Part shown: one piece after another, positions 1-64,000 of the stretch
Layout: the number at the start of each line of letters is the position of its first letter
Position numbering within the stretch: position 1 is the stretch's first letter
DNA from: Bacteroidota bacterium
GTDB taxonomy: Bacteria > Bacteroidota > Bacteroidia > Chitinophagales > Chitinophagaceae
Length of the DNA stretch: 64,000 bases
Reading direction: 5' to 3'
NCBI GenBank assembly: GCA_018267925.1
Contig: JAFDXO010000165.1
Coordinates: 1-64,000 of the forward strand
Position numbers and translations under genes: made by a program
The notes under the pieces: generated by a model
Told to the model about the DNA's origin: nothing
Database searches by the model: none
Seen by the model: the letters and a program-made list of their open reading frames with translations, nothing else

Positions 1-666
1 ACGTATAAATGGTATCAAAACGGCAATCTGCTACCCGGCACGGGCAACACCCGCAAAGCCACCACCGGCGGCACGTATATTGTAGAAACCAATACCGGTT
101 GCCCGGGATATGATTCGGTGGTGTTGACCTTCATTCCAACCTACCATCCCACCATCACCATGCAGGGAGCCGATCATACGGTCTCTGTGGGGCAATTAAA
201 CATAGAAGGTGTTACCGTAACCGGAGGCAGTCCGGGTGATACGATATCATGGTACAAGAATCGGGTGATGGACACTACACAACATTCCACGACTTTTTCC
301 TATTTCAAAACACCCGGCACCGATACGATCATAGCTGTCATCCACAAGGCAAGCAATCCATGCTATCACAATGACACGAGCGGTGTGCGGTATGTATGGA
401 CGACAACAGGGGTTAATGACCTGAAAAACCATCAAAGCATGATGGTTTACCCCAATCCGTTTACGGATGCCTTCACTGTTTATGGAACAACGAGTGGCGA
501 CAGGTTAATTCTTTATGATATGACGGGAAAGATGTTGCAAGTATTTACGGCAAGTGGTCAGACAACCGGTTTGGCTACGGAAGGGCTTCAATCCGGCTGC
601 TACTTACTTCGGATAACCGATGAGGCGGGCAGGGCAAAAGGCAATATTCCAGTTATGAAGCGGTAG
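1..666 (+). CDS. T9SS type A sorting-domain protein, 3' end only
   Basis: The frame is open from the first base, so the gene begins upstream of the window; 221 codons are visible. The last ~75 residues form a type A T9SS sorting domain: YPNPF at the start, a beta-strand stretch LILYDMTGKM, then SGCYLLRITDEAGR and a basic end (VMKR). Such domains direct export across the outer membrane by the type IX system and are then removed. The upstream part has Cys-Pro-Gly and YKWYQNG motifs typical of Ig-like or PKD-like surface repeats. The opening lines are about 53 % GC by hand count, against about 40 % for core genes such as enolase. This suggests a large adhesin or an acquired gene. The function of the missing N-terminal part cannot be told. 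Confidence 0.85.
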   Translation, partial: TYKWYQNGNLLPGTGNTRKATTGGTYIVETNTGCPGYDSVVLTFIPTYHPTITMQGADHTVSVGQLNIEGVTVTGGSPGDTISWYKNRVMDTTQHSTTFSYFKTPGTDTIIAVIHKASNPCYHNDTSGVRYVWTTTGVNDLKNHQSMMVYPNPFTDAFTVYGTTSGDRLILYDMTGKMLQVFTASGQTTGLATEGLQSGCYLLRITDEAGRAKGNIPVMKR

Positions 667-930
667 CGTGCGATGCTCATATTTGCATGTCAACAGATGC
701 GTATTTAAGATATAAAAATTATTACCTAAGTTTTCCATTCGGAGTTTATCCTGCCCATAAGGAAAATGACCCGTCTAAAGGTGTAGCCCCGTCTTCGGCA
801 CTCACCAAGATGGGCGGGGTATAGTAGATTCCGGTAGCAGACAAATTGCTACTTTTACATAGTGTTGCATTTGTAGCTTGAATTCAAAGGTATCAAAACA
901 AGGCTGAAGTCCAACCAAATATATGCTAAT
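667..930. other. Gene-free stretch, GC-rich, unexplained
   Basis: No convincing gene lies here. A GC-rich block near 770-840 stands out from the AT-rich flanks. It can fold imperfectly (CCCCG at 787-791 with CGGGG near 815-819). Both strands happen to be open here: a 45-codon plus-strand frame at 687-824 and a similar minus-strand stretch. Neither resembles a family I know. It may be a remnant of the element whose 3' end follows at 931-1027. Confidence 0.4.
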
Positions 931-1027
931 AATCCGATGTGTATTGAGCGGTACACAAGGTGGCGTGAGAGGTTAGTAAAGATAATCCGACACAGAAATC
1001 TGATTATCTTTACTTCCTACACGATTT
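931..1027 (+). mobile_element. Candidate decayed group II intron 3' end (domain V/VI-like)
   Basis: Seen in the sequence: a 7-bp hairpin with a four-base loop (arms 939-945 and 950-956, loop GAGC; two pairs are G-T), followed by GGTGGCGTGAGAGG at 959-972. Next comes a perfect 13-bp hairpin (arms 975-987 and 1002-1014, 14-base loop) and then TTCCTACACGATTT at 1014-1027. From memory, the order of domain V hairpin, GGTGGTGTGAGAGG, domain VI hairpin and CCTACTCGATT is typical of the 3' end of many bacterial group II introns. Here the lower domain V helix is poorly paired and no reverse transcriptase frame lies upstream, so any intron would be truncated and dead. The 13-bp hairpin alone could also act as a terminator between the convergent genes. 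Confidence 0.45.
975..1014. repeat. Perfect 13-bp inverted repeat between convergent genes
   Basis: Arms 975-987 and 1002-1014 are exact reverse complements with a 14-base spacer. The repeat sits between two genes that run toward each other. It lacks a long T tract. It may be domain VI of the intron remnant or a bidirectional terminator. Confidence 0.7.
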
Positions 1028-1055
1028 AGTGTTAGTAGAATTGAAAGAGATTGCC

Positions 1056-2681
1056 TTAGTCAAAATTATATTTACCTATCCAAACTTTTTCATAATCTTC
1101 ATCATGCCCAAAATAGTAGCGGATTTTGTTGCTTGGATCTGTAAGGGAGGTATGATTTCGATAAACTAAAAACTTCCCTTTTTCTCCCAGTCCTTCAAAT
1201 TCTGAGATGGTTTTTGATTGCAGATTTATCTTTGCTATGCGTGGGAAGTAATGAGCAGAATAAGTTAAGCTTCCATTCCATGCGTCAACAACTGAGGCAT
1301 AATATTTTGTACCTTTTACTTCCATCAATTCCCAATATGCCGTTTTGCCATCGGTGCTAATTACAAAGTCTTGTGCTGCCTGAAAAACTTCATCTTTGGT
1401 TGCATCAAAAACTTTTTCTACTGCATATTGAGCTTGGTATTTTCCTTGGTTGTTAAACTGTAAGCAAACGTAGTCGTAATAGCGGTATTCAAATGATTTT
1501 CCTTGATTGACCAATTTTTTATCCATCAATTGTCCGGCTACCAATACATCTCCATTTGGGGCAACTGTCAAATTTTGCACAATCATTTTTCTTCCTTTGT
1601 AAGGATGGCTTTTTCGCTGAGAGGCAGGAGAAACCACATTGTTTTTCAGCTCTTTGATAGGGGTTGTAGAGGCAAAATCAAGTTTCCCGTTTGTGAAGCG
1701 TAATAAGTGTAAATTGTCAAAATCTTCGCCCATCACGCGCTTTTCATATTTGTCCATTTGCCGGTTGGCGGCTGTAGAGTAGCCGGGATTATAAATTGGT
1801 GCATAGCTGCTAAAAATCTTATTGTATGCTTCTTCACTTTTGTCGGATGCGCCCACGAAATATAGGCTTCCGTTTGCTTCAGAATAGTCCATAATCATGG
1901 TGTTGGGTGAAGGTGCCGTAAATTCATTGCTTAGGGCGATTTTACCATCTTTGGTACATTCTACATAGGTATATTTTTTGATGTCTGCTGAACCTTTGTC
2001 GGGGGCGAATACAGCAAAAATATTTCCTGATTTTAACCGACCACAATACACTAAAGAATTATCTCCGGTGAGTGGAACCTTAGTTTCTGTCAGGTTTACA
2101 TCACTACTTACATGCAAAAAGACAAATTGATCATTATCGCCTTTGTCGAAGCTTGCTATCACAAGAACGCTGCCATCATCATCATTGTCATACGCAGCAA
2201 ATCCTCGATATTTTCCATCGCTATTTTTGGGTTTTACAGATTCTTTAGACAAGCGTTTTCCCCATTTGTATGATTGTTTGTCATAGTCCCAAATGCGCTC
2301 CCACACTTGTTGTTCCAAGTTTAGAGTCATGCTCATTACATTGAAAGAATTGGAACCGCCGACAAAAGCAGTTACAGATGTTACCTTTTGGTCGGGATGT
2401 ACTTCTTTGTTTTCTTTTGTTTTCTCGATACCAACAAATTGAATATCCTTATTGAAAACATAATCTTCATAGTTTACTTCATCACTTTTCTTGTCCACCT
2501 TCATTTTATAGGTTAGTCGGATATTGCCATCTTCATTTCTTTGGGTCCCGGTCAAAATTCCCTTACGGGCAGATTTTGACAAATCTTGGCTTGCTTCTTT
2601 TGCTTGCCCCCATGAGATATTATGATTAAAGAGCGAAGAAAACACTAACATTGAGGTTAGTAAAAGGGATGACTTTTTCAT
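1056..2681 (-). CDS. Secreted protein of unknown function
   Basis: 541 residues. The N-terminus is a signal peptide: a KK start, a hydrophobic stretch LLLTSMLVFSSLF, and likely cleavage after SWGQA. The mature part is rich in Lys, Asp, Tyr and Phe, with many short strand-like stretches such as GSVLVIASFDKGD, GSLYFVGASDK and NGDVLVAGQL. These look like the blades of a beta-propeller, but I cannot name a family. No T9SS sorting tail is visible, so it may be periplasmic or anchored some other way. It lies 73 bases downstream of the response regulator in the same direction, so it is a candidate output or partner of that two-component pair. Confidence 0.75.
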   Translation of the reverse strand: MKKSSLLLTSMLVFSSLFNHNISWGQAKEASQDLSKSARKGILTGTQRNEDGNIRLTYKMKVDKKSDEVNYEDYVFNKDIQFVGIEKTKENKEVHPDQKVTSVTAFVGGSNSFNVMSMTLNLEQQVWERIWDYDKQSYKWGKRLSKESVKPKNSDGKYRGFAAYDNDDDGSVLVIASFDKGDNDQFVFLHVSSDVNLTETKVPLTGDNSLVYCGRLKSGNIFAVFAPDKGSADIKKYTYVECTKDGKIALSNEFTAPSPNTMIMDYSEANGSLYFVGASDKSEEAYNKIFSSYAPIYNPGYSTAANRQMDKYEKRVMGEDFDNLHLLRFTNGKLDFASTTPIKELKNNVVSPASQRKSHPYKGRKMIVQNLTVAPNGDVLVAGQLMDKKLVNQGKSFEYRYYDYVCLQFNNQGKYQAQYAVEKVFDATKDEVFQAAQDFVISTDGKTAYWELMEVKGTKYYASVVDAWNGSLTYSAHYFPRIAKINLQSKTISEFEGLGEKGKFLVYRNHTSLTDPSNKIRYYFGHDEDYEKVWIGKYNFD

Positions 2682-2754
2682 ATTTTGTTGAGATTAGTTG
2701 ATGCAACAAAATTCTAAAGTCAAAACCGTGTATGCAATCGCATTTTAGTAGTAA

Positions 2755-3378
2755 TTATCGGCGAAAAACTTTGTTCAAAGCATCCGTTCTTGAATTGACT
2801 TGTAATTTTTGATAGATATTTCGAATGTGGGTACGAACAGTTTCGGTGCTGAGATAGAGTTTGTCAGCTATCTCTTTATATCGCAGCCCTTGAGACAGTA
2901 AATCCAAGATTGCCTTTTCTCGTTGAGATAATTTTTCAAGCTCCGGATTGAAACTTGTTTCATTAAAAGAAGATACTACTTTTCGGGCAATATGTGCATT
3001 CATGGGCGAGCCACCATTGTGAACTTCTGTAATGGCATCAAGTAGTTTTGAAGGTTGTGTTGTTTTTATAAGATAACCAGAGGCACCTGCTTTTAGAGCA
3101 GCAAATACATGTTCGGAATCATCGAATGATGTGCAGATGACAAATTCTGTGTCCGTACAAAAAGGTTTTAAGGCGGCAATACATTCAATTCCGGTTTTTC
3201 CCGGCAAATTAATATCTGTAAGCACTACGTTTAAAGGTAGGTTTGGTATTTGCTCAATTGCATCTTCGGCATTAGTGAAAATGTGCTTACATGAAAAGCC
3301 TTCACTACCGTTTATCAATAGTCGTAAACCCTCGCGAATTTCCAATTCATCTTCTATAATGCCTACTTCTATTGCCAT
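2755..3378 (-). CDS. Response regulator, NarL/LuxR family
   Basis: 207 residues. Residues 1-120 are a receiver domain, with acidic residues E9/D10, the phosphoacceptor Asp55 in LTDINLPG and the conserved Lys in GYLIK. Residues ~145-207 are a LuxR-type helix-turn-helix (LSQREKAILDLLSQG, then TVRTHIRNIYQKL). It should receive phosphate from the kinase encoded just upstream (3415-5457) and bind DNA as a dimer. The gene may also have its own promoter: a perfect TAGATTTG reads on the minus strand at 3390-3383 and ends 4 bases before the ATG. The secreted-protein gene downstream is a plausible target. Confidence 0.93.
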   Translation of the reverse strand: MAIEVGIIEDELEIREGLRLLINGSEGFSCKHIFTNAEDAIEQIPNLPLNVVLTDINLPGKTGIECIAALKPFCTDTEFVICTSFDDSEHVFAALKAGASGYLIKTTQPSKLLDAITEVHNGGSPMNAHIARKVVSSFNETSFNPELEKLSQREKAILDLLSQGLRYKEIADKLYLSTETVRTHIRNIYQKLQVNSRTDALNKVFRR

Positions 3379-3382
3379 GTTG

Positions 3383-3390
3383 CAAATCTA
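3383..3390 (-). promoter_or_regulatory. -7 promoter element TAGATTTG for the response regulator
   Basis: Exact match to the Bacteroidota -7 consensus TAnnTTTG, read on the minus strand. It ends 4 bases before the ATG at 3378, so the transcript would be leaderless. No clear -33 TTTG is seen. Confidence 0.5.
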
Positions 3391-3414
3391 CTATTTGAGG
3401 ATTTAATTTATATA

Positions 3415-5457
3415 CTACGAAAGTGGTAAAGTACGACATGAAATAAGGATGGTAGTACCTCTGCTTTTTTGCGATTCTACTGTAAATGTTGCTCCAACAA
3501 ACAAGGCTCGATTATCCATATTTCGAAGCCCGTTTCCATATTTAATACTCTGCTTGTCATAACCTATACCATTATCCGAAATGGAAAGAATAAATTTCGG
3601 TTGTATCTGCAATAATATATGAACGCTGTTTGCCTCAGCATGTTTTACAATATTTTGCAAAGCTTCTTTTACAATCATAAAAATATTTCGACTAAATTCT
3701 TTGGTGATAGGATGCTTGGGAATATAGTCGGGCAATTGCCAGGTCAGTTTGATTGGTGTGTCTTCCAGATAGTCAGTTGCATATTCACGAATACGAGCTA
3801 TAAGGTTGTCAAGTGTACTGTTAGATGGATTCATTGCCCAAATCAAATCCTTCATATTGTCAACAAGATTGTGTGCCGTAATAGAGATAGAATGAAGAGT
3901 AGTGTTTAGGTTGGATGAGTTATCTTTTGGTGCAGAAACTAACTCAGATAAAAAGCGAATTTTTGAAAGCCCCGAGCCCAATTCATCGTGAATGTCTTTT
4001 GCTAAACGAATTCGCTCCTCTTCAATTGCTTTTCGTGCCGCTTCTTTTTGCTTTGCTCCTTCTATCAATTTTCGTTTGCTCAAATAAAAATATAAAGAAG
4101 TGATGCCGCCAATCAGCAGGGCTATTAAGGCAAATAGCATGAATCGCTGGTTAGACATTTTGCTTTTTTGTTCGCTAATTTTTAACGTAGCTATTTGTTG
4201 GTTTTGTTTTAAAATTTGGATTTCATTCTCCTTTCTTTCAGTGGCATATTTCACTTCCATTTCAGCCAATTGTCTTCCAAACATGGCGGGTTGTGTACTA
4301 TCCTTGATGCGATAGGCAGCCAATAGGTTTTCATAAGCAATTTCAGGTTTATGAATCCAAGCATAAAATTCGGAAAGCGATTTATAGCAGTCGCGAACTA
4401 TGGTTTGGTTGCCTGAAATTCTTGCAAGCCTGAGTGCGTTTTGAACGTGTTTGATAGCAGATGGAATATCATTTAGCTCACCATAAATATCACCTATCTG
4501 TTGCTCGTTACCGGCTTCAGAAGAAATATATTGTTCTCCGGACAACACATCTGCGGCTCTAAGGGCATATTGCAAGGCAAGTGAAGGGTTTTTGCTCTCA
4601 AGTGCTAAGCGACTTAGGTTTGAATTAAGAATGGCCGTTGAAAGGCTGTCTCCCACTTGCTGCGCTGTTTCTAAGGCTTGTGTATAATACCATTTGGCAC
4701 TATCGTCTTCCATTTTTAAATAAAACGTATTGCCTAAATGGATTAGCGGATTGATAGACTCTAAAACATTTTTTTCTTTTAGAAGTTGTCGCACACTTTG
4801 TCGGAAGCATTCCAATGCTTTATCATACAAACGCTGAGCGTAATAAATGGAGCCTAATACATCCCATTGTACACCTTTTTCTTTTTTCCTTGAAAGTTGC
4901 CAAACTTTAGTTGCTACATCATAACAATGTAAAGCTTTTCCCATTGCCCCTACTTTCAGATAAAGCCTCGCTCCAAATAGATAAAACAACCCATATTGAG
5001 GCAAGTCTGTTTCTGTCGTAAACTTTGAAATGGCTCGATTAAAATAGTATTGGGAAGAGTCGTAAAATCCACGGTAATACCAACATTGAGCTAAAGTAGC
5101 TTCCAAAGCAAATCGCGCTTGAGTGTTGTTTTCTGGCACTAATTTTAAATGGAATGTCAGCGTGTCAATAGCTGAAATAGGATACTTAGATAAAGCTTGA
5201 ATTAAACCTAAAGTACAAATACTTTCAACCTTTCCCCGGTCATAATTGTCGCGTGTGGATAATTCTTTTGCATGTTGGGCTAAATGGAAGGATAACGCCA
5301 AGTTTTGGCGAAAAGCCTTTTGGGCAGCTAAGTTTAAAGAGTCAGCTTGTTGGTGCTGTACATTACTTTTGCCCGGAATGCTTAAACATAAACTGAGCCA
5401 CACAAAAAAACATTGAAGATAAATTCGGCTACTGCTCATCAAGATGTTGTTAACCAT
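3415..5457 (-). CDS. TPR-containing sensor histidine kinase (HisKA_3/HATPase_c)
   Basis: 680 residues. The order is signal-like N-terminus (to ~33), a periplasmic array of TPR-like helices (~40-400, e.g. QAEYY/AKWYYTQAL patterns), one membrane helix near 440-462 (FMLFALIALLIGGITSLYFYL region), a short coiled coil, then the kinase core. His490 in KDIHDELGSGLSK is the phosphoacceptor and matches the HisKA_3 type that pairs with NarL/LuxR regulators. The ATPase lobe shows the N box (IVKEALQNIVKHAEA) and G1 box (ISDNGIGYD). It is the first gene of the unit, followed by the regulator 36 bases later. The sensed signal is unknown. The start could also be the Met at codon 7. Confidence 0.92.
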   Translation of the reverse strand: MVNNILMSSSRIYLQCFFVWLSLCLSIPGKSNVQHQQADSLNLAAQKAFRQNLALSFHLAQHAKELSTRDNYDRGKVESICTLGLIQALSKYPISAIDTLTFHLKLVPENNTQARFALEATLAQCWYYRGFYDSSQYYFNRAISKFTTETDLPQYGLFYLFGARLYLKVGAMGKALHCYDVATKVWQLSRKKEKGVQWDVLGSIYYAQRLYDKALECFRQSVRQLLKEKNVLESINPLIHLGNTFYLKMEDDSAKWYYTQALETAQQVGDSLSTAILNSNLSRLALESKNPSLALQYALRAADVLSGEQYISSEAGNEQQIGDIYGELNDIPSAIKHVQNALRLARISGNQTIVRDCYKSLSEFYAWIHKPEIAYENLLAAYRIKDSTQPAMFGRQLAEMEVKYATERKENEIQILKQNQQIATLKISEQKSKMSNQRFMLFALIALLIGGITSLYFYLSKRKLIEGAKQKEAARKAIEEERIRLAKDIHDELGSGLSKIRFLSELVSAPKDNSSNLNTTLHSISITAHNLVDNMKDLIWAMNPSNSTLDNLIARIREYATDYLEDTPIKLTWQLPDYIPKHPITKEFSRNIFMIVKEALQNIVKHAEANSVHILLQIQPKFILSISDNGIGYDKQSIKYGNGLRNMDNRALFVGATFTVESQKSRGTTILISCRTLPLS

Positions 5458-5468
5458 TCAAACCTACA

Positions 5469-5490
5469 AACAACAAATGGAATTGTTGTT
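5469..5490. repeat. 8-bp inverted repeat upstream of the kinase gene
   Basis: Arms 5469-5476 (AACAACAA) and 5483-5490 (TTGTTGTT) are exact reverse complements around a 6-base centre. They end 12 bases upstream of the kinase start codon. This is a possible operator in the divergent region shared with pyruvate carboxylase; chance cannot be excluded because the arms are simple in sequence. Confidence 0.4.
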
Positions 5491-5591
5491 CCCGCCATAG
5501 AATTGGTAAAATGAAAAGAATGAAAAGCTTGCGAAAGGAAAAAAGCTGAGAACAAAGCAAAGGTCTATAATAAATAATTATGAATTAGTTC

Positions 5592-5620
5592 TTGCCTTCA
5601 AATATCTTATCCTATTTTTA
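5592..5620 (+). promoter_or_regulatory. Possible promoter of the pyruvate carboxylase gene
   Basis: TATTTTTA at 5613-5620 matches 7 of 8 positions of TAnnTTTG, with TTG at 5592-5594 about 21 bases upstream as a -33 element. The start codon is at 5664. Confidence 0.3.
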
Positions 5621-5663
5621 GCCCCATAAACAGATTTAGCCCACTTTTAATTAAGCCTTTTCA

Positions 5664-8600
5664 ATGAAGATTACAAAATTGCTTATCGCTAATCGCGGTG
5701 AGATTGCCGTTCGTATTTCTCGTGCTGCTACCGAGATGCACATTGCTACAGTTGCTGTTTACACTTATGAAGATCGGTATTCGCTGCATCGGTATAAGGC
5801 AGATGAAGCCTATCAGATTGGTGAAGATAACGATCCACTAAAGCCTTATTTAGATATAGAAGCCATTATTCAAATTGCACTTGAAAGTGGTGCAAATGCT
5901 ATTCATCCCGGATATGGTTTCCTTTCAGAAAATGCCGCTTTTGCCGCTCGATGTGCTGAAGAGAAAATCATTTTTGTTGGACCCAGCTCCGCAGCTATGG
6001 CTGCTCTTGGCGATAAAGTAACGGCTAAAACAGTTGCAGCCAATGCTCAGGTTCCGCTCATTGAAAGCAATCAATCTTTGTTGGTTGATGATCGGGTTGC
6101 CATTTCAGAAGCGAACAGAATTGGTTATCCCTTAATGTTGAAGGCAGCCGCCGGTGGTGGTGGACGGGGTATGAGAGTGGTTCGTAACGATGAAGAACTA
6201 AAAAAAGCTTTTCACGAAGCACGAAGCGAAGCCAAAAACGCTTTTGGCGATGATACTGTTTTTTTGGAAAAGTTTGTTGAGAATCCCAAACATATTGAAG
6301 TACAAATTGCGGCGGATAAACACGGCAATTTGGTGCATCTTTTTGAACGCGATTGCTCTGTGCAACGAAGATTTCAAAAAGTAGTAGAAATAGCACCTTC
6401 CATATCATTGAAAGAAACCACAAAACAAAAGTTGTACGAATATGCGCTAAGCATTACTCGTGCTGTTAATTATGACAACTTGGGTACTGTTGAGTTTCTG
6501 GTTGATAAGGACGAAAATATTTACTTCATTGAAGTGAATCCACGCATTCAAGTAGAGCATACCGTAACCGAAATGATAACGGGTGTTGATCTGATAAAGA
6601 CACAATTGTACATAGCATCAGGTTATCCATTAAGTGCGCCGGAAATAGATTTAGGAAATCAACAAAAAATTGAAAAACACGGTGTGGCTATGCAGTGCCG
6701 AATCACCACCGAAGATCCATTAAACGGATTTAAGCCCGACTACGGAACGCTTATTACCTACCGAAATGCAACAGGCTTTGGTGTTCGGCTTGACGAAGGA
6801 AGCACCTATCCAGGTATGAAAATCAGCCCTTTTTTCGACTCTATGTTGGTGAAGGTGAGCACACAAGGTAAATCGCTGGAAGAAAGCGTGCAAAAAATGC
6901 ACCGGGCATTGAAAGAATTTCGTATTCGCGGCGTTAGAAACAACATTCAATTTTTAGAAAACCTTATTACACATCCTCAATTTATTAGCGGAAGCGCAAC
7001 CGTAAATTTTATTCAAGAACACCCCGAATTGTTTGCTATATCAGAGCGACAAGATAGAGGTACCAAAATGTTGCAATTTTTGGCTGATATAACAGTGAAT
7101 GGCAATCCTGATGTAAAGAAAAAGGATGAGACGCGTGTGTTTGAAAAGCCCATTATTCCGGAATTCAAAAAAAATGAAACCCTGAAAAACGGCACGAAAC
7201 AATTGCTTGATTCTCTTGGTGCAGAAGGCTTTGCCTCTTGGTTGAAAAAGGAAAATATAATTCAATATACAGATACTACCCTGCGAGATGCACATCAATC
7301 TTTGTTGGCAACCAGGATGCGTACCATTGATATGCTCCGTGCAGCCGAAAGCTTTGCCCACCATCATCCTCAGACTTTTAGTATGGAAGTATGGGGCGGT
7401 GCCACTTTTGATGTTTGTATTCGCTTTTTGAAAGAAGACCCATGGAAGCGATTAGAAAAAATAAGACAAGCTGTTCCCAATATCCTCTTACAAATGTTGA
7501 TTCGAGGAATGAATGGGGTTGGATATGCTGCTTATCCAGACAATTTGATTGAAAAATTTGTTGAACAATCTTCGGAAAAAGGAATTGATATTTTTAGAAT
7601 TTTCGATTCGCTCAATTGGATGGAAAATATTGCTCCATGTATTGAAATGGTAAGAAAACGAACTTCTGGCCTGGCTGAAGGTTCGCTTTGTTATACCGGT
7701 GATATTCTTGATCCCAAACGTACCAAATATTCATTGAAATATTACGTTCAATTAGCCAAGGATTTAGAAAATGCCGGCGCACACATTTTGGGCATCAAAG
7801 ACATGAGCGGATTGCTGAAACCTTATGCAGCTCGTGAACTCATTGCTGCACTAAAGGATGCCGTTAAAATTCCATTGCATCTACATACACATGACACATC
7901 TTCTCTTCAACCCGCCACCTATATGGCCGCTATTGACGCTGGGGTAGATGTGGTTGATTGTGCTATTGGAGCATTGTCCGGGTTGACCTCACAGCCTAAT
8001 TTTAATTCTGTAGTAGAAATGATGAAATTTCATCAACGGGAAAATACTTACGACATAAAATCACTCAATCAGTTCTCTGATTATTGGGGTGCCATTAGAG
8101 AATATTATTACCCCTTTGAATCCGGCTTGAAAGCAAGTGCTGCCGATGTTTTTCAACATGAAATTCCGGGTGGGCAATATTCTAATCTTAAACCACAAGC
8201 AGTTGCACTTGGTTTAGGTGACAAGTTTGAACAAATCAAGGAAATGTATGCTACCGTTAACGAAATGTTTGGCGATATTGTCAAGGTTACACCCAGCTCA
8301 AAAGTGGTAGGCGACATGGCGCAATTTATGGTAGCCAATAACCTATCGCCGGATGATGTTTATTCTCGAGGCGAATCACTATCTTTTCCCGAATCTGTCA
8401 ATCAATTTTTTTTGGGAGAAATCGGCCAACCGACAGGCGGATTCCCTGAAAAATTGCAACGCATCATTTTAAAAGATAAAAAACCTGCAACGGAAAGAGC
8501 CGGTAAACACTTAGCTGCGATTGATTTTGATGCAGAATTGAAAGCTTTTCGTGAACAATATGGAGAATCACTTACACTTTGTGATCTGTTGTCCTACAAG

Positions 8601-9104
8601 TTTTATCCTCGAGTTTTTGAAGATGGGTTAAAGTTTTGGAAATTATTTGGCGATGTTTCGGTGGTGCCGTCTTTGTTGTTTTTCTATGGCATGAAGCAAG
8701 GAGATGAAACAACTATTGAAATTGCTAAAGGCAAGACTCTCTTAATCCGCTTGTTGAGCATTAGCCCTGTGGATGAAAATGGAAAGCGTACCGTATTCTT
8801 TAAGTTAAATGGGCAAACTCGAGCAATTGACGTTCATGATCGCTCGATAAAAATTGAAGTGCGCGAAAACAAAAAAATTGATAAAACTAATGAAAAGCAG
8901 ATTGGTGCGCCACTTCAAGGAATGTTATCTAAACTGATGATTAAGGCAGGAGATGTAGTAAAGAAAAATCAATCGTTGTTTGTTATAGAAGCCATGAAAA
9001 TGGAAACTGTAATTACAGCTCCTTATGATACTATTGTACAGCACGTTGAATTAAATGCAGGAACCTTAGTAAATACGAATGATTTAGTGTTGGAACTACA
9101 ATAG
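5664..9104 (+). CDS. pyc: Pyruvate carboxylase
   Basis: 1146 residues, the usual full length of single-chain pyruvate carboxylase, which makes oxaloacetate from pyruvate, bicarbonate and ATP to refill the TCA cycle. Domains in order: biotin carboxylase (1-~450; NRGEIAVRI at 10, ATP-grasp loop GGGGRGMRV near 165, EVNPRIQVEHTVTE); carboxyltransferase (from ~535; YTDTTLRDAHQS, metal ligands in HLHTHDTS, and the Lys of GIKDMSGLLKP near 712 that is carbamylated in the family); and the biotin carrier at the C-terminus with Lys1112 in EAMKMET. All key motifs are present. The ATG at 5664 begins right at the conserved MKITKLLIANRGEIA. The gene lies 95 bases upstream of a separate biotin carboxylase gene, a paralogue of its first domain. 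Confidence 0.97.
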   Translation: MKITKLLIANRGEIAVRISRAATEMHIATVAVYTYEDRYSLHRYKADEAYQIGEDNDPLKPYLDIEAIIQIALESGANAIHPGYGFLSENAAFAARCAEEKIIFVGPSSAAMAALGDKVTAKTVAANAQVPLIESNQSLLVDDRVAISEANRIGYPLMLKAAAGGGGRGMRVVRNDEELKKAFHEARSEAKNAFGDDTVFLEKFVENPKHIEVQIAADKHGNLVHLFERDCSVQRRFQKVVEIAPSISLKETTKQKLYEYALSITRAVNYDNLGTVEFLVDKDENIYFIEVNPRIQVEHTVTEMITGVDLIKTQLYIASGYPLSAPEIDLGNQQKIEKHGVAMQCRITTEDPLNGFKPDYGTLITYRNATGFGVRLDEGSTYPGMKISPFFDSMLVKVSTQGKSLEESVQKMHRALKEFRIRGVRNNIQFLENLITHPQFISGSATVNFIQEHPELFAISERQDRGTKMLQFLADITVNGNPDVKKKDETRVFEKPIIPEFKKNETLKNGTKQLLDSLGAEGFASWLKKENIIQYTDTTLRDAHQSLLATRMRTIDMLRAAESFAHHHPQTFSMEVWGGATFDVCIRFLKEDPWKRLEKIRQAVPNILLQMLIRGMNGVGYAAYPDNLIEKFVEQSSEKGIDIFRIFDSLNWMENIAPCIEMVRKRTSGLAEGSLCYTGDILDPKRTKYSLKYYVQLAKDLENAGAHILGIKDMSGLLKPYAARELIAALKDAVKIPLHLHTHDTSSLQPATYMAAIDAGVDVVDCAIGALSGLTSQPNFNSVVEMMKFHQRENTYDIKSLNQFSDYWGAIREYYYPFESGLKASAADVFQHEIPGGQYSNLKPQAVALGLGDKFEQIKEMYATVNEMFGDIVKVTPSSKVVGDMAQFMVANNLSPDDVYSRGESLSFPESVNQFFLGEIGQPTGGFPEKLQRIILKDKKPATERAGKHLAAIDFDAELKAFREQYGESLTLCDLLSYKFYPRVFEDGLKFWKLFGDVSVVPSLLFFYGMKQGDETTIEIAKGKTLLIRLLSISPVDENGKRTVFFKLNGQTRAIDVHDRSIKIEVRENKKIDKTNEKQIGAPLQGMLSKLMIKAGDVVKKNQSLFVIEAMKMETVITAPYDTIVQHVELNAGTLVNTNDLVLELQ

Positions 9105-9183
9105 AGAGGAATAGCTGACTTCAATATTTTTTATCTGCAACAGAAAATAAAGTAGATAGCAATCAAGCTAATTGACGGACTAT

Positions 9184-9191
9184 TATCTTTG
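9184..9191 (+). promoter_or_regulatory. -7 promoter element TATCTTTG for accC
   Basis: Exact TAnnTTTG match ending 7 bases before the ATG at 9199. It lies inside the longer upstream frame that would start with TTG at 9172, which argues that translation really starts at 9199 on a very short-leader or leaderless mRNA. Confidence 0.6.
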
Positions 9192-9198
9192 CCACGCT

Positions 9199-10683
9199 AT
9201 GCAAAAAATTCTGGTTGCCAATCGCGGTGAAATAGCTATGCGCATCATGCGTACAGCAAAAGAAATGGGTATTAAAACAGTGGCGGTTTATTCTGAAGCT
9301 GATCGCACCATGCCTTTTGTTCGTTTTGCTGATGAAGCTGTTTGTATTGGTCCTGCACCCTCATCTCAGAGCTATTTACGAGCAGAAAAGATATTGAGTG
9401 CTGCCAAACAGACCGGCGCAGATGCCATTCATCCGGGCTATGGTTTTTTGAGCGAAAATGCTTCATTTTCTAAGGCTTGTGCAGATGCCGGCATCATATT
9501 TATTGGTCCTTCAGAATATAGTATCAATATGATGGGCAGCAAGATTGCAGCGAAGCAAGCCGCCAAAAAGTTTGGTGTCCCAATGGTGCCAGGCACAGAA
9601 GAGCCCTTGTCTGATGTAGCCGAAGCAAAAGGAATTGCAGCGAAAATCGGTTTCCCTATACTGATTAAAGCCTCTGCTGGTGGTGGCGGAAAAGGTATGC
9701 GCGTGGTAGAAAATATGGAAACATTAGAAGAGCAAATGCGAATGGCAAAAAGCGAAGCCATGAGCGCATTTGGCGATGATGCGGTGTTTATTGAGAAATA
9801 TGTCGGCTCTCCTCGCCATATCGAAATTCAGTTATTAGGCGATCAGCATGGGAACTATGTTTATCTTTTCGAACGAGAATGTTCTATTCAAAGACGACAT
9901 CAAAAATTAGTAGAAGAAGCACCCAGTAGTTGCCTTACACCAGCTATTCGTTCAGCAATGGGTGAAAGTGCAGTTGCCGTTGCTAAAAGCTGCAACTATT
10001 ACGGAGCAGGAACCGTTGAATTTCTAGTAGATGAAAATCTGAATTTTTATTTTCTGGAAATGAATACTCGATTGCAAGTTGAGCATTGTGTTTCAGAAAT
10101 GATAACCGGAATTGACCTCGTGCGGGAACAAATCAACATTGCTCGGGGCGAAAAATTGACTTTCACACAAGCAGATTTAAAAATAAATGGACACGCATTA
10201 GAACTTCGTGTCTGCGCTGAAGATCCTTTAAATAATTTTTTGCCGGATACCGGAAAACTTGAAATGTATTTACCACCCAAAGGTCCCGGAATCAGAGTGG
10301 ACGATGGTTTTGAGCAAGGCATGGACATCCCAATTTTCTATGATAGCATGATAGCTAAATTAGTAGCTCATGCAGCTACACGCGAGGAAGCAATTGAACG
10401 CCTGTGTAGAGCGGTAGATGAATATCATATTCAAGGTATTAAAACAACCCTTAGTTTTGGAAAATGGGCAGTTCGTAGTGAGCCTTTCAGAAGCGGACAT
10501 TTCGACACGAAGTTTATAGAGAAACATTTCAAACCCGAATTTTTGCACGAACAGAATCACGAGGCAGAAGAAGTGGCAGCCATATTGAGTTCGGTACTTT
10601 GGGAAAAACAAAAGCAATCCGGAGAAAAGTTGCAAGCACAAAAAATATCCGAAAACAACATCTGGAAAACACGGAGAAGATAA
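9199..10683 (+). CDS. accC: Biotin carboxylase subunit (AccC-type)
   Basis: 494 residues from the ATG at 9199, which begins the conserved MQKILVANRGEIAMRI. A TTG nine codons upstream is open but overlaps the -7 promoter element. The enzyme carboxylates the biotin of a carrier protein with ATP and bicarbonate, feeding acetyl-CoA or propionyl-CoA carboxylase. Visible motifs are the Gly-rich ATP-grasp loop SAGGGGKGMRV, EKYVGSPRHIEIQ, FLEMNTRLQVEHCVSE and RICRAVDEY-like C-terminal helices. It is about 45 residues longer than E. coli AccC, with a polar Gln/Lys-rich tail. No biotin carrier or carboxyltransferase gene lies next to it, so the acyl-CoA substrate cannot be assigned from context. Confidence 0.92.
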   Translation: MQKILVANRGEIAMRIMRTAKEMGIKTVAVYSEADRTMPFVRFADEAVCIGPAPSSQSYLRAEKILSAAKQTGADAIHPGYGFLSENASFSKACADAGIIFIGPSEYSINMMGSKIAAKQAAKKFGVPMVPGTEEPLSDVAEAKGIAAKIGFPILIKASAGGGGKGMRVVENMETLEEQMRMAKSEAMSAFGDDAVFIEKYVGSPRHIEIQLLGDQHGNYVYLFERECSIQRRHQKLVEEAPSSCLTPAIRSAMGESAVAVAKSCNYYGAGTVEFLVDENLNFYFLEMNTRLQVEHCVSEMITGIDLVREQINIARGEKLTFTQADLKINGHALELRVCAEDPLNNFLPDTGKLEMYLPPKGPGIRVDDGFEQGMDIPIFYDSMIAKLVAHAATREEAIERLCRAVDEYHIQGIKTTLSFGKWAVRSEPFRSGHFDTKFIEKHFKPEFLHEQNHEAEEVAAILSSVLWEKQKQSGEKLQAQKISENNIWKTRRR

Positions 10684-10866
10684 GTTTTGCTTAACCTTTT
10701 TTATTGAGCAAATTGTTGAGTTAAAATCTATTTCTATTGAGATATAGTCCTTTAGCCACTTTTTTTTTCCAACTAAAGTAAAATCGAAGATTTTGTTTAC
10801 AGCTACTGCTTTTTAAAAAGAAAAAGTATCAAATCATATAAACAACCTATCTCAATCCGTTACTAT

Positions 10867-10874
10867 TATCTTTG
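10867..10874 (+). promoter_or_regulatory. -7 promoter element TATCTTTG for eno
   Basis: Exact TAnnTTTG match, 34 bases upstream of the enolase ATG. No clear -33 TTTG is found at the usual distance. Confidence 0.6.
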
Positions 10875-10887
10875 CGCTCAATTCTAA

Positions 10888-12198
<1,311 letters not shown>

Positions 12199-12297
12199 TT
12201 TTGGTATTCTTTTTAAGAAATGAATTTATTTTAGTGGTACGATTTAGTAAAGCACATTTTATTCATTCACCGGATTGATTTTTGTAAATAAAATAGA

Positions 12298-12582
12298 ATG
12301 AAAAAAGTATTTCGAATTCTGACCAATAAATTTCTGATTGTAGGAATAGCATTTGCCGTTTGGATTGTGTATTTCGACCAAAATAGTTGGGTGGCTCAAG
12401 AAGCCCAGAAAAAGGAAATTCAAACCGTAAACAGAAATATAGCTTACCTCCAAAATGAAATTACTCGAATGGAAAAAGAGTACAGAGAGCTAAAGACTAA
12501 TCCACAACGGGTAGAGCAATATGCCCGCGAACGATACAAGATGAAAAAGGACAACGAAGACGTATTTCTCATCGAACGATAG
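12298..12582 (+). CDS. Septum formation initiator, FtsB/DivIC-like
   Basis: 94 residues. A short cytoplasmic start, one membrane helix (~12-26, FLIVGIAFAVWIVYF), then a coiled coil (~38-72) and the conserved end YARERYKMKKDNEDVFLI, which matches the FtsB/DivIC family (compare ERYKMKKPGEEV-type motifs). The family acts in the divisome with FtsL and FtsQ. The gene sits downstream of eno, as ftsB does in Enterobacteria, and a strong terminator follows 7 bases after its stop. A near-match to the -7 element (GATTTTTG at 12277-12284) could give it its own transcript. Confidence 0.88.
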   Translation: MKKVFRILTNKFLIVGIAFAVWIVYFDQNSWVAQEAQKKEIQTVNRNIAYLQNEITRMEKEYRELKTNPQRVEQYARERYKMKKDNEDVFLIER

Positions 12583-12589
12583 AAAAAGT

Positions 12590-12614
12590 AAAGCCACCTT
12601 AACGGTGGCTTTTT
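12590..12614 (+). terminator. Intrinsic terminator of the eno unit
   Basis: Perfect 9-bp stem (arms 12590-12598 and 12604-12612, loop TTAAC) running into a T run. It starts 7 bases after the stop of the FtsB-like gene and lies just before the end of the convergent proline dehydrogenase gene at 12617. Confidence 0.9.
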
Positions 12615-12616
12615 AG

Positions 12617-13783
12617 TTATCCCTTTCTTCGTTTTAGTTCTTTGTTTATCAATAAAAGTTCTCGACCTGTTTGCCCTGCCACGGATGTGTTTTCTTGTGC
12701 TCTTCGCATCAAATAAGGCATCACATCGCGCACAGGTCCATAAGGTAAATATTTAGCAACATGAAAGCCTGCATTAGCCATGTTGAAAGATATATTATCA
12801 CTCATACCAAATAGCTGTGAAAAATAAACTCGTGGATGGTTGTGTTGCAATCCATGCTCATCCATGTATTTAGCTGCCAATAAACAACTTTGTTCATTGT
12901 GTGTACCAATAAAAAGAGAAATATTAGAAAGGTGTTCTAAACAAAAATGAACCGCTTCATCATAGTCATGATCGGTAGCCACTTTATTGGGTTGAATTGG
13001 CGAAGGATAATTCATTTCTGCAGCTCGTTTTCTCTCTTTTTCCATATACGCACCCCGAACCAATTTTGCTCCAAGAATATATCCCTTGCTTTTTGCATCA
13101 TTATACATTTGCTTTAAATAAGGTAGCGTACCGTGACAATACAATTGAAATGTATTGAAAATGATAGCCTCTTCTTGATTATACTTTTCCATCAGCGGAT
13201 CAATTAAATCATTGACCGCATCTTGAATCCATGTTTCTTCGGCATCTACCAACAACATAACTTTATATTGTGCAGCAGCAGCCCCAATTTGAGCAATTCG
13301 ACTCCCAACCCTTGCCCATTCTTCTTTTTCGGCTTGCGATAACTCCTCTCTGTTGTGCACTCGTTCCATTAAGGCAAAGCGGGAAAAGCCCGTAACTTTC
13401 ACACTGACAAAGGGGATATTCTTTTGTGATGCCGCATATTGTATAGCTTTGATAAACTCAGGAACAGCTTTGTCATATTCTGCCTCATCGTCCTTTCCTT
13501 CCACGCCATAGTCAAGGATAATGCCAACCCCATATTGATCTAAGATGTCTGCTGTTTGTGCCGCTTCTTGCATGGTTTCTCCTCCACAAAACTGCCGAAA
13601 AATGGTTCTTTTAATGACCCCTTCAATGGGTAGCCGGAGTTTGAGTGCAAAGGTGGTAAGTTGAATTCCAATAGAGGTCAATGCCTGCGAACCCATGGAA
13701 GAAAAAAGAAATTGTGCTTGTTTCAGATCTTTTGAAGTCTTGTATCGAAAAGCAATTTCGGTATTGTCAAATTGTGGAAGCAT
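12617..13783 (-). CDS. Proline dehydrogenase
   Basis: 388 residues from the ATG at 13783. The longer open frame to 13900 would add a weak hydrophobic stretch and runs through a perfect -7 element, so the internal start is preferred. This FAD enzyme oxidises proline to pyrroline-5-carboxylate. Visible motifs: EEAIIFNTFQLYCHGTLPYL, KLVRGAYMEKER (flavin and substrate site), GTHNEQS, FSQLFGMSDNIS and YLPYGPVRDVMPYLMRR. It is a stand-alone enzyme with no P5C dehydrogenase attached, unlike PutA. It is divergent from the T9SS gene at 13940 and shares a short intergenic region with it. Confidence 0.94.
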   Translation of the reverse strand: MLPQFDNTEIAFRYKTSKDLKQAQFLFSSMGSQALTSIGIQLTTFALKLRLPIEGVIKRTIFRQFCGGETMQEAAQTADILDQYGVGIILDYGVEGKDDEAEYDKAVPEFIKAIQYAASQKNIPFVSVKVTGFSRFALMERVHNREELSQAEKEEWARVGSRIAQIGAAAAQYKVMLLVDAEETWIQDAVNDLIDPLMEKYNQEEAIIFNTFQLYCHGTLPYLKQMYNDAKSKGYILGAKLVRGAYMEKERKRAAEMNYPSPIQPNKVATDHDYDEAVHFCLEHLSNISLFIGTHNEQSCLLAAKYMDEHGLQHNHPRVYFSQLFGMSDNISFNMANAGFHVAKYLPYGPVRDVMPYLMRRAQENTSVAGQTGRELLLINKELKRRKG

Positions 13784-13799
13784 ACGTTGAAATGTCAGG

Positions 13800-13807
13800 C
13801 AAAAGTA
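13800..13807 (-). promoter_or_regulatory. -7 promoter element TACTTTTG for proline dehydrogenase
   Basis: Exact TAnnTTTG on the minus strand, 16 bases upstream of the ATG at 13783. It supports that start over the upstream one. Confidence 0.6.
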
Positions 13808-13875
13808 AAGTCCTTTTGAATTTTTAAAGAATGACAATAAATACCGAAGAATTTCCAAACGTTTGAACAAATAAA

Positions 13876-13908
13876 TTTGTCTGTTTGAAATGATAATCAT
13901 TATCTTTA
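13876..13908 (+). promoter_or_regulatory. Promoter of the T9SS cargo gene, -33 TTTG and -7 TATCTTTA
   Basis: TTTG at 13876-13879 and TATCTTTA at 13901-13908 (7 of 8 match to TAnnTTTG) are 25 bases apart start to start, the spacing seen in the other good promoters here. The gene starts at 13940. Confidence 0.55.
13886..13904. promoter_or_regulatory. Fur-box-like palindrome inside the promoter
   Basis: The 19 bases match the classical Fur consensus at 16 of 19 positions, including the full core GATAATCATTATC. The site lies between the -33 and -7 elements and overlaps the -7 element by four bases, so a bound repressor would block transcription. The AT-rich background makes a chance match possible. 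Confidence 0.45.
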
Positions 13909-13939
13909 CGAACTAAACTAGGTTTAAAAATTTATTGCG

Positions 13940-15307
13940 ATGAAAAAATTAGCTTTACTTTTTGCAGCAGGGTGCATGGCTGCTGGTGCAAGCGCACAGT
14001 ATGCAACACAGGGGAGCATGGTTAACACCAATCAGTACCGTGTAGGGATTTCTAACGACGTTCAGGTTAAAAACCCCGGACGCACATTTGTTACTACCAA
14101 TCAAGGTAATACAGCTAACAAAACTACTGCTCCTACCGACTCAACACGTTGGTACAATCATTTGGATGGTATTATTGCAAACGTAGCACCAAGTATCACC
14201 AGTTACATCTTCCCTATGTGGTGGGATTCTACTGTAAATGTCGCTTATTCCAATGGTTTGGCACCTATCAATTTTGCTTCCGCAGCACAAGTGATCTCTC
14301 CAAGTACCTTCTTGTTTAATGACCGTACCTTATACGGCAACACAACTGTTGGTGTTGACAAAGTTCATTCTTATCGTGTTGACTCTTTATACTTTAGCGG
14401 TGCTTATGTTAGAAAACCCAGTCGTCCTGCTACAATTGTTGACACATTGGTGATTTCTATGGCTCCTTATACAGGGTATTCTTATTGGCTTAAGTCAACC
14501 TCTTCTTGGGTTACTAACGTTACTACTAAGGATACACTTAAAGCTGTTGATCCGGATGCAGGTACTGCTGCCAACGCATTGAAGCGTGTGATCAACAACG
14601 CAACAATTGCTTGGAAATATCCTTTGACAGCAGCTATGGGTCACCCTGATTCTGCAGGTTATGTAACAATTAGCGATTTCTTTTTGGCAGTACCCGGTGG
14701 CGGCATCACCATTCCAGCTGGTGCTGATATAGGCATTTCAATTGCTTTCAAATCTGGCGATGTGGTTCAAAATCCACTTATGGACACAGTAACACAATAT
14801 CACCGCTTCTATATGAATTCTTACGGTAGCACTACTGCTAAGATGCCATATACTTACTACGATTACAATGATCGCAATGGTTCCAGCTTAATGTTCACTA
14901 CCGGAGCTTCTCCTTGGTGGATTCCAACTGTGGTTTTAGAAGCTGTTCAAACTAACCCTGTTTCTTTGGCTTATGAGTTTCACAACATTGCTGCTCGCGT
15001 AACTTGCGGTAGCTGTATGAGCTTGAAAGAATTGGCTGTAAAAGACGTTTCTAACTTTGCAGATATGAAGGCTTATCCAAACCCTGCAAACACAGAAATC
15101 ACCATTAAGTATGCACTGAAAACAGCTGCTGCTGCTACGGTAAAAGTTACTAACGCTGTTGGTCAAACTTTGAAAGTTGCTGAAGTTGCTAATGGCATGA
15201 ACGGACAAGTTACTATCGCTACTAACGATTTGGCAAACGGTATCTATTTCTATACTGTTGAAGCTAACGGTCAGCGTATGACTAATCGTTTTGTAGTAAC
15301 ACACTAA
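13940..15307 (+). CDS. Secreted T9SS type A sorting-domain protein
   Basis: 455 residues. Signal peptide 1-19 (KKLALLFAAGCMAAGASAQ). The middle is rich in Thr, Ser and aromatic residues with no family I recognise. The C-terminal ~75 residues are a T9SS type A sorting domain: YPNPANTEITIKYAL, a strand VKVTNAVGQTL, then LANGIYFYTVEANG and a basic RFVVTH end. The codons are orderly and AT/GC balanced, which suggests a well expressed protein. The promoter overlaps a Fur-box-like site, so a role in low iron is possible but unproven. A strong terminator follows. Confidence 0.85.
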   Translation: MKKLALLFAAGCMAAGASAQYATQGSMVNTNQYRVGISNDVQVKNPGRTFVTTNQGNTANKTTAPTDSTRWYNHLDGIIANVAPSITSYIFPMWWDSTVNVAYSNGLAPINFASAAQVISPSTFLFNDRTLYGNTTVGVDKVHSYRVDSLYFSGAYVRKPSRPATIVDTLVISMAPYTGYSYWLKSTSSWVTNVTTKDTLKAVDPDAGTAANALKRVINNATIAWKYPLTAAMGHPDSAGYVTISDFFLAVPGGGITIPAGADIGISIAFKSGDVVQNPLMDTVTQYHRFYMNSYGSTTAKMPYTYYDYNDRNGSSLMFTTGASPWWIPTVVLEAVQTNPVSLAYEFHNIAARVTCGSCMSLKELAVKDVSNFADMKAYPNPANTEITIKYALKTAAAATVKVTNAVGQTLKVAEVANGMNGQVTIATNDLANGIYFYTVEANGQRMTNRFVVTH

Positions 15308-15330
15308 GCTGCTATACAATTTTTTTTCAC

Positions 15331-15370
15331 AAAGAGCGATCGGACTATTCCGGTCGCTCTTTCGTTTTTT
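15331..15370 (+). terminator. Intrinsic terminator after the T9SS cargo gene
   Basis: 13-bp stem with one G-T pair (arms 15331-15343 and 15350-15362, loop ACTATT) followed by a T-rich stretch to 15370. Confidence 0.88.
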
Positions 15371-15452
15371 CCAAAACAATCCTTTATTATTGCACACCTC
15401 GTGTCAAAGCGAAGTCTATTACTTTGTAAGAACCTTTTGATAGAAGAATACC

Positions 15453-18077
15453 ATGTCCAAAAATTTATTGATTGTAGAGTCGCCTGCTAAAGCCAAGACT
15501 ATTGAAAAAATACTCGGTAAAGATTTTGAAGTGAAATCCTGTTATGGTCATATTCGTGATCTTGCCAAAGAGGATATGGGCATTGACATCAAAAATGGAT
15601 ACAAGCCTGCTTACATCGTTTCCGATGATAAACATAAGGTTGTAGGAGAGCTTCGCAGCCTCGCCAAAAAATCACAAGAGGTTTGGTTAGCAACGGATGA
15701 GGATCGAGAAGGGGAAGCCATTTCCTGGCATTTATGTGAAGTGTTAGGGCTGGACCCACGCAGCACGAAAAGAATCGTATTCCATGAAATTACAAAACCG
15801 GCCATAAAAAAAGCAGTGGAACATCCGCGCACTGTTAATATGGATTTAGTGAATGCTCAACAAGCCCGACGTGTATTAGACCGCCTTGTTGGTTTTGAAT
15901 TATCGCCTGTGCTATGGCGAAAAATGAGTATGCGCAATAATCTTTCTGCCGGAAGAGTTCAATCCGTAGCAGTTAGATTGATTGTAGATCGGGAACGAGA
16001 AATCAATCATTTTCAACCTAAGGCGAGTTTTAAAATTGAAGCCTTTTTTCAATCGCCGGACATTCATGGAAAGAGTATCCTTTTTAAAGCAGAAGGTCCA
16101 ACAAATGTAAAAGATGCCAAGGGGGCAGAAGACTATTTGAAAAAATGCGTTTCGGCCAATTATAAAGTTGCCGGAATAGAAGTGAAACCTGCCAAACGTA
16201 CACCGGCAGCACCTTTCACTACTTCTACCTTGCAACAAGAAGCGAGTAGGAAACTGGGTTATCCCGTAGCAAAGACTATGCGGGTAGCACAATCACTTTA
16301 TGAAAGTGGACACATTACCTACATGCGTACCGATTCCGTAAACCTGTCCGACACGGCATTGGAAGCACTTCAACAAACTATTACAGCACAGTACGGTAAT
16401 AAATACTTTCAACATCGTACTTTCAAAAATAAAAATGAATCCGCCCAAGAGGCTCACGAAGCAATCCGCCCCACAGATATGAACACGACAGCTGTGGGAG
16501 ATGCAGATACACAACGCTTATATGAATTGATTTGGAAACGAACCATGGCCAGCCAAATGGCTGATGCCCAGTTTGAACGAACCATAGCAAAAATTGCTGT
16601 TTCAACTCATTCCGATCCACTCACTGCCAGTGGAGAAGTCTTGAAATTTGATGGCTTTCTAAAAGTATATACGGAAGGACGGGATGATGAAGATGGTGAA
16701 GAAGAAAGTAGTTCAAACTTGCCCCCTTTGCACGAAGGGCAAGCATTAGATCTACATGAGATGCGGGCTACAGAAAAATTTACTCGTCCACAACCACGCT
16801 ATACGGAGGCTTCATTAGTGAAAAAAATGGAAGAATTGGGCATTGGACGACCCTCTACCTATGCCCCCACCATTAGCACTATACAGCAAAGAGGGTATGT
16901 AGAAAGAAGAGATAAAGAGGGTGCAAAACGAGCCTATCAAATATTGAGTTTGAAAGCCGGAAAAATTTCAGGGAAATCAGAAATTGAAAACGTAGGTGCA
17001 GAGCGAGCTAAGCTTTTTCCTACAGACTTAGGTATGGTGGTAACTGATTTTTTGAAAGAGCATTTTACCCGCGTCATGGATTATAGTTTCACGGCAAAAA
17101 TTGAACAAGAATTTGACGATATAGCACAAGGGAAAATTGCTTGGGATAAGATGATTGACGGCTTCTACCACCCTTTTCACGAAAGAGTAGAAAAAACGAT
17201 AGAAACAGCAGCCAGAGCAAAAGGAGAACGCGAGTTGGGCAACGACCCACAAAGTGGAAAACCCGTTTTGGCAAGGCTCGGTAGATTTGGACCGATGGTG
17301 CAAATAGGTAATGCCGATGAAGAAGAAAAACCACGTTTTGCTACTTTGAAATCAAATCAAAGTATTGAAACCATCACATTAGAAGAAGCTCTTGATTTAT
17401 TTAAACTACCCATGACCCTTGGTGAATACGAGGGTAAGGAAGTGTCTGTCAATTTAGGGCGTTTTGGTCCTTATGTAAAATGGGGCGATCAGTTTATCTC
17501 CATTCCCAAAAATGAAGAGCCTCTATCCGTAAGCATAGATCGGGCAATTCAATTAATTTCTGAGAAGCAACAAGCAGATGCTCCGGTAGGCAACTATCAA
17601 GGCAAACCAGTTACTAAAGGAAAAGGAAGATTTGGCCCATTCATTAAATGGGAAAACTTATACATCAACGTGCCGCGTAAGTATGACTTCGACAACCTTT
17701 CTCAAAAGGATATTGAAGAATTGGTTTCTACAAAAGTGGAAAAAGAATCAAAACGCTATATTCAACAATGGTCTGATGAAAAAATTGCTCTTGAAAATGG
17801 ACGTTGGGGTGCTTTTATTCGTTTCGGGAAACTTATGTTGAAACTCGGTAAGAAGAAAGATGGCGAGAAGTATATGCCGGAAGAAATTGAGCATATTTCG
17901 TTAGAGGAAGTCAAGCGAATGATCACAGATCAAATGCCTGATGCTTTTGCTACTAAAGCTACTAAAAAGGCTGCTTCCAAGAAATCTTCAACAACACCTA
18001 AGAAAACTTCAACGAAAAAAGCAGCATCCACCCAAAAAACTGTAACTGCAAAAAAAACTTCTCCTAAAAAGAAATAG
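15453..18077 (+). CDS. topA: DNA topoisomerase I (type IA)
   Basis: 874 residues. It relaxes negative supercoils by single-strand passage. The Toprim domain lies at the N-terminus (LLIVESPAKAKTIEKIL and the acidic motif DEDREGEAISWH near 81-92). The catalytic tyrosine is Tyr290 in ITYMRTDS. The body includes GRPSTYAPTISTI. After ~590 come several Toprim_C repeats (RLGRFGPMVQIG, NLGRFGPYVKWG, GKGRFGPFIKWE, GRWGAFIRFG) in place of zinc fingers, as in other Bacteroidota. The last ~45 residues are a Lys/Ser/Thr tail that probably contacts DNA. The gene is whole and sits between two unrelated units. Confidence 0.97.
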   Translation: MSKNLLIVESPAKAKTIEKILGKDFEVKSCYGHIRDLAKEDMGIDIKNGYKPAYIVSDDKHKVVGELRSLAKKSQEVWLATDEDREGEAISWHLCEVLGLDPRSTKRIVFHEITKPAIKKAVEHPRTVNMDLVNAQQARRVLDRLVGFELSPVLWRKMSMRNNLSAGRVQSVAVRLIVDREREINHFQPKASFKIEAFFQSPDIHGKSILFKAEGPTNVKDAKGAEDYLKKCVSANYKVAGIEVKPAKRTPAAPFTTSTLQQEASRKLGYPVAKTMRVAQSLYESGHITYMRTDSVNLSDTALEALQQTITAQYGNKYFQHRTFKNKNESAQEAHEAIRPTDMNTTAVGDADTQRLYELIWKRTMASQMADAQFERTIAKIAVSTHSDPLTASGEVLKFDGFLKVYTEGRDDEDGEEESSSNLPPLHEGQALDLHEMRATEKFTRPQPRYTEASLVKKMEELGIGRPSTYAPTISTIQQRGYVERRDKEGAKRAYQILSLKAGKISGKSEIENVGAERAKLFPTDLGMVVTDFLKEHFTRVMDYSFTAKIEQEFDDIAQGKIAWDKMIDGFYHPFHERVEKTIETAARAKGERELGNDPQSGKPVLARLGRFGPMVQIGNADEEEKPRFATLKSNQSIETITLEEALDLFKLPMTLGEYEGKEVSVNLGRFGPYVKWGDQFISIPKNEEPLSVSIDRAIQLISEKQQADAPVGNYQGKPVTKGKGRFGPFIKWENLYINVPRKYDFDNLSQKDIEELVSTKVEKESKRYIQQWSDEKIALENGRWGAFIRFGKLMLKLGKKKDGEKYMPEEIEHISLEEVKRMITDQMPDAFATKATKKAASKKSSTTPKKTSTKKAASTQKTVTAKKTSPKKK

Positions 18078-18160
18078 ACGAAGCATAGAAAAGTATCGGT
18101 AAAATTGGTGATTCGCCGTTTTGTTGTATATTTCTAACAGAAACACTATTGCTATTTTTT

Positions 18161-19045
18161 ATGTGGGAGAATAAGGAAGTATCCGCCTTGCTTCGCCTGA
18201 TTGATGATCCGGATGATGAAGTATTTGATACTGTTAGTGAAAAAATCTTACACTACGGAAAGGCAATTATTCCTAATCTCGAAAGCCTTTGGGAGCATAC
18301 GCCGGATGAAAATGTTCAAGAACGAATTGAACAACTGATTCATCGTGTCCATTACCAAGATTTACAACAGGAGTTTTTAGACTGGAGCCAATCTCGCCAT
18401 CCGGACATTTTGAAAGGAGCTATTCTGATTGCTAAATATCAGTTTCCGGATATGAATATGCCGTCCCTACTTTCTCAATTTGACCAGATTCGACGAAATG
18501 TTTGGCTGGAATTGAATAATTACCTGACACCTTTAGAGCAAGTAAATGTTTTTAATAGCATTCTATATAATTTTTACAAGCTGCAAGGACATGAGCTTAC
18601 AGAGCGTGAGCCTAAATACTTTTTCATCAATCAAGTCATGGATGGAAGGCAAGGCAATGGATATTCAATTGGTATTTTGATTTTAGCATTATGCGAGCAG
18701 CTTGATATTCCTGTTTTTGCTGTTGATGTGCCTCGCCAATTTATCTTTGCTTATGTGGACACACTGTATAATTTTTACAGCCCGGATACGGATGGTATTC
18801 AGCAAATACAGTTTTTCATAGACCCGATGAATGGAATGGTTTATACTCAAAAAGATGTGGATGCTTATTTGAAAAAGATAAACGCAACAGACCGCTCGCA
18901 TTATTTTTCGCCTCTAACTACAAAAAGAGTAATCATAAAAATGCTGGAAGAACTTTGTTTGTGCTATCGCTACAACCGTGAAGATCAACGGGCAGATGAA
19001 ATTCAACACCTCATTAGCATTTTGGTAACGGACAAGCTTTCCTAA
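18161..19045 (+). CDS. SirB1-like protein with transglutaminase-like fold
   Basis: 294 residues from the ATG at 18161; a TTG four codons upstream is possible. The first ~85 residues look like HEAT-type helical repeats. Residues ~90-230 match the SirB1 family pattern: YFFINQVMDGRQGNGYSIG (compare LxxRRGxPxxL), then LCEQLDIPVFAVDVPRQFIFAY. The family keeps a transglutaminase-like fold but usually lacks the active Cys, and none is seen at that place here. Its molecular role is not established. The stop is 12 bases from the end of the convergent aroC gene. Confidence 0.7.
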   Translation: MWENKEVSALLRLIDDPDDEVFDTVSEKILHYGKAIIPNLESLWEHTPDENVQERIEQLIHRVHYQDLQQEFLDWSQSRHPDILKGAILIAKYQFPDMNMPSLLSQFDQIRRNVWLELNNYLTPLEQVNVFNSILYNFYKLQGHELTEREPKYFFINQVMDGRQGNGYSIGILILALCEQLDIPVFAVDVPRQFIFAYVDTLYNFYSPDTDGIQQIQFFIDPMNGMVYTQKDVDAYLKKINATDRSHYFSPLTTKRVIIKMLEELCLCYRYNREDQRADEIQHLISILVTDKLS

Positions 19046-19051
19046 AAAGCT
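19035..19051. terminator. Weak hairpin between convergent genes
   Basis: 6-bp stem (AGCTTT at 19035-19040, AAAGCT at 19046-19051) overlapping the stop codon of the SirB1-like gene and followed by an AT-rich run. It could end transcription from either side but is weak. Confidence 0.3.
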
Positions 19052-19057
19052 ATTTAT

Positions 19058-20053
19058 TTATTGAGGTTTTATCAAGTCAATACGCTGGCTAACTAATAAA
19101 AGATCAGTCAAGGCTATGGCTGTGACAGCTTCTACAACCACAGGAACTCTTAACGCAATACATAAATCATGTCGCCCTTTGGCTTGAAATGCTTCTATAG
19201 AATTTGTAGTTCTGTTCCATGTGTGTTGTTGCTTGGGTGTGCTACTGGTTGGTTTTACGGCAACTTTGAAGGTCAAATCGTTTCCATTAGTTATGCCGCC
19301 ATTGATGCCACCCGCATGATTCGTTTTAGTTTTACCGGTTTCGTTTAAAATAGCATCATTGTGTTCACTTCCGGTCATAGATGCGGATGCAAAACCACTA
19401 CCAAATGCAATTCCTTTGATGGCAGGAATAGCAAAAATAAGGTGTGCAATATAAGACTCAACAGAGTCAAAAAATGGAGAGCCGATGCCTGTTGGAAACC
19501 CTGAAACAACACATTGTACAATGCCGCCAATACTATCTTGTTTGATTATGGCATTTGCAATGGCTCTGTCTATATCTTTATCGCCACCTGCTTCTATCAA
19601 GGTAGCTTGAATAGTAGCAAATGGCAATAGTTTTTTAGCTACAACTCCTGCTGCGGTCAATGCTACCGTAAGCCTGCCGCTACTATGCCCGCCACCACGA
19701 TAATCATTATAGCCTCCAAATTTTTGATGAAGCACAAAGTCGGCATGACCAGGGCGAGGTGTATTTTTGATTGCATCATAATCTGCTGAATGAACATTGC
19801 TATTTCTAAACAAAATAATCAATGGTGCACCGGTAGTATGTCCGTCAAATAAGCCACTTATGATTTCCGGTTTATCGTCTTCTTTTCGCGGTGTCGTGCC
19901 TTTGTTTCCTGCTTTTCTACGTGAAAGGTCATCAGAAAAATCATTCGAATGAAGTGGTAAACCGGCAGGACATCCGTCAATGATAATACCAACAGCTTCT
20001 CCATGACTTTCGCCAAAAATTGAAACACGAAACAATCGCCCAAAAGAATTCAT
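19058..20053 (-). CDS. aroC: Chorismate synthase
   Basis: 331 residues. It makes chorismate from 5-enolpyruvylshikimate-3-phosphate using reduced FMN, the last step of the shikimate pathway. The N-terminus MNSFGRLFRVSIFGESHG is the family signature; RPGHADFVLHQKFGGYNDYRGGGHSSGR and the C-terminal KPTSSTPKQQHTW motifs are present. It is slightly short against the usual 350-360 residues, but no conserved block is missing that I can see. It is the third gene of aroB-aroA-aroC, 7 bases after aroA. Confidence 0.95.
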   Translation of the reverse strand: MNSFGRLFRVSIFGESHGEAVGIIIDGCPAGLPLHSNDFSDDLSRRKAGNKGTTPRKEDDKPEIISGLFDGHTTGAPLIILFRNSNVHSADYDAIKNTPRPGHADFVLHQKFGGYNDYRGGGHSSGRLTVALTAAGVVAKKLLPFATIQATLIEAGGDKDIDRAIANAIIKQDSIGGIVQCVVSGFPTGIGSPFFDSVESYIAHLIFAIPAIKGIAFGSGFASASMTGSEHNDAILNETGKTKTNHAGGINGGITNGNDLTFKVAVKPTSSTPKQQHTWNRTTNSIEAFQAKGRHDLCIALRVPVVVEAVTAIALTDLLLVSQRIDLIKPQ

Positions 20054-20060
20054 TACATTC

Positions 20061-21332
20061 TTAATTTACACTGCAAACTAAACCTAAACTGGCCGCATCT
20101 TCAAAGAATGAAGGATAAGATTTTCTTACCGAAAGTGAATCGGAAATGGTAACCAATCCCTCTGCTCGAAGGCTTCCGATAGTGGCTGCCATAACGATTC
20201 TATGATCGTTAAAACCATTCACAGGAAAGGATTTTAGGGTATCTTGACCTTCAATAATCAAAGAATTATTTTCTACTTTATGCACCACCCCAAAGGCGGA
20301 TAACAGAGCTTTGATACTTTGTTCACGATTACTTTCTTTATACCATAAGCGGTGTACACCATGAAGCAAACTCATGCCTTTGCTGCAAGCAGCTAAAACA
20401 GAAACAATAGGAAACAAATCGGGTGAATCAGACAAGTCAACTTCAAAAGCAGATAGATTGCTTTCCGTTACCAAAACAGTATTGTTTTTTGAAAAGCAAT
20501 TAGCACCAGCCTTTTGTAGGATTTCTATGATTTTTCTATCTGCTTGACATGAAGCAGGATTCAAATTTTCTACAACTACATTACCATGAATAGCCCCTGC
20601 TACTAACCAATAGGCTGCACTGCTCCAATCTCCCTCAATGGTTATTTCTATCTCCTTTTGTGTAGAAATGGATGAGGTTGATATAGTAAACCGTTCATAG
20701 TTCTCATGTCTAATATGCTTTCCGAAATGTGCCAGAATATCTAAGGTCAAATCAATATATGGTTTGCTTTGAAGAGCTTCAACCGTAATCGTAATTGTTT
20801 CTTTGGGAGCATAAGAAAGAGCATATAGAAGTCCTGTCAAAAATTGAGAACCATTTCTCCCATCCATTCTTAAATCTTTTGGTTGCAAGGGACCTTGAAT
20901 AGTAAAAGGTAAACAATTTAAATGACTATTAAAAGTTACTTTAAGTGCATTTAAAACAGGCTCTATATCCGGCATTGGTCGAGATAATAAGTTGCCTTGT
21001 CCGTTGATTAAAACGGGTTGATTACTCATGGAAAGAATAGGCGTAAAAAGTCGTGCAGACAAGCCGCTTTCGCCACAATCAATTTGTGAAACAGCATTCA
21101 ACTTGCCGGTAGATTGAATCACTGTTTTGTGTGTATTTGTTTTTAAAACTTGGGCACCACAATGTTCAATAATGGTAAGTGCTACTTGGTCATCGGCGGA
21201 AGTGCCGGGATTGAAAATGGTGGTAGAACCTTGATGCAGTAAGGCTGCGGCACACACACGCTGCATCATGCTTTTGGAAGAAGGAGCTATAATTTTTCCA
21301 AAAACAAAAGAAGGATTAATAGTGACTTGCAT
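20061..21332 (-). CDS. aroA: 3-phosphoshikimate 1-carboxyvinyltransferase (EPSP synthase)
   Basis: 423 residues from the ATG at 21332; the frame continues four codons upstream to a TTG. It transfers enolpyruvyl from PEP to shikimate-3-phosphate. Motifs: IIAPSSKSMMQRVCAAALL (substrate Lys-Ser-x-x-x-Arg region), DCGESGLSARLF (usually a GNSGTxxR-type loop), GNGSQFLTGLLYAL-like DGRNGSQFLTGLL, and the C-terminal FPVNGFNDHRIVMAATIG. The start overlaps the end of aroB by 17 bases, which implies translational coupling. The loop GESGLSAR differs from the E. coli GNAGTAMR, a variation common in distant homologues. Confidence 0.93.
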   Translation of the reverse strand: MQVTINPSFVFGKIIAPSSKSMMQRVCAAALLHQGSTTIFNPGTSADDQVALTIIEHCGAQVLKTNTHKTVIQSTGKLNAVSQIDCGESGLSARLFTPILSMSNQPVLINGQGNLLSRPMPDIEPVLNALKVTFNSHLNCLPFTIQGPLQPKDLRMDGRNGSQFLTGLLYALSYAPKETITITVEALQSKPYIDLTLDILAHFGKHIRHENYERFTISTSSISTQKEIEITIEGDWSSAAYWLVAGAIHGNVVVENLNPASCQADRKIIEILQKAGANCFSKNNTVLVTESNLSAFEVDLSDSPDLFPIVSVLAACSKGMSLLHGVHRLWYKESNREQSIKALLSAFGVVHKVENNSLIIEGQDTLKSFPVNGFNDHRIVMAATIGSLRAEGLVTISDSLSVRKSYPSFFEDAASLGLVCSVN

Positions 21333-22356
21333 CTTTAAAATCAATTAACACTTGTCGAATAAGCTCAAAATTGAGGTTCACTATACTTCCTTTTCCTAAT
21401 TTTTCAAGAACAATAAAGTCTAAATGATTGCCGGTTCTTTTTTTGTCACCCATTAGCACCCGCATGACTTCCTCTACTTGAAAATCGTTTTGAATTGGCA
21501 ATTGGTAATGAACTAAAATCTGTTGTACTCGTTCTGTAACATGTGCTGACAAGCCAGTTACTCTTTCTGAAATTTTACAAGCTATCAACATACCGATGCT
21601 TACGGCAAACCCGTGTGGCAATAAGCAAACAGACTCTAAGGCATGTCCGGCGGTGTGCCCAAAATTCAAGAGCTTTCTCATTCCACGTTCTTGTTCATCT
21701 GCGAGCACTGTACGGTTTTTCCAGTCCACACAATTCCGAATAATGGAAGATGCCAGTGATAAGTTGTGATGATATTCGGAAAGATGGTGTTTGAACAAAT
21801 TAGTAAACAAGGTTTCATCAAAAATGCAGCCATATTTTATAGCCTCAGCAAAGCCATTGCTCCATTCCCTTTGCGGTAATGATTTTAAAAATAAAGGATC
21901 GAAAATTATAAATTCCGGTTGACGAATTACGCCAATCATATTTTTAAAGAGTCCGAAATTGACACCATTTTTACCGCCAATTGACGCATCAACCATTGCC
22001 AAAAAGGTAGTAGGCACAAAACCAAAATGAAGACCTCTCATGTAGATGCTGGCAACAAATCCAGCCATATCAGTTATCACACCGCCACCAACTGCAATCA
22101 ACAAACAACTTCGATCAACATTTAGTTGTTGCAATCGTGTTATAATTCGTTCCACTTGCACCATTGTCTTATGTTGCTCTCCGGATGGAACAATAACTGT
22201 AGATTCTGCCGGAAATAAATCGGGATATAAACCTGAAACAACATCATCTGTCAGATATACTGTTCTTCGTTCTTTCTTGAATCGTTCAATACTTTGAAAG
22301 ACTTCCTCAAAAAGATAAGTTACCGATCCGGATGGAAAATCAACGTTGTAAAACAT
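21316..22356 (-). CDS. aroB: 3-dehydroquinate synthase
   Basis: 346 residues if started at the ATG at 22356; an ATG at 22416 would add 20 residues of poor fit to the family. It converts DAHP to 3-dehydroquinate with NAD and a metal ion. Motifs include VIVPSGEQHKT, the NAD loop VGGGVITDMAGFVAS, PTTFLAMVDASIGGKNGVN, EAIKYGCI and the metal ligands in LNFGHTAGHALE. It leads the aroB-aroA-aroC unit. Its upstream region (22357-22478) is shared with the divergent XRE/S24 regulator, so that regulator's operator could also affect the aro genes. Confidence 0.93.
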   Translation of the reverse strand: MFYNVDFPSGSVTYLFEEVFQSIERFKKERRTVYLTDDVVSGLYPDLFPAESTVIVPSGEQHKTMVQVERIITRLQQLNVDRSCLLIAVGGGVITDMAGFVASIYMRGLHFGFVPTTFLAMVDASIGGKNGVNFGLFKNMIGVIRQPEFIIFDPLFLKSLPQREWSNGFAEAIKYGCIFDETLFTNLFKHHLSEYHHNLSLASSIIRNCVDWKNRTVLADEQERGMRKLLNFGHTAGHALESVCLLPHGFAVSIGMLIACKISERVTGLSAHVTERVQQILVHYQLPIQNDFQVEEVMRVLMGDKKRTGNHLDFIVLEKLGKGSIVNLNFELIRQVLIDFKDASHY

Positions 22357-22438
22357 CGCAACACAAAGTTGGTAAATGTTCTCCAATAGCTTTCTAATCC
22401 TTTCTAATTCTAACACATTCTTTATAGTGAGGGTATCG

Positions 22439-22446
22439 TACCTTTG
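22439..22446 (+). promoter_or_regulatory. -7 promoter element TACCTTTG for the XRE/S24 regulator
   Basis: Exact TAnnTTTG match. Its last base is the first base of the inverted repeat at 22446-22483, so transcription would begin inside that repeat. No clear -33 element is seen. Confidence 0.6.
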
Positions 22447-22483
22447 ACACTATTAGTCACAATCATAAACGTGTAATAGTGTC
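22446..22483. promoter_or_regulatory. Candidate self-operator: 10-bp inverted repeat over the start codon
   Basis: GACACTATTA at 22446-22455 and TAATAGTGTC at 22474-22483 are exact reverse complements, 28 bases apart start to start. The left arm abuts the -7 element and the right arm covers the GTG start at 22479. This placement is what an autorepressor operator would show. Confidence 0.6.
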
Positions 22484-23309
22484 TGATTTTAAAAACCATA
22501 TTTGCTACTGGGCAGGAAATTTAAAAATTTTGAGAAGTAGATTAGGGGTCAATCAAGAGCAACTGAGTGAGCAACTAAATATTTCTCGTTCTAAGCTCAA
22601 TGCGCATGAAAACGGACAAACCATCAATCCGACAATTGAAGATTTATTCCGCTTTTCCTCTTTTTATAACATGAGTATTGATACCCTTTTACGAACTGAC
22701 CTTTCTAAACTTTCCGATCGCCAATTGATAGAATTGCAATCTGCAAGTGAAGAATTTATTTCCGGCAAAAAGTTGAAAGTGCTTGCTACTACTGTTACCC
22801 CTGACAATCGTGATAATATTGAATTTGTACCCCGAAAAGCCAGAGCCGGCTATCTTTCGGGCTTTTCTGATCCGGAATTTATCAGCCAATTACCAATTTT
22901 TCATTTGCCTCATCTTCCGCTCGATCGTAAGTTTAGAATGTTTGCTACGGTTGGCGATTCCATGTTTCCCATTCCGGAAAATAGCTTAGTGATTGGAAAT
23001 TATATAGAAGATTGGCAAAACATAAAAATTGATACACCCTGCATTGTAATAACTAAAGAAGATGGTATTGTTTTCAAATTAGTAACCAATCAAATTGCAG
23101 CAAATAGGTCGCTATTATTGCGTTCGCTGAATCCTCAATATGCACCCTACGAAGTCAATGTGGGAGATGTGTTGGAGGTGTGGCAATTTGTAAATTATAT
23201 AAGTGATACTATTCCTGCGGGAGAATTGTCTTTAATGGAAATGTCTCAATCATTGATTGACATAAAAGCTACTTTAGACAAATTGATTAAAGAAAAGCAA
23301 GCTTTATAA
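22479..23309 (+). CDS. XRE-family regulator with LexA-like S24 domain
   Basis: 276 residues with a GTG start. Residues ~15-70 are a Cro/CI-type helix-turn-helix (LGVNQEQLSEQLNISRSKLNAHE). Residues ~155-250 are an S24 serine-protease-like domain with Ser161 in GDSMFPI and Lys200 in VFKLV, the LexA dyad. A possible self-cleavage site Ala123-Gly124 lies in KARAGYLSG just before it. By family this would be a repressor that cuts itself on a signal, perhaps DNA damage through RecA. An inverted repeat overlaps its promoter and start codon. It runs divergent from aroB. No phage genes are near, so it looks like a chromosomal regulator, not a prophage repressor. Confidence 0.88.
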   Translation: MSDFKNHICYWAGNLKILRSRLGVNQEQLSEQLNISRSKLNAHENGQTINPTIEDLFRFSSFYNMSIDTLLRTDLSKLSDRQLIELQSASEEFISGKKLKVLATTVTPDNRDNIEFVPRKARAGYLSGFSDPEFISQLPIFHLPHLPLDRKFRMFATVGDSMFPIPENSLVIGNYIEDWQNIKIDTPCIVITKEDGIVFKLVTNQIAANRSLLLRSLNPQYAPYEVNVGDVLEVWQFVNYISDTIPAGELSLMEMSQSLIDIKATLDKLIKEKQAL

Positions 23310-23317
23310 AGCTTTTT
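23299..23317 (+). terminator. Weak hairpin after the XRE/S24 gene
   Basis: A 16-bp perfect palindrome at 23299-23314 spans the stop codon and is followed by three T. It may fold as a 6-bp stem with loop TATA. A weak terminator at best. Confidence 0.3.
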
Positions 23318-23346
23318 GCAGCTTGTTATTTACTTGAATTTTAGGG

Positions 23347-23379
23347 TTTGACAGAATACAATGATTTCGCTTAGTTTTG
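23347..23379 (+). promoter_or_regulatory. Promoter of frr, -33 TTTG and -7 TAGTTTTG
   Basis: TTTG at 23347-23350 and an exact TAGTTTTG at 23372-23379, 25 bases apart start to start. This is one of the clearest promoters in the window, 31 bases before the frr ATG. Confidence 0.75.
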
Positions 23380-23410
23380 TGCACCTTTTAATTAAATAAT
23401 TATACTGACT

Positions 23411-23974
23411 ATGAGCGAGGCCTTAGGAATGATTGTTGATGACGCATCTCAGCAAATGAACAAAGCTATTCGTTATTTGGAAAATGAATTGGCAAAAATC
23501 CGTGCTGGAAAAGCTAATCCGGTTATTTTGGATGGCATTAATGTGGATTATTATGGTGCTGCCACACCACTTAATCAAGTAGCAAATGTTACAGTAGCTG
23601 ATGCTCGCACCCTATCTATTCAACCTTGGGAAAGGCAAATGTTGGGTGCCATAGAAAAGGCAATCATTGCTTCTAATATTGGACTGAATCCTCAAAATGA
23701 TGGCAACATAATTCGCTTGTTTTTGCCGCCCCTCACAGAAGAGCGTCGTAAGGAATTAGTGAAGCGTGTGAACAATGAAGGTGAGCAAGCAAAGGTCTCG
23801 ATTAGAAGCATTCGCCGCGATGCCATTGAACAAATCAAAAAAGAGCAAAAAGAAGGCTTGAGTGAAGATGTAGCAAAAGATGGAGAAGGTCGAATTCAGG
23901 GTATTACAGACCGTAAAATTGTAGAAATAGACCAGCATTGCAAAGACAAGGAAAAAGAAATCATGACCATTTAA
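23411..23974 (+). CDS. frr: Ribosome recycling factor
   Basis: 187 residues, the family's usual length. It splits post-termination ribosomes together with EF-G. Signatures: MNKAIRYLENELAKIRAGKANP, ILDGINVDYYGAATPLNQVANV, the central RTLSIQPWERQMLGAIEKAI, and LPPLTEERRKELVKRVN. The C-terminal helix ends with a charged IDQHCKDKEKEIMTI. It has its own strong promoter. In many bacteria frr follows pyrH; pyrH is not here. Confidence 0.97.
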   Translation: MSEALGMIVDDASQQMNKAIRYLENELAKIRAGKANPVILDGINVDYYGAATPLNQVANVTVADARTLSIQPWERQMLGAIEKAIIASNIGLNPQNDGNIIRLFLPPLTEERRKELVKRVNNEGEQAKVSIRSIRRDAIEQIKKEQKEGLSEDVAKDGEGRIQGITDRKIVEIDQHCKDKEKEIMTI

Positions 23975-24005
23975 TTTCCATCGGAACCGTTTCCGGCTGA
24001 ACATC

Positions 24006-24893
24006 ATGAGTCAGTTTTATCAAAACATCTTGTTGCTGCTTTCCATTCCGATCTATGCGGTATTGATTCCTGCTGAGATTTTATTGAGCCATTTTTATGG
24101 TTGGCGTTTCTATACTTGGAAGGAAACACTGACAAATCTTTATCTCAATTTAGTAAATGCAGGTATTGATATTCTGTTGAGGGGAATGGCTCTTGCGGTA
24201 CTGCTTTTTTTCTATCAATTTCATCCGGTCATAGCTTGGCATCCTGTTGTTTATTGGTTGGTGCTATTTATTGGGGAAGATTTTCTGTTTTGGGCAGAAC
24301 ATTATATTGATCACCATGTTCGTTTGTTTTGGGCTGTTCATGTAACGCACCATTCATCGGAAGAATACAACCTAACAACCGGTTTTCGTTCTTCAGTATT
24401 AATGCCCTTTTATCGCTATCTGTATTTTATTCCGCTTGCCCTGCTTGGCTTTGCGCCGATTGACATATTCTTTATGTATGCACTGACTCAAACATACGGG
24501 ATCATTGTTCATACGCAACGAATTCAAAAATTACCCCGTTGGATAGAGTTTCTATTCGTAACTCCTTCTCATCATCGGGTGCATCATGCCAGTAATATCC
24601 CTTACTTAGATAAGAATATGGGCATGGTATTAATTATTTGGGATAGGATATTTGGCACTTTTACTCCTGAATTGCCTCAAGAAAAGCCACATTACGGACT
24701 GACAAAATCGGTTTTAAAACCACATCATCCTTTCTATATTATCTTTCATGAATGGGGTGCCATTTTTCGAGATTTAAAAAAATCAATTTCTTTCAGGGAT
24801 AAGATTCGATACCTTTTTTATCCACCCGGATGGAGCCATGATGGCAGCTCTAAAACAGCAAAGCAATTGCAGAAAGAATGGAAAGATTCTTAG
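24006..24893 (+). CDS. Sterol desaturase / fatty acid hydroxylase family membrane enzyme
   Basis: 295 residues with four or so membrane helices. It bears the His clusters of the di-iron hydroxylase superfamily: EHYIDHH (102-108 region), HVTHHSSEEYN, and SHHRVHHASN near 190. These enzymes hydroxylate or desaturate lipids such as sterols, carotenoids or fatty acids; the substrate here is unknown. The gene follows frr by 31 bases with no separate promoter visible, so the two may be co-transcribed. The last ~25 residues are polar and soluble. Confidence 0.88.
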   Translation: MSQFYQNILLLLSIPIYAVLIPAEILLSHFYGWRFYTWKETLTNLYLNLVNAGIDILLRGMALAVLLFFYQFHPVIAWHPVVYWLVLFIGEDFLFWAEHYIDHHVRLFWAVHVTHHSSEEYNLTTGFRSSVLMPFYRYLYFIPLALLGFAPIDIFFMYALTQTYGIIVHTQRIQKLPRWIEFLFVTPSHHRVHHASNIPYLDKNMGMVLIIWDRIFGTFTPELPQEKPHYGLTKSVLKPHHPFYIIFHEWGAIFRDLKKSISFRDKIRYLFYPPGWSHDGSSKTAKQLQKEWKDS

Positions 24894-24946
24894 CGTAATG
24901 AGCCACTTTATAGGAAGGTGAAATACTTGTTCGGCTTCTGTTCAGT

Positions 24947-25957
24947 CTATTTTGAATCCATCTTGAAACCAAGTGCTGGTATGTTGTTTAGGAATAAAAG
25001 AGCGGGCGTTTTTTTGTAGGAAAGAATAGGTACATCAAGGTACAAGTATTTCTCATCATGGTCAATATCAAGAGCGATTATTTCAGCACCCATTTGTAAT
25101 TGAGCAGAATGAATATTTACAGTAGATGGCAGGGTGATTAAAAATCGCTTACAACTGCCTGCTCGACCCGTCAGTAAGCCACGCGTGTCAGAAGCAAATT
25201 TTAATTGAAAAATAATGGCTGCTGGATAGATGATGGGGGCATTAGCAAAAGAAATTTTGGTGATTGGATCGTCAGAAACAGGTTGAGCACTTTTGTTGGG
25301 AAAGTGTGACCGATTAAATAGCCATTGGTTGGTGAAAAACCACGCATCTGTATAATCAAAACGGAAGTTTTTATAATGCTCATCCACCGTACCCGCTCCC
25401 CAAGTGGCATCTATGTTATACCAACTATTGTCTATTAATACGGCATTCCAGCTATGGTTGTTTTTGGATGAAATGTTACCAATGTCTTGCGGTTGCGATT
25501 TAGCTAACCCGTCAACAATGACGCATTTAATTCTTGCCACATCGCAAAAGGCTTTGAATAAGGCTGCATAACCTTTAGCACCGGCTTTTCTTTCAGAAAG
25601 GGTAGATGAAGCTGTATAATTTGCTTGCTTAAATAGACTTGCATCTCTACTATCAAAAGCTATATGATGGGTGATCCAATAATAAATGACAAAGCTCATT
25701 TCTGTTTCGTTACAACGAAGGGTTTTGAAGCTGTCCACCATAGCCCGAATGGTAAAGCCCTCCATAGCACCCATTCGCTGAATGGCAGGCGCAAGTTTTT
25801 CACTCAGTTCGTTTTTGTCAATTTTTTGAGCTTGTGCAGACAGACAAGTGCTAAACAAGAAGAGGAAAATAAGACGTTTCAATGTGAGTGTATTGAGAAA
25901 AGAATCTGATAAACAATTTACTCGAAAAAGAACTTGTATAGAATTGTGTTTTTTCAT
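24947..25957 (-). CDS. Secreted transglutaminase-like protein, catalytic Cys lost
   Basis: 336 residues from the ATG at 25957. A signal peptide-like stretch sits unusually far in (26-44, LKRLIFLFLFSTCLSAQAQ). The core matches the transglutaminase/kyphoscoliosis-type fold: ERKAGAKGYAALFKAFC, NNHSWNAVLID and WYNIDATWGAG. In active relatives the first motif reads RKGVCxGYA; here the Cys position is Ala127, while His168 and Asp183 remain. So it is probably a non-enzymatic binding protein. Its ATG overlaps the TGA of the upstream glycosyltransferase gene (ATGA), which implies coupled translation and a shared role at the cell envelope. Confidence 0.75.
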   Translation of the reverse strand: MKKHNSIQVLFRVNCLSDSFLNTLTLKRLIFLFLFSTCLSAQAQKIDKNELSEKLAPAIQRMGAMEGFTIRAMVDSFKTLRCNETEMSFVIYYWITHHIAFDSRDASLFKQANYTASSTLSERKAGAKGYAALFKAFCDVARIKCVIVDGLAKSQPQDIGNISSKNNHSWNAVLIDNSWYNIDATWGAGTVDEHYKNFRFDYTDAWFFTNQWLFNRSHFPNKSAQPVSDDPITKISFANAPIIYPAAIIFQLKFASDTRGLLTGRAGSCKRFLITLPSTVNIHSAQLQMGAEIIALDIDHDEKYLYLDVPILSYKKTPALLFLNNIPALGFKMDSK

Positions 25958-27513
25958 CAATGCAGCGCGTAGATTCGAAGAATGGTGCTGCCCTCCCGCT
26001 TTATTTCATAGAAAATATTTGAGTAGTGATAATCTTCCGGATGGTCACGAAAGAAGGTTACATAGTAGTCGGCATCTTTTTCATCTACAAATTGGATGCG
26101 GTCTCTGTCTTGCTTTTGCAACATGTTTACGTTGTTGTTCAAAGGGTCTTTTCCCCAAGCGATTTTTATTTCTCTTTGTGGTGCATGAGCAATCAAATAT
26201 TCTAACCCTTGAAAACAACTGGTACCCCAATATTCTAATTCATAATGATAGCGCAAATACTCATTGTCGTGAGAAACTAACCGATTGAAATACACTTGCT
26301 CGAAGGGGTGTAGAGAAATGATATGGCGTGCCAGAAAGCCTATTTGTAAGCATAAGTAGGTTGCAATAATTGGTGCGAGTTTCTTCTTCGACAACCGGTG
26401 AATAGCAAGACAAGCCAACATGATAAACGACGGATAGATAAAATACACGTGTCGCCAATCATCATAAACTACAGAATGTTGAACAATAACCGCAACAATG
26501 GGAGCAAGGGTGCAGAATAGCCATAGGAGCGTCTGTTGTTGGTCTAAGTTTAACCAAGATTGGTATGGATAAAAAATGGCAGAGACGATAACCATCCCGA
26601 TGCCAATGCAGCCAAGCAGTAGCCATAAAACGGGTGTGGTAATGCCAATCCACACAGGCAAATAGGATGCCGGAAGCTGAAACGATAAAATCCACACTCC
26701 TTGAAACCATACATTGCTTTCCCAACGAAAATGGGATAAGCTTTCAAAACATGCTACAATACTATGAAAGGGATGTGCCCAAAGGGTAGGAAAAAAAGCA
26801 TACAAACTTAGGGATGAGGTGAGCAAGAAAATAAATAGAATGCCTAACCAATGTAGCGGTGATGTACTCTTAGTCGTTGATTTCTGAAAACGAGCTTGAA
26901 TTGCGTTCAAAAGCAGAAAAAACGAAATGCCGGCTACCAACACGATTCCTAATAAACGAATGCTCATGGTATAACCAACAGCTACTCCCAACATCAAAAC
27001 CCAACTTGTTTTCTTTCGTTCCAGCACCATGTCCCACAGCAATAAAGAAACCATAAACATGACCAAGAGGGGAATATCCTTGCTGTTGAAAAAAGAATGT
27101 GCATACAAACGAGGGTGCATGGCGAGCATTAAAAAGGCAAGGCATGAAATCCAAATGCGTTGAAATCTTCTTTGTGCCAAAAAAAAGGCACACAAACAGC
27201 CAAATAAGAAAAAAATGTGCGATACAATGTGCCGCATCAAGTATATTTCTCTTGAGTCAGAAAGGCGTAAGGCACGTTCTATCATGATTAGTGGCAGTTC
27301 AAATCCTACACCATGATCGCGTTCTATGTAATTGTCCAGTGTATGATCTCCTTCAAAAATGTAGCGATAGCTGGTCAACCCAATTTCTCTTTGGCTTGTC
27401 TCATCCCAACTTATTCCATAATCTTGATATGTAGATATGCCAATGAAAAGAAAAATAGCAAATAGAAATAAGGCAAAAAGATAGGAGCGATTATAGAGAG
27501 TGCTTAAAAGCAT
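25957..27513 (-). CDS. GT-C type membrane glycosyltransferase (ArnT/PMT-like)
   Basis: 518 residues with about 10-11 membrane helices. The first loop has DYGISWDETSQRE, an acidic motif of the kind that is catalytic in GT-C enzymes, and the second has HPRLYAHSFFNSKDIP. The C-terminal ~110 residues form a soluble domain (PLNNNVNMLQKQDRD, VTFFRDHPEDYHY). Such enzymes use polyprenyl-phosphate sugars to modify lipids or proteins on the outer face of the inner membrane. Donor and acceptor are unknown. It is coupled to the pseudo-transglutaminase gene downstream. Confidence 0.75.
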   Translation of the reverse strand: MLLSTLYNRSYLFALFLFAIFLFIGISTYQDYGISWDETSQREIGLTSYRYIFEGDHTLDNYIERDHGVGFELPLIMIERALRLSDSREIYLMRHIVSHIFFLFGCLCAFFLAQRRFQRIWISCLAFLMLAMHPRLYAHSFFNSKDIPLLVMFMVSLLLWDMVLERKKTSWVLMLGVAVGYTMSIRLLGIVLVAGISFFLLLNAIQARFQKSTTKSTSPLHWLGILFIFLLTSSLSLYAFFPTLWAHPFHSIVACFESLSHFRWESNVWFQGVWILSFQLPASYLPVWIGITTPVLWLLLGCIGIGMVIVSAIFYPYQSWLNLDQQQTLLWLFCTLAPIVAVIVQHSVVYDDWRHVYFIYPSFIMLACLAIHRLSKKKLAPIIATYLCLQIGFLARHIISLHPFEQVYFNRLVSHDNEYLRYHYELEYWGTSCFQGLEYLIAHAPQREIKIAWGKDPLNNNVNMLQKQDRDRIQFVDEKDADYYVTFFRDHPEDYHYSNIFYEIKREGSTILRIYALH

Positions 27514-27614
27514 TTTTAGGGAAGATTAAATTATTTGCAAAATAGGTTTTAAAACGAAGAATATTGAACCCTGTCGAGCGTCCATATTGTAGGTTGGATA
27601 TAGCTTAGTTCTTT

Positions 27615-27622
27615 TAGTTTTG
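27615..27622 (+). promoter_or_regulatory. -7 promoter element TAGTTTTG for the cytochrome peroxidase
   Basis: Exact TAnnTTTG ending 4 bases before the ATG at 27627; a TTG at 27587-27589 may be the -33 part. The mRNA is predicted to be leaderless. Confidence 0.6.
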
Positions 27623-27626
27623 AACC

Positions 27627-28586
27627 ATGAAAAAATGGATTGTCATCCTTTTTTTGGTGATGGCATTGGGGGCTATCAGTTCGTTTCGCTCTGAACCTAA
27701 AATGACGATGGAAAAATTAGGAGAAAAACTTTTTTTCGACCCGATACTTTCTGAAGATCAAACAATCAGTTGTGCATCTTGCCACAAGCCAGAATTTGCA
27801 TTTGCAGATACAACTTCAGTAAGCAAGGGTGTAAAGGAAAGACTCGGCTTTAGAAATACACCCTCTGCCATGAATGTAGCAGACAGAAAATATTTGTTTT
27901 GGGATGGAAGAGCAGCATCCTTAGAAATGCAAGCTTTATTTCCAATTCAAGATCATAATGAAATGAGCTTGCCAATTGGAATAGCTGTCGTCAGATTGAA
28001 TCAATCAAAGAAATATCGGGCTTGGTTTGTTTCAGTTTTTAAACAAGCACCTAACAAACATAACTTAGCGAAAGCTTTGGCAGCTTTTGAACGAACCTTA
28101 GAAACAGCAAACACCCCAAACGACCGATGGATGAATGACGACAGCACTGCAATGACAATGCAGGAAATACGGGGCAGGATGGTCTTTCGGGAAAAAGGAA
28201 AGTGTGTGGAATGTCATTTTTCTCCTGATTTTACGGGAGATGAATTTAGAAGTATAGGCTTGTTTGACGGTATTAAACATCGAGATAGTGGGCGATATCT
28301 GATTACTCATGACCTCAACGACTTAGGGAAATTTAAGGTTCCGGGTTTGCGCAATGTGGCTATCACAGCACCATATATGCACGATGGGAGTATGCGCACT
28401 TTACGTGAAGTCATAGATTATTACGACAATCCACAAGCAGCCTTGCCAAGCGGAAAAAATAGAGATAGTTTATTGTCGAAACCATTAGGACTTTCGGAGC
28501 AAGAAAAGCAAGATTTAGAATCGTTTTTACTGACGCTTACAGATGATCGTTTTGTGAAAAAATCAACATCATCAAGCAGGCAATAG
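27627..28586 (+). CDS. Di-haem cytochrome c peroxidase (CCP/MauG family)
   Basis: 319 residues. Signal peptide 1-~21. Two haem c sites: Cys49-x-x-Cys52-His53 (CASCHKP) and Cys193-x-x-Cys196-His197 (CVECHFS). Other family motifs are GEKLFFDPILSEDQTISC, GFRNTPSAMNV, FWDGRAASLEMQA and the C-terminal APYMHDGSMRTLREVIDYY. It should reduce hydrogen peroxide in the periplasm with electrons from small cytochromes, or, as in MauG-type members, oxidise another substrate. It stands alone. Confidence 0.92.
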   Translation: MKKWIVILFLVMALGAISSFRSEPKMTMEKLGEKLFFDPILSEDQTISCASCHKPEFAFADTTSVSKGVKERLGFRNTPSAMNVADRKYLFWDGRAASLEMQALFPIQDHNEMSLPIGIAVVRLNQSKKYRAWFVSVFKQAPNKHNLAKALAAFERTLETANTPNDRWMNDDSTAMTMQEIRGRMVFREKGKCVECHFSPDFTGDEFRSIGLFDGIKHRDSGRYLITHDLNDLGKFKVPGLRNVAITAPYMHDGSMRTLREVIDYYDNPQAALPSGKNRDSLLSKPLGLSEQEKQDLESFLLTLTDDRFVKKSTSSSRQ

Positions 28587-28591
28587 CCTAG

Positions 28592-29266
28592 TTAAAAAAG
28601 ATACATCAAGCGTGCTGTCCACATGTTGTTGAACTGTTGTCCACGATCGCCAAAACCGGGCGGAATATTATTGCGAATAGAAATTAGCGAATATTGAAAT
28701 CGAAGGTTTAAAAACAATCCTTTCACTAAATGTAAATTACCTCCCAACACGATATTGAGATCTGATTTTTTAAATGGATATTGTTCAAAATTGTAAGGGT
28801 AGTTAGGATTGGTTACGGTAGTTTCTTTTGCACTGATCAGTTGTGAATAAGAAAAGCCGCCGCCAAAATGGCTTCTACGTTTGTCGAAATAACAAAGCTG
28901 AATCGGGATTTCTGCATAATTCAATGCACTTTTATATTGCGTGATTAGGAAACTTCCCTGCTGAGTGGAAGCTCCTTGCTCTTTATTTCCTTTGGCTCCT
29001 TTTTGCGAAAAAAGAATTTCAAGGCTTACTGCTAAATGATCACCCAGATGTGTATAGACGATACCGCCTACATTTAATCCTACTTTGTGGTAGCCGGCAA
29101 AATTGTCACCATCAACTTGCGTAAAGTTGCCACCTGCAATGATGCCTGCATAAAACGTTCGAGGATCTTCAATGTAATAGTTTGATGGGTTTTGAGCTTT
29201 GGAAAGTAAGGGGAGGATAGATGTTATAAATCCAATTAGTGCAGCGAATTTTCTTACTTTAGCCAT
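28592..29266 (-). CDS. Outer membrane beta-barrel protein (PorT-like)
   Basis: 224 residues from the ATG at 29266; an alternative start ten codons upstream is at 29296 but would overlap the divergent gene. Signal peptide 1-~24 (FAALIGFITSILPLLSKAQ). The rest alternates strands and turns, with FYAGIIAGGNFTQVDGDNFAGYHKVG near the mature start and ending in aromatic MYLF, typical of small eight-strand barrels of the PorT/OmpA-like type in Bacteroidota. Function unknown. Confidence 0.8.
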   Translation of the reverse strand: MAKVRKFAALIGFITSILPLLSKAQNPSNYYIEDPRTFYAGIIAGGNFTQVDGDNFAGYHKVGLNVGGIVYTHLGDHLAVSLEILFSQKGAKGNKEQGASTQQGSFLITQYKSALNYAEIPIQLCYFDKRRSHFGGGFSYSQLISAKETTVTNPNYPYNFEQYPFKKSDLNIVLGGNLHLVKGLFLNLRFQYSLISIRNNIPPGFGDRGQQFNNMWTARLMYLF

Positions 29267-29285
29267 CGAAACCGGAACTTGGAAA

Positions 29286-29594
29286 ATGAGCTTCAAATAT
29301 ACTGCAACTACCCTGAAAAAAATGGAACAACTTTTTGACGAGGCACGCTATATTATACGCTTTGAGAAAGGCAACTTCAATTCCGGCTATTGCATTTTAG
29401 AAGAAAAACGAGTTGTTGTCATCAATAAGTTTTTGAATGTAGAAGGTCGTATCAATGCACTGATCGAAATTTTACCTTCCATAAAAATTGTAGAGCAAGA
29501 ATTGAGCAGCGAAATGCAAAAGTGGTATAAACAATTACAGGGCTCATTAGCATTCGATGATGAAACCAGCGTTCAAACACAAATGGATCTCTAA
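29286..29594 (+). CDS. Small conserved hypothetical protein
   Basis: 102 residues from the ATG at 29286; the frame is open 29 codons further up but that part overlaps the divergent barrel gene. Predicted soluble, alpha/beta, with a basic start (TATTLKKMEQLFDEARY), a central strand pair (SGYCILEEKRVVVINKFL) and a helical end. I do not recognise the family. The stop is 2 bases before the GTG of the metallo-hydrolase gene, so the two are surely co-transcribed and perhaps linked in function. Confidence 0.75.
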   Translation: MSFKYTATTLKKMEQLFDEARYIIRFEKGNFNSGYCILEEKRVVVINKFLNVEGRINALIEILPSIKIVEQELSSEMQKWYKQLQGSLAFDDETSVQTQMDL

Positions 29595-29596
29595 GC

Positions 29597-30361
29597 GTGA
29601 AAATAACTTTTACCGGTACCGGAACTTCTCAGGGTGTACCCATCATAGCTTGCCACTGTGCCGTTTGCACATCTCCCGACCCACACAATAAACGTCTTCG
29701 CAGCTCAGTATGGGTAGAAGCCGATGGGTTATCGCTTGTAATTGACACAGGTCCTGATTTTCGTTATCAAATGTTGCGTAGTAAAGTAGATCAATTAGAC
29801 GCTGTATTATTTACCCATAGTCATAAAGATCACATTGCCGGATTAGACGATGTACGAGCCTATAACTATTTTCAGAAAAAGCCAATGGATGTGTATGCAA
29901 CCATCGAAACTCAGGCTGCCCTTAGACGTGAATATGCTTACATTTTTGAGAATGGTCACTATCCGGGCGTTCCTCAAATAGATCTCCATACCATTCATGA
30001 CAATAGACCCTTTTCTATAGGAAATTTAGAAGTTATTCCATTGCTTGTTAAGCATTATGAAATGAATGTGCTTGGGTTTAGAATAGGTGATTTTTCCTAC
30101 ATCACGGATGCCAATTATATAGCACCCGAGCAAATGGAAAAGATGAAAGGTAGTCGGGTATTGGTGTTGAATGCCCTTCGTAAAGAAGCGCATGTTTCTC
30201 ATTTTACCTTATCGGAAGCTATTGATATAGCCCAGCAAATAGGTGCAGAGCAAACTTATTTTACACACATTAGCCATCAGCTTGGTTTACATGATGAGGT
30301 TAACAAACAATTACCGAAAGGAATTCAATTAGCTTTTGATTGTCTTTCGATTGAGTGTTAA
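29597..30361 (+). CDS. MBL-fold metallo-hydrolase (PhnP-like)
   Basis: 254 residues with a GTG start. The metal-binding motif is HSHKDHIAGLDDV (HxHxDH). Other ligands are Asp in YITDANYI and His in FTHISHQLG. The N-terminus FTGTGTSQGVPIIACHCAVC, with a Cys cluster, is typical of the PhnP/RNase Z-like group that cleaves cyclic phosphodiesters. The real substrate is unknown, and no phosphonate genes are nearby. Confidence 0.88.
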   Translation: MKITFTGTGTSQGVPIIACHCAVCTSPDPHNKRLRSSVWVEADGLSLVIDTGPDFRYQMLRSKVDQLDAVLFTHSHKDHIAGLDDVRAYNYFQKKPMDVYATIETQAALRREYAYIFENGHYPGVPQIDLHTIHDNRPFSIGNLEVIPLLVKHYEMNVLGFRIGDFSYITDANYIAPEQMEKMKGSRVLVLNALRKEAHVSHFTLSEAIDIAQQIGAEQTYFTHISHQLGLHDEVNKQLPKGIQLAFDCLSIEC

Positions 30362-30377
30362 AAAAAAGAAACTCGCT

Positions 30378-31124
30378 TCAGTGAATCAATAAGGTTGTTA
30401 GTCCTAAAGCTACTCCTGCTATAATTGCAGCTAATTTTTTAGCAGTCAGTAAATGTTGGCTGGTTCCACTTTCAAAAAAAATGGTTGTTGCTATATGAAT
30501 GAATGCCCCAGCGACTATCGGCACGATCCACATGACTACTTGACTCATTAAATAATACCGAGTGCCTAATGCACCGGCTAACATAGCTGCAAGAGGGGTG
30601 ATCATAGAAAAAAAAATGAGCAGTTTCCAGGCTTCACCTTTACCTCGATAGTGTAATATCAATGAGGTTAACAACATAGCTTCCGGTAGTTTATGGGCTG
30701 CAACAGCTAGATATAAAGAGGATTGTGTAGCCGGAAGACGGTAGTGAAAACCCAATGGCAATCCTTCCATGAAAGCATGAATGGATAGCCCAGCAACAAT
30801 AGAAAAGATAGGAACAATATGATGATGGTGCGAATGTTCGTGTGTGGAAGCTTCGCTAATATGCGTATGTCCATGTTCTACTCCGTGCGTAAATCGTTGT
30901 ATGACCAATTGTAAAAAAAAGCCTACCAGCAAAAACAAGCCAGCACGATGCCCCATGTCTTCAAATGTTTCGGGCAATAAGTGTAGAAAGGTGATACTCA
31001 GTAAAAATGAACCTGAAAAAGCTAACAGATAATTAGTGCTTTTGTCATTGATCGCATTCATCCACATGGGCGCACTGCCACCCAAGATGGTGAGCAAAAA
31101 CAAAAGTAGATTATAGAGAATCAT
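30378..31124 (-). CDS. ZIP family metal transporter
   Basis: 248 residues from the ATG at 31124. About eight membrane helices. A His-rich loop (HGVEHGHTHISEAS, then HEHSHHHH) lies in the middle, as in zinc and iron importers. The pore motifs HAFMEGLPLG and AAHKLPEAMLL are present (HxxxEG and HKxPE). It probably imports Zn or another divalent metal. A near-match -7 element (TACTTTTA on the minus strand, 31160-31153) sits upstream of the ATG. It is divergent from the YqgE gene. Confidence 0.9.
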   Translation of the reverse strand: MILYNLLLFLLTILGGSAPMWMNAINDKSTNYLLAFSGSFLLSITFLHLLPETFEDMGHRAGLFLLVGFFLQLVIQRFTHGVEHGHTHISEASTHEHSHHHHIVPIFSIVAGLSIHAFMEGLPLGFHYRLPATQSSLYLAVAAHKLPEAMLLTSLILHYRGKGEAWKLLIFFSMITPLAAMLAGALGTRYYLMSQVVMWIVPIVAGAFIHIATTIFFESGTSQHLLTAKKLAAIIAGVALGLTTLLIH

Positions 31125-31274
31125 GAGTTGGTCAGTTTCCGGCAAAGGAGCATAAAAGTACCATCTTCTTTGGTTTTTTATTTTTGTTGCCTTTATAAAG
31201 TGTCTTTTTTAATGTTTATTGAAACTTGATTTACCTTTTTTCGCAACCTCAAAACTTCTTACATTTATTTCATC

Positions 31275-31865
31275 ATGGACGTTGTTAACTTTGAAAGACC
31301 TGAAAATGCAACCCTGTTATCAGGGAGATTGCTTATAGCAGAGCCTTTTCTGAATGATCCAAATTTTTATCGTTCTGTGATACTTTTATGTGAACATGGT
31401 AATGAAGGTTCGGTTGGTTTTGTACTCAATCATGCAACCAATCTTCAGCTTGGCGATTTATTCCCTGCCTTGTCTTTAGCCGATTTTACTATTTACCAAG
31501 GTGGGCCGGTGCAGCCTGATACATTGCACATGCTGCACAAAGAATCAACCTTATTTGGTGGAACAAGAATTTCTGAAAATATATTTTGGGGCGGTTCCTA
31601 TCAAGCTTTGCAAGAGGCTTTGTTAGCACAGCAATGTAATTCTTCTGATGTTCGCTTGTTAGTAGGTTATTCGGGTTGGAAGAAAGGACAATTAGACACT
31701 GAGGTTATTCAAGGACATTGGATGGTGTATGCTCCAACAGAAGCAGAGCTTCAAGAATTATTGTTTCACACAGATGCTCTGAATATTTGGAAGCGGTGTA
31801 TTCAATTGTTAGGATCATCGTATAACTATATGCTCAACTTGCCGCCCAATCCGCAATTAAATTAG
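31275..31865 (+). CDS. YqgE/AlgH family protein
   Basis: 196 residues. The family pattern is clear: LSGRLLIAEPFLNDPNFYRSV, VILLCEHGNEGSVGFVLNH, YQGGPVQPDTLHMLH and LLVGYSGWKKGQLDTEV. It is a cytoplasmic protein of uncertain function (linked to transcription control in AlgH studies). Its stop overlaps by 4 bases with the end of the convergent Nnr gene. Confidence 0.93.
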   Translation: MDVVNFERPENATLLSGRLLIAEPFLNDPNFYRSVILLCEHGNEGSVGFVLNHATNLQLGDLFPALSLADFTIYQGGPVQPDTLHMLHKESTLFGGTRISENIFWGGSYQALQEALLAQQCNSSDVRLLVGYSGWKKGQLDTEVIQGHWMVYAPTEAELQELLFHTDALNIWKRCIQLLGSSYNYMLNLPPNPQLN

Positions 31866-33370
31866 CGAAGATGTAGTTCGCCAAATGCTTTCCCAATATG
31901 CTTAATAACATCGCGGGCAATCATGCTTTCCATACTTTCCGTATCTAATGCTTTGTCAGCAGCTAATCCATGAAGATGAACACCAAGCATTGCTGCATGG
32001 GTGGGCAAATATCCTTGCGCTAATAATCCGGTGATCATTCCTGTCAGCACATCTCCACTTCCTGCAGTTGCCAGACCTGCATTGCCGGATAAATTATATC
32101 TACACAAACCATCCGGTGATGTAATGATAGTATAGTGTCCTTTCAATACAATATTGATATTGTGCAGCATGGACTGAGCGCGTGCTTGTTCGGCTTGTAG
32201 CATAGAGTTGGTGCTTGTGCCAAATAAACGCTCAAACTCCGCAGGGTGTGGCGTAAGAATAGAGTTGGGTGGGATTTTAGCAAGCAGTTCCGGTTTGTTT
32301 GCTATAATATTGAGTGCATCAGCATCCAGTACAACAGGAAGTACTTGTTGGTCTAAAAAACGCTCTAATGCAAGAGCAGTTTGTGGTGCTTTGCCAATTC
32401 CGGGTCCAATGCCAATTGCTAAAATTGTATTCTGCGAGGTTATAGACTCTATATGGTCTTGACCGTTCGTTTGGCAAAGTGCTTCGGGCACAAGAATCTG
32501 TGAAATATCATAACCTATTTGAGGCACAAGCAGAGACAACTTCCCACATCCTACACGCATAGCTGCTAAGGCACTTAAGCAAATAGCACCCATCATACCT
32601 TTGCTCCCGCCTACCATCAGTGCATGTCCATAAGTTCCTTTGTGTGAAAAGGATAATCGAGGCTTGACTAATTGCTGAGCCATTTCTGTCGTTAGCATCT
32701 CATAATGAGTATGTGTAGCTTCAATAAAATGACTATTTAATCCGATGTCCAACACTTTAATTTCACCAGCAAAGACTCCTGTTTCTTTATGAAGAAAGGA
32801 TCGTTTATAAAACTGGAAACTGAGGGTGAAATCAGCATGGATAATAGCAGCTTTTGGCTCAGGAACGGTATCGGCAGGCATTCCACTGGGTATGTCAATG
32901 GCAATTTTTAAGTTGGGGAATTCATTAACATGCTCTACAAAAGATACTAACCAACCTTCCAAAGGACGATTGAGTCCGGTGCCAAATAAGGCATCAATAA
33001 TTATGATGTGAGGTGGTATGTCTGAAATAAAACTTTGCTCAGGAACAGTTTGAATCAGCGAAGAATCTAATTGCTGCAAGCGGGTTAGGTTTGCTTTACA
33101 ATCTTGAGTCATTCGGTCTATGTCGCCAATCTGAAAAGCTTTTACGCCATAACCTGCTTCATGTAGCAGACGAGTGATGGCCAGTCCATCGCCACCATTG
33201 TTTCCAGTTCCACAAAGTGTGACAAATAATTGGGAGGGTTGAAAATTTTGAGTTATCCAAGACACACATTCAGTAGCTGCACGCTCCATTAATTCCAACG
33301 ATGAAATGCCGGATGCCGTGATGGTATAAGCATCACAAGCCTTTATTTGTAAGGCTGAAAACAATTTCAT
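31862..33370 (-). CDS. nnr: Bifunctional NAD(P)HX epimerase / ADP-dependent dehydratase
   Basis: 502 residues. It repairs hydrated NAD(P)H. Residues ~1-215 are the YjeF_N epimerase domain (CGTGNNGGDGLAITRLLHEAGY, DALFGTGLNRPLEG, IDIPSGMPAD). Residues ~225-500 are the ribokinase-like dehydratase (GHALMVGGSKGMMGAICLSALAAM, VLDADALNIIA, LTPHPAEFERLF and NAGLATAGSGDVLTGMI). Both active regions look whole, so it should carry out both steps. It is a housekeeping gene. Confidence 0.95.
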   Translation of the reverse strand: MKLFSALQIKACDAYTITASGISSLELMERAATECVSWITQNFQPSQLFVTLCGTGNNGGDGLAITRLLHEAGYGVKAFQIGDIDRMTQDCKANLTRLQQLDSSLIQTVPEQSFISDIPPHIIIIDALFGTGLNRPLEGWLVSFVEHVNEFPNLKIAIDIPSGMPADTVPEPKAAIIHADFTLSFQFYKRSFLHKETGVFAGEIKVLDIGLNSHFIEATHTHYEMLTTEMAQQLVKPRLSFSHKGTYGHALMVGGSKGMMGAICLSALAAMRVGCGKLSLLVPQIGYDISQILVPEALCQTNGQDHIESITSQNTILAIGIGPGIGKAPQTALALERFLDQQVLPVVLDADALNIIANKPELLAKIPPNSILTPHPAEFERLFGTSTNSMLQAEQARAQSMLHNINIVLKGHYTIITSPDGLCRYNLSGNAGLATAGSGDVLTGMITGLLAQGYLPTHAAMLGVHLHGLAADKALDTESMESMIARDVIKHIGKAFGELHLR

Positions 33371-33456
33371 TTAGGCAAATTACAGCATTTATGGTTCGTT
33401 TTGGGGTTATTAGAAAAATGCTAAGAGTTTACAGAAGTTCGCGTTTAGTCAATGCC

Positions 33457-33464
33457 TATCTTTG
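33457..33464 (+). promoter_or_regulatory. -7 promoter element TATCTTTG for the TonB receptor unit
   Basis: Exact TAnnTTTG, 62 bases before the ATG at 33527. It overlaps the beginning of the longer open frame that starts at 33452, showing that the latter start is wrong. Confidence 0.6.
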
Positions 33465-33526
33465 TTTACCTTAGCGCACTTAATTTTTTTTCACCAATAC
33501 TATCTACACGTTTACAAATAACTACA

Positions 33527-35857
33527 ATGAGACAACTTTTCAGCATCTTATTGGCTTTGCTGTTTTCTTACAGTACTGCCTTAGCTCAAAATGGCACCAT
33601 TCGCGGCTTTGTGTATGAAAAAGCTACCGGCGAGCCGATGAGCTTTGTGAATGTGGTAATTAAGGGAACTAAAACGGCAGTTCAAACAGACATTAACGGA
33701 TATTTTTCTTTCCCTAAAATGGCTGCTGGAAACTATACAATTTGGACTACCCTCATGGGATATGATACAGCAACAGCAAACCTTACGCTAAAAAATGATG
33801 GAATTGTCAGTCAAAAATTTTTCCTAAATAAGGAAGATAAAATGCTTAGTGGGGTGGAGGTGAGTGCCCGCAAAACAGAACGAATCAATACGGTTAATAT
33901 TGGCATCACAACCGTTACACCACGCGAAATGAAACTATTGCCCAGTGCTGGCGGCGAGCCGGATATTGCACAATATTTGCAAGTTGCTCCTGGCGTTGTT
34001 TTTACCGGCGACCAAGGTGGGCAATTATATATTCGTGGAGGGGCACCTTCACAAACAGGAATTTTGCTGGACGGTGTTACGATTTACAACCCATTTCACT
34101 CGATTGGTCTTTATTCTGTGTTTGAAACAGATGCTATTCGTAATGTGGAAATTCAATCAGCCGGATTTAATGCCCAGTATGGAAATCGAACCAGTGCCAT
34201 ACTTGATATTCGCACAAAAGATGGCAATCAAAATAGACTTTCCGGAAAATTGTCGGTTTCCCCCATTATGGCTCGTGCCATGTTAGAAGGCCCGCTAAGA
34301 AAGCCCAAAAAAGAAGGAGGTGGGAGTACTACCTTTTTACTTTCATTTAAAAATAGTTATTTAGAAAGTACCAGCAAAACATTGTATGGAGGCATGGGAG
34401 AGCCATTCAAAAGTGGACTTCCCTATTCTTTTACAGATGCTTATGGAAAAGTAACTTTTAGCGGCGAAAATGGTAGTAAGCTAAATTTATTCGGCTTTAG
34501 TTTTAATGACTTAGCTCGAACTTTTGATCCGGATACCCCGGGTAAGGAAACGGCTAATTTCCATTGGGATGCGAAAGGAGCGGGAGCAACTTTTGTTGTT
34601 ACTCCAGGCAGTTCTGCTGCACTTATCAGCGGCAAGTTTGCTTATAGTCGGTATAATATTACGGCAAATGAAGTTGGGTTTTCACCACGCAGCAGCCAGA
34701 TTGATGGCTTTGAAGGTGGATTGGATTTCTCCTATTTTTTGCCAGGACATAGTATGCTAAAATATGGTGTTGAAGTAAGTGGATTGCATACATCCATTGA
34801 CTATGCAACCGGAGCCGGAACAAACATTGGCTTAGATCGTCGAAACACCATAGGCTCTTTGTATGTCATTTGGAGAAAGAATATCAATGATAAGTTCATT
34901 TTTGAACCGGGTGTTCGTCTTCAATATTATTCAGCCATTTCTAAATTCTCACCGGAACCACGGGTGGGAATGAAATACAACATCACACAAAACATACGAT
35001 TGAAAGCAGCAGCCGGTTTGTACTCTCAAAGCATCATTAGTACTCGCTCTGACCGCGATATCGTTAACTTTTTCAACGGTTTTTTACTTAGTCCCGATGT
35101 CTCTATCAAGAACACAGATGGAAACTATATTCCAACAAACCTATTAACTGCTTACCATGTTCTGGGTGGTATAGAGGTTGATGTGGCAAATATTGAATTT
35201 AACCTTGAGCCTTGGTATAAAAACTTCACTCAAAACATTGAACTAAACCGTACCAAAAGTATAAATAACCCCGGCGATTTCTTGGCTGGAAGCGGGCAAG
35301 CTTATGGCGTTGATTTATCCGCAAAATATAGCAAAGGAAGGTTTTTCTTTTGGGGTGTAATGTCTTATCAGCACATACTATATAAGACACTTGTAGCACA
35401 AACAGTGTTAGATACACCTTCTCTACAATCTTATCCACCACCATTTGATAGAAGGTTCAATTCAAATATCGTTGCATCTTATTCTGCCGGTAAAAAGAAA
35501 GATCTCGAATTGTCGCTGCGCTTTAATTTGGGTTCTCCTTTTCCGTTCACACAAACACAAGGATTTTATGAAGACCCTTCCATCACCGGCACCAATGCTT
35601 CTGTAACTCAAAACAATGGCAATTTGGGTATTATCTATGCCAATCAAATTAATGGAGGACGCTTGTCTTGGTATCACCGCTTGGATTTATCTGTGAAAAA
35701 ACGCTTTGTGATAACCAAGTTTAGTAATATAGAAACAACATTAAGTGTTACGAATGTTTATGACCGAAACAATATCTTTTACATAAGCCGAACCAGTCCC
35801 AAGCGCGTGTATCAGTTACCTATTTTCCCGAGTCTAAACATTACATGGAATTTTTAA
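33527..35857 (+). CDS. TonB-dependent outer membrane receptor
   Basis: 776 residues. Signal peptide 1-~22 (FSILLALLFSYSTALAQ). Residues ~24-105 are a carboxypeptidase-like regulatory domain (TIRGFVYEKATGEPMSFVNVVIKGT). The plug follows (PDIAQYLQVAPGV, GGQLYIRGGAPSQTGILLDG). The rest is a TonB-type beta-barrel ending in SLNITWNF with a final Phe. No SusD partner is adjacent, so it is not a standard SusCD glycan locus. It starts a tight three-gene unit with a large TPR protein (16 bases) and a second barrel. The ligand is unknown. Start chosen by the signal peptide and the promoter position. Confidence 0.92.
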   Translation: MRQLFSILLALLFSYSTALAQNGTIRGFVYEKATGEPMSFVNVVIKGTKTAVQTDINGYFSFPKMAAGNYTIWTTLMGYDTATANLTLKNDGIVSQKFFLNKEDKMLSGVEVSARKTERINTVNIGITTVTPREMKLLPSAGGEPDIAQYLQVAPGVVFTGDQGGQLYIRGGAPSQTGILLDGVTIYNPFHSIGLYSVFETDAIRNVEIQSAGFNAQYGNRTSAILDIRTKDGNQNRLSGKLSVSPIMARAMLEGPLRKPKKEGGGSTTFLLSFKNSYLESTSKTLYGGMGEPFKSGLPYSFTDAYGKVTFSGENGSKLNLFGFSFNDLARTFDPDTPGKETANFHWDAKGAGATFVVTPGSSAALISGKFAYSRYNITANEVGFSPRSSQIDGFEGGLDFSYFLPGHSMLKYGVEVSGLHTSIDYATGAGTNIGLDRRNTIGSLYVIWRKNINDKFIFEPGVRLQYYSAISKFSPEPRVGMKYNITQNIRLKAAAGLYSQSIISTRSDRDIVNFFNGFLLSPDVSIKNTDGNYIPTNLLTAYHVLGGIEVDVANIEFNLEPWYKNFTQNIELNRTKSINNPGDFLAGSGQAYGVDLSAKYSKGRFFFWGVMSYQHILYKTLVAQTVLDTPSLQSYPPPFDRRFNSNIVASYSAGKKKDLELSLRFNLGSPFPFTQTQGFYEDPSITGTNASVTQNNGNLGIIYANQINGGRLSWYHRLDLSVKKRFVITKFSNIETTLSVTNVYDRNNIFYISRTSPKRVYQLPIFPSLNITWNF

Positions 35858-35873
35858 CGTGATTCATAATTGA

Positions 35874-38800
35874 ATGAGCTATTTGAGCCACAGGCAACGA
35901 CTATTTTTTTGTGTAGCAATTCTGATTTTTTGTAGCCTAAAGACAGGGGCGCAGGAACTATTAAAAAATCGCCCTAACCAAGATTGGTTGTGTCTTTCAA
36001 ACAATCAATTTGAGAGTGGACATTATAGACTGGCTATACAATCTGCCAATGCGTTTTTAAATCATGCTCGAACAACTCATACTTCTGAAGATGAAAAAAG
36101 TCGAGCCGTTTGGATACGTACCTTGTCCCAATTAAAATTGGACGACCTCGGTGCCGAAGATTCTGCTCTTCAGTTTTTACAACAGCATGTAATGCCAGCC
36201 TATAAACAAAGAGTGTCTTTAGCATTGGCGCATTATTATTTTGAACATGAGCAACTCACCAAGGCGATTCCTTATTTTGAATCAGCAGGAATTGCCAATC
36301 TGACCAACGAGGAAATAGCAATCGCGAAATTTGAACTCGCTTACGCATACTTTAATAGTCGTCGTTTTGACCAAGCAACCACACTCTTTGCTTCCATAAA
36401 AGAAGTACCGGGAAAATATTTTGTGCAAGGAAATTACTACTATGGTTTGCTAGCTTATAATGATAGTAAGTATGAAGAAGCCTTAAATAGTTTTCAACGT
36501 ATTCAAAACGAGCCACAATACAAAGGAATTGTTCCATACTATATAGCTGAGATTTATTATTTCACCGGTGCTCGTAAAAAAGCGTTGGAAGAGGCTATTA
36601 GACTGACCAAACAAAAGGATAAACTCTTTTACGATAATGAATTGTATTTGTTGGCTGCACAAGTTTTGTTTGAAGAACAACGCTATGGTGAGGCATTGCC
36701 TTTTTTTGAACATTACTATGACAATGTAGATGCAATTCGAAAAGAAGAATTGTATGAAATGGCTTATAGCTATTATCGGGTCAATGAATGGAAACATGCT
36801 ATTGATAAATTTAAACCACTAAGCGATGCTCAAGATTCATTAGGGCAAACATCTATGTACCTTTTGGGCGATTGCTATTTGAAAGCAAAGGATAAAAAAA
36901 GTGCTCGAAATGCCTTTGGTGTTTGTTCTGATATGTCTTTTAATGTAGGTCAACAAGAAGCTTCACTTTTACTATATGGTAAACTTTCTTACGAATTGGG
37001 GTTCAATCAAGATGCTGTTAGAAGTTTTAAATCCTTGATTCAATCTTTTCCTGGAAGTGATTATGCTGGAGAAGCTAAAACTTATTTGTCCGATGTATTG
37101 ATGAAGTCTCAGCGATATGAAGAAGCCTATCAATATTTGAAAACAGTACTTGACAAGTCGCCTGATTATTGGCGAATATGGCAAAAAGCTACGTATGGCT
37201 ATGCAATGGATGAATATCAGCAAGGAGAATGGACACAAGCCCAAAAACTTTTAAACGCATCACTATTACAACCGTCAGACAAGGCTTATGAAGCCGCAGC
37301 CTATTTTTGGTTGGGCGAATTGGCAACTCGAAATGATCGCCCTGAAGAAGCATTAAACTATCTGAAACAGTTTATGGTTAAGGTTGACAAAAGTGGCAAC
37401 GTAAGCAAAATAAGCCCTCAAGCAACATTAGCCAATGCTTCTTTACTGATGGGTTATAATGCCATGAATCAAAACGATTATGCAGCTGCTCAAGGGTATT
37501 TTGCTAAAGCTAAAGATTCAGACCAAACACTTAGTGCAATGGCAACTGCTCGCGAAGCGGATGCCGCATTCATGCGGAAAAACTATAAAGACGCATTGGC
37601 TCTCTATGACAAAGCTATCAGCTTGGGTGGGGAAGATGCAGACTATGCAAGACTACAAAAAGCAATTGTGTTGGGTGCGCAAGGAAAGAGCGTAGAAAAA
37701 ATTTCCTTATTGCAGCAATTAGCCACTAACCAAAACTCTAAATATGCCGGCGATGCAAGGTTCGAATTAGGCTCAACCCTCATTGAAGAAGAAAAATATC
37801 AATCAGCAATCAATGCCATGCTGCCACTCACAACGGATAATAATACTCGAAATTTTGCCGCACGCAGTTGGATGAAAATTGGCTTTGCTTATCAGCAGTT
37901 AGACAATCATAAAAAAGCAGTGGATGCCTATAAGCATGTTGTAACTGATTTCCCTTCAAGCACTGAAAGAATGCCTGCATTAGATGCTTTAAAAAGTTTG
38001 TTTGTAGAATCCAATCAGCCTGAAGCATTTGCACAATTGTTGAAAGAAAATAACTTGCCTTCTGCCGGTTCAGCACAAATGGATTCAACCTATTATGCAG
38101 CAGCTGAAGCGCAAATTGCTGCTGCTAAATGGACTCTGGCAAAAGCAGCTTTGAATAATTATTTGGAAAAATTTCCACAAGGAATCTTTGCTACTCGTGC
38201 TCACTATTACAAAGCAGAAAGCCAGTGGAAGTTGAAGGAGTATGAAGGTGCTTTGCCCGATTTTGATATGGTACTAAACCAACCCTGGAGTGAGTTTACA
38301 GAGCCTTCAGCCGCACGAGCTGCTGATATTGCCTATAAGCTGGGACGGTTTGACAAGGCTGCTGATTATTATGCTCAATTGCGAAATACAGCTATGAGCA
38401 AAGAGCAATTACAAAGTGCGTATGCGGGCTTAATGAACGCTTATTATAAAAACGAAAAATTGGATAAGGCAGCCTCTTATGCCGATACGCTATCCCAAAT
38501 TCCGGATTTGAACTTGACCTTGGCTAATCAAGCAAAAATAATCAAAGCAAAGGTCGCCACACAAAAAGGACATGAGCGAGATGCTCTGACCATCTATCAA
38601 TCGCTCACGGATGCCTCAAACACTGAAGTGGCTGCTGAAGCACGTTATCGGGTTGCCGAAAGCTATTTCAAACAGGGCAACCTAAAGGAGGCAGAGAGTG
38701 CTGCTGCATCCGCCCTGAAGCTAAATGCAGGCAATGATTTCTGGATTGTAAAATCCTACCTCTTGATTGCCGATATTTTGACCAAACAAAAAGATTATTT

Positions 38801-38927
38801 TAACGCAAAAGCAACTCTACAAAGCTTAGTGAAAAATACCAAAATTGCCGACTTGAAAAAGGAAGCTGAACGAAAGTTGGATGAAGTAAGAAAATTAGAA
38901 CAGCAACAGTCGAAATTGAAGCAGTGA
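35874..38927 (+). CDS. Large exported TPR protein
   Basis: 1017 residues. Signal peptide 1-~26 (FCVAILIFCSLKTGAQ). The rest is almost all tetratricopeptide-like helix pairs, with clear motifs such as YYYGLLAYNDSKYEEAL, DARFELGSTLIEEEKYQSA and AEARYRVAESYFKQGNLKEAES. The C-terminal helix is a charged coiled coil. Such scaffolds in the periplasm or at the outer membrane recruit partners for barrel assembly or peptidoglycan contact. It lies between a TonB receptor and a barrel protein whose start overlaps its stop, so the three likely act as one envelope complex. I know no assigned name for this set. Confidence 0.88.
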   Translation: MSYLSHRQRLFFCVAILIFCSLKTGAQELLKNRPNQDWLCLSNNQFESGHYRLAIQSANAFLNHARTTHTSEDEKSRAVWIRTLSQLKLDDLGAEDSALQFLQQHVMPAYKQRVSLALAHYYFEHEQLTKAIPYFESAGIANLTNEEIAIAKFELAYAYFNSRRFDQATTLFASIKEVPGKYFVQGNYYYGLLAYNDSKYEEALNSFQRIQNEPQYKGIVPYYIAEIYYFTGARKKALEEAIRLTKQKDKLFYDNELYLLAAQVLFEEQRYGEALPFFEHYYDNVDAIRKEELYEMAYSYYRVNEWKHAIDKFKPLSDAQDSLGQTSMYLLGDCYLKAKDKKSARNAFGVCSDMSFNVGQQEASLLLYGKLSYELGFNQDAVRSFKSLIQSFPGSDYAGEAKTYLSDVLMKSQRYEEAYQYLKTVLDKSPDYWRIWQKATYGYAMDEYQQGEWTQAQKLLNASLLQPSDKAYEAAAYFWLGELATRNDRPEEALNYLKQFMVKVDKSGNVSKISPQATLANASLLMGYNAMNQNDYAAAQGYFAKAKDSDQTLSAMATAREADAAFMRKNYKDALALYDKAISLGGEDADYARLQKAIVLGAQGKSVEKISLLQQLATNQNSKYAGDARFELGSTLIEEEKYQSAINAMLPLTTDNNTRNFAARSWMKIGFAYQQLDNHKKAVDAYKHVVTDFPSSTERMPALDALKSLFVESNQPEAFAQLLKENNLPSAGSAQMDSTYYAAAEAQIAAAKWTLAKAALNNYLEKFPQGIFATRAHYYKAESQWKLKEYEGALPDFDMVLNQPWSEFTEPSAARAADIAYKLGRFDKAADYYAQLRNTAMSKEQLQSAYAGLMNAYYKNEKLDKAASYADTLSQIPDLNLTLANQAKIIKAKVATQKGHERDALTIYQSLTDASNTEVAAEARYRVAESYFKQGNLKEAESAAASALKLNAGNDFWIVKSYLLIADILTKQKDYFNAKATLQSLVKNTKIADLKKEAERKLDEVRKLEQQQSKLKQ

Positions 38928-40564
38928 TGAACATGCAAAGAACTAAAATCACACTATGTCTTGCTCTAACGTTGCTGGGTAGAGCCTCACAATCGTTTGC
39001 ACAACAACGAACAGACTCCACATTGCCACCGGCAACTATTGAGGTTATTCAGACCTATCAACCTAAAGTTAAACAAACACCTAAGCCGGATTTTAAACCT
39101 GACTTGCCACCACACGACACTTCGCGCCCAAACTTTAAATATGATGTTCCTCAACAAACTTTATACTATACCTATTCCTCGCTCCCTTTGCGACCGTTAG
39201 CATTAGGAAAGGATTCATCTGCACTGCCGTTTGCAAACTATGCCATGATGGGTGGTGGAACTCAATCTTCTATCTTTTTTGATGCAGGTATTGCCCAATT
39301 TAAAGATAAAAATTACAACAGTTCTATTCATCTACATCATTTATCGCAAGAAGGAAATATTAAAAATCAAAAATCTTCTCTTTCCGGCATAGAAGCCGAG
39401 GGAACCCTTCAGACAAATGGAAATATATGGTGTGCCGGAATTGATATAGTACGTAATCGGTTTCACTACTACGGCTATGATCATAATCTGTATGACTATT
39501 CCTCTCTTCAATCACAAATTACCTACACCGGAGTAAAAGCTTTTGTGGGTGTGCAAAACAACTTGTCTAATAAATTTGGACTCGACTATAAAGCAACGAT
39601 TGGATTTACGAATTACAATAACGATCAAGGAATATCAGAACAAGGCATTTCTTTTGACGTTCCGGTATCTAAAATAATAGATAGTTCATTTTCTGCCGGC
39701 GTTGGGATAAACGGTCAATATGTTTACATGTCCCAATCTCAAGCGACTTTTAATAATTATATCCTTCAACTTACTCCTAACGTTTCCTTTCGCAGTGCGG
39801 GGTTTAAAGCAAAATTAGGGGTCAATCCTACGCTTGGCATGAATGGCAATAGTTACTTGTTGCCGGATCTTTCACTTTCTTATATTCCGGCAAAAACATC
39901 TGTTCTGATAGGGTTGGGTTGGCAAGCTCATTTACAGGCAAATACATTAAGAGAGTTAAGCAATCAAAATCCATATTTATTCCCAACTTTTGATGTTCAG
40001 CAGACACGCATAGACGAGATATTCGCTTCCGTAGAAAGTAAAGTAGGTAATCATTTTTCTTTTGGTGGAAAGTTCAGCTGGTTTCAATATAATAACCTGC
40101 CTTTATTTCTTAATGATACACTCGACCAAAAACAATTCTATCTATTATACGATAGTCATGTAACTGCTATTGCACTTCAATTAACCGCACGATATCAGAT
40201 TGCCAGAACCATCAGTGTGGGACTTTCGGGCATCTTTACTAACTACACTCAAAGTTCCTATGCTTATGTTTGGCATCAACCGGGTGTTCGTCTAAAAGGT
40301 GATTTTCACTGGAAGCCTCTTCCTAAACTCGATGTAGCTGCTTACCTGAATGTGATGGGGGGATTATATGCTCGCAACCAAGCTCATCAGGCGGTAAAAC
40401 TTCCCTCTATTTTTGATTTTGGATTTAGTGGTGAATACCAGTTCATCCCAAGATTATCTGCCTTTATTCAAGTCAATAATTTATTCAACAATCAATACCA
40501 ACGCTGGTATAATTATCCGGTTTATGGAACTAATTTGATTGGTGGACTTCGTTTGAAGTTTTAA
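38927..40564 (+). CDS. Outer membrane beta-barrel partner of the TPR protein
   Basis: 545 residues from the ATG at 38927, which overlaps the TGA of the TPR gene (TGATG). Signal peptide 1-~26. A Pro/Lys-rich periplasmic segment (YQPKVKQTPKPDFKPDLPP) precedes the barrel. The barrel shows paired strands with aromatic girdles and ends YGTNLIGGLRLKF, resembling the C-terminal half of a TonB receptor without a plug. The Pro-rich segment may bind the TPR protein. Role unknown; probably transport or assembly at the outer membrane. Confidence 0.82.
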   Translation: MNMQRTKITLCLALTLLGRASQSFAQQRTDSTLPPATIEVIQTYQPKVKQTPKPDFKPDLPPHDTSRPNFKYDVPQQTLYYTYSSLPLRPLALGKDSSALPFANYAMMGGGTQSSIFFDAGIAQFKDKNYNSSIHLHHLSQEGNIKNQKSSLSGIEAEGTLQTNGNIWCAGIDIVRNRFHYYGYDHNLYDYSSLQSQITYTGVKAFVGVQNNLSNKFGLDYKATIGFTNYNNDQGISEQGISFDVPVSKIIDSSFSAGVGINGQYVYMSQSQATFNNYILQLTPNVSFRSAGFKAKLGVNPTLGMNGNSYLLPDLSLSYIPAKTSVLIGLGWQAHLQANTLRELSNQNPYLFPTFDVQQTRIDEIFASVESKVGNHFSFGGKFSWFQYNNLPLFLNDTLDQKQFYLLYDSHVTAIALQLTARYQIARTISVGLSGIFTNYTQSSYAYVWHQPGVRLKGDFHWKPLPKLDVAAYLNVMGGLYARNQAHQAVKLPSIFDFGFSGEYQFIPRLSAFIQVNNLFNNQYQRWYNYPVYGTNLIGGLRLKF

Positions 40565-40575
40565 GAACGAGTTTC

Positions 40576-41268
40576 TTACGAGATATATGCCTGAAGTAGG
40601 TTTGTCAATATTTCAATGCCTTGCGTAGCAGGCATTTCAATAGGTATGATGGAATAATAAGAAGTAGGTGGAATTTTTGTATCAAGTACATATTTTTCCA
40701 CTTTGGGTGGTACATAATCAATCAATCCTGCAGCAGGATAAACAGCCAAAGAAGTGCCTATCAAAACAAAAATACTGGCTGATTGCATGATTGGAATAGC
40801 GTGTTCAATCATCGGGACCGGCTCTTCAAACCACACGATGTGTGGACGCAATTGTGCCCCATCTTCAGCCTTGTCTCCCATCCGAATGTCGGAATGAATA
40901 GGATAGATAAGAGATGGGTTATTTTCGCTCCGCATCTTGAATATTTCACCGTGTAAATGCAACACTTTTGTAGAGCCGGCACGTTCGTGCAGGTCGTCAA
41001 TGTTTTGTGTAACAATATGCACATCAAAATGGCTTTCCAAAGCTGCCAATCCTAAATGGCCAACATTTGGAACAGCTGCTTTTACCGCAGCACGGCGCAT
41101 GTTGTAGAAGTCCAAAACAAGTTGGGGATTTTGCCTCCAAGCACGCGGTGTTGCTACATCTTCAATGCGATGGTTTTCCCAAAGCCCATCACTGTCTCTA
41201 AAAGTTTTTAGTCCGCTTTCAGCACTGATTCCGGCACCGGAAAGAACTACTAATTTTGGTTTTGCCAA
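40576..41268 (-). CDS. cobB: Sirtuin, NAD-dependent protein deacylase (class III type)
   Basis: 230 residues. Signatures: GAGISAESGLKTFRDSDGLW, TQNIDDLHERAG and catalytic His106 in LHLHGEIF. The acyl-pocket pair Tyr55-x-x-Arg58 (FYNMRR) matches the pair that in SIRT5 and E. coli CobB favours succinyl and malonyl lysine. No Cys is present at all, so the four zinc ligands of most sirtuins are missing; this is seen in some bacterial class III members. It ends 11 bases from the convergent barrel gene and 1 base after the GT9 gene in the minus direction. Confidence 0.92.
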   Translation of the reverse strand: MAKPKLVVLSGAGISAESGLKTFRDSDGLWENHRIEDVATPRAWRQNPQLVLDFYNMRRAAVKAAVPNVGHLGLAALESHFDVHIVTQNIDDLHERAGSTKVLHLHGEIFKMRSENNPSLIYPIHSDIRMGDKAEDGAQLRPHIVWFEEPVPMIEHAIPIMQSASIFVLIGTSLAVYPAAGLIDYVPPKVEKYVLDTKIPPTSYYSIIPIEMPATQGIEILTNLLQAYIS

Positions 41269-41269
41269 G

Positions 41270-42514
41270 CTAATAAGTTTTTCTTTTTACCATTCCCAAA
41301 ATATCATAGTCCGGATCATTGGTCGTGTATGTTCTGTTTTTCTCGGCAACCTTTTGCAATGGAATATCGGATGTCAATCGGTTGATTTCAGTCAATACCT
41401 CGTCCACCGAAATTTGCTTCATACATTGGTTATTGCCTAAGCAGGGAGGTATCCTAAATTCATGCACACATGGGCTGCAATAGACGTTTTTGTAAATGAT
41501 TTGTGCATTTTCGTGATTGCCATACTGATCAGGCGCACAAGGCCCAAAAAGTGCCAAAGTTTTCTTTTTCAAAGCGAAGGCAAGGTGCATTGGTCCTGTG
41601 TCATTCGTAATGACTAAAGTGGCATGTTGCATCACGGCGATCAATTCTGAGATGCTTGTTAGCCCTGCTATATTTTTTATGCTTGGCGAGAAGGAAGGGG
41701 TGATTGATGCTACATAATCTCTCTCTGCTTTTGAGCCAATTAAAATAAGGTCTGTGTCAGTATAGCATTGTGTTAGTTTGGTTATCAATTCAGTAAACGA
41801 GGCTGCCGGCCATCTTCTTTCTATACGCAGGTCGGAAGCGTTCGGGTTGATGACGAAATATTTTTTTTCAGTTAGTGGATATATTTCTTGGTCTATTTTA
41901 ATGGTTGTATAAGTGGAATTAATAGGGTAAAGCGTGGTTGTAATATTCTTGCATCCTAAGAGACGTGTCCATTGAAGATAGGTTTGGTAGATTGGCACAG
42001 CATTGTTATAGTACATCATGTGTGTGTAAATTCCCAATTTGTAGTTGCTTTCTTTTTGATAATATCCAAAACGGTTTTTAGCGTTAGAAAGTGCAGATAC
42101 GATGCTTCCAAAATTGGAATACACTTCAAGATCAATGTAAACATCAAAATTTCTTCGGAAAACCTTGAGGATAAATGGAATGAAATCGAAAAATAGTTGC
42201 CCAATCGAGCGATCATTCAGGATGATGACTTCATCTACAATAGGAATATTTTGAAGCATCGCCTCATTAGTAGGAGTGGAAATAAAACTAATGCGAGCAT
42301 CAGGGTATTGTTTTTTTAGGGATTGCAATAATGGGGTAGCCTGAACAATACTTCCCATGCCTTTGAATTTGCATACTGCTATTTTGCGAAAAGGCAAACG
42401 AAGATTATGGTCTTTGGGGGCAATCTTTCCGGCAAAAGTAACCAGCAGATTCAGTAGCCAAGCAACTCGGCGAAGAATTTTGTGGTCAATTAATATCTGA
42501 GTGTTTGTGTTCAT
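41270..42514 (-). CDS. GT9 family glycosyltransferase (heptosyltransferase-like)
   Basis: 414 residues from the ATG at 42514. The start overlaps the stop of the large membrane protein gene upstream (TAATG). Family motifs: KGMGSIVQATPLLQSLKKQYPDA, FVINPNASDLRIERRWPAASF and VITNDTGPMHLAFALKKKTLALFGP. A Cys-rich tail (CSPCVHEFRIPPCLGNNQC) may bind metal, as seen in some GT9 proteins. It likely adds a heptose or related sugar to lipopolysaccharide core from the cytoplasmic face. Confidence 0.9.
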   Translation of the reverse strand: MNTNTQILIDHKILRRVAWLLNLLVTFAGKIAPKDHNLRLPFRKIAVCKFKGMGSIVQATPLLQSLKKQYPDARISFISTPTNEAMLQNIPIVDEVIILNDRSIGQLFFDFIPFILKVFRRNFDVYIDLEVYSNFGSIVSALSNAKNRFGYYQKESNYKLGIYTHMMYYNNAVPIYQTYLQWTRLLGCKNITTTLYPINSTYTTIKIDQEIYPLTEKKYFVINPNASDLRIERRWPAASFTELITKLTQCYTDTDLILIGSKAERDYVASITPSFSPSIKNIAGLTSISELIAVMQHATLVITNDTGPMHLAFALKKKTLALFGPCAPDQYGNHENAQIIYKNVYCSPCVHEFRIPPCLGNNQCMKQISVDEVLTEINRLTSDIPLQKVAEKNRTYTTNDPDYDILGMVKRKTY

Positions 42515-45297
42515 TATAAATTTCCAAACAAAGAAACGGATTTTATCACCAGACCAGTAGTTTGCATCTGAACGGTTATACAATCAGGTTGACACACATA
42601 CCAGTTATACTGTGTGCTTACCGGAACAAGATAAAAGGCACTTTTTTGATCTGAAACCCAAAAGCTGAATGCTCCCCTTTCTTTTCCATTTTGGAAATAA
42701 GCGGTTTTCAGCATTTGTGATTTACCCGTGTTGTTCTCTAAGTCAATTTTTATATAATTCCCATTTATCTTTGAAAAATGGGGTGGAAGTTGCCAATTTC
42801 CGTTGGTGTCTTTTTTTAAGAAAATACCCTGTGTGTCAATATTGGATTTTCCTTTTGCCCATAAATAGGCTAACTTCTGAATGTCGAAATGTTCGGTTTC
42901 GTATATTATGCTATCAGGTAAATGGATGGTATTGTCCAGTGCTAAAATTTTAATATCCTTTTTAAGCCATAGGTATTTTCCGTCCATTACACCCAGTGGA
43001 CGGTAATGATTAAAAATATAGTTGGCAATTTTATGGTAGCGTATCGTGTTTTCTACACCGTCTGTTTTGTCAAAGAAATCATGTTTGGGGTAAGATGAAA
43101 AGATGGCAATCGGCAAGTACATTGTGTTCAGTTGCTTCAAATCTCGTTCTTGCGTGGACGCTGTTACCATATTTTGAATATACTGACAAAAATAACCCGG
43201 TACTTGACGCTGAAGAGTATAATAAAGTAGCGGAGTGTTAGACATGTCAATAAAACTTGCATCCGCAGGAAAGTTTACATTCATAAATTTTCTGAAACCG
43301 GCATATATAGTTTTGTATTCTTCGGAACCTGAATGCCTTGATGGGCTGGTTTTTTCATCTAAAATATGTCTTTGGAAGATCTTGTTAAGTGCTTCATTGA
43401 TGAGCGGTTTATCTTCCTGCGGATGAGGTGTTTTGAATGCCATTAAAAATAAAAATCCAACAATGCTAAAAATCCATAGCTTATGTTTTTTTACACGATA
43501 GAAAACGATGAAACAATAAGGTATCAGAAAATAAAGAAAGGAAACAAAAAATTTATCTACACCCTCATTCCCAATTGTATGTCTAACCAATCCGCGCTGA
43601 AAATTTAAAACATAAACTATTGAGAAAAATATAATTATAATTAGGTCTTTTAGCGTTATTTTTTGAAGGCGATAGAAGTACCAACTGAGCATACTGAGAA
43701 ATATTACCACTATCGGCAGAAAGAAATAAGCCGTATGGAGATTGTAAGCATTTCCATTCATAATTTCACCAAAACCATGCGCCTGCGAAGCCCCGATATA
43801 TTCAAACGCACTCCTGAAATTGTCGGAGATGTGATGACCCGAAACTTGTAATATGCCCGCAACTCCGGCAGTGATTACTAATAAACTGATTAAGCTGAAC
43901 AAAGAAACTTTTCCAAGAGAAACCAGACTTTTATTTTCATAAGCCCACAACAATAAGCAAAGTGCAACTGCCGGGAATGCAACCACCGCATTATCAACAC
44001 GCCAAAATGTTGTCAATACAAGAGTAATTACTAAAAAGGCAAATCGCCCCCTAATAGGCTGACGCATATACCACGCCATAGCAAGAAAACACAATAAAAT
44101 CGGGAAATAATTGGCCGTAAAAATCAACTTGGGCAGAAAGGGAAAAAACAAAATGAAAAAAACTACTATCCAACCATTTTTAAAAACATGATGAAGAAAA
44201 CAATAAGTAACCGTATAGCTAAAAATCGAAACTAAAAACTCATAAACTAGAAAATCGAAACTGCCATTATAGCCAAATATGAAAAAATAAAGTGCGCCAT
44301 AAAACTGTTCAGATAGTAAATGAGAGCTGTAAAAATCCACTATCGGTATTTGGTTGAATTTGAAAATATTCATCATCGCATTAGCTGGATTGGCAAGCTC
44401 AAAATCTTCTATTGTCCAATTGCTGGTATGTTCATAGAAAACCGTTAACGATGCACAAATGACCAGCAATAACCCGACTTGGAATTTTGTTTTTCTGATT
44501 TCATTTGTCTTATGCCTTTTGAATCGAACTATTGACCAAATCCAAAACAGCACAAATAATATAGAATAAATGATGCCTTGATGTACGTTAATATTTCTTT
44601 TAAGAAAAAAATAATAGACCTCACTGCTCAGTGCAAATAATAAAGGAATAGCAAATAACGGCATGAAAACATAGAACAATCGGGCTATTGAACGATATTT
44701 TGATATACCGATAATGACCCCTAAGTACAAGATTGAAATAAGAATAAAGTCCCAAGATGGTACAAGGGGCAGTTTAAAAAAGTGTAGTGTGTCGGTAATT
44801 AATATATATCCGATTATGGCGGAAATGAGGGCAAAAACAATTTTGTCTTGGGTTAAATCAAGCTTGAGTTTAAGTTGCTTGGAGAAAATAATAAGCAGTA
44901 TAGTGGTAAAGGTAATTCCAATAAATACTCTGGAAATCTTTGACAAATCAGGCTCTGTTATTGAGGTAGCAACTATGGTGATGAGGCTTAAAGTTGCTAA
45001 GGCATTAATGAGAATTTTCTCTTTCGCTCTAAAGTATAAGTTGGATATTTCTCTAAAATATATAAGGCGAAATGTAAATAGACTTACGGCAAAAGTGATT
45101 CCTGCAAAATAAAACCTATGAATTCGAGCAGTTACATCAACCCCTTCATAAGTTGCAATTCCGATTATTCCGTCTTTTACGGTATCAAGTACAGTAAAGT
45201 AATTGTTATAAACAATCACAGCAGCCAATACGGATAACAATGCAGGAAATGCGATGTTTTTAATGCTCACATTGGTTGACGATGTTGAAAATTTCAT
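42514..45297 (-). CDS. Large polytopic membrane protein of unknown function
   Basis: 927 residues from the ATG at 45297. At least a dozen membrane helices fill residues 1-~640, then a soluble C-terminal domain of ~280 residues with short strands (NTIRYHKIANYIFNHYRPLG, DGKYLWLKKDIKIL). The layout resembles GT-C glycosyltransferases, but I see no clear catalytic motif. Coupling to a GT9 gene by overlapping stop and start suggests a role in surface glycan assembly. Codon use looks like its neighbours. Confidence 0.75.
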   Translation of the reverse strand: MKFSTSSTNVSIKNIAFPALLSVLAAVIVYNNYFTVLDTVKDGIIGIATYEGVDVTARIHRFYFAGITFAVSLFTFRLIYFREISNLYFRAKEKILINALATLSLITIVATSITEPDLSKISRVFIGITFTTILLIIFSKQLKLKLDLTQDKIVFALISAIIGYILITDTLHFFKLPLVPSWDFILISILYLGVIIGISKYRSIARLFYVFMPLFAIPLLFALSSEVYYFFLKRNINVHQGIIYSILFVLFWIWSIVRFKRHKTNEIRKTKFQVGLLLVICASLTVFYEHTSNWTIEDFELANPANAMMNIFKFNQIPIVDFYSSHLLSEQFYGALYFFIFGYNGSFDFLVYEFLVSIFSYTVTYCFLHHVFKNGWIVVFFILFFPFLPKLIFTANYFPILLCFLAMAWYMRQPIRGRFAFLVITLVLTTFWRVDNAVVAFPAVALCLLLWAYENKSLVSLGKVSLFSLISLLVITAGVAGILQVSGHHISDNFRSAFEYIGASQAHGFGEIMNGNAYNLHTAYFFLPIVVIFLSMLSWYFYRLQKITLKDLIIIIFFSIVYVLNFQRGLVRHTIGNEGVDKFFVSFLYFLIPYCFIVFYRVKKHKLWIFSIVGFLFLMAFKTPHPQEDKPLINEALNKIFQRHILDEKTSPSRHSGSEEYKTIYAGFRKFMNVNFPADASFIDMSNTPLLYYTLQRQVPGYFCQYIQNMVTASTQERDLKQLNTMYLPIAIFSSYPKHDFFDKTDGVENTIRYHKIANYIFNHYRPLGVMDGKYLWLKKDIKILALDNTIHLPDSIIYETEHFDIQKLAYLWAKGKSNIDTQGIFLKKDTNGNWQLPPHFSKINGNYIKIDLENNTGKSQMLKTAYFQNGKERGAFSFWVSDQKSAFYLVPVSTQYNWYVCQPDCITVQMQTTGLVIKSVSLFGNL

Positions 45298-45387
45298 ATT
45301 GAAATGTAAACATGGGAAGGTTTGTAAGCAAATCAAAAAATAACAACCTGAGAATTTTAGGTATTCGATGCAGTTTTTGAGAAAATA

Positions 45388-46326
45388 CTAACCCTTTAAA
45401 TGGGTAAGCATTTCATTTGCCATCTTCCTCAAATCAAATTCGGGCTTCCATCCCCAATCAGATGTAGCCGCGCTATCATCAATACTTTGTGGCCATCCCT
45501 CGGCTATTTTTTGACGAAAATCGGGGGCATAGTCTATGGTGAAATTAGGAATATGGGTGCGTATTTCGGCGGCAATTTCTTCAGGTGAAAAACTCATGGC
45601 ACTCACATTATAAGACATGCGAGATTTTATTTTCTCACTCGGGCTTTCCATAAGCTCAATAGTAGCACGAATGGCATCATCCATGTACATCATAGGAAGG
45701 TAGGTTCCCTTGTCTAAAAATGAGGTATAGTGCCCACTACGCAATGCTTCATGAAAAATTTCGATAGCATAATCTGTGGTTCCACCGCCAGGTGCAGATT
45801 TCCAACTTATCAAACCGGGATAACGAAGGCTACGAACATCAAGCCCCCAGCGATCGTTGTAGTATTGACACCATAGTTCTCCGGCATATTTACTAATTCC
45901 ATAAACAGTTTGCGGCTCAATAATTGTTTTTTGAACTGTGTTTTGTTTAGGTGTGCTTGTTCCGAAAACAGCTATTGAACTGGGCCAATAAATTTTGTGA
46001 AGTTTTTCTTGCACGCCTATGTCCAACAATTGCATCAGGCTTTGCATATTGATGTCCCAAGCACGCTTAGGATCTTTTTCGCCGGTGGCAGAAAGCACCG
46101 CTGCCAGCAAATACACTTGTGTGATTTTTTCTTTTCGGATTATTTCGAGTAGTGCCGAGGCATCCATGGCGTTTAGTATGGCGTAGGGTCCGGTACCTTT
46201 CAGCAATTCGTGTTCATCTCGAATATCTGTTGCTATGACTTGTTGATTGCTGTATTCCTTTCGTAAGGCCAGTGTCAATTCAACGCCAATCTGTCCACAC
46301 GCGCCTATAATGAGAATCTTTTCCAT
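45388..46326 (-). CDS. L-threonine 3-dehydrogenase, SDR type
   Basis: 312 residues. An extended short-chain dehydrogenase like GalE. NAD loop GACGQIGVELT at 7-17, and YGISKYAGELW with the Tyr-x-x-x-Lys pair. The stretch SLRYPGLISWKSAPGGGTTD, TYLPMMYMDDAIRATIELM, SYNVSAMSFSPEEIAAEI and WPQSIDDSAATSDWGW closely follow the non-zinc threonine dehydrogenases of bacteria and animals. It oxidises threonine to 2-amino-3-ketobutyrate, which is then cleaved to glycine. The Kbl partner is not in the window. Confidence 0.88.
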   Translation of the reverse strand: MEKILIIGACGQIGVELTLALRKEYSNQQVIATDIRDEHELLKGTGPYAILNAMDASALLEIIRKEKITQVYLLAAVLSATGEKDPKRAWDINMQSLMQLLDIGVQEKLHKIYWPSSIAVFGTSTPKQNTVQKTIIEPQTVYGISKYAGELWCQYYNDRWGLDVRSLRYPGLISWKSAPGGGTTDYAIEIFHEALRSGHYTSFLDKGTYLPMMYMDDAIRATIELMESPSEKIKSRMSYNVSAMSFSPEEIAAEIRTHIPNFTIDYAPDFRQKIAEGWPQSIDDSAATSDWGWKPEFDLRKMANEMLTHLKG

Positions 46327-46380
46327 GAAAAATTATGTTGCTAACAATTGCGATTTATATTGGTTGGTACAGAATGAGAC

Positions 46381-47493
46381 TTATTTATTTTGTTCAATCA
46401 ATTGAATAAAGTTGTTGAATAAATATCGAGAGTCATGGGGTCCCGGTGTGCTTTCAGGATGGTATTGTACTGAAAATGCCGGCTTGTTTTTAACTCGTAG
46501 TCCTTCGATTGAGCCGTCGTTTAAGTTGATATGGGTTACTTCAATTTCTTGAGATTGTTGAGCCGCTTTTTCATCTACACCAAAGCCATGATTTTGAGTC
46601 GTGATTTCAGATTTTCCGGTTATTAGGTTTTTTACCGGATGATTTAAACCTCTATGTCCATGGTGCATTTTAAACGTGGGTACATCATATGCTCTTGCTA
46701 ATAATTGATGCCCTAAACAAATGCCAAATAATGGTTTTTCAGAAGCTAAAATTTCTTTTATCGTAGATACCGCATAGTCCATTGAACCCGGATCGCCCGG
46801 TCCGTTTGAAATGAAGATTCCATCGGGCTTGAAGGCAAATATTTCGGTGGCAGAAGAAGTGCCGGGAAAAACTTTTAGATAGGCATCATGAGAAGAAAGC
46901 AAATGCAACATACTTTGTTTTACGCCAAAATCAAGTACTGAAATTCTATACTTTGCATTTTCGTTTCCAAAAAAATAAGGCTCCTTGGTTGTTACTTCTT
47001 TTGTCAGGTCAAGCCCACGCATATTGGGCACTTTGTCCAACTCTTTTTTCAAATCGGTTTTTTCCATTAACTCCGTTGTGACAATCGCATTCATGGCACC
47101 TTTACTGCGAATGTGTTGTACCAATGCTCGGGTATCTACATCATAAATGGCTACAATACCATTTTGAATTAGATATTCTTCCAAACTCGCATCAGCCATC
47201 ATTCGACTATATCGGTTGGAAATATTTTTACACACTAATGCTTTAATTTTTATTCCTCCGGACTCTACATCCTCTTTTTTTACACCATAGTTCCCTACAT
47301 AAGCCGTGTTCATGATGAGCACTTGCCCAAAATATGAAGGGTCAGTAAAAACTTCCTGATAGCCCGTCATGCCGGTGTTGAAGCACAATTCACCACCGCT
47401 TGTTCCGCTTGCTCCTAATGATTTTCCGGTAAAATAGGTTCCGTCTTCTAATAAAAGCCAAGCCGGTTTGTGCGGTGATTGAAGTGCAGCCAT
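46381..47493 (-). CDS. carA: Carbamoyl-phosphate synthase small subunit
   Basis: 370 residues from the ATG at 47493; an upstream start at 47550 is ruled out because a perfect -7 element lies within that extension. It releases ammonia from glutamine for carbamoyl phosphate used in arginine and pyrimidine synthesis. N-terminal domain: LLLEDGTYFTGKSLGASG, GELCFNTGMTGYQEVFTDPSY. Glutaminase: ISNGPGDPG, PLFGICLGHQLLA with the catalytic Cys, HRGLNHPV and the His of VQYHPESTPGPHD. carB is not adjacent in this window. Confidence 0.95.
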   Translation of the reverse strand: MAALQSPHKPAWLLLEDGTYFTGKSLGASGTSGGELCFNTGMTGYQEVFTDPSYFGQVLIMNTAYVGNYGVKKEDVESGGIKIKALVCKNISNRYSRMMADASLEEYLIQNGIVAIYDVDTRALVQHIRSKGAMNAIVTTELMEKTDLKKELDKVPNMRGLDLTKEVTTKEPYFFGNENAKYRISVLDFGVKQSMLHLLSSHDAYLKVFPGTSSATEIFAFKPDGIFISNGPGDPGSMDYAVSTIKEILASEKPLFGICLGHQLLARAYDVPTFKMHHGHRGLNHPVKNLITGKSEITTQNHGFGVDEKAAQQSQEIEVTHINLNDGSIEGLRVKNKPAFSVQYHPESTPGPHDSRYLFNNFIQLIEQNK

Positions 47494-47508
47494 AAAAATA
47501 AAATTGTG

Positions 47509-47516
47509 CAAAAGTA
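47509..47516 (-). promoter_or_regulatory. -7 promoter element TACTTTTG for carA
   Basis: Exact TAnnTTTG on the minus strand, 15 bases before the ATG at 47493. A TTTG at 47537-47534 on the same strand, 21 bases further up, may be the -33 part. Confidence 0.65.
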
Positions 47517-47664
47517 GTTGAAAAGACTGACGACAAAAAGTACAATTCAAGAAGGTTTTTGAAGGATGTACTTTTTTTATTCATGTACTTTAAAATTTAT
47601 TAATCGTTTCGCTCAGCTTGTTATTTGTTTGACACACTGAAATCAACCCATCTTCAAATAAAAA

Positions 47665-47696
47665 TTTGGATAGAAAAATGAGAAGCTATAATTTTG
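47665..47696 (+). promoter_or_regulatory. Promoter of the SPFH-Arc unit, -33 TTTG and -7 TAATTTTG
   Basis: TTTG at 47665-47668 and an exact TAATTTTG at 47689-47696, 24 bases apart start to start. Transcription should begin near 47700-47703, inside the palindrome that follows. Confidence 0.75.
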
Positions 47697-47699
47697 ATA

Positions 47700-47719
47700 T
47701 TAAAATGACATCATTTTAA
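47700..47719. promoter_or_regulatory. Candidate operator: perfect 20-base palindrome at the start site
   Basis: Nine-base arms TTAAAATGA and TCATTTTAA flank the centre CA. It begins 3 bases after the -7 element and ends 12 bases before the ATG of the SPFH gene. The second gene of this unit encodes an Arc-type DNA-binding protein, a class that binds such palindromes. Confidence 0.6.
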
Positions 47720-47731
47720 AAACTAAATTTT

Positions 47732-48595
47732 ATGGAAAAAATTTCTCGCCCAATGAACGGCTATCTCGCCCTCCTGTTGTCTATATTGCTGCTTGCAGTT
47801 AGTATCTATTGTTTTTCTTTAGTTGAGCACCATATAGAGATGTTATGGGTAGCCATACCGGGCATTTTGATCACTATTTTTTTGTGGAAAGGATTGATGA
47901 TCGTGCAACCCAATCATGCACGGGTGTTGAACTTTTTTGGTAAGTATGTTTCTTCTATTAAGGAGAACGGATTGTTTTTTGTCAATCCGCTATATGCAAC
48001 TTTCAAATTGTCATTGAGAGCACAAAATTTAGCAACCCCCACACTAAAAGTGAATGACAAGATGGGCAACCCAATAGAAATTGCGGCTGTAATCGTTTGG
48101 CAAATTAAGGACACCTACAAGTCAGTTTATGAAGTGGCTGATTATCTAACTTATGTTCGAACCCAAAGCGAGGCGGCAGTCAGAAACCTGGCAACGAGTT
48201 TTGCTTATGATAATATTGAAGATGAAAGTGCAACTATTACCCTTCGAGATGGTGGACAACGAGTAAATGAGCTACTGGAAAAAGAATTAACTGAGCGTTT
48301 AGGAACAGCAGGTATATCTATCATGGAAGCGCGAATCAGCCACTTGGCTTATGCCCCCGAAATTGCAGGAGCCATGTTGCAAAGGCAACAAGCAACGGCT
48401 ATTGTTGCGGCACGATATAAAATTGTGGAAGGTGCTGTGGGTATGGTGGAAATGGCGTTAGCAGAGTTGAGCAAGAAAAATATTGTGGAGCTTGATGAAG
48501 AAAAAAAAGCAACGATGGTCAGCAATTTGATGGTCGTACTTTGTGGCGAAAAAGCAGCACAACCGGTTTTAAATACGGGATCGTTATATCAATAA
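47732..48595 (+). CDS. SPFH/band 7 domain membrane protein
   Basis: 287 residues. Two membrane helices at the N-terminus (~11-29 and ~37-53), then an SPFH domain (~60-220): HARVLNFFGKYVSSIKENGLFFVNPL, LKVNDKMGNPIEIAAVIVWQIKD, AAVRNLATSFAYDN. The C-terminal part (AEIAGAMLQRQQATAIVAARYKIVEGAV) is the flotillin-like helix that drives ring-like oligomers. Such proteins scaffold membrane microdomains and modulate proteases. A 59-residue Arc-type gene follows 13 bases after its stop. The pair has a strong promoter with a palindrome at the start site. Confidence 0.9.
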   Translation: MEKISRPMNGYLALLLSILLLAVSIYCFSLVEHHIEMLWVAIPGILITIFLWKGLMIVQPNHARVLNFFGKYVSSIKENGLFFVNPLYATFKLSLRAQNLATPTLKVNDKMGNPIEIAAVIVWQIKDTYKSVYEVADYLTYVRTQSEAAVRNLATSFAYDNIEDESATITLRDGGQRVNELLEKELTERLGTAGISIMEARISHLAYAPEIAGAMLQRQQATAIVAARYKIVEGAVGMVEMALAELSKKNIVELDEEKKATMVSNLMVVLCGEKAAQPVLNTGSLYQ

Positions 48596-48608
48596 TTGGC
48601 ATTGAACA

Positions 48609-48788
48609 GTGGCTGACAAGAAAAAAAATTTTGTGTTAAGAATAGACGAGGCTACATATAAAGCTTTGGAAAAATGGGCTGTAGATGAATTTAGAAGTGT
48701 CAATGGTCAGCTTGAGTGGTTAATTGACAAAGCATTAAAAGATGCGGGACGTAAAAAGTCTGATTTCAAAGCTAAAAAGCCTGAATGA
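48609..48788 (+). CDS. Arc-type ribbon-helix-helix DNA-binding protein
   Basis: 59 residues with a GTG start; an in-frame TGA two codons upstream leaves no earlier start. The sequence VLRIDEATYKALEKWA, then FRSVNGQLEWLIDKAL, follows the Arc/MetJ pattern of one DNA-reading strand and two helices, where N-Q-x-E-W-L-I is the dimer core. A Lys-rich tail follows. It lies 13 bases after the SPFH gene, so both are on one mRNA. By family it binds DNA as a dimer of dimers. The palindrome at 47700-47719 is the obvious candidate target. An alternative is an antitoxin-like partner of the SPFH protein. Confidence 0.85.
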   Translation: MADKKKNFVLRIDEATYKALEKWAVDEFRSVNGQLEWLIDKALKDAGRKKSDFKAKKPE

Positions 48789-48855
48789 GAATGACCGCTT
48801 TCTTGATTTTTTAAGTAAGTGAGCAGTTATTTTTTTTCATTCCAATATAGCCCGT

Positions 48856-48863
48856 TATTTTTG
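48856..48863 (+). promoter_or_regulatory. -7 promoter element TATTTTTG for dnaX
   Basis: Exact TAnnTTTG, 16 bases before the dnaX ATG. No -33 TTTG at the usual distance. Confidence 0.55.
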
Positions 48864-48879
48864 AACTGAACCTCATTCT

Positions 48880-50616
48880 ATGGCAGAGAATTATATCGTT
48901 TCCGCGAGAAAATATCGTCCACAAACTTTTGACACCGTTATCGGTCAAGAGCATATTACCACTACCCTAAAAAATGCCATTCGCCATCAGCATTTGGCAC
49001 ATGCTTACCTTTTTTGTGGACCAAGAGGAGTTGGGAAAACTACTTGTGCTCGTATTTTGGCTAAGACTATTAACTGTGAGCATCCCTCAGCTGAAATGGA
49101 AGCCTGCAATGAATGTAGCAGTTGTCAGAGTTTTAAAAACAATGCCTCTTTCAATATTTTTGAACTGGATGCAGCCAGCAATAATAGTGTAGAAGATATT
49201 CGAGAGTTGGTAAACCAAGTTCGATTTGCACCCCAGCAAGGTAAGTATAAAATCTACATTATAGATGAGGTGCACATGCTCAGTTCGCAGGCATTCAATG
49301 CGTTTTTGAAAACTTTGGAAGAACCACCTCCCTATGCCATTTTTATTTTGGCAACAACTGAAAAGCATAAAATATTACCAACCATTCTGAGCCGTTGTCA
49401 AATTTTTGACTTTAAGCGAATTACTACGCAGCATATAGTAGATCATCTGCAAGGAATTGCCACAAAGGAAGGAATGATTGCGCAGGAAGCTGCTTTACAC
49501 GTCATCGCTCAAAAGAGTGAAGGTTGTATGCGTGATGCGCTTTCCATGTTGGATCGCATAGCGGGTTTTACAAATGGACAACTAAGCTATGCAGCCACTA
49601 TGGAGCATCTGAATATGCTCGACGCTGATTTTTATTTCCAATTGGGAGATTGTTTACTTAGTCAAGATGTAAGTGGAACTTTATTGGCATTGGATCATGT
49701 GCTGGAAAGAGGATTTGAAGGAAATGTAATTATTGAAGGTTTAGCAGAGCACTTCAGAAATTTATTATTGTGTAAAGATCAGCGAATGGTGCGTTTATTA
49801 GAAGTGCCAAACGATCATAAACCCATTTATTTGGAAAAGGCAAATCAAGCACCGCCTTCTTTTATTATTTCTGCTCTGAATGTACTTAATGAAGCTGAAC
49901 TGAATTATAAAAATGCTTCCAATAAAAGACTGCACATTGAAATGTGTTTGATTCGGCTGTGTTATATTTTACAAGTTACATCAGGGCAAGCAGAAAAAAA
50001 AAAGTCTGAAGAATTAGTAGTCAAAAAAACAATACCCTCACCTCCGGTAGCGGAAAAGCCCACACCCCTTGCTACACAGCCGTTGTCCTCATATCAACCG
50101 CCTGCACCTCGACAAGAGATTGTAAATGCCGTTTCTGAACCATCACCCACACCACCGGTGGCAAGGCGTGTGGTAAAGACATTATTAGATGATATAGACG
50201 ATCTGGAAAAATCTTCGCAATTAAAAGTAGAAGAAAAAAAAACGTTAACCATAGAAATGGCTGTGGAGGCTTTTGAAATCTATAAACGGCAGCTTAAAGA
50301 AGATGGAAAAACAATGCTCTTTGCTCAGTTCTCTTCTATGTCGGTAGAATTAGCATCCGATGATGAAATTAGAATTGTCGCACCTTCCGATTTATCGGAG
50401 GAATATGCTAAAGAGCAGCGCAATCAACTTATTGATTTTTTTAGAGAAAAAACAGGTGTATTGGTTCGAGTAACAACAGAAGTGCGCATAGATGAATCCA
50501 ATATTCAAAATCAGCCGACCGTACTTTCAAAATCAGATTTGTTGCAGGTAATGATGGAGCATAATCCAGCCTTGGCTTCTTTAAAAGAAAAATTGAATCT
50601 GAATATAGAATACTGA
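48880..50616 (+). CDS. dnaX: DNA polymerase III subunits gamma and tau
   Basis: 578 residues, the clamp-loader motor of the replisome. Walker A is GPRGVGKT at 47-54. A zinc site follows (CEHPSAEMEACNECSSC). Walker B is IYIIDEVHML, and sensor I lies in FILATTEKHKILPTILSRCQ. Domain III ends near 370. A Pro/Val-rich linker (~375-440) leads to a C-terminal tau-type domain. A run of ten A at 49994-50003 (codons 372-375, Glu-Lys-Lys-Lys) marks exactly the end of domain III. A -1 shift there meets TGA at 50007 and a +1 shift meets TAG at 50015, so a short gamma form of about 376 residues could be made by slippage. Confidence 0.95.
   Translation: MAENYIVSARKYRPQTFDTVIGQEHITTTLKNAIRHQHLAHAYLFCGPRGVGKTTCARILAKTINCEHPSAEMEACNECSSCQSFKNNASFNIFELDAASNNSVEDIRELVNQVRFAPQQGKYKIYIIDEVHMLSSQAFNAFLKTLEEPPPYAIFILATTEKHKILPTILSRCQIFDFKRITTQHIVDHLQGIATKEGMIAQEAALHVIAQKSEGCMRDALSMLDRIAGFTNGQLSYAATMEHLNMLDADFYFQLGDCLLSQDVSGTLLALDHVLERGFEGNVIIEGLAEHFRNLLLCKDQRMVRLLEVPNDHKPIYLEKANQAPPSFIISALNVLNEAELNYKNASNKRLHIEMCLIRLCYILQVTSGQAEKKKSEELVVKKTIPSPPVAEKPTPLATQPLSSYQPPAPRQEIVNAVSEPSPTPPVARRVVKTLLDDIDDLEKSSQLKVEEKKTLTIEMAVEAFEIYKRQLKEDGKTMLFAQFSSMSVELASDDEIRIVAPSDLSEEYAKEQRNQLIDFFREKTGVLVRVTTEVRIDESNIQNQPTVLSKSDLLQVMMEHNPALASLKEKLNLNIEY
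49994..50009 (+). promoter_or_regulatory. Possible programmed slippage site in dnaX (A10 run)
   Basis: Ten A in a row at 49994-50003. The -1 frame has TGA at 50007-50009, one codon after the run; the +1 frame has TAG at 50015-50017. In E. coli dnaX a slippery A-rich site makes gamma by -1 frameshift, and in Thermus dnaX a run of A does so by transcript slippage. The position after domain III fits the same use. Confidence 0.55.
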
Positions 50617-50663
50617 TACTCAGTTTGTCATCACCATTTTATGCTCATTTTTAAAGGTTGCCT

Positions 50664-50671
50664 TACTTTTG
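50664..50671 (+). promoter_or_regulatory. -7 promoter element TACTTTTG for the C45 hydrolase
   Basis: Exact TAnnTTTG ending 4 bases before the ATG at 50676. The open frame that begins at 50658 overlaps the element, so 50676 is the real start and the mRNA is likely leaderless. Confidence 0.6.
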
Positions 50672-50675
50672 CACT

Positions 50676-52346
50676 ATGCGAATTTTGAAAAAAACGCTGA
50701 AAGTGCTCGCTATTATCGTGGGCATTTTTGTTTTACTCATTCTCAGTTTTTGCCTGTATGTATGGAAGGTTTCCGATATTCAGCCACCTTCTGTTGCTGA
50801 CACCTCAGCTTTTTCTTTACCTCGAAATCATATTGAGGGTACGCTTTACCATGTGAACGATAATTGGATACGGAAAAATCGTTGGGGTTTATATGAAATG
50901 TATATATCGGGTGCACCATTTGAAATGGGTGTGAAGGAAGGTAAACTTTCACAAGAAGAAATCGTTTCACAAGAAATTGCCTTCACCGATGAAATAAAGC
51001 GAATGATCCCTTCCAAAGATTATCTGCATTTTCTAAAGTATGTTGTAGGGTTTATCAATCGAGATTTACCAGATCACGTTACCGATGAATATAAACAAGA
51101 GATTTACGGCATTTCTCATGCAGCTGCAGATAGCTTTAGTTGGATTGGCAACAAATATGCACGAATCTTGAATTACCATGCAGCTCACGATATCGGACAT
51201 GCTTTGCAAAATATGATGCTGGTGGGTTGCACGAGTTTCGGAGCATGGGGCGACAAAACAGTGAATGGATCCATGTTATTAGGTCGAAATTTTGATTTTT
51301 GGGTGGGAGATAAGTTCGCAGAAAATAAAATTGTTTCGTTTTACAAGCCTAAAAATGGGTTCGCATTTGCCTCCATCACTTGGGGTGGATTTACGGGTGT
51401 TGTCAGTGGAATGAATGAAAAGGGTTTGACTGTTACCATCAATGCTGCTAGGTCTGACATACCCTTTGGTGCTGCAACTCCGGTTTCTTTAGTTGCACGC
51501 GAAGTGCTGCAATATGCCGCAAATATAGACCAAGCAATAGCCATTGCTAAGAAAAGAAAAATGTTTGTGTCTGAAAGTTTTTTAGTAGGAAGTACAGCCG
51601 ATAAAAAGTCTATCATTATAGAAAAAACACCAAGTCAATTAGATGTATATGATCCGGGTGTAAACGTCATTCAATGCACCAATCACTATCAAAGTAAATT
51701 GTTTGAAAATCAAAAATTAAACCTTGAGCAAAAAGATAAGAGTGCGTCTGTTTACAGGTATCAAAGATTGCAAGAATTGATGCAACAAAACTATCCGTTA
51801 ACGCCACAAAAAATGGCAACTATCTTACGAGACAGGCGAGGGTTAGGCGGGGCAAATATTGGTGATGGCAATGAAAAAGCAGTGAATCAACTCATTGCTC
51901 ATCATTCCATTATTTTTCAACCCGATAGTCTTAAATTTTGGATCAGCACTTCACCTTGGCAGTTGGGCACTTATGTTTGCTATGACCTTAGAAAAATATT
52001 TTCTCTAAACGGTTTGAAACAAGATAAAGACATAGCTAATGTGGCTGAAAATATAGCTCCCGATAGTTTTTTATCATCCAAAGAATTTCTGCATTTTCTT
52101 GATTATAGAAAAAACAAATTAGCTCTTTTGCATGGACTCAATATTGATACTGCTCAAGTGGTGCATAGCAATCCCAATATGTATGACGCATATCGTATCG
52201 CCGGCGATTATTGCTTACAAAATGGTTGGTATCAATCAGCTATCAACTATTATAATCAAGCCTTAAAACATGAAGTGGCTACTAAGGATGAGCGTGAAGC
52301 AATTTCTAAAAAGATTGCCATTTCAGAAAAAAGATTAAAACAGTAG
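50676..52346 (+). CDS. C45 family autoproteolytic acyltransferase/hydrolase
   Basis: 556 residues. One N-terminal membrane helix (~7-28, VLAIIVGIFVLLILSFCLYVW) anchors it, with the rest outside the cytoplasm. The C45/acyltransferase pattern is VGCTSFGAWGDKTVNGSMLLGRNFDF, where Cys185 would become the N-terminal nucleophile after self-cleavage. GFAFASITWGGFTGVVSGMNEKGLTVTINA is also typical. A TPR-like C-terminus (DAYRIAGDYCLQNGWYQSAINYY) is unusual for the family. The substrate (amide, peptide or lipid) is unknown. A GT2-DUF2062 gene follows 18 bases later. Confidence 0.85.
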   Translation: MRILKKTLKVLAIIVGIFVLLILSFCLYVWKVSDIQPPSVADTSAFSLPRNHIEGTLYHVNDNWIRKNRWGLYEMYISGAPFEMGVKEGKLSQEEIVSQEIAFTDEIKRMIPSKDYLHFLKYVVGFINRDLPDHVTDEYKQEIYGISHAAADSFSWIGNKYARILNYHAAHDIGHALQNMMLVGCTSFGAWGDKTVNGSMLLGRNFDFWVGDKFAENKIVSFYKPKNGFAFASITWGGFTGVVSGMNEKGLTVTINAARSDIPFGAATPVSLVAREVLQYAANIDQAIAIAKKRKMFVSESFLVGSTADKKSIIIEKTPSQLDVYDPGVNVIQCTNHYQSKLFENQKLNLEQKDKSASVYRYQRLQELMQQNYPLTPQKMATILRDRRGLGGANIGDGNEKAVNQLIAHHSIIFQPDSLKFWISTSPWQLGTYVCYDLRKIFSLNGLKQDKDIANVAENIAPDSFLSSKEFLHFLDYRKNKLALLHGLNIDTAQVVHSNPNMYDAYRIAGDYCLQNGWYQSAINYYNQALKHEVATKDEREAISKKIAISEKRLKQ

Positions 52347-52364
52347 TTTCACGATCGTTTCCTC

Positions 52365-53549
52365 ATGTCCATACCAAAGTACGAAGCTTCCTTTATAAAA
52401 CACAATGCCTGTGTGTTGCTCCCTACATTTAATAATGCAGGCAGCATAGAAACCGTAGTACGAAGCATATTGGCATGTACTTCTCGTTTGATCATTATCA
52501 ATGACGGTTCAACCGATGATACCACCAAAATTTTATCAGTTTTTTCCGAAGTTAAAATAATCAGCTACTTACCCAATAAGGGGAAAGGTGCAGCCCTGCA
52601 AGCCGGATTTAAAGCCGCTGCTGATCAGGGTTTCGATTATGCTATTACATTAGATAGTGATGGACAACATGATGCCCATGATTTGATTCGTTTTTTGGAG
52701 AAATTGGATGAAGCCCCTCATTCTTTATTAGTGGGTGCTCGAAATATGAATCAAGAAAATGTACCGACCAAAAGCTCCTTTGGAAATCGTTTTTCAAATT
52801 TTTGGTTTTGGGTAAACACGGGCATATCCTTGCCAGATACGCAATCCGGATACCGATGCTATCCTTTAAAGCCCATTGTAGGGAAGCATTATTTTACTAC
52901 AAAATACGAATTTGAAATAGAGGTGATGGTACGCGCTTCTTGGAGCGGCGTACCGGTTCTTAGTATTCCGGTTTCTGTTTATTACCCTAAGGCGGAAGAA
53001 AGGGTTTCTCATTTTCGTCCATTCAAAGATTTTTCACGAATTAGTGTATTGAATACTTGTTTGGTTTTAATAGCCTTACTCTGGATTAAGCCTCGTGATT
53101 TTGTTCGATTGCTGATGAAAAAAGAAGGCTGGAAAACCATGTGGCGAATGTTGTTTGTCAACCCTCAAGAAAGCAACCATACTAAAGCAGCCTCTGTTGC
53201 TTTTGGTTTTTTCATGGGGATAGTTCCGGTGTGGGGTTTTCAATTGGCTATTGGCATTCCTGCGTCTATTGCACTTCGCCTCAATAAAGCCTTATTTCTG
53301 ATTGCTGCCAATATTAGCATCTTTCCTTTCACCGCTTTTTGGTGGATGGCAAGCTTAGTAACCGGTAAATGGATTTTAGGATACCATACATGGTCTTTAG
53401 AATGGCAAACGCTTACACTTGAACGAGTAAAAGAAGAAGGGTTAGCATTCTTTTTAGGCGGTACTGTTTTGTCAATTGGCATTTCAGTTGCCGGATATTT
53501 AATAACTTATTTTTTATTGGCTGCCTTCCGAAAAACAACCAAAGCATAG
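52365..53549 (+). CDS. GT2 glycosyltransferase fused to DUF2062
   Basis: 394 residues. Residues ~10-235 are a GT-A fold family 2 transferase: LLPTFNNAGSIETVVRSIL, IINDGSTDDTTKIL, LDSDGQHDAHDLI (metal-binding DxD-type Asp-Ser-Asp) and DTQSGYRCYPL. Residues ~245-390 form DUF2062, with WRMLFVNPQESNHTKAASVAFGFFMGIVPVWGFQ and three to four membrane helices. The fusion suggests a dolichyl-phosphate-sugar synthase-like enzyme on the inner membrane whose product may feed GT-C enzymes. It lies between the C45 hydrolase and the arylamine acetyltransferase on the same strand. Confidence 0.88.
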   Translation: MSIPKYEASFIKHNACVLLPTFNNAGSIETVVRSILACTSRLIIINDGSTDDTTKILSVFSEVKIISYLPNKGKGAALQAGFKAAADQGFDYAITLDSDGQHDAHDLIRFLEKLDEAPHSLLVGARNMNQENVPTKSSFGNRFSNFWFWVNTGISLPDTQSGYRCYPLKPIVGKHYFTTKYEFEIEVMVRASWSGVPVLSIPVSVYYPKAEERVSHFRPFKDFSRISVLNTCLVLIALLWIKPRDFVRLLMKKEGWKTMWRMLFVNPQESNHTKAASVAFGFFMGIVPVWGFQLAIGIPASIALRLNKALFLIAANISIFPFTAFWWMASLVTGKWILGYHTWSLEWQTLTLERVKEEGLAFFLGGTVLSIGISVAGYLITYFLLAAFRKTTKA

Positions 53550-53625
53550 TTGATTATTATCTGCGGTGATTTTTTTTGTTCTCTTTTTTTATTTTAGAAG
53601 CTGATTATTGATAACATAGTTGGTT

Positions 53626-54462
53626 ATGGATGTGAGGCAATATCTTGATCGGATTCATTACGTTGGCTCAACCAAGGTATGTATAGAAACGCTGTCCGGC
53701 TTACAAAGGCAGCATGTGTTTAATATACCTTTTGAAAATGTTGATATTCAAAAAGGCATCCCTATTATTTTACAAGAAGACTTGTTATTTGATAAAATTG
53801 TTCATCGTAAAAGAGGTGGATATTGTTATGAGTTGAATGGTTTGTTTAGCATTTTGTTAAACAAGTTGGGTTTTGATATTTCATTAGTTTCCGGTAGGGT
53901 AGTGAAGGGAAAGAGAATTGGCGATGAATTTGATCATCTCGCTATTTTAGTGCGGTTGGGAAGACAGCAATGGTTGGTAGATGTAGGGTTTGGAGATTTT
54001 GCATTGATGCCCCTTTCCATGAACACAGAAGCACCTCAATGGGATGGGCGAAACCATTATTGTATCACTCCTCATGATACTGATTATTGTGTGATGAAGC
54101 AGAAAAATACAGAACAAACTGCCCGAATTGAATATTTATTTTCAACAAAAAACTGCATATTATCTGATTTTTTTCCGGTTAATGAATTTAAACAAAGTTC
54201 AGTTGAATCGCATTTTACACAAAACTTAATTTGTAGTTTACCAACCCAAGATGGGCGCATCAGCATCATCAATCAACATCTCATTTCTACTGTGGGAGAA
54301 ATTAAAAAAGAAAGCTTTATTCCCATTGATGATTTGCCCAAACTTTTATCGAAGTATTTTAATGTTCACATTGATGAATTGCCACTGAAATCAGCTACCA
54401 AACATGCTTTTAGATTCTTACAGCAATCTTATTTTCAAAACCAAGACCAAATTTTAAGGTAA
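53626..54462 (+). CDS. Arylamine N-acetyltransferase
   Basis: 278 residues from the ATG at 53626; a TTG two codons upstream is open. The catalytic triad is Cys67 (RGGYCYELNGLF), His104 (FDHLAIL) and Asp119 (WLVDVGFGD). The N-terminus has LQRQHVFNIPFENVDI, the usual family stretch. It transfers acetyl from acetyl-CoA to arylamines or hydrazines. The natural substrate in this organism is unknown. Confidence 0.93.
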   Translation: MDVRQYLDRIHYVGSTKVCIETLSGLQRQHVFNIPFENVDIQKGIPIILQEDLLFDKIVHRKRGGYCYELNGLFSILLNKLGFDISLVSGRVVKGKRIGDEFDHLAILVRLGRQQWLVDVGFGDFALMPLSMNTEAPQWDGRNHYCITPHDTDYCVMKQKNTEQTARIEYLFSTKNCILSDFFPVNEFKQSSVESHFTQNLICSLPTQDGRISIINQHLISTVGEIKKESFIPIDDLPKLLSKYFNVHIDELPLKSATKHAFRFLQQSYFQNQDQILR

Positions 54463-54615
54463 ACTTTTTCAAAGAACAATATTATGGTTTGTTTGAAAAT
54501 AAAATTTAATTGCCAAGTTTATGATTGAACACAAAAGTAGAAATAGCTTTTGGGCAATTTGTCAGGACTCAGCACCACAAGCGAAAGCCAAAATAGCAAC
54601 TGTACATTGGTTGAT

Positions 54616-55881
54616 TTAAAATAACATACCGGCAATTGTCGCGCTTAAATAGGACGCTAAAGTACCACACAACAGGGCTTTCATGCCCAATTTTGCTAAG
54701 TCGCTTCTTCGTTCCGGTACCAAGGCTCCTATACCACCAATTTGCATTCCCACACTACTGAAATTTGCAAATCCACAAATAGCAACAGTAACAATTGTCA
54801 ACCCTTTAGGCGTAAGTATGGGAACCGTATGGGAAGTAAGACTGGTAAAAGCGACAAATTCGTTGATCGTGATTTTTTGCCCCAACAGCATAGCCGCATT
54901 GTTTATGTCTGAAGACGGAATGCCCATAGCCCAAGCAAATGGATAAAATATTTTTGCAAAAATTAAGTTTAAAGACAAGTGAAAGTCAGGATTGAAAACA
55001 TGTCCGATCTTCAATAGTGTCCAATCTAAAAAAGCAATCAATGCAATGAATCCTATAAGCATGGCAATCACATTCATGGCAATTTTCCACCCGTCAGCGG
55101 CTCCATGGCTCACGGCATCAATCAAGTTGCTGTAACCGCTTTTTACATCAAGTTTTACCTTGCCCATTGTTTGAGAATCTTCCGTTTCCGGAAAAACTAT
55201 TTTGGAAATAACAAGTGCACCCGGTGCTGCCATTAAACTTGCCGCTATTAATTGTGGTGCAATATTTAATCCTGCTCTAAGCCCCATGTTGGCATATACA
55301 ATCAAGATGCCGCCGGCAATACAAGCCAAACTTCCACTCATGGATGCTAAAAGCTCGCTTCGGGTCATGGTTGGCAAATATGGACGAATCATTACCTGAG
55401 CTTCAATTTGACCAACAAATGCACTTGCTACATTGCTTAATGCTTCTGCACCGCTTACACGCATAATCCAGTTCATGGCTCGAGCAATAGCCGCTACAAT
55501 TCGCTGCATAAAGCCAATGTGATAAAATACCGCCACAAGGGATGTTACCAAAATAATGGTCGCAGTAATGTTAAAGGCAAAAACGAAAGTTCCCGGGTTT
55601 TTAAAATCTGTTAGCTGCCCTGTAAAATCATAAGCTCCTATGCCACCATACACAAAGTTGGCTCCCTCTTTGGCAAATCCCTCAAGTTTCTCCATCCCCT
55701 TTCCCATATAAGTAAAGAAATGGTTGATGGCAGGAACTTTAAAAACCAGAAAACCTATAATTGTTTGAAGCAGTAAGCCTGAAATAACCAAGCGGAGATT
55801 GATTTGCTTTTTTGCATTTGAAAATAAAAAAGCAATACCCAGTATTAATGCTATGCCAATAAGGCCATGAAAACGCTGCAT
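54616..55881 (-). CDS. Concentrative nucleoside transporter (NupC/CNT family)
   Basis: 421 residues with 8-10 membrane helices. Family motifs: VYGGIGAYDFTG, AFVGQIEAQVMIRPYLPTMTRSELLASMSGSLACIAGGILIVYA, and C-terminal ICGFANFSSVGMQIGGIGALVPERR. The substrate-site Gln-Ile-Glu-Ala and Phe-Ala-Asn-Phe-Ser-Ser motifs are whole. It imports nucleosides with Na or protons. It is divergent from rimM. Confidence 0.93.
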   Translation of the reverse strand: MQRFHGLIGIALILGIAFLFSNAKKQINLRLVISGLLLQTIIGFLVFKVPAINHFFTYMGKGMEKLEGFAKEGANFVYGGIGAYDFTGQLTDFKNPGTFVFAFNITATIILVTSLVAVFYHIGFMQRIVAAIARAMNWIMRVSGAEALSNVASAFVGQIEAQVMIRPYLPTMTRSELLASMSGSLACIAGGILIVYANMGLRAGLNIAPQLIAASLMAAPGALVISKIVFPETEDSQTMGKVKLDVKSGYSNLIDAVSHGAADGWKIAMNVIAMLIGFIALIAFLDWTLLKIGHVFNPDFHLSLNLIFAKIFYPFAWAMGIPSSDINNAAMLLGQKITINEFVAFTSLTSHTVPILTPKGLTIVTVAICGFANFSSVGMQIGGIGALVPERRSDLAKLGMKALLCGTLASYLSATIAGMLF

Positions 55882-55985
55882 GAAATAAAACCGCTATTAA
55901 GGTGCGGATGCCAAAAATGGGAAAAAGAAATGATTTACGCAATCCAGTTATTCAACTCAGTTTAAGTACGGATGTAATGGAATAC

Positions 55986-55993
55986 TATCTTTG
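55986..55993 (+). promoter_or_regulatory. -7 promoter element TATCTTTG for rimM
   Basis: Exact TAnnTTTG ending 7 bases before the ATG at 56001; TTTA at 55961-55964 may be the -33 part (25 bases, start to start). It sets the rimM start at 56001 and not at the open upstream codon 55902. Confidence 0.6.
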
Positions 55994-56000
55994 TCGCGCA

Positions 56001-56501
56001 ATGATTCGAATCGGTAAAATTGTGGCTACACACGGACTAAAGGGCGGAGTGATATTGGCACACATTCTGGGCGAAAACAACTGGCTGAAAGAAAACACCG
56101 TGTTGTTTTTAGAACTCCAAAAAGATAGTCGAATTCCCTTTTTTGTTGTTCAGTCAAAAGGATTGCAAGATGAAGAAGCCATTCTACAATTAGACGAAGT
56201 CGTCAATGTGGAAGCCGCGAAACAACTTATTGGCAAGCAGGTTTATGTAGCCGAAGCAACATTGCCCGAAACAGACAAGTCAAGTCCACTTTTATGGATT
56301 GGCTTTCAGATTGTAGATTCAGAATTGGGAACCATAGGCAAGGTGGAAGATGTGTTTCAGGCCGGACATCAGTGGATTGCAAGAGTAAATTATCAGGGTA
56401 AAGAAGTATTGTTGCCAATGGTGAAACCAATGATTATAGAAATCAGCATCCGGAACAAATTTATTCGAATGCGCTTACCGGAAGGCATTTTGGAAATTTA
56501 G
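56001..56501 (+). CDS. rimM: Ribosome maturation factor RimM
   Basis: 166 residues from the ATG at 56001 (MIRIGKIVATHGLKGG, the family start). The N-terminal domain binds S19 and the C-terminal PRC-barrel (LLWIGFQIVDSELGTIGKVEDV, VLLPMVKPMIIEI) binds the 30S head. It helps late 30S assembly. It heads the rimM-trmD unit, 8 bases before trmD. The usual rpsP gene is not in front of it; the divergent nucleoside transporter is there. Confidence 0.93.
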   Translation: MIRIGKIVATHGLKGGVILAHILGENNWLKENTVLFLELQKDSRIPFFVVQSKGLQDEEAILQLDEVVNVEAAKQLIGKQVYVAEATLPETDKSSPLLWIGFQIVDSELGTIGKVEDVFQAGHQWIARVNYQGKEVLLPMVKPMIIEISIRNKFIRMRLPEGILEI

Positions 56502-56509
56502 AAAAAGCT

Positions 56510-57199
56510 ATGAGAATTGACATCATTTCCGTCGTACCAGAACTATTAGAAAGCCCACTCAATCATTCTATAATGAAACGAGCGCAGGCAAAAGGATTGC
56601 TGGAAGTAAAGGTGCATAATTTACGTGACCATACACCCTATAAGCATGGTCAGGTTGACGATTATCAATTCGGTGGTGGTGCCGGAATGGTAATGATGCC
56701 AGAACCATTGGCAATTTTGTTAGATAAATTGTTGGCAGAGCGGAACTACGATGAAGTCATTTACATGACACCAGATGGAGAAGTTTTTCAACAAAAAACC
56801 GCTAATTACCTTTCATTGAAAGAGAACCTCATCCTTATCTGCGGACATTACAAAGGGGTTGATGAAAGAATTCGTACCCTATACGTTACTCGCGAAATTT
56901 CTATTGGCGATTTTGTATTAAGTGGAGGCGAATTACCCGCAGCTATTTTAGTAGATGCGATAGGAAGGCTTATTCCGGGTGTTTTGAATGATGAAACATC
57001 CGCTTTGTTTGACTCATTTCAAGATGGATTATTGGCTCCTCCAGTTTATACGCGCCCAGCCAACTTTAGAGGGCATCAAGTGCCGGAAGTATTGTTATCC
57101 GGCGACCCCAAAAAGGTAGAAATTTGGCGACACGATATGTCAATTAAACGAACTGAAGAACGCCGCCCCGAATTGTTAAATCAGAGCAAGGAAGAATAA
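56510..57199 (+). CDS. trmD: tRNA (guanine-37-N1)-methyltransferase
   Basis: 229 residues. SPOUT-class enzyme that methylates G37 with SAM to prevent +1 frameshifts. Motifs: IDIISVVPELLESPLNHSI, YKHGQVDDYQFGGGAGMVMMPEP, ICGHYKGVDERI, and the knot SIGDFVLSGGELPAAILVDAIGRLIPGVL, all characteristic. The C-terminus ends early but keeps the YTRPANFRGHQVPEVLLSGDP region. The start is 8 bases after the rimM stop. Confidence 0.97.
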   Translation: MRIDIISVVPELLESPLNHSIMKRAQAKGLLEVKVHNLRDHTPYKHGQVDDYQFGGGAGMVMMPEPLAILLDKLLAERNYDEVIYMTPDGEVFQQKTANYLSLKENLILICGHYKGVDERIRTLYVTREISIGDFVLSGGELPAAILVDAIGRLIPGVLNDETSALFDSFQDGLLAPPVYTRPANFRGHQVPEVLLSGDPKKVEIWRHDMSIKRTEERRPELLNQSKEE

Positions 57200-57211
57200 A
57201 TCAAATTTTTT

Positions 57212-57242
57212 TTTGCAATCCTAAATAAACCCCTTACTTTTG
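57212..57242 (+). promoter_or_regulatory. Promoter of rplS, -33 TTTG and -7 TACTTTTG
   Basis: TTTG at 57212-57215 and an exact TACTTTTG at 57235-57242, 23 bases apart start to start, 22 bases before the rplS ATG. Confidence 0.75.
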
Positions 57243-57264
57243 CAGACCCAAAATAGTAGTAAAG

Positions 57265-57624
57265 ATGGATGCTATAGCTTTCGTACACGGGCAAATGTCG
57301 GCACAGAAAGAATTTCCGAAATTTAAAGCGGGCGATAACGTTACCGTAAACTATAAAATCGTAGAAGGAAACAAGGAGCGTATTCAGGCCTTCAAAGGCG
57401 ATGTTATAAAACGTCAAGGTCGTGGATCAACTCAAACTTTCACCGTTCGAAAAATTTCAGACGGAGTAGGTGTTGAGCGTTTGTTCCCCTTGTTTTCGCC
57501 CAGTATTGATTCAATTGTGTTAAACAAAGTAGGACGTGTTCGCCGTGCGAAATTATTTTATCTTCGTGAGCGTAGCGGGAAGTCTGCTCGTATCAAAGAA
57601 AAAAAGCAAATTCACCACAGTTAA
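57265..57624 (+). CDS. rplS: Ribosomal protein L19
   Basis: 119 residues, the usual length. Motifs: [86 protein letters not shown]. It joins the large subunit near the 30S interface. It follows trmD after 65 bases, with its own strong promoter, and ends with a terminator, so L19 can be made in excess over the two low-abundance factors. Confidence 0.98.
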
Positions 57625-57648
57625 TAGCTGTAAAAATAATTTAGTTTC

Positions 57649-57677
57649 AGAGAACACTACTTTGTGTTCTCTTTTTT
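57649..57677 (+). terminator. Intrinsic terminator after rplS
   Basis: Perfect 9-bp stem (arms 57649-57657 and 57664-57672, 6-base loop) running into TTTTTT at 57672-57677. Confidence 0.88.
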
Positions 57678-57712
57678 ATTTTTGTTCACTATCTTTCGCT
57701 TTTTTTAAGGAA

Positions 57713-57734
57713 TTCCCTTACTTTTTTAAGGGAA
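57713..57734. repeat. 8-bp inverted repeat before the glycine-rich protein gene
   Basis: TTCCCTTA at 57713-57720 and TAAGGGAA at 57727-57734 are exact reverse complements around CTTTTT. There is no T tract after it, so it is not a standard terminator; it may be an operator or mRNA hairpin 62 bases before the next ATG. Confidence 0.45.
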
Positions 57735-57795
57735 CAACCGTCTATAAATTTGTTTTAGAGTAAAAGAATTTCGAACCATCATTTACATACGATAC

Positions 57796-60633
57796 ATGAA
57801 CAAGGTATTCGCTACACTTTCTTTCCTTTTTGTCTTCACAGCGTTTTCACGAACAGCTCAGGCGCAAATTGTCAACAAATATGCTGCTGTTGTCAATTTT
57901 GATATCAACTGCAACAACCGTATCACTGTAGATGATGCCAGTGAATTTCATGCAGGGGATACTATCCTCATCATCCAGATGAAGACCTTCTCCGTTGACT
58001 CAACCAACACCCCAACTTTTGGCGATACACTTGCCTATAATGGTGCCGGTAATTATGAGTATAACGTTGTTAAAAAAATTCTTCTTGGAAATAAGATTGA
58101 ATTCAAATACCAAGTTAAGCGTACTTACGATTGGACACTTGGACGTGTACAAATTGTTCGAGTAGCCTATGCAAACAATTATATTGTCAATTCACCAATT
58201 ACTTGTATGCCCTGGAATGGTTTTAAAGGTGGCGTTGTAGTAATTCGTGGAGGAAATAGTATTGTGTTGAACGCAAACATAGACGTTACCGGTAGAGGAT
58301 TTCGTGCCGGTCAACCTTTACTTCTTCAAAATGCAGTGTCGTGTAATAAATCAGACTACTATTATCCCGCAAATGGCGATGGAGGGCAAAAAGGAGAAGG
58401 GATAGGATACCTTTCAAATAATAAAAATTATGGCCGCGGCAAGCTGACAAATGGCGGCGGAGGTGGAACGAATAGCAGATCAGGCGGAGCCGGTGGTGGA
58501 AATGGTGGTACCGGTGGCGGTGGCGGTGATCAATATCAAGCTGCATCAGCTTGGTGTCCAAACAACGTCATGTCTAATCTTGGCGGTATTGGCGGATTGG
58601 CATTAGGTAATAATACTTTTTTGAGTAAAGTTTTCCTTGGTGGCGGCGGCGGCTGTGGTCAAGGAGATAATCTTAGTGAGAAAGCAGGAGGAAATGGTGG
58701 AGGAATCATCATCTTGGATGCACCCACCATCATTGGTAATAACAATAGTGTAATTGCAGATGGTGACAGTGCAGCTATGTGTACAGCTGCCGGACCCGGT
58801 TGTGAAGATGATGGCGGCGGTGGCGGCGGTGCAGGTGGATCCATATTAATTAATGCAACTAATGTTACCAACTTGTTGAAATTATATGCTCGTGGTGGTA
58901 AGGGATCAAAAATATATTCAAGCATTACCGTGAATGCAACCTTTATGCCCGGACCCGGTGGCGGCGGCGGCGGCGGTGCTGTTTGGTTTAAAAATGCAAC
59001 TGTTCCTGCTGGTGTCACTGTTAATACGACGGGTGGAGTTAAAGGCGTTTTACCTCAATTTATTAATTCCTCAAACGGTTCAAAAGATGGTTCAGTGGGC
59101 GTTACAGTCAATAATCTGAATTTCAATTTTCCAATTGATACCTTTTTAATAAAGTATAATTTAGATTTTCTAGACTCAGTTACGAAATGTGCAACTATTA
59201 AATTTGTCAACAAAACAAAAGTCGCTGTTGGTGTTGGGATTTTTTCTTGGTGGTGGAGTTTTGGTGACGGCAAAACCGATACCGCTAAAAACCCGACACA
59301 TACTTATGGAGCTGGCGGAACTTATACCGTAAAAGTTGCTGCTCAAGATATAACAGGCTGTACTGATACGCTTACCAGAGTCATTACCCTTAATAGCTTA
59401 AATTATGGTGTCCGGGATACCGTTGTGGGTTGTCGTACACATACATTTTTCCCATTCAAGAAAACGGGACCTACAGCAGCAATATATCAGTGGAATTTTG
59501 GAGATGGTGATACAGCAACCGGAAATCCAATTACCCATACTTATAAAGCAAAGGGAAGTAAAAAATACACGGTTGTGCTTACCGTTACAGATTCTACCGG
59601 TTGTCAAGATACCGTTCATTTTACAGCAGATGTAGTAGGTGTAGTTGCCCGATATAATGTCAGTAAAGATTCTGTTTGTCAATTGCAACAAGTTAACTTT
59701 ACGGATAAATCTGACACTACGGCTATTTTCTGGGCTTGGACGTATGGAGATGGTAATGTTGATAGTATAAAAAATCCAAACCACATTTATCCTTATGAAG
59801 GCACCTATAAAACAAGCTTAATTGTAGGTAATATTTATGGTTGTCTGGATACAGCTTATAAGAATATTGTAGTTGATTCTATTTCTCCCGTTGATTATAT
59901 CCCATCTGACACCATTTTGTGCCAAGGTCAAACAATCATACTAAAAGGATTTTATCTCCACCAAAATGCAAGAAGTGCCGATTGGGATTTAGGTGATGGA
60001 TTTAAAATAAAAAATACAGATCCGGTTATTCATGCTTACGATGCTGCGGGTGCCTATAATGTAACCTTAACCGTACATTTCCGCTCTTGTCCGGATTCTA
60101 CTTTCTCTAAGCTAATTAATATCAATCCTTATCCACAATTGAACTTAGGACCTGATACTAGCATGTGTGCAAATGGTGCATCTCTTATATTGGCAGATAA
60201 TATCAATGTAAGCAACCCTTACGCAAAATGGACTTGGAATACAGGCGATACAACCAGCTTCATTAACGTTCGTCATCCGGGAATTTATACGGCTCGTATA
60301 AACATAAAAGGATGCACAACCAGTGATAGTGTTGAGGTGTTTAAGGATTGCTATTTGGACATTCCTAATGCCTTTGCACCCAATGGAACCGGAGCAAATG
60401 CTTATTTCCTTCCACGTCAACTTTTATCTAAGAGTGTAAGCCAATTTAAAATGACCATTTTTGATCGTTGGGGGCAAGAAGTTTTCCAAACCAATAGCAT
60501 CAATGGACGTGGATGGGATGGAAAATTCAATGGTAAAGATCAACCTATGGGCGTGTATGTTTACCAAATAAGTGTAACTTTTGCCAATGGTGTTTCTGAA
60601 AGCTATACCGGAAATGTTACACTGATCAGATAG
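57796..60633 (+). CDS. Glycine-rich, PKD-containing T9SS type B surface protein
   Basis: 945 residues. Signal peptide 1-24 (KVFATLSFLFVFTAFSRTAQAQ). Residues ~195-405 hold several glycine clusters (up to six Gly in a row) between strand-like segments. Residues ~470-780 hold four or so PKD-type domains with WSFGDGKTD, WNFGDGDT and WAWTYGDGNVD motifs. The last ~85 residues are the gliding motility-associated C-terminal domain used for T9SS type B sorting: DIPNAFAPNG, FKMTIFDRWGQEVFQT, GWDGKFNGKDQPMGVYVYQI and YTGNVTLIR. It is likely a secreted or surface adhesin-like protein linked to motility or biofilm. The Gly clusters are coded by GGC/GGT repeats. Confidence 0.92.
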   Translation: MNKVFATLSFLFVFTAFSRTAQAQIVNKYAAVVNFDINCNNRITVDDASEFHAGDTILIIQMKTFSVDSTNTPTFGDTLAYNGAGNYEYNVVKKILLGNKIEFKYQVKRTYDWTLGRVQIVRVAYANNYIVNSPITCMPWNGFKGGVVVIRGGNSIVLNANIDVTGRGFRAGQPLLLQNAVSCNKSDYYYPANGDGGQKGEGIGYLSNNKNYGRGKLTNGGGGGTNSRSGGAGGGNGGTGGGGGDQYQAASAWCPNNVMSNLGGIGGLALGNNTFLSKVFLGGGGGCGQGDNLSEKAGGNGGGIIILDAPTIIGNNNSVIADGDSAAMCTAAGPGCEDDGGGGGGAGGSILINATNVTNLLKLYARGGKGSKIYSSITVNATFMPGPGGGGGGGAVWFKNATVPAGVTVNTTGGVKGVLPQFINSSNGSKDGSVGVTVNNLNFNFPIDTFLIKYNLDFLDSVTKCATIKFVNKTKVAVGVGIFSWWWSFGDGKTDTAKNPTHTYGAGGTYTVKVAAQDITGCTDTLTRVITLNSLNYGVRDTVVGCRTHTFFPFKKTGPTAAIYQWNFGDGDTATGNPITHTYKAKGSKKYTVVLTVTDSTGCQDTVHFTADVVGVVARYNVSKDSVCQLQQVNFTDKSDTTAIFWAWTYGDGNVDSIKNPNHIYPYEGTYKTSLIVGNIYGCLDTAYKNIVVDSISPVDYIPSDTILCQGQTIILKGFYLHQNARSADWDLGDGFKIKNTDPVIHAYDAAGAYNVTLTVHFRSCPDSTFSKLININPYPQLNLGPDTSMCANGASLILADNINVSNPYAKWTWNTGDTTSFINVRHPGIYTARINIKGCTTSDSVEVFKDCYLDIPNAFAPNGTGANAYFLPRQLLSKSVSQFKMTIFDRWGQEVFQTNSINGRGWDGKFNGKDQPMGVYVYQISVTFANGVSESYTGNVTLIR
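58804..58977 (+). repeat. GGC/GGT-rich glycine coding clusters
   Basis: Runs of GGC and GGT codons, such as 58813-58830 and 58957-58977, code for 5-6 Gly in a row. Such short tandem repeats can gain or lose units in frame. A similar but less perfect cluster lies at 58456-58530. Confidence 0.6.
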
Positions 60634-60665
60634 TCGCAACAATTTTGATTGAACCTCTTTTTTCA

Positions 60666-60709
60666 ATGAGGCTGACCCAAAATATAAAAGGTTCAGCCTC
60701 ATTTTTTTG
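60666..60709 (+). terminator. Intrinsic terminator after the T9SS type B gene
   Basis: 10-bp perfect stem (60666-60675 with 60693-60702), extended by two more pairs after one mismatch, followed by a run of T from 60702. It lies 33 bases after the stop. Confidence 0.88.
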
Positions 60710-60748
60710 TCTATTATGTTGACTATCGAAAACGATTTTGTAAAATAA

Positions 60749-60768
60749 AATACCACAATTGTAGTATT
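60749..60768. repeat. 20-base near-palindrome upstream of a barrel gene
   Basis: AATACCACAATTGTAGTATT reads the same on both strands except for one mismatched pair. It lies 75 bases before the ATG of the next gene, in a region with no strict -7 element. A possible operator for a dimeric regulator. Confidence 0.45.
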
Positions 60769-60842
60769 GCTTCTTGTGCCAACTTTTCTTTATTTTGTAA
60801 TCGAAAGCTGAAATTGTTTTACTCATTAAAACACTATTTTTT

Positions 60843-61610
60843 ATGAAGTATTTTGTTTTTCTTTTCTCATTTTTCGTTTTTGTTTCTTTTACTTCTAAAG
60901 CTCAAAAAACCACGAAAGAAACTTTTACCAAGAACAATATTAAATTAAACTTGTTTGGATTGGCACTTAGGAATTTCTCATTACAATATGAGCGAGGACT
61001 TAATCCTAAAATATCTGCTTCTTTAGGCGTACGATTTATGCCCAAAGGGTCTGTACCATTTCAAGGATCTTTACGGAATTCCGTGAAAAACGACCCAGCC
61101 GATAGTAATAATGCCGGATTAGACTTCGTTAATAATGCGCAAATCAGTAGTTGGGCAATAACGCCTGAATTTCGTTATTATTTTGGAAAACAGCCACTGA
61201 ATGGCTTTTATGTTGCACCCTTTCTTCGCATTGGTGGATATGGCATTGACTGGGACTATAAGTTCGAACGCAATAATGGAACTGTTAAGCCTGTACATTT
61301 AATGGGTAGAAGCACTGCTTTCTCAGGTGGCATTTTATTGGGTGCGCAATGGCATATAGGCAAACATGTATTACTTGATTGGTGGATACTTGGTCCCCAG
61401 TATGGCAGTTACAACGTAAAATTAGATGCGTCAGGAGATTTTTCTGATCTATCCCAACAAGATCAAGCTGAACTGAAAAAAACAATTGAAAGCATTGGAT
61501 TTAATGGAAACAAAACGGATGCTTCCGTTACCAACACCTCCGTAACTGCTAATAGCAAGATCTCTTTACCGGGCTTGCGAACAGGTTTTTGTGTGGGATA
61601 TACTTTCTAA
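60843..61610 (+). CDS. Outer membrane beta-barrel protein (DUF3575-like)
   Basis: 255 residues. Signal peptide 1-20 (FVFLFSFFVFVSFTSKAQ). The mature start KNNIKLNLFGLALRNFSLQYERGLNPKISAS is the usual pattern of the DUF3575 and related barrels of Bacteroidota. It ends RTGFCVGYTF with an aromatic last residue. The central loop (KKTIESIGFNGNKTDASVTNTS) is long and polar and may lie outside the cell. Function unknown. Confidence 0.82.
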   Translation: MKYFVFLFSFFVFVSFTSKAQKTTKETFTKNNIKLNLFGLALRNFSLQYERGLNPKISASLGVRFMPKGSVPFQGSLRNSVKNDPADSNNAGLDFVNNAQISSWAITPEFRYYFGKQPLNGFYVAPFLRIGGYGIDWDYKFERNNGTVKPVHLMGRSTAFSGGILLGAQWHIGKHVLLDWWILGPQYGSYNVKLDASGDFSDLSQQDQAELKKTIESIGFNGNKTDASVTNTSVTANSKISLPGLRTGFCVGYTF

Positions 61611-61782
61611 GGTTGAAAAGTAAAGGTGCTTTCAGATAAGTTTTTGACAACTCTGCTAAACCTAAAGTGATTACCTTCAAAAGATAAAGTGAAAAGTAGT
61701 AAGTTATAATTGTATGAAGAATCTTTGGGTCATTTGCGAAGCGGGTAAAATACCTTAATTTGCAAAAGACGAAGTTTGAAGA

Positions 61783-64000
61783 ATGAATCACTATGACTGG
61801 CTATTGACAAGGTTAGATGCTTTTATTAGAAAGTATTATACCAACCAACTAATTCGTGGTAGCCTTATTCTCTTTATTTGTGTACTGGCGTATGTGTTGT
61901 TAGCAAGTGTTAGCGAGTATTTTCTCTATTTGCCCGTTTGGTTTAGGCTCACTCTTTTGTCCCTTTTTGTTTTATTGGGCGGCGGAGCTCTTTTGGTGTG
62001 GATTATTTTCCCGCTTAGTAAAATGGCTAAGCTTGGTAAGGTAATTTCACACGAGCAAGCAGCAGAAATTGTTGGAAGGCATTTTCCCAATATTAGCGAT
62101 AAATTACTCAATGTTTTACAACTTAAAAAGCAATCAGAGGAAGGGATTAGTAGAGAATTAATTGAAGCAAGTATAGATCAAAAGTCAAAACAAATTGCGG
62201 TCATCCCGTTTGCTAAAGCAGTAGATTTTTCAGAAAACAAAAAATACTTACCGTATTTAATCCCCCTTGTTGCAATTGCTATATTGATTTTTGTCTTTTC
62301 ACCCAGTATTTTTATTGATGCTTCAGAGCGACTGTTGCAACCTACTAAAGCATTTGAAAAACCAGCCCCATTTCAATTTATAATTCAATCAAAACCACTG
62401 CAAACGGTGCGTAACTCTGATTTTTTGTTGAAAGTACAAATGGTCGGAAATGTCATTCCTGAAGAAGTTGATGTTCAAGTGTTAGGAGAAAATTTAGCAA
62501 CCCTTTCAAAAGGTAAAGGCATATTTGAGTACACATTCAAAAACGTAACAGAACCCATCATTTTCAAATTATATGCAGCAGGCTTTTATTCTCAACAATA
62601 TGTTTTAAGTGTTGTTCAAAAACCTATTCTAAAGGACTTTAAAATACAGATTGACTATCCTCCATATACCGGAAAGAAAGATGAAGTTCGAAATAGCATG
62701 GGCGATATGACCATTCCTGCGGGTACCGTTATTCGCTGGGGAATAGTTGCAGAACATACAGACCAAATGTTTATCCGATTTGGAAACGAAAAACCACATC
62801 CCCTGAAGCAACACAATGGGTTGTTTCTGTATGAAACTCGATTCCTTCGAGATACGAACTATGCAATTATACTTCAAAATATAAACTCTGGTATTCGAGA
62901 TGAATACAAGTATCACGTTCAGGTGGTACCGGATCAATATCCTGTTTTGCAAGTTCAAGAGTTTCGAGATACCGTTTCCGGAAAACAGATTTTGCTGAAT
63001 GGAACTGCCGGCGATGACTATGGAATTATAAATGTTTCTTTTCATTACAGCATTGTTGATGATAAAAATCAAACAATTTCAAACAAAACAATACCACTTC
63101 ATATAGTTCCCGGGGCTGTAGCAACCTTTCAACATTATTTTGATATTGAAGCATTGCGATTAAAACCTGGACAGAAGCTCAATTATTTTTTAGAAGCTTG
63201 GGACAATGATGCCGTTAATGGAAGCAAAGCCAGCCGGAGCGAAGTGATGACCTACACCATGTTCTCATCATCCCAATTGGATTCAGCCATGAATGCAAAC
63301 GCTCAGCAAATCAATTCGGGATTGAGTAATAGTGCGCAGCAAACAAAAAAAATGCAAGGTGAATTACGTGATATGCAAACCAAAATGCTACAGAGTAATC
63401 AACTTGATTGGGAACAACAACAATCGCTTCAAAACCTTGCTGAACGCCAGCAACAAATGATGCAGCAATTAGAAAATACCAAAAAAAGATTTGAAGAACA
63501 AATAACGCAAAGCCAACAAAAACCATATAGCGATGAAGTAAAAGAAAAACAGGAAGACCTAAAAAAGCAAATGGACAACCTGATGAATAATGAACTGAAA
63601 GAGCAAATGAAAAAACTGCAAGAGTTAATGGCAAAACTCAATAAGGACAATGCTTTTCAGACAATGAAGCAATTGGAGCAACAGAATAAACTCTTCAATA
63701 TGGACATAGAAAGGATGAAAGACTTGATGAAGAGTTTGGAAATGCAGATGCGTATGGAGGATATGGCTAACAAAATGGAACAGTTAGCTAATAAACAATT
63801 GGAACTAAAAAAAGAAACGGACAATGCTAAACAAGACAACCAAGCATTGAGTAAAGAACAACAAGACCTTAAAAAAGAATTGGAAAACGCACTGGGAAAA
63901 GAGATGCAAGACATGAAGCAACTCAATAACCAAATGCAGCAAAAGCAGGATATGGGTGAGATGCAAGAAAATGCAGATGCCGCCCAACAAAATATGCAGC
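61783..64000 (+). CDS. Large DUF4175-like membrane protein, 5' part only
   Basis: 739 codons are open from the ATG at 61783 to the window edge with no stop, so the gene continues beyond. The N-terminus has two membrane helices (~25-47 and ~54-75, GSLILFICVLAYVLLASVS and LLGGGALLVWIIFPL) and a third near 163-183. Residues ~190-500 are extracytoplasmic strand-rich stretches (DYPPYTGKKDEVRNSMGD, the usual DUF4175-type motif). From ~505 to the edge it is a long coiled coil very rich in Gln, Met, Lys and Glu. Related Bacteroidota proteins are ~1100 residues and of unknown role, perhaps in envelope stress or scaffold functions. A near-match to the -7 element (TTAATTTG at 61755-61762) precedes it. 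Confidence 0.82.
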   Translation, partial: MNHYDWLLTRLDAFIRKYYTNQLIRGSLILFICVLAYVLLASVSEYFLYLPVWFRLTLLSLFVLLGGGALLVWIIFPLSKMAKLGKVISHEQAAEIVGRHFPNISDKLLNVLQLKKQSEEGISRELIEASIDQKSKQIAVIPFAKAVDFSENKKYLPYLIPLVAIAILIFVFSPSIFIDASERLLQPTKAFEKPAPFQFIIQSKPLQTVRNSDFLLKVQMVGNVIPEEVDVQVLGENLATLSKGKGIFEYTFKNVTEPIIFKLYAAGFYSQQYVLSVVQKPILKDFKIQIDYPPYTGKKDEVRNSMGDMTIPAGTVIRWGIVAEHTDQMFIRFGNEKPHPLKQHNGLFLYETRFLRDTNYAIILQNINSGIRDEYKYHVQVVPDQYPVLQVQEFRDTVSGKQILLNGTAGDDYGIINVSFHYSIVDDKNQTISNKTIPLHIVPGAVATFQHYFDIEALRLKPGQKLNYFLEAWDNDAVNGSKASRSEVMTYTMFSSSQLDSAMNANAQQINSGLSNSAQQTKKMQGELRDMQTKMLQSNQLDWEQQQSLQNLAERQQQMMQQLENTKKRFEEQITQSQQKPYSDEVKEKQEDLKKQMDNLMNNELKEQMKKLQELMAKLNKDNAFQTMKQLEQQNKLFNMDIERMKDLMKSLEMQMRMEDMANKMEQLANKQLELKKETDNAKQDNQALSKEQQDLKKELENALGKEMQDMKQLNNQMQQKQDMGEMQENADAAQQNMQ

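Follow-up and report, generated by a model that had tools for sequence, protein, structure and literature searches.

A divergent non-canonical LexA as the probable SOS repressor of a Chitinophagaceae-like bacterium, with paired operator sites 23 bp apart at its own gene and at recA

In the Bacteroidetes, the SOS response is run by S24 repressors with CI-like N-termini, which act through either CTAA-N5-TTAG or GGA-N5-TCC (Sanchez-Osuna et al. 2021, PMC8565304). The first of these dyads has been validated as an SOS motif of the family by EMSA and by mitomycin C induction, and two or more instances of the motif per promoter are mentioned (PMC8565304). Diverged dyads have been noted in paralogues, and the family also includes divergent Weeksellaceae regulators, with the site TTAC-AAATT-GTAA in Elizabethkingia anophelis (PMC8565304). 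According to the model put forward in that work, SOS regulators acquire a new motif when the original gives way to a diverged duplicate (PMC8565304). The bacterium considered here is Chitinophagaceae-like, near Taibaiella and Flavipsychrobacter, and the DNA analysed is a 64,000-nt stretch of its genome (the window). With a probability of about 0.86, we regard the regulator encoded there as the SOS repressor of this bacterium, a divergent non-canonical LexA acting as two dimers on paired sites 23 bp apart at its own gene and at recA.

The regulator gene (22479..23309, + strand) encodes a 276-aa protein composed of an XRE helix-turn-helix (HTH), a linker, and an S24 autopeptidase domain, the non-canonical LexA type. 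The HTH DNA-binding domain (residues 14-72; 22518..22694, +), located by Pfam and by the predicted fold, is of the XRE type (HTH_19, 9e-10; HTH_3, 5e-8), and the winged-helix N-terminal domain of LexA (PF01726) has no match in the protein. Peptidase_S24 reaches only 0.056 in Pfam, below the cut-off; the S24 identity is secured because Gly124, Ser161, and Lys200 are invariant and because of the predicted fold. The predicted self-cleavage bond joins Ala123 and Gly124 (22845..22850, +), and the catalytic residues are Ser161 (22959..22961, +) and Lys200 (23076..23078, +). Gly124 and the two catalytic residues are invariant throughout the alignments, Ala123 is near-invariant in alignments A1 and A2 and invariant in A3, and Ala123, Gly124, and Tyr125 are invariant in 49 sequences. 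The predicted fold (mean pLDDT 79) has an all-helical N-terminus; its best matches in the PDB are a lambda/186 CI hybrid and LexA, and its HTH matches SinR and DdrO. The Bacteroidetes non-canonical LexA proteins are characterized by a CI-like XRE HTH without a wing, joined to an S24 domain, and by an Ala-Gly bond with a Ser-Lys dyad; both are found here, the latter invariant in the 49 sequences.

Inspection of the sequence places the -7 box of the regulator promoter (TACCTTTG, of the TANNTTTG type) at 22439..22446 on the + strand; in orthologues the same box abuts operator site 1. Two perfect arms, GACACTATTA (22446-22455) and TAATAGTGTC (22474-22483), are separated by a gap of 18 nt and overlie the start region of transcription as well as the start codon, a GTG that falls within the right arm (22479-22481). 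No further copy of the arm pair is present, at up to 3 mismatches, in the window or in the whole genome (chance expectation in the window, 0.00). The initial annotation had pointed out the arms, the -7 box, the overlap with GTG, and the XRE/S24 protein with its Ala-Gly bond, Ser161, and Lys200, and all of these were confirmed. The repeat spans 38 bp, which is 23 + 15, and the G of the -7 box is the first base of its left arm; it is therefore a double site whose inner halves have decayed, GACACTATTAGTCAC-8-ACGTGTAATAGTGTC. Site 1 (22446..22460, +) has a perfect outer half, GACAC, and a degenerate inner half. An 8-bp spacer (22461..22468), which makes the centre-to-centre distance 23 bp, leads to site 2 (22469..22483, +), which contains the start codon and has a perfect outer half, GTGTC, and a strongly degenerate inner half with 1 of 5 bases matching. 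This register was taken from the -7 box and the outer arms; in an unanchored scan the window's own best 23-bp pair falls in another register and scores at chance level.

The double site is clearest in the relatives. Of 99 related genomes, 86 contain homologues of the regulator; another 80 loci were retrieved, and 71 non-redundant upstream regions, read in gene orientation, were compared. In many of these promoters both 15-bp dyads are complete, as in GATTAGAAATTAATC-8-GATTACAATATAATC. When the regions are scanned without an anchor for four half-sites that resemble one another, a sharp peak appears at 23 bp start-to-start (28.2 of 71 regions, versus 3.3 for the shuffled null). With site 1 anchored on the final G of the -7 box, there are 26 high scorers at 23 bp versus 0-2 at every other spacing from 16 to 35. 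The operator is a pair of 15-bp dyad sites with an exact centre-to-centre distance of 23 bp, and the G of the -7 box is the first base of site 1. As in the non-canonical LexA family, a dyad-N5-dyad lies in the regulator's own promoter across the clade; it is partly degenerate in the window. The registers of the sites in the genus were set by eye, and those at recA were recovered blindly by a motif model. The likely start codon within site 2 is GTG in the window genome (G000), in its closest sister species (G004), and in G001 and G002, and ATG in G005. The inverted-repeat operator of the initial annotation was right in substance, but it is this pair of sites rather than one long palindrome; the absence of the repeat upstream of orthologues had been named beforehand as a finding that would overturn it, and the repeat is present there in diverged form. 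In another species of the comparison (G003), the regulator promoter (upstream of L007, C54:27450-27506) may hold three sites in 23-bp steps, with two overlapping paired matches.

The sister species G004 carries the same double site as the window with a different interior, both arms being perfect and the loop between them altered. Outer arms that are perfect and common to two species, around a diverged interior, would also fit one wide palindrome of which only the outer arms are bound, by a single dimer or by a tetramer with flexible linkers, the inner halves being dead. However, full dyads are present at both sites in relatives, and in the window genome itself recA has fuller dyads at both sites than the regulator's own promoter; a wide palindrome is thus an unlikely explanation. 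From the relatives we infer that two full dimers may bind the double site of the window, weak as its inner halves are.

The recA gene was located in six genomes of the genus, and its upstream regions were scored at 26 spacings with a motif model whose training set comprised regulator and polymerase promoters but not recA. The best pair upstream of recA stands at exactly 23 bp in all six, the window genome included, and its score is reached by 0-2 of 300 shuffles across the six genomes and by 0 of 300 in the window genome. The 3.47 Mb of the latter contain no other exact match of the paired core pattern. The pair is ~290 bp upstream of the recA start, where it overlaps a -7 box in the intergenic stretch that follows ribosomal protein genes. 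The core pattern of a single site has 8 matches in the window genome, of which the one at recA is the only intergenic one, the rest lying inside ORFs; in G004, single-site searches gave non-coding matches without a convincing partner and others in coding sequence. A genome search for further two-arm sites, as recommended in the initial annotation, yielded one weak match, which is the recA operator, and otherwise nothing above control.

The occurrence of the motif at recA, over a -7 box so far ahead of the start codon, also bears on whether the repeat works as DNA at all. With GTG in the right arm, a 10-bp stem could form if transcription starts at or before the left arm, and this hairpin at the 5' end of the mRNA might mask the start codon (translational autocontrol). 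However, besides the motif at recA, complementarity between the outer arms is poor in several relatives, G002 and G031 among them, and translational autocontrol seems very improbable beside a DNA operator. The recA locus of the window genome (L183, C35) seems to have a second, proximal -7 box (TATATTTG), kept in the sister species, which suggests a damage-independent promoter. Its recA leader is ~160 bp longer than that in G004.

The same 23-bp pair precedes an unlinked Y-family polymerase in G001, G002, and G006, and umuDC in G003. In addition, at 47 of the 80 homologous loci the regulator and DinB or ImuA-ImuB are arranged divergently, DinB lying mostly 80-600 bp away (two at ~2.3 kb) and ImuB 700-820 bp away; in more distant relatives one operator region may be shared by the divergent regulator and polymerase. 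The same operator upstream of SOS genes (recA in 6/6; polymerases in relatives) is again a property of the non-canonical LexA family. Given the pair at recA, the pairs before Y-family polymerases, and the divergent DinB or ImuA-ImuB, the regulator is very probably the SOS repressor. The proposal in the initial annotation of an autorepressor that responds to DNA damage thus draws support from the orthologue promoters, the matching recA operator, and the linkage to error-prone polymerases. The promoter of umuDC, the only Y-family polymerase of the window genome, has no detectable pair. With a pair at recA, none at umuDC, and the other core matches inside ORFs, the detectable regulon of this genome consists of the regulator and recA, and thus seems very small. 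In both sister species the umuDC promoter contains a perfect palindrome, GCCTAAAATAGGC, inside a conserved block (L040 near 967-979, C105:62950-62962; L039 in G004). A second regulon based on this palindrome was rejected, since genome-wide enrichment was absent; another repressor may control umuDC here.

The CI-like N-terminal domain and the viral structural matches might suggest a CI-type repressor stranded from a prophage or mobile element, which would have an immunity operator of its own and no part in the SOS response. A prophage CI is expected within a prophage, with phage genes under its control, whereas the neighbours here are housekeeping genes (the aro genes and frr) and the operator is found also at recA. 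Moreover, there is one copy of the regulator in each species of the genus, its homologues are as widespread as noted above, and the phage-type S24 protein of the genome is encoded by a separate gene, on a contig other than that of the window. We therefore give a stranded CI very little credence.

The affiliation of the regulator can be seen from 20 of its homologues, which come from further genera within the same family of bacteria (34-38% identity). Each of the 20 has an exact CTAA-N5-TTAG in the promoter of its own gene, 10 have two sites 20-24 bp apart, and together they form a fully supported clade separate from that of the window regulator. The motif of the latter, GACAC-N5-GTGTC, is neither of the two published ones; because the published family includes members with diverged motifs, it represents a variant and not an exclusion. 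Thus, the regulator most likely belongs, as a divergent member, to the non-canonical LexA family of the Bacteroidetes, a placement made by sequence through the CTAA-N5-TTAG homologues. When the window genome was searched with the regulator, no closer LexA paralogue was found, and the single match was weak. This match is a second S24-type regulator of ~276 aa (L169, C149:4500-9066), on a contig that, judged by eye, encodes phage-tail-like proteins. In another genome (G017; C12 and C55), there are two regulators of the window type, with 55% and 46% identity to that of the window, possibly a duplication in progress.

The divergent neighbour of the regulator is aroB (21316..22416, - strand; Pfam DHQ synthase), whose start at 22416 is 62 bases from the regulator GTG. 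This proximity favours a shikimate regulator that would control aroB from the intergenic region common to both genes, and the initial annotation had suggested that the protein may set shikimate gene expression. However, among 30 homologous loci aroB adjoins the regulator only in G000 and G004, and the operator is retained in species without this adjacency. Nor does the aroB strand of the shared region contain an exact -7 box or a conserved near-match over the operator, TANNTTTG not being conserved there. With adjacency in two species only and no conserved -7 box for aroB, the suggestion is unsupported and a shikimate role most improbable; the place of the regulator beside the aro genes looks like a coincidence, and aroB is not counted in the regulon.

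For the SOS repressor, we infer DNA binding, cooperativity, cleavage, and induction as follows. In undamaged cells, two dimers would probably sit side by side on the 15-bp sites 23 bp apart, in the style of a lambda operator. At the regulator gene they would cover the start codon and the point where transcription begins, and at recA the -7 box of a promoter, so that transcription is blocked. RecA filaments on single-stranded DNA would then trigger self-cleavage at Ala123-Gly124 through the Ser161/Lys200 dyad, and this cleavage would release the regulator gene and recA.

The genus looks like a case of motif switching: each genome has a single diverged regulator, a paralogue of the usual kind was not found, and the new motif already stands at recA. 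It is possible, at somewhat less than even odds, that a diverged paralogue, linked elsewhere to ImuA-ImuB or DinB, replaced the CTAA-N5-TTAG LexA in this genus and took recA under a new motif, with two cooperating dimers on a double site of strict 23-bp spacing. If such a takeover is true, it offers a natural, datable case of SOS-regulator replacement. The fixed double site suggests cooperative, CI-like repression, which is absent from the main text of the 2021 paper (PMC8565304). The paired 23-bp spacing is likewise not described in that main text, the literature search having covered open PMC papers; a supplement may report it. Paired dyads 23 bp apart provide a simple rule for finding SOS operators that have drifted past recognition.

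Like the CTAA-N5-TTAG group (PMC8565304), the window regulator combines a CI-like HTH with an S24 domain and conserved cleavage residues, has a dyad-N5-dyad in its own promoter and recA and error-prone polymerases as targets, and comes from the same phylum and family of bacteria. Unlike that group, it belongs to a separate clade with the motif GACAC-N5-GTGTC, has a strict 23-bp pair after its own -7 box and a longer N-terminus, and apparently governs only itself and recA. The Weeksellaceae regulators (PMC8565304) are similar in having a diverged dyad with an N5 spacer and, as is usual in the family, a divergent error-prone polymerase, but their site sequence is different, and the main text of that paper gives no paired 23-bp arrangement. 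Another S24 regulator, UmuDAb of Acinetobacter, has a wide two-site SOS operator with a different layout (PMC11332147). Escherichia coli LexA is alike in its autopeptidase domain and functional logic; it differs in its winged HTH, which belongs to another N-terminal family, and in its single CTGT-N8-ACAG boxes. Lambda CI shares the fold of HTH and autopeptidase domain, and the adjacent dimer sites of its operators, about 23-24 bp apart, can be likened to the 23-bp pair. Unlike lambda CI, however, the window regulator is chromosomal, conserved, and linked to recA, and most promoters of its kind contain two sites rather than three.
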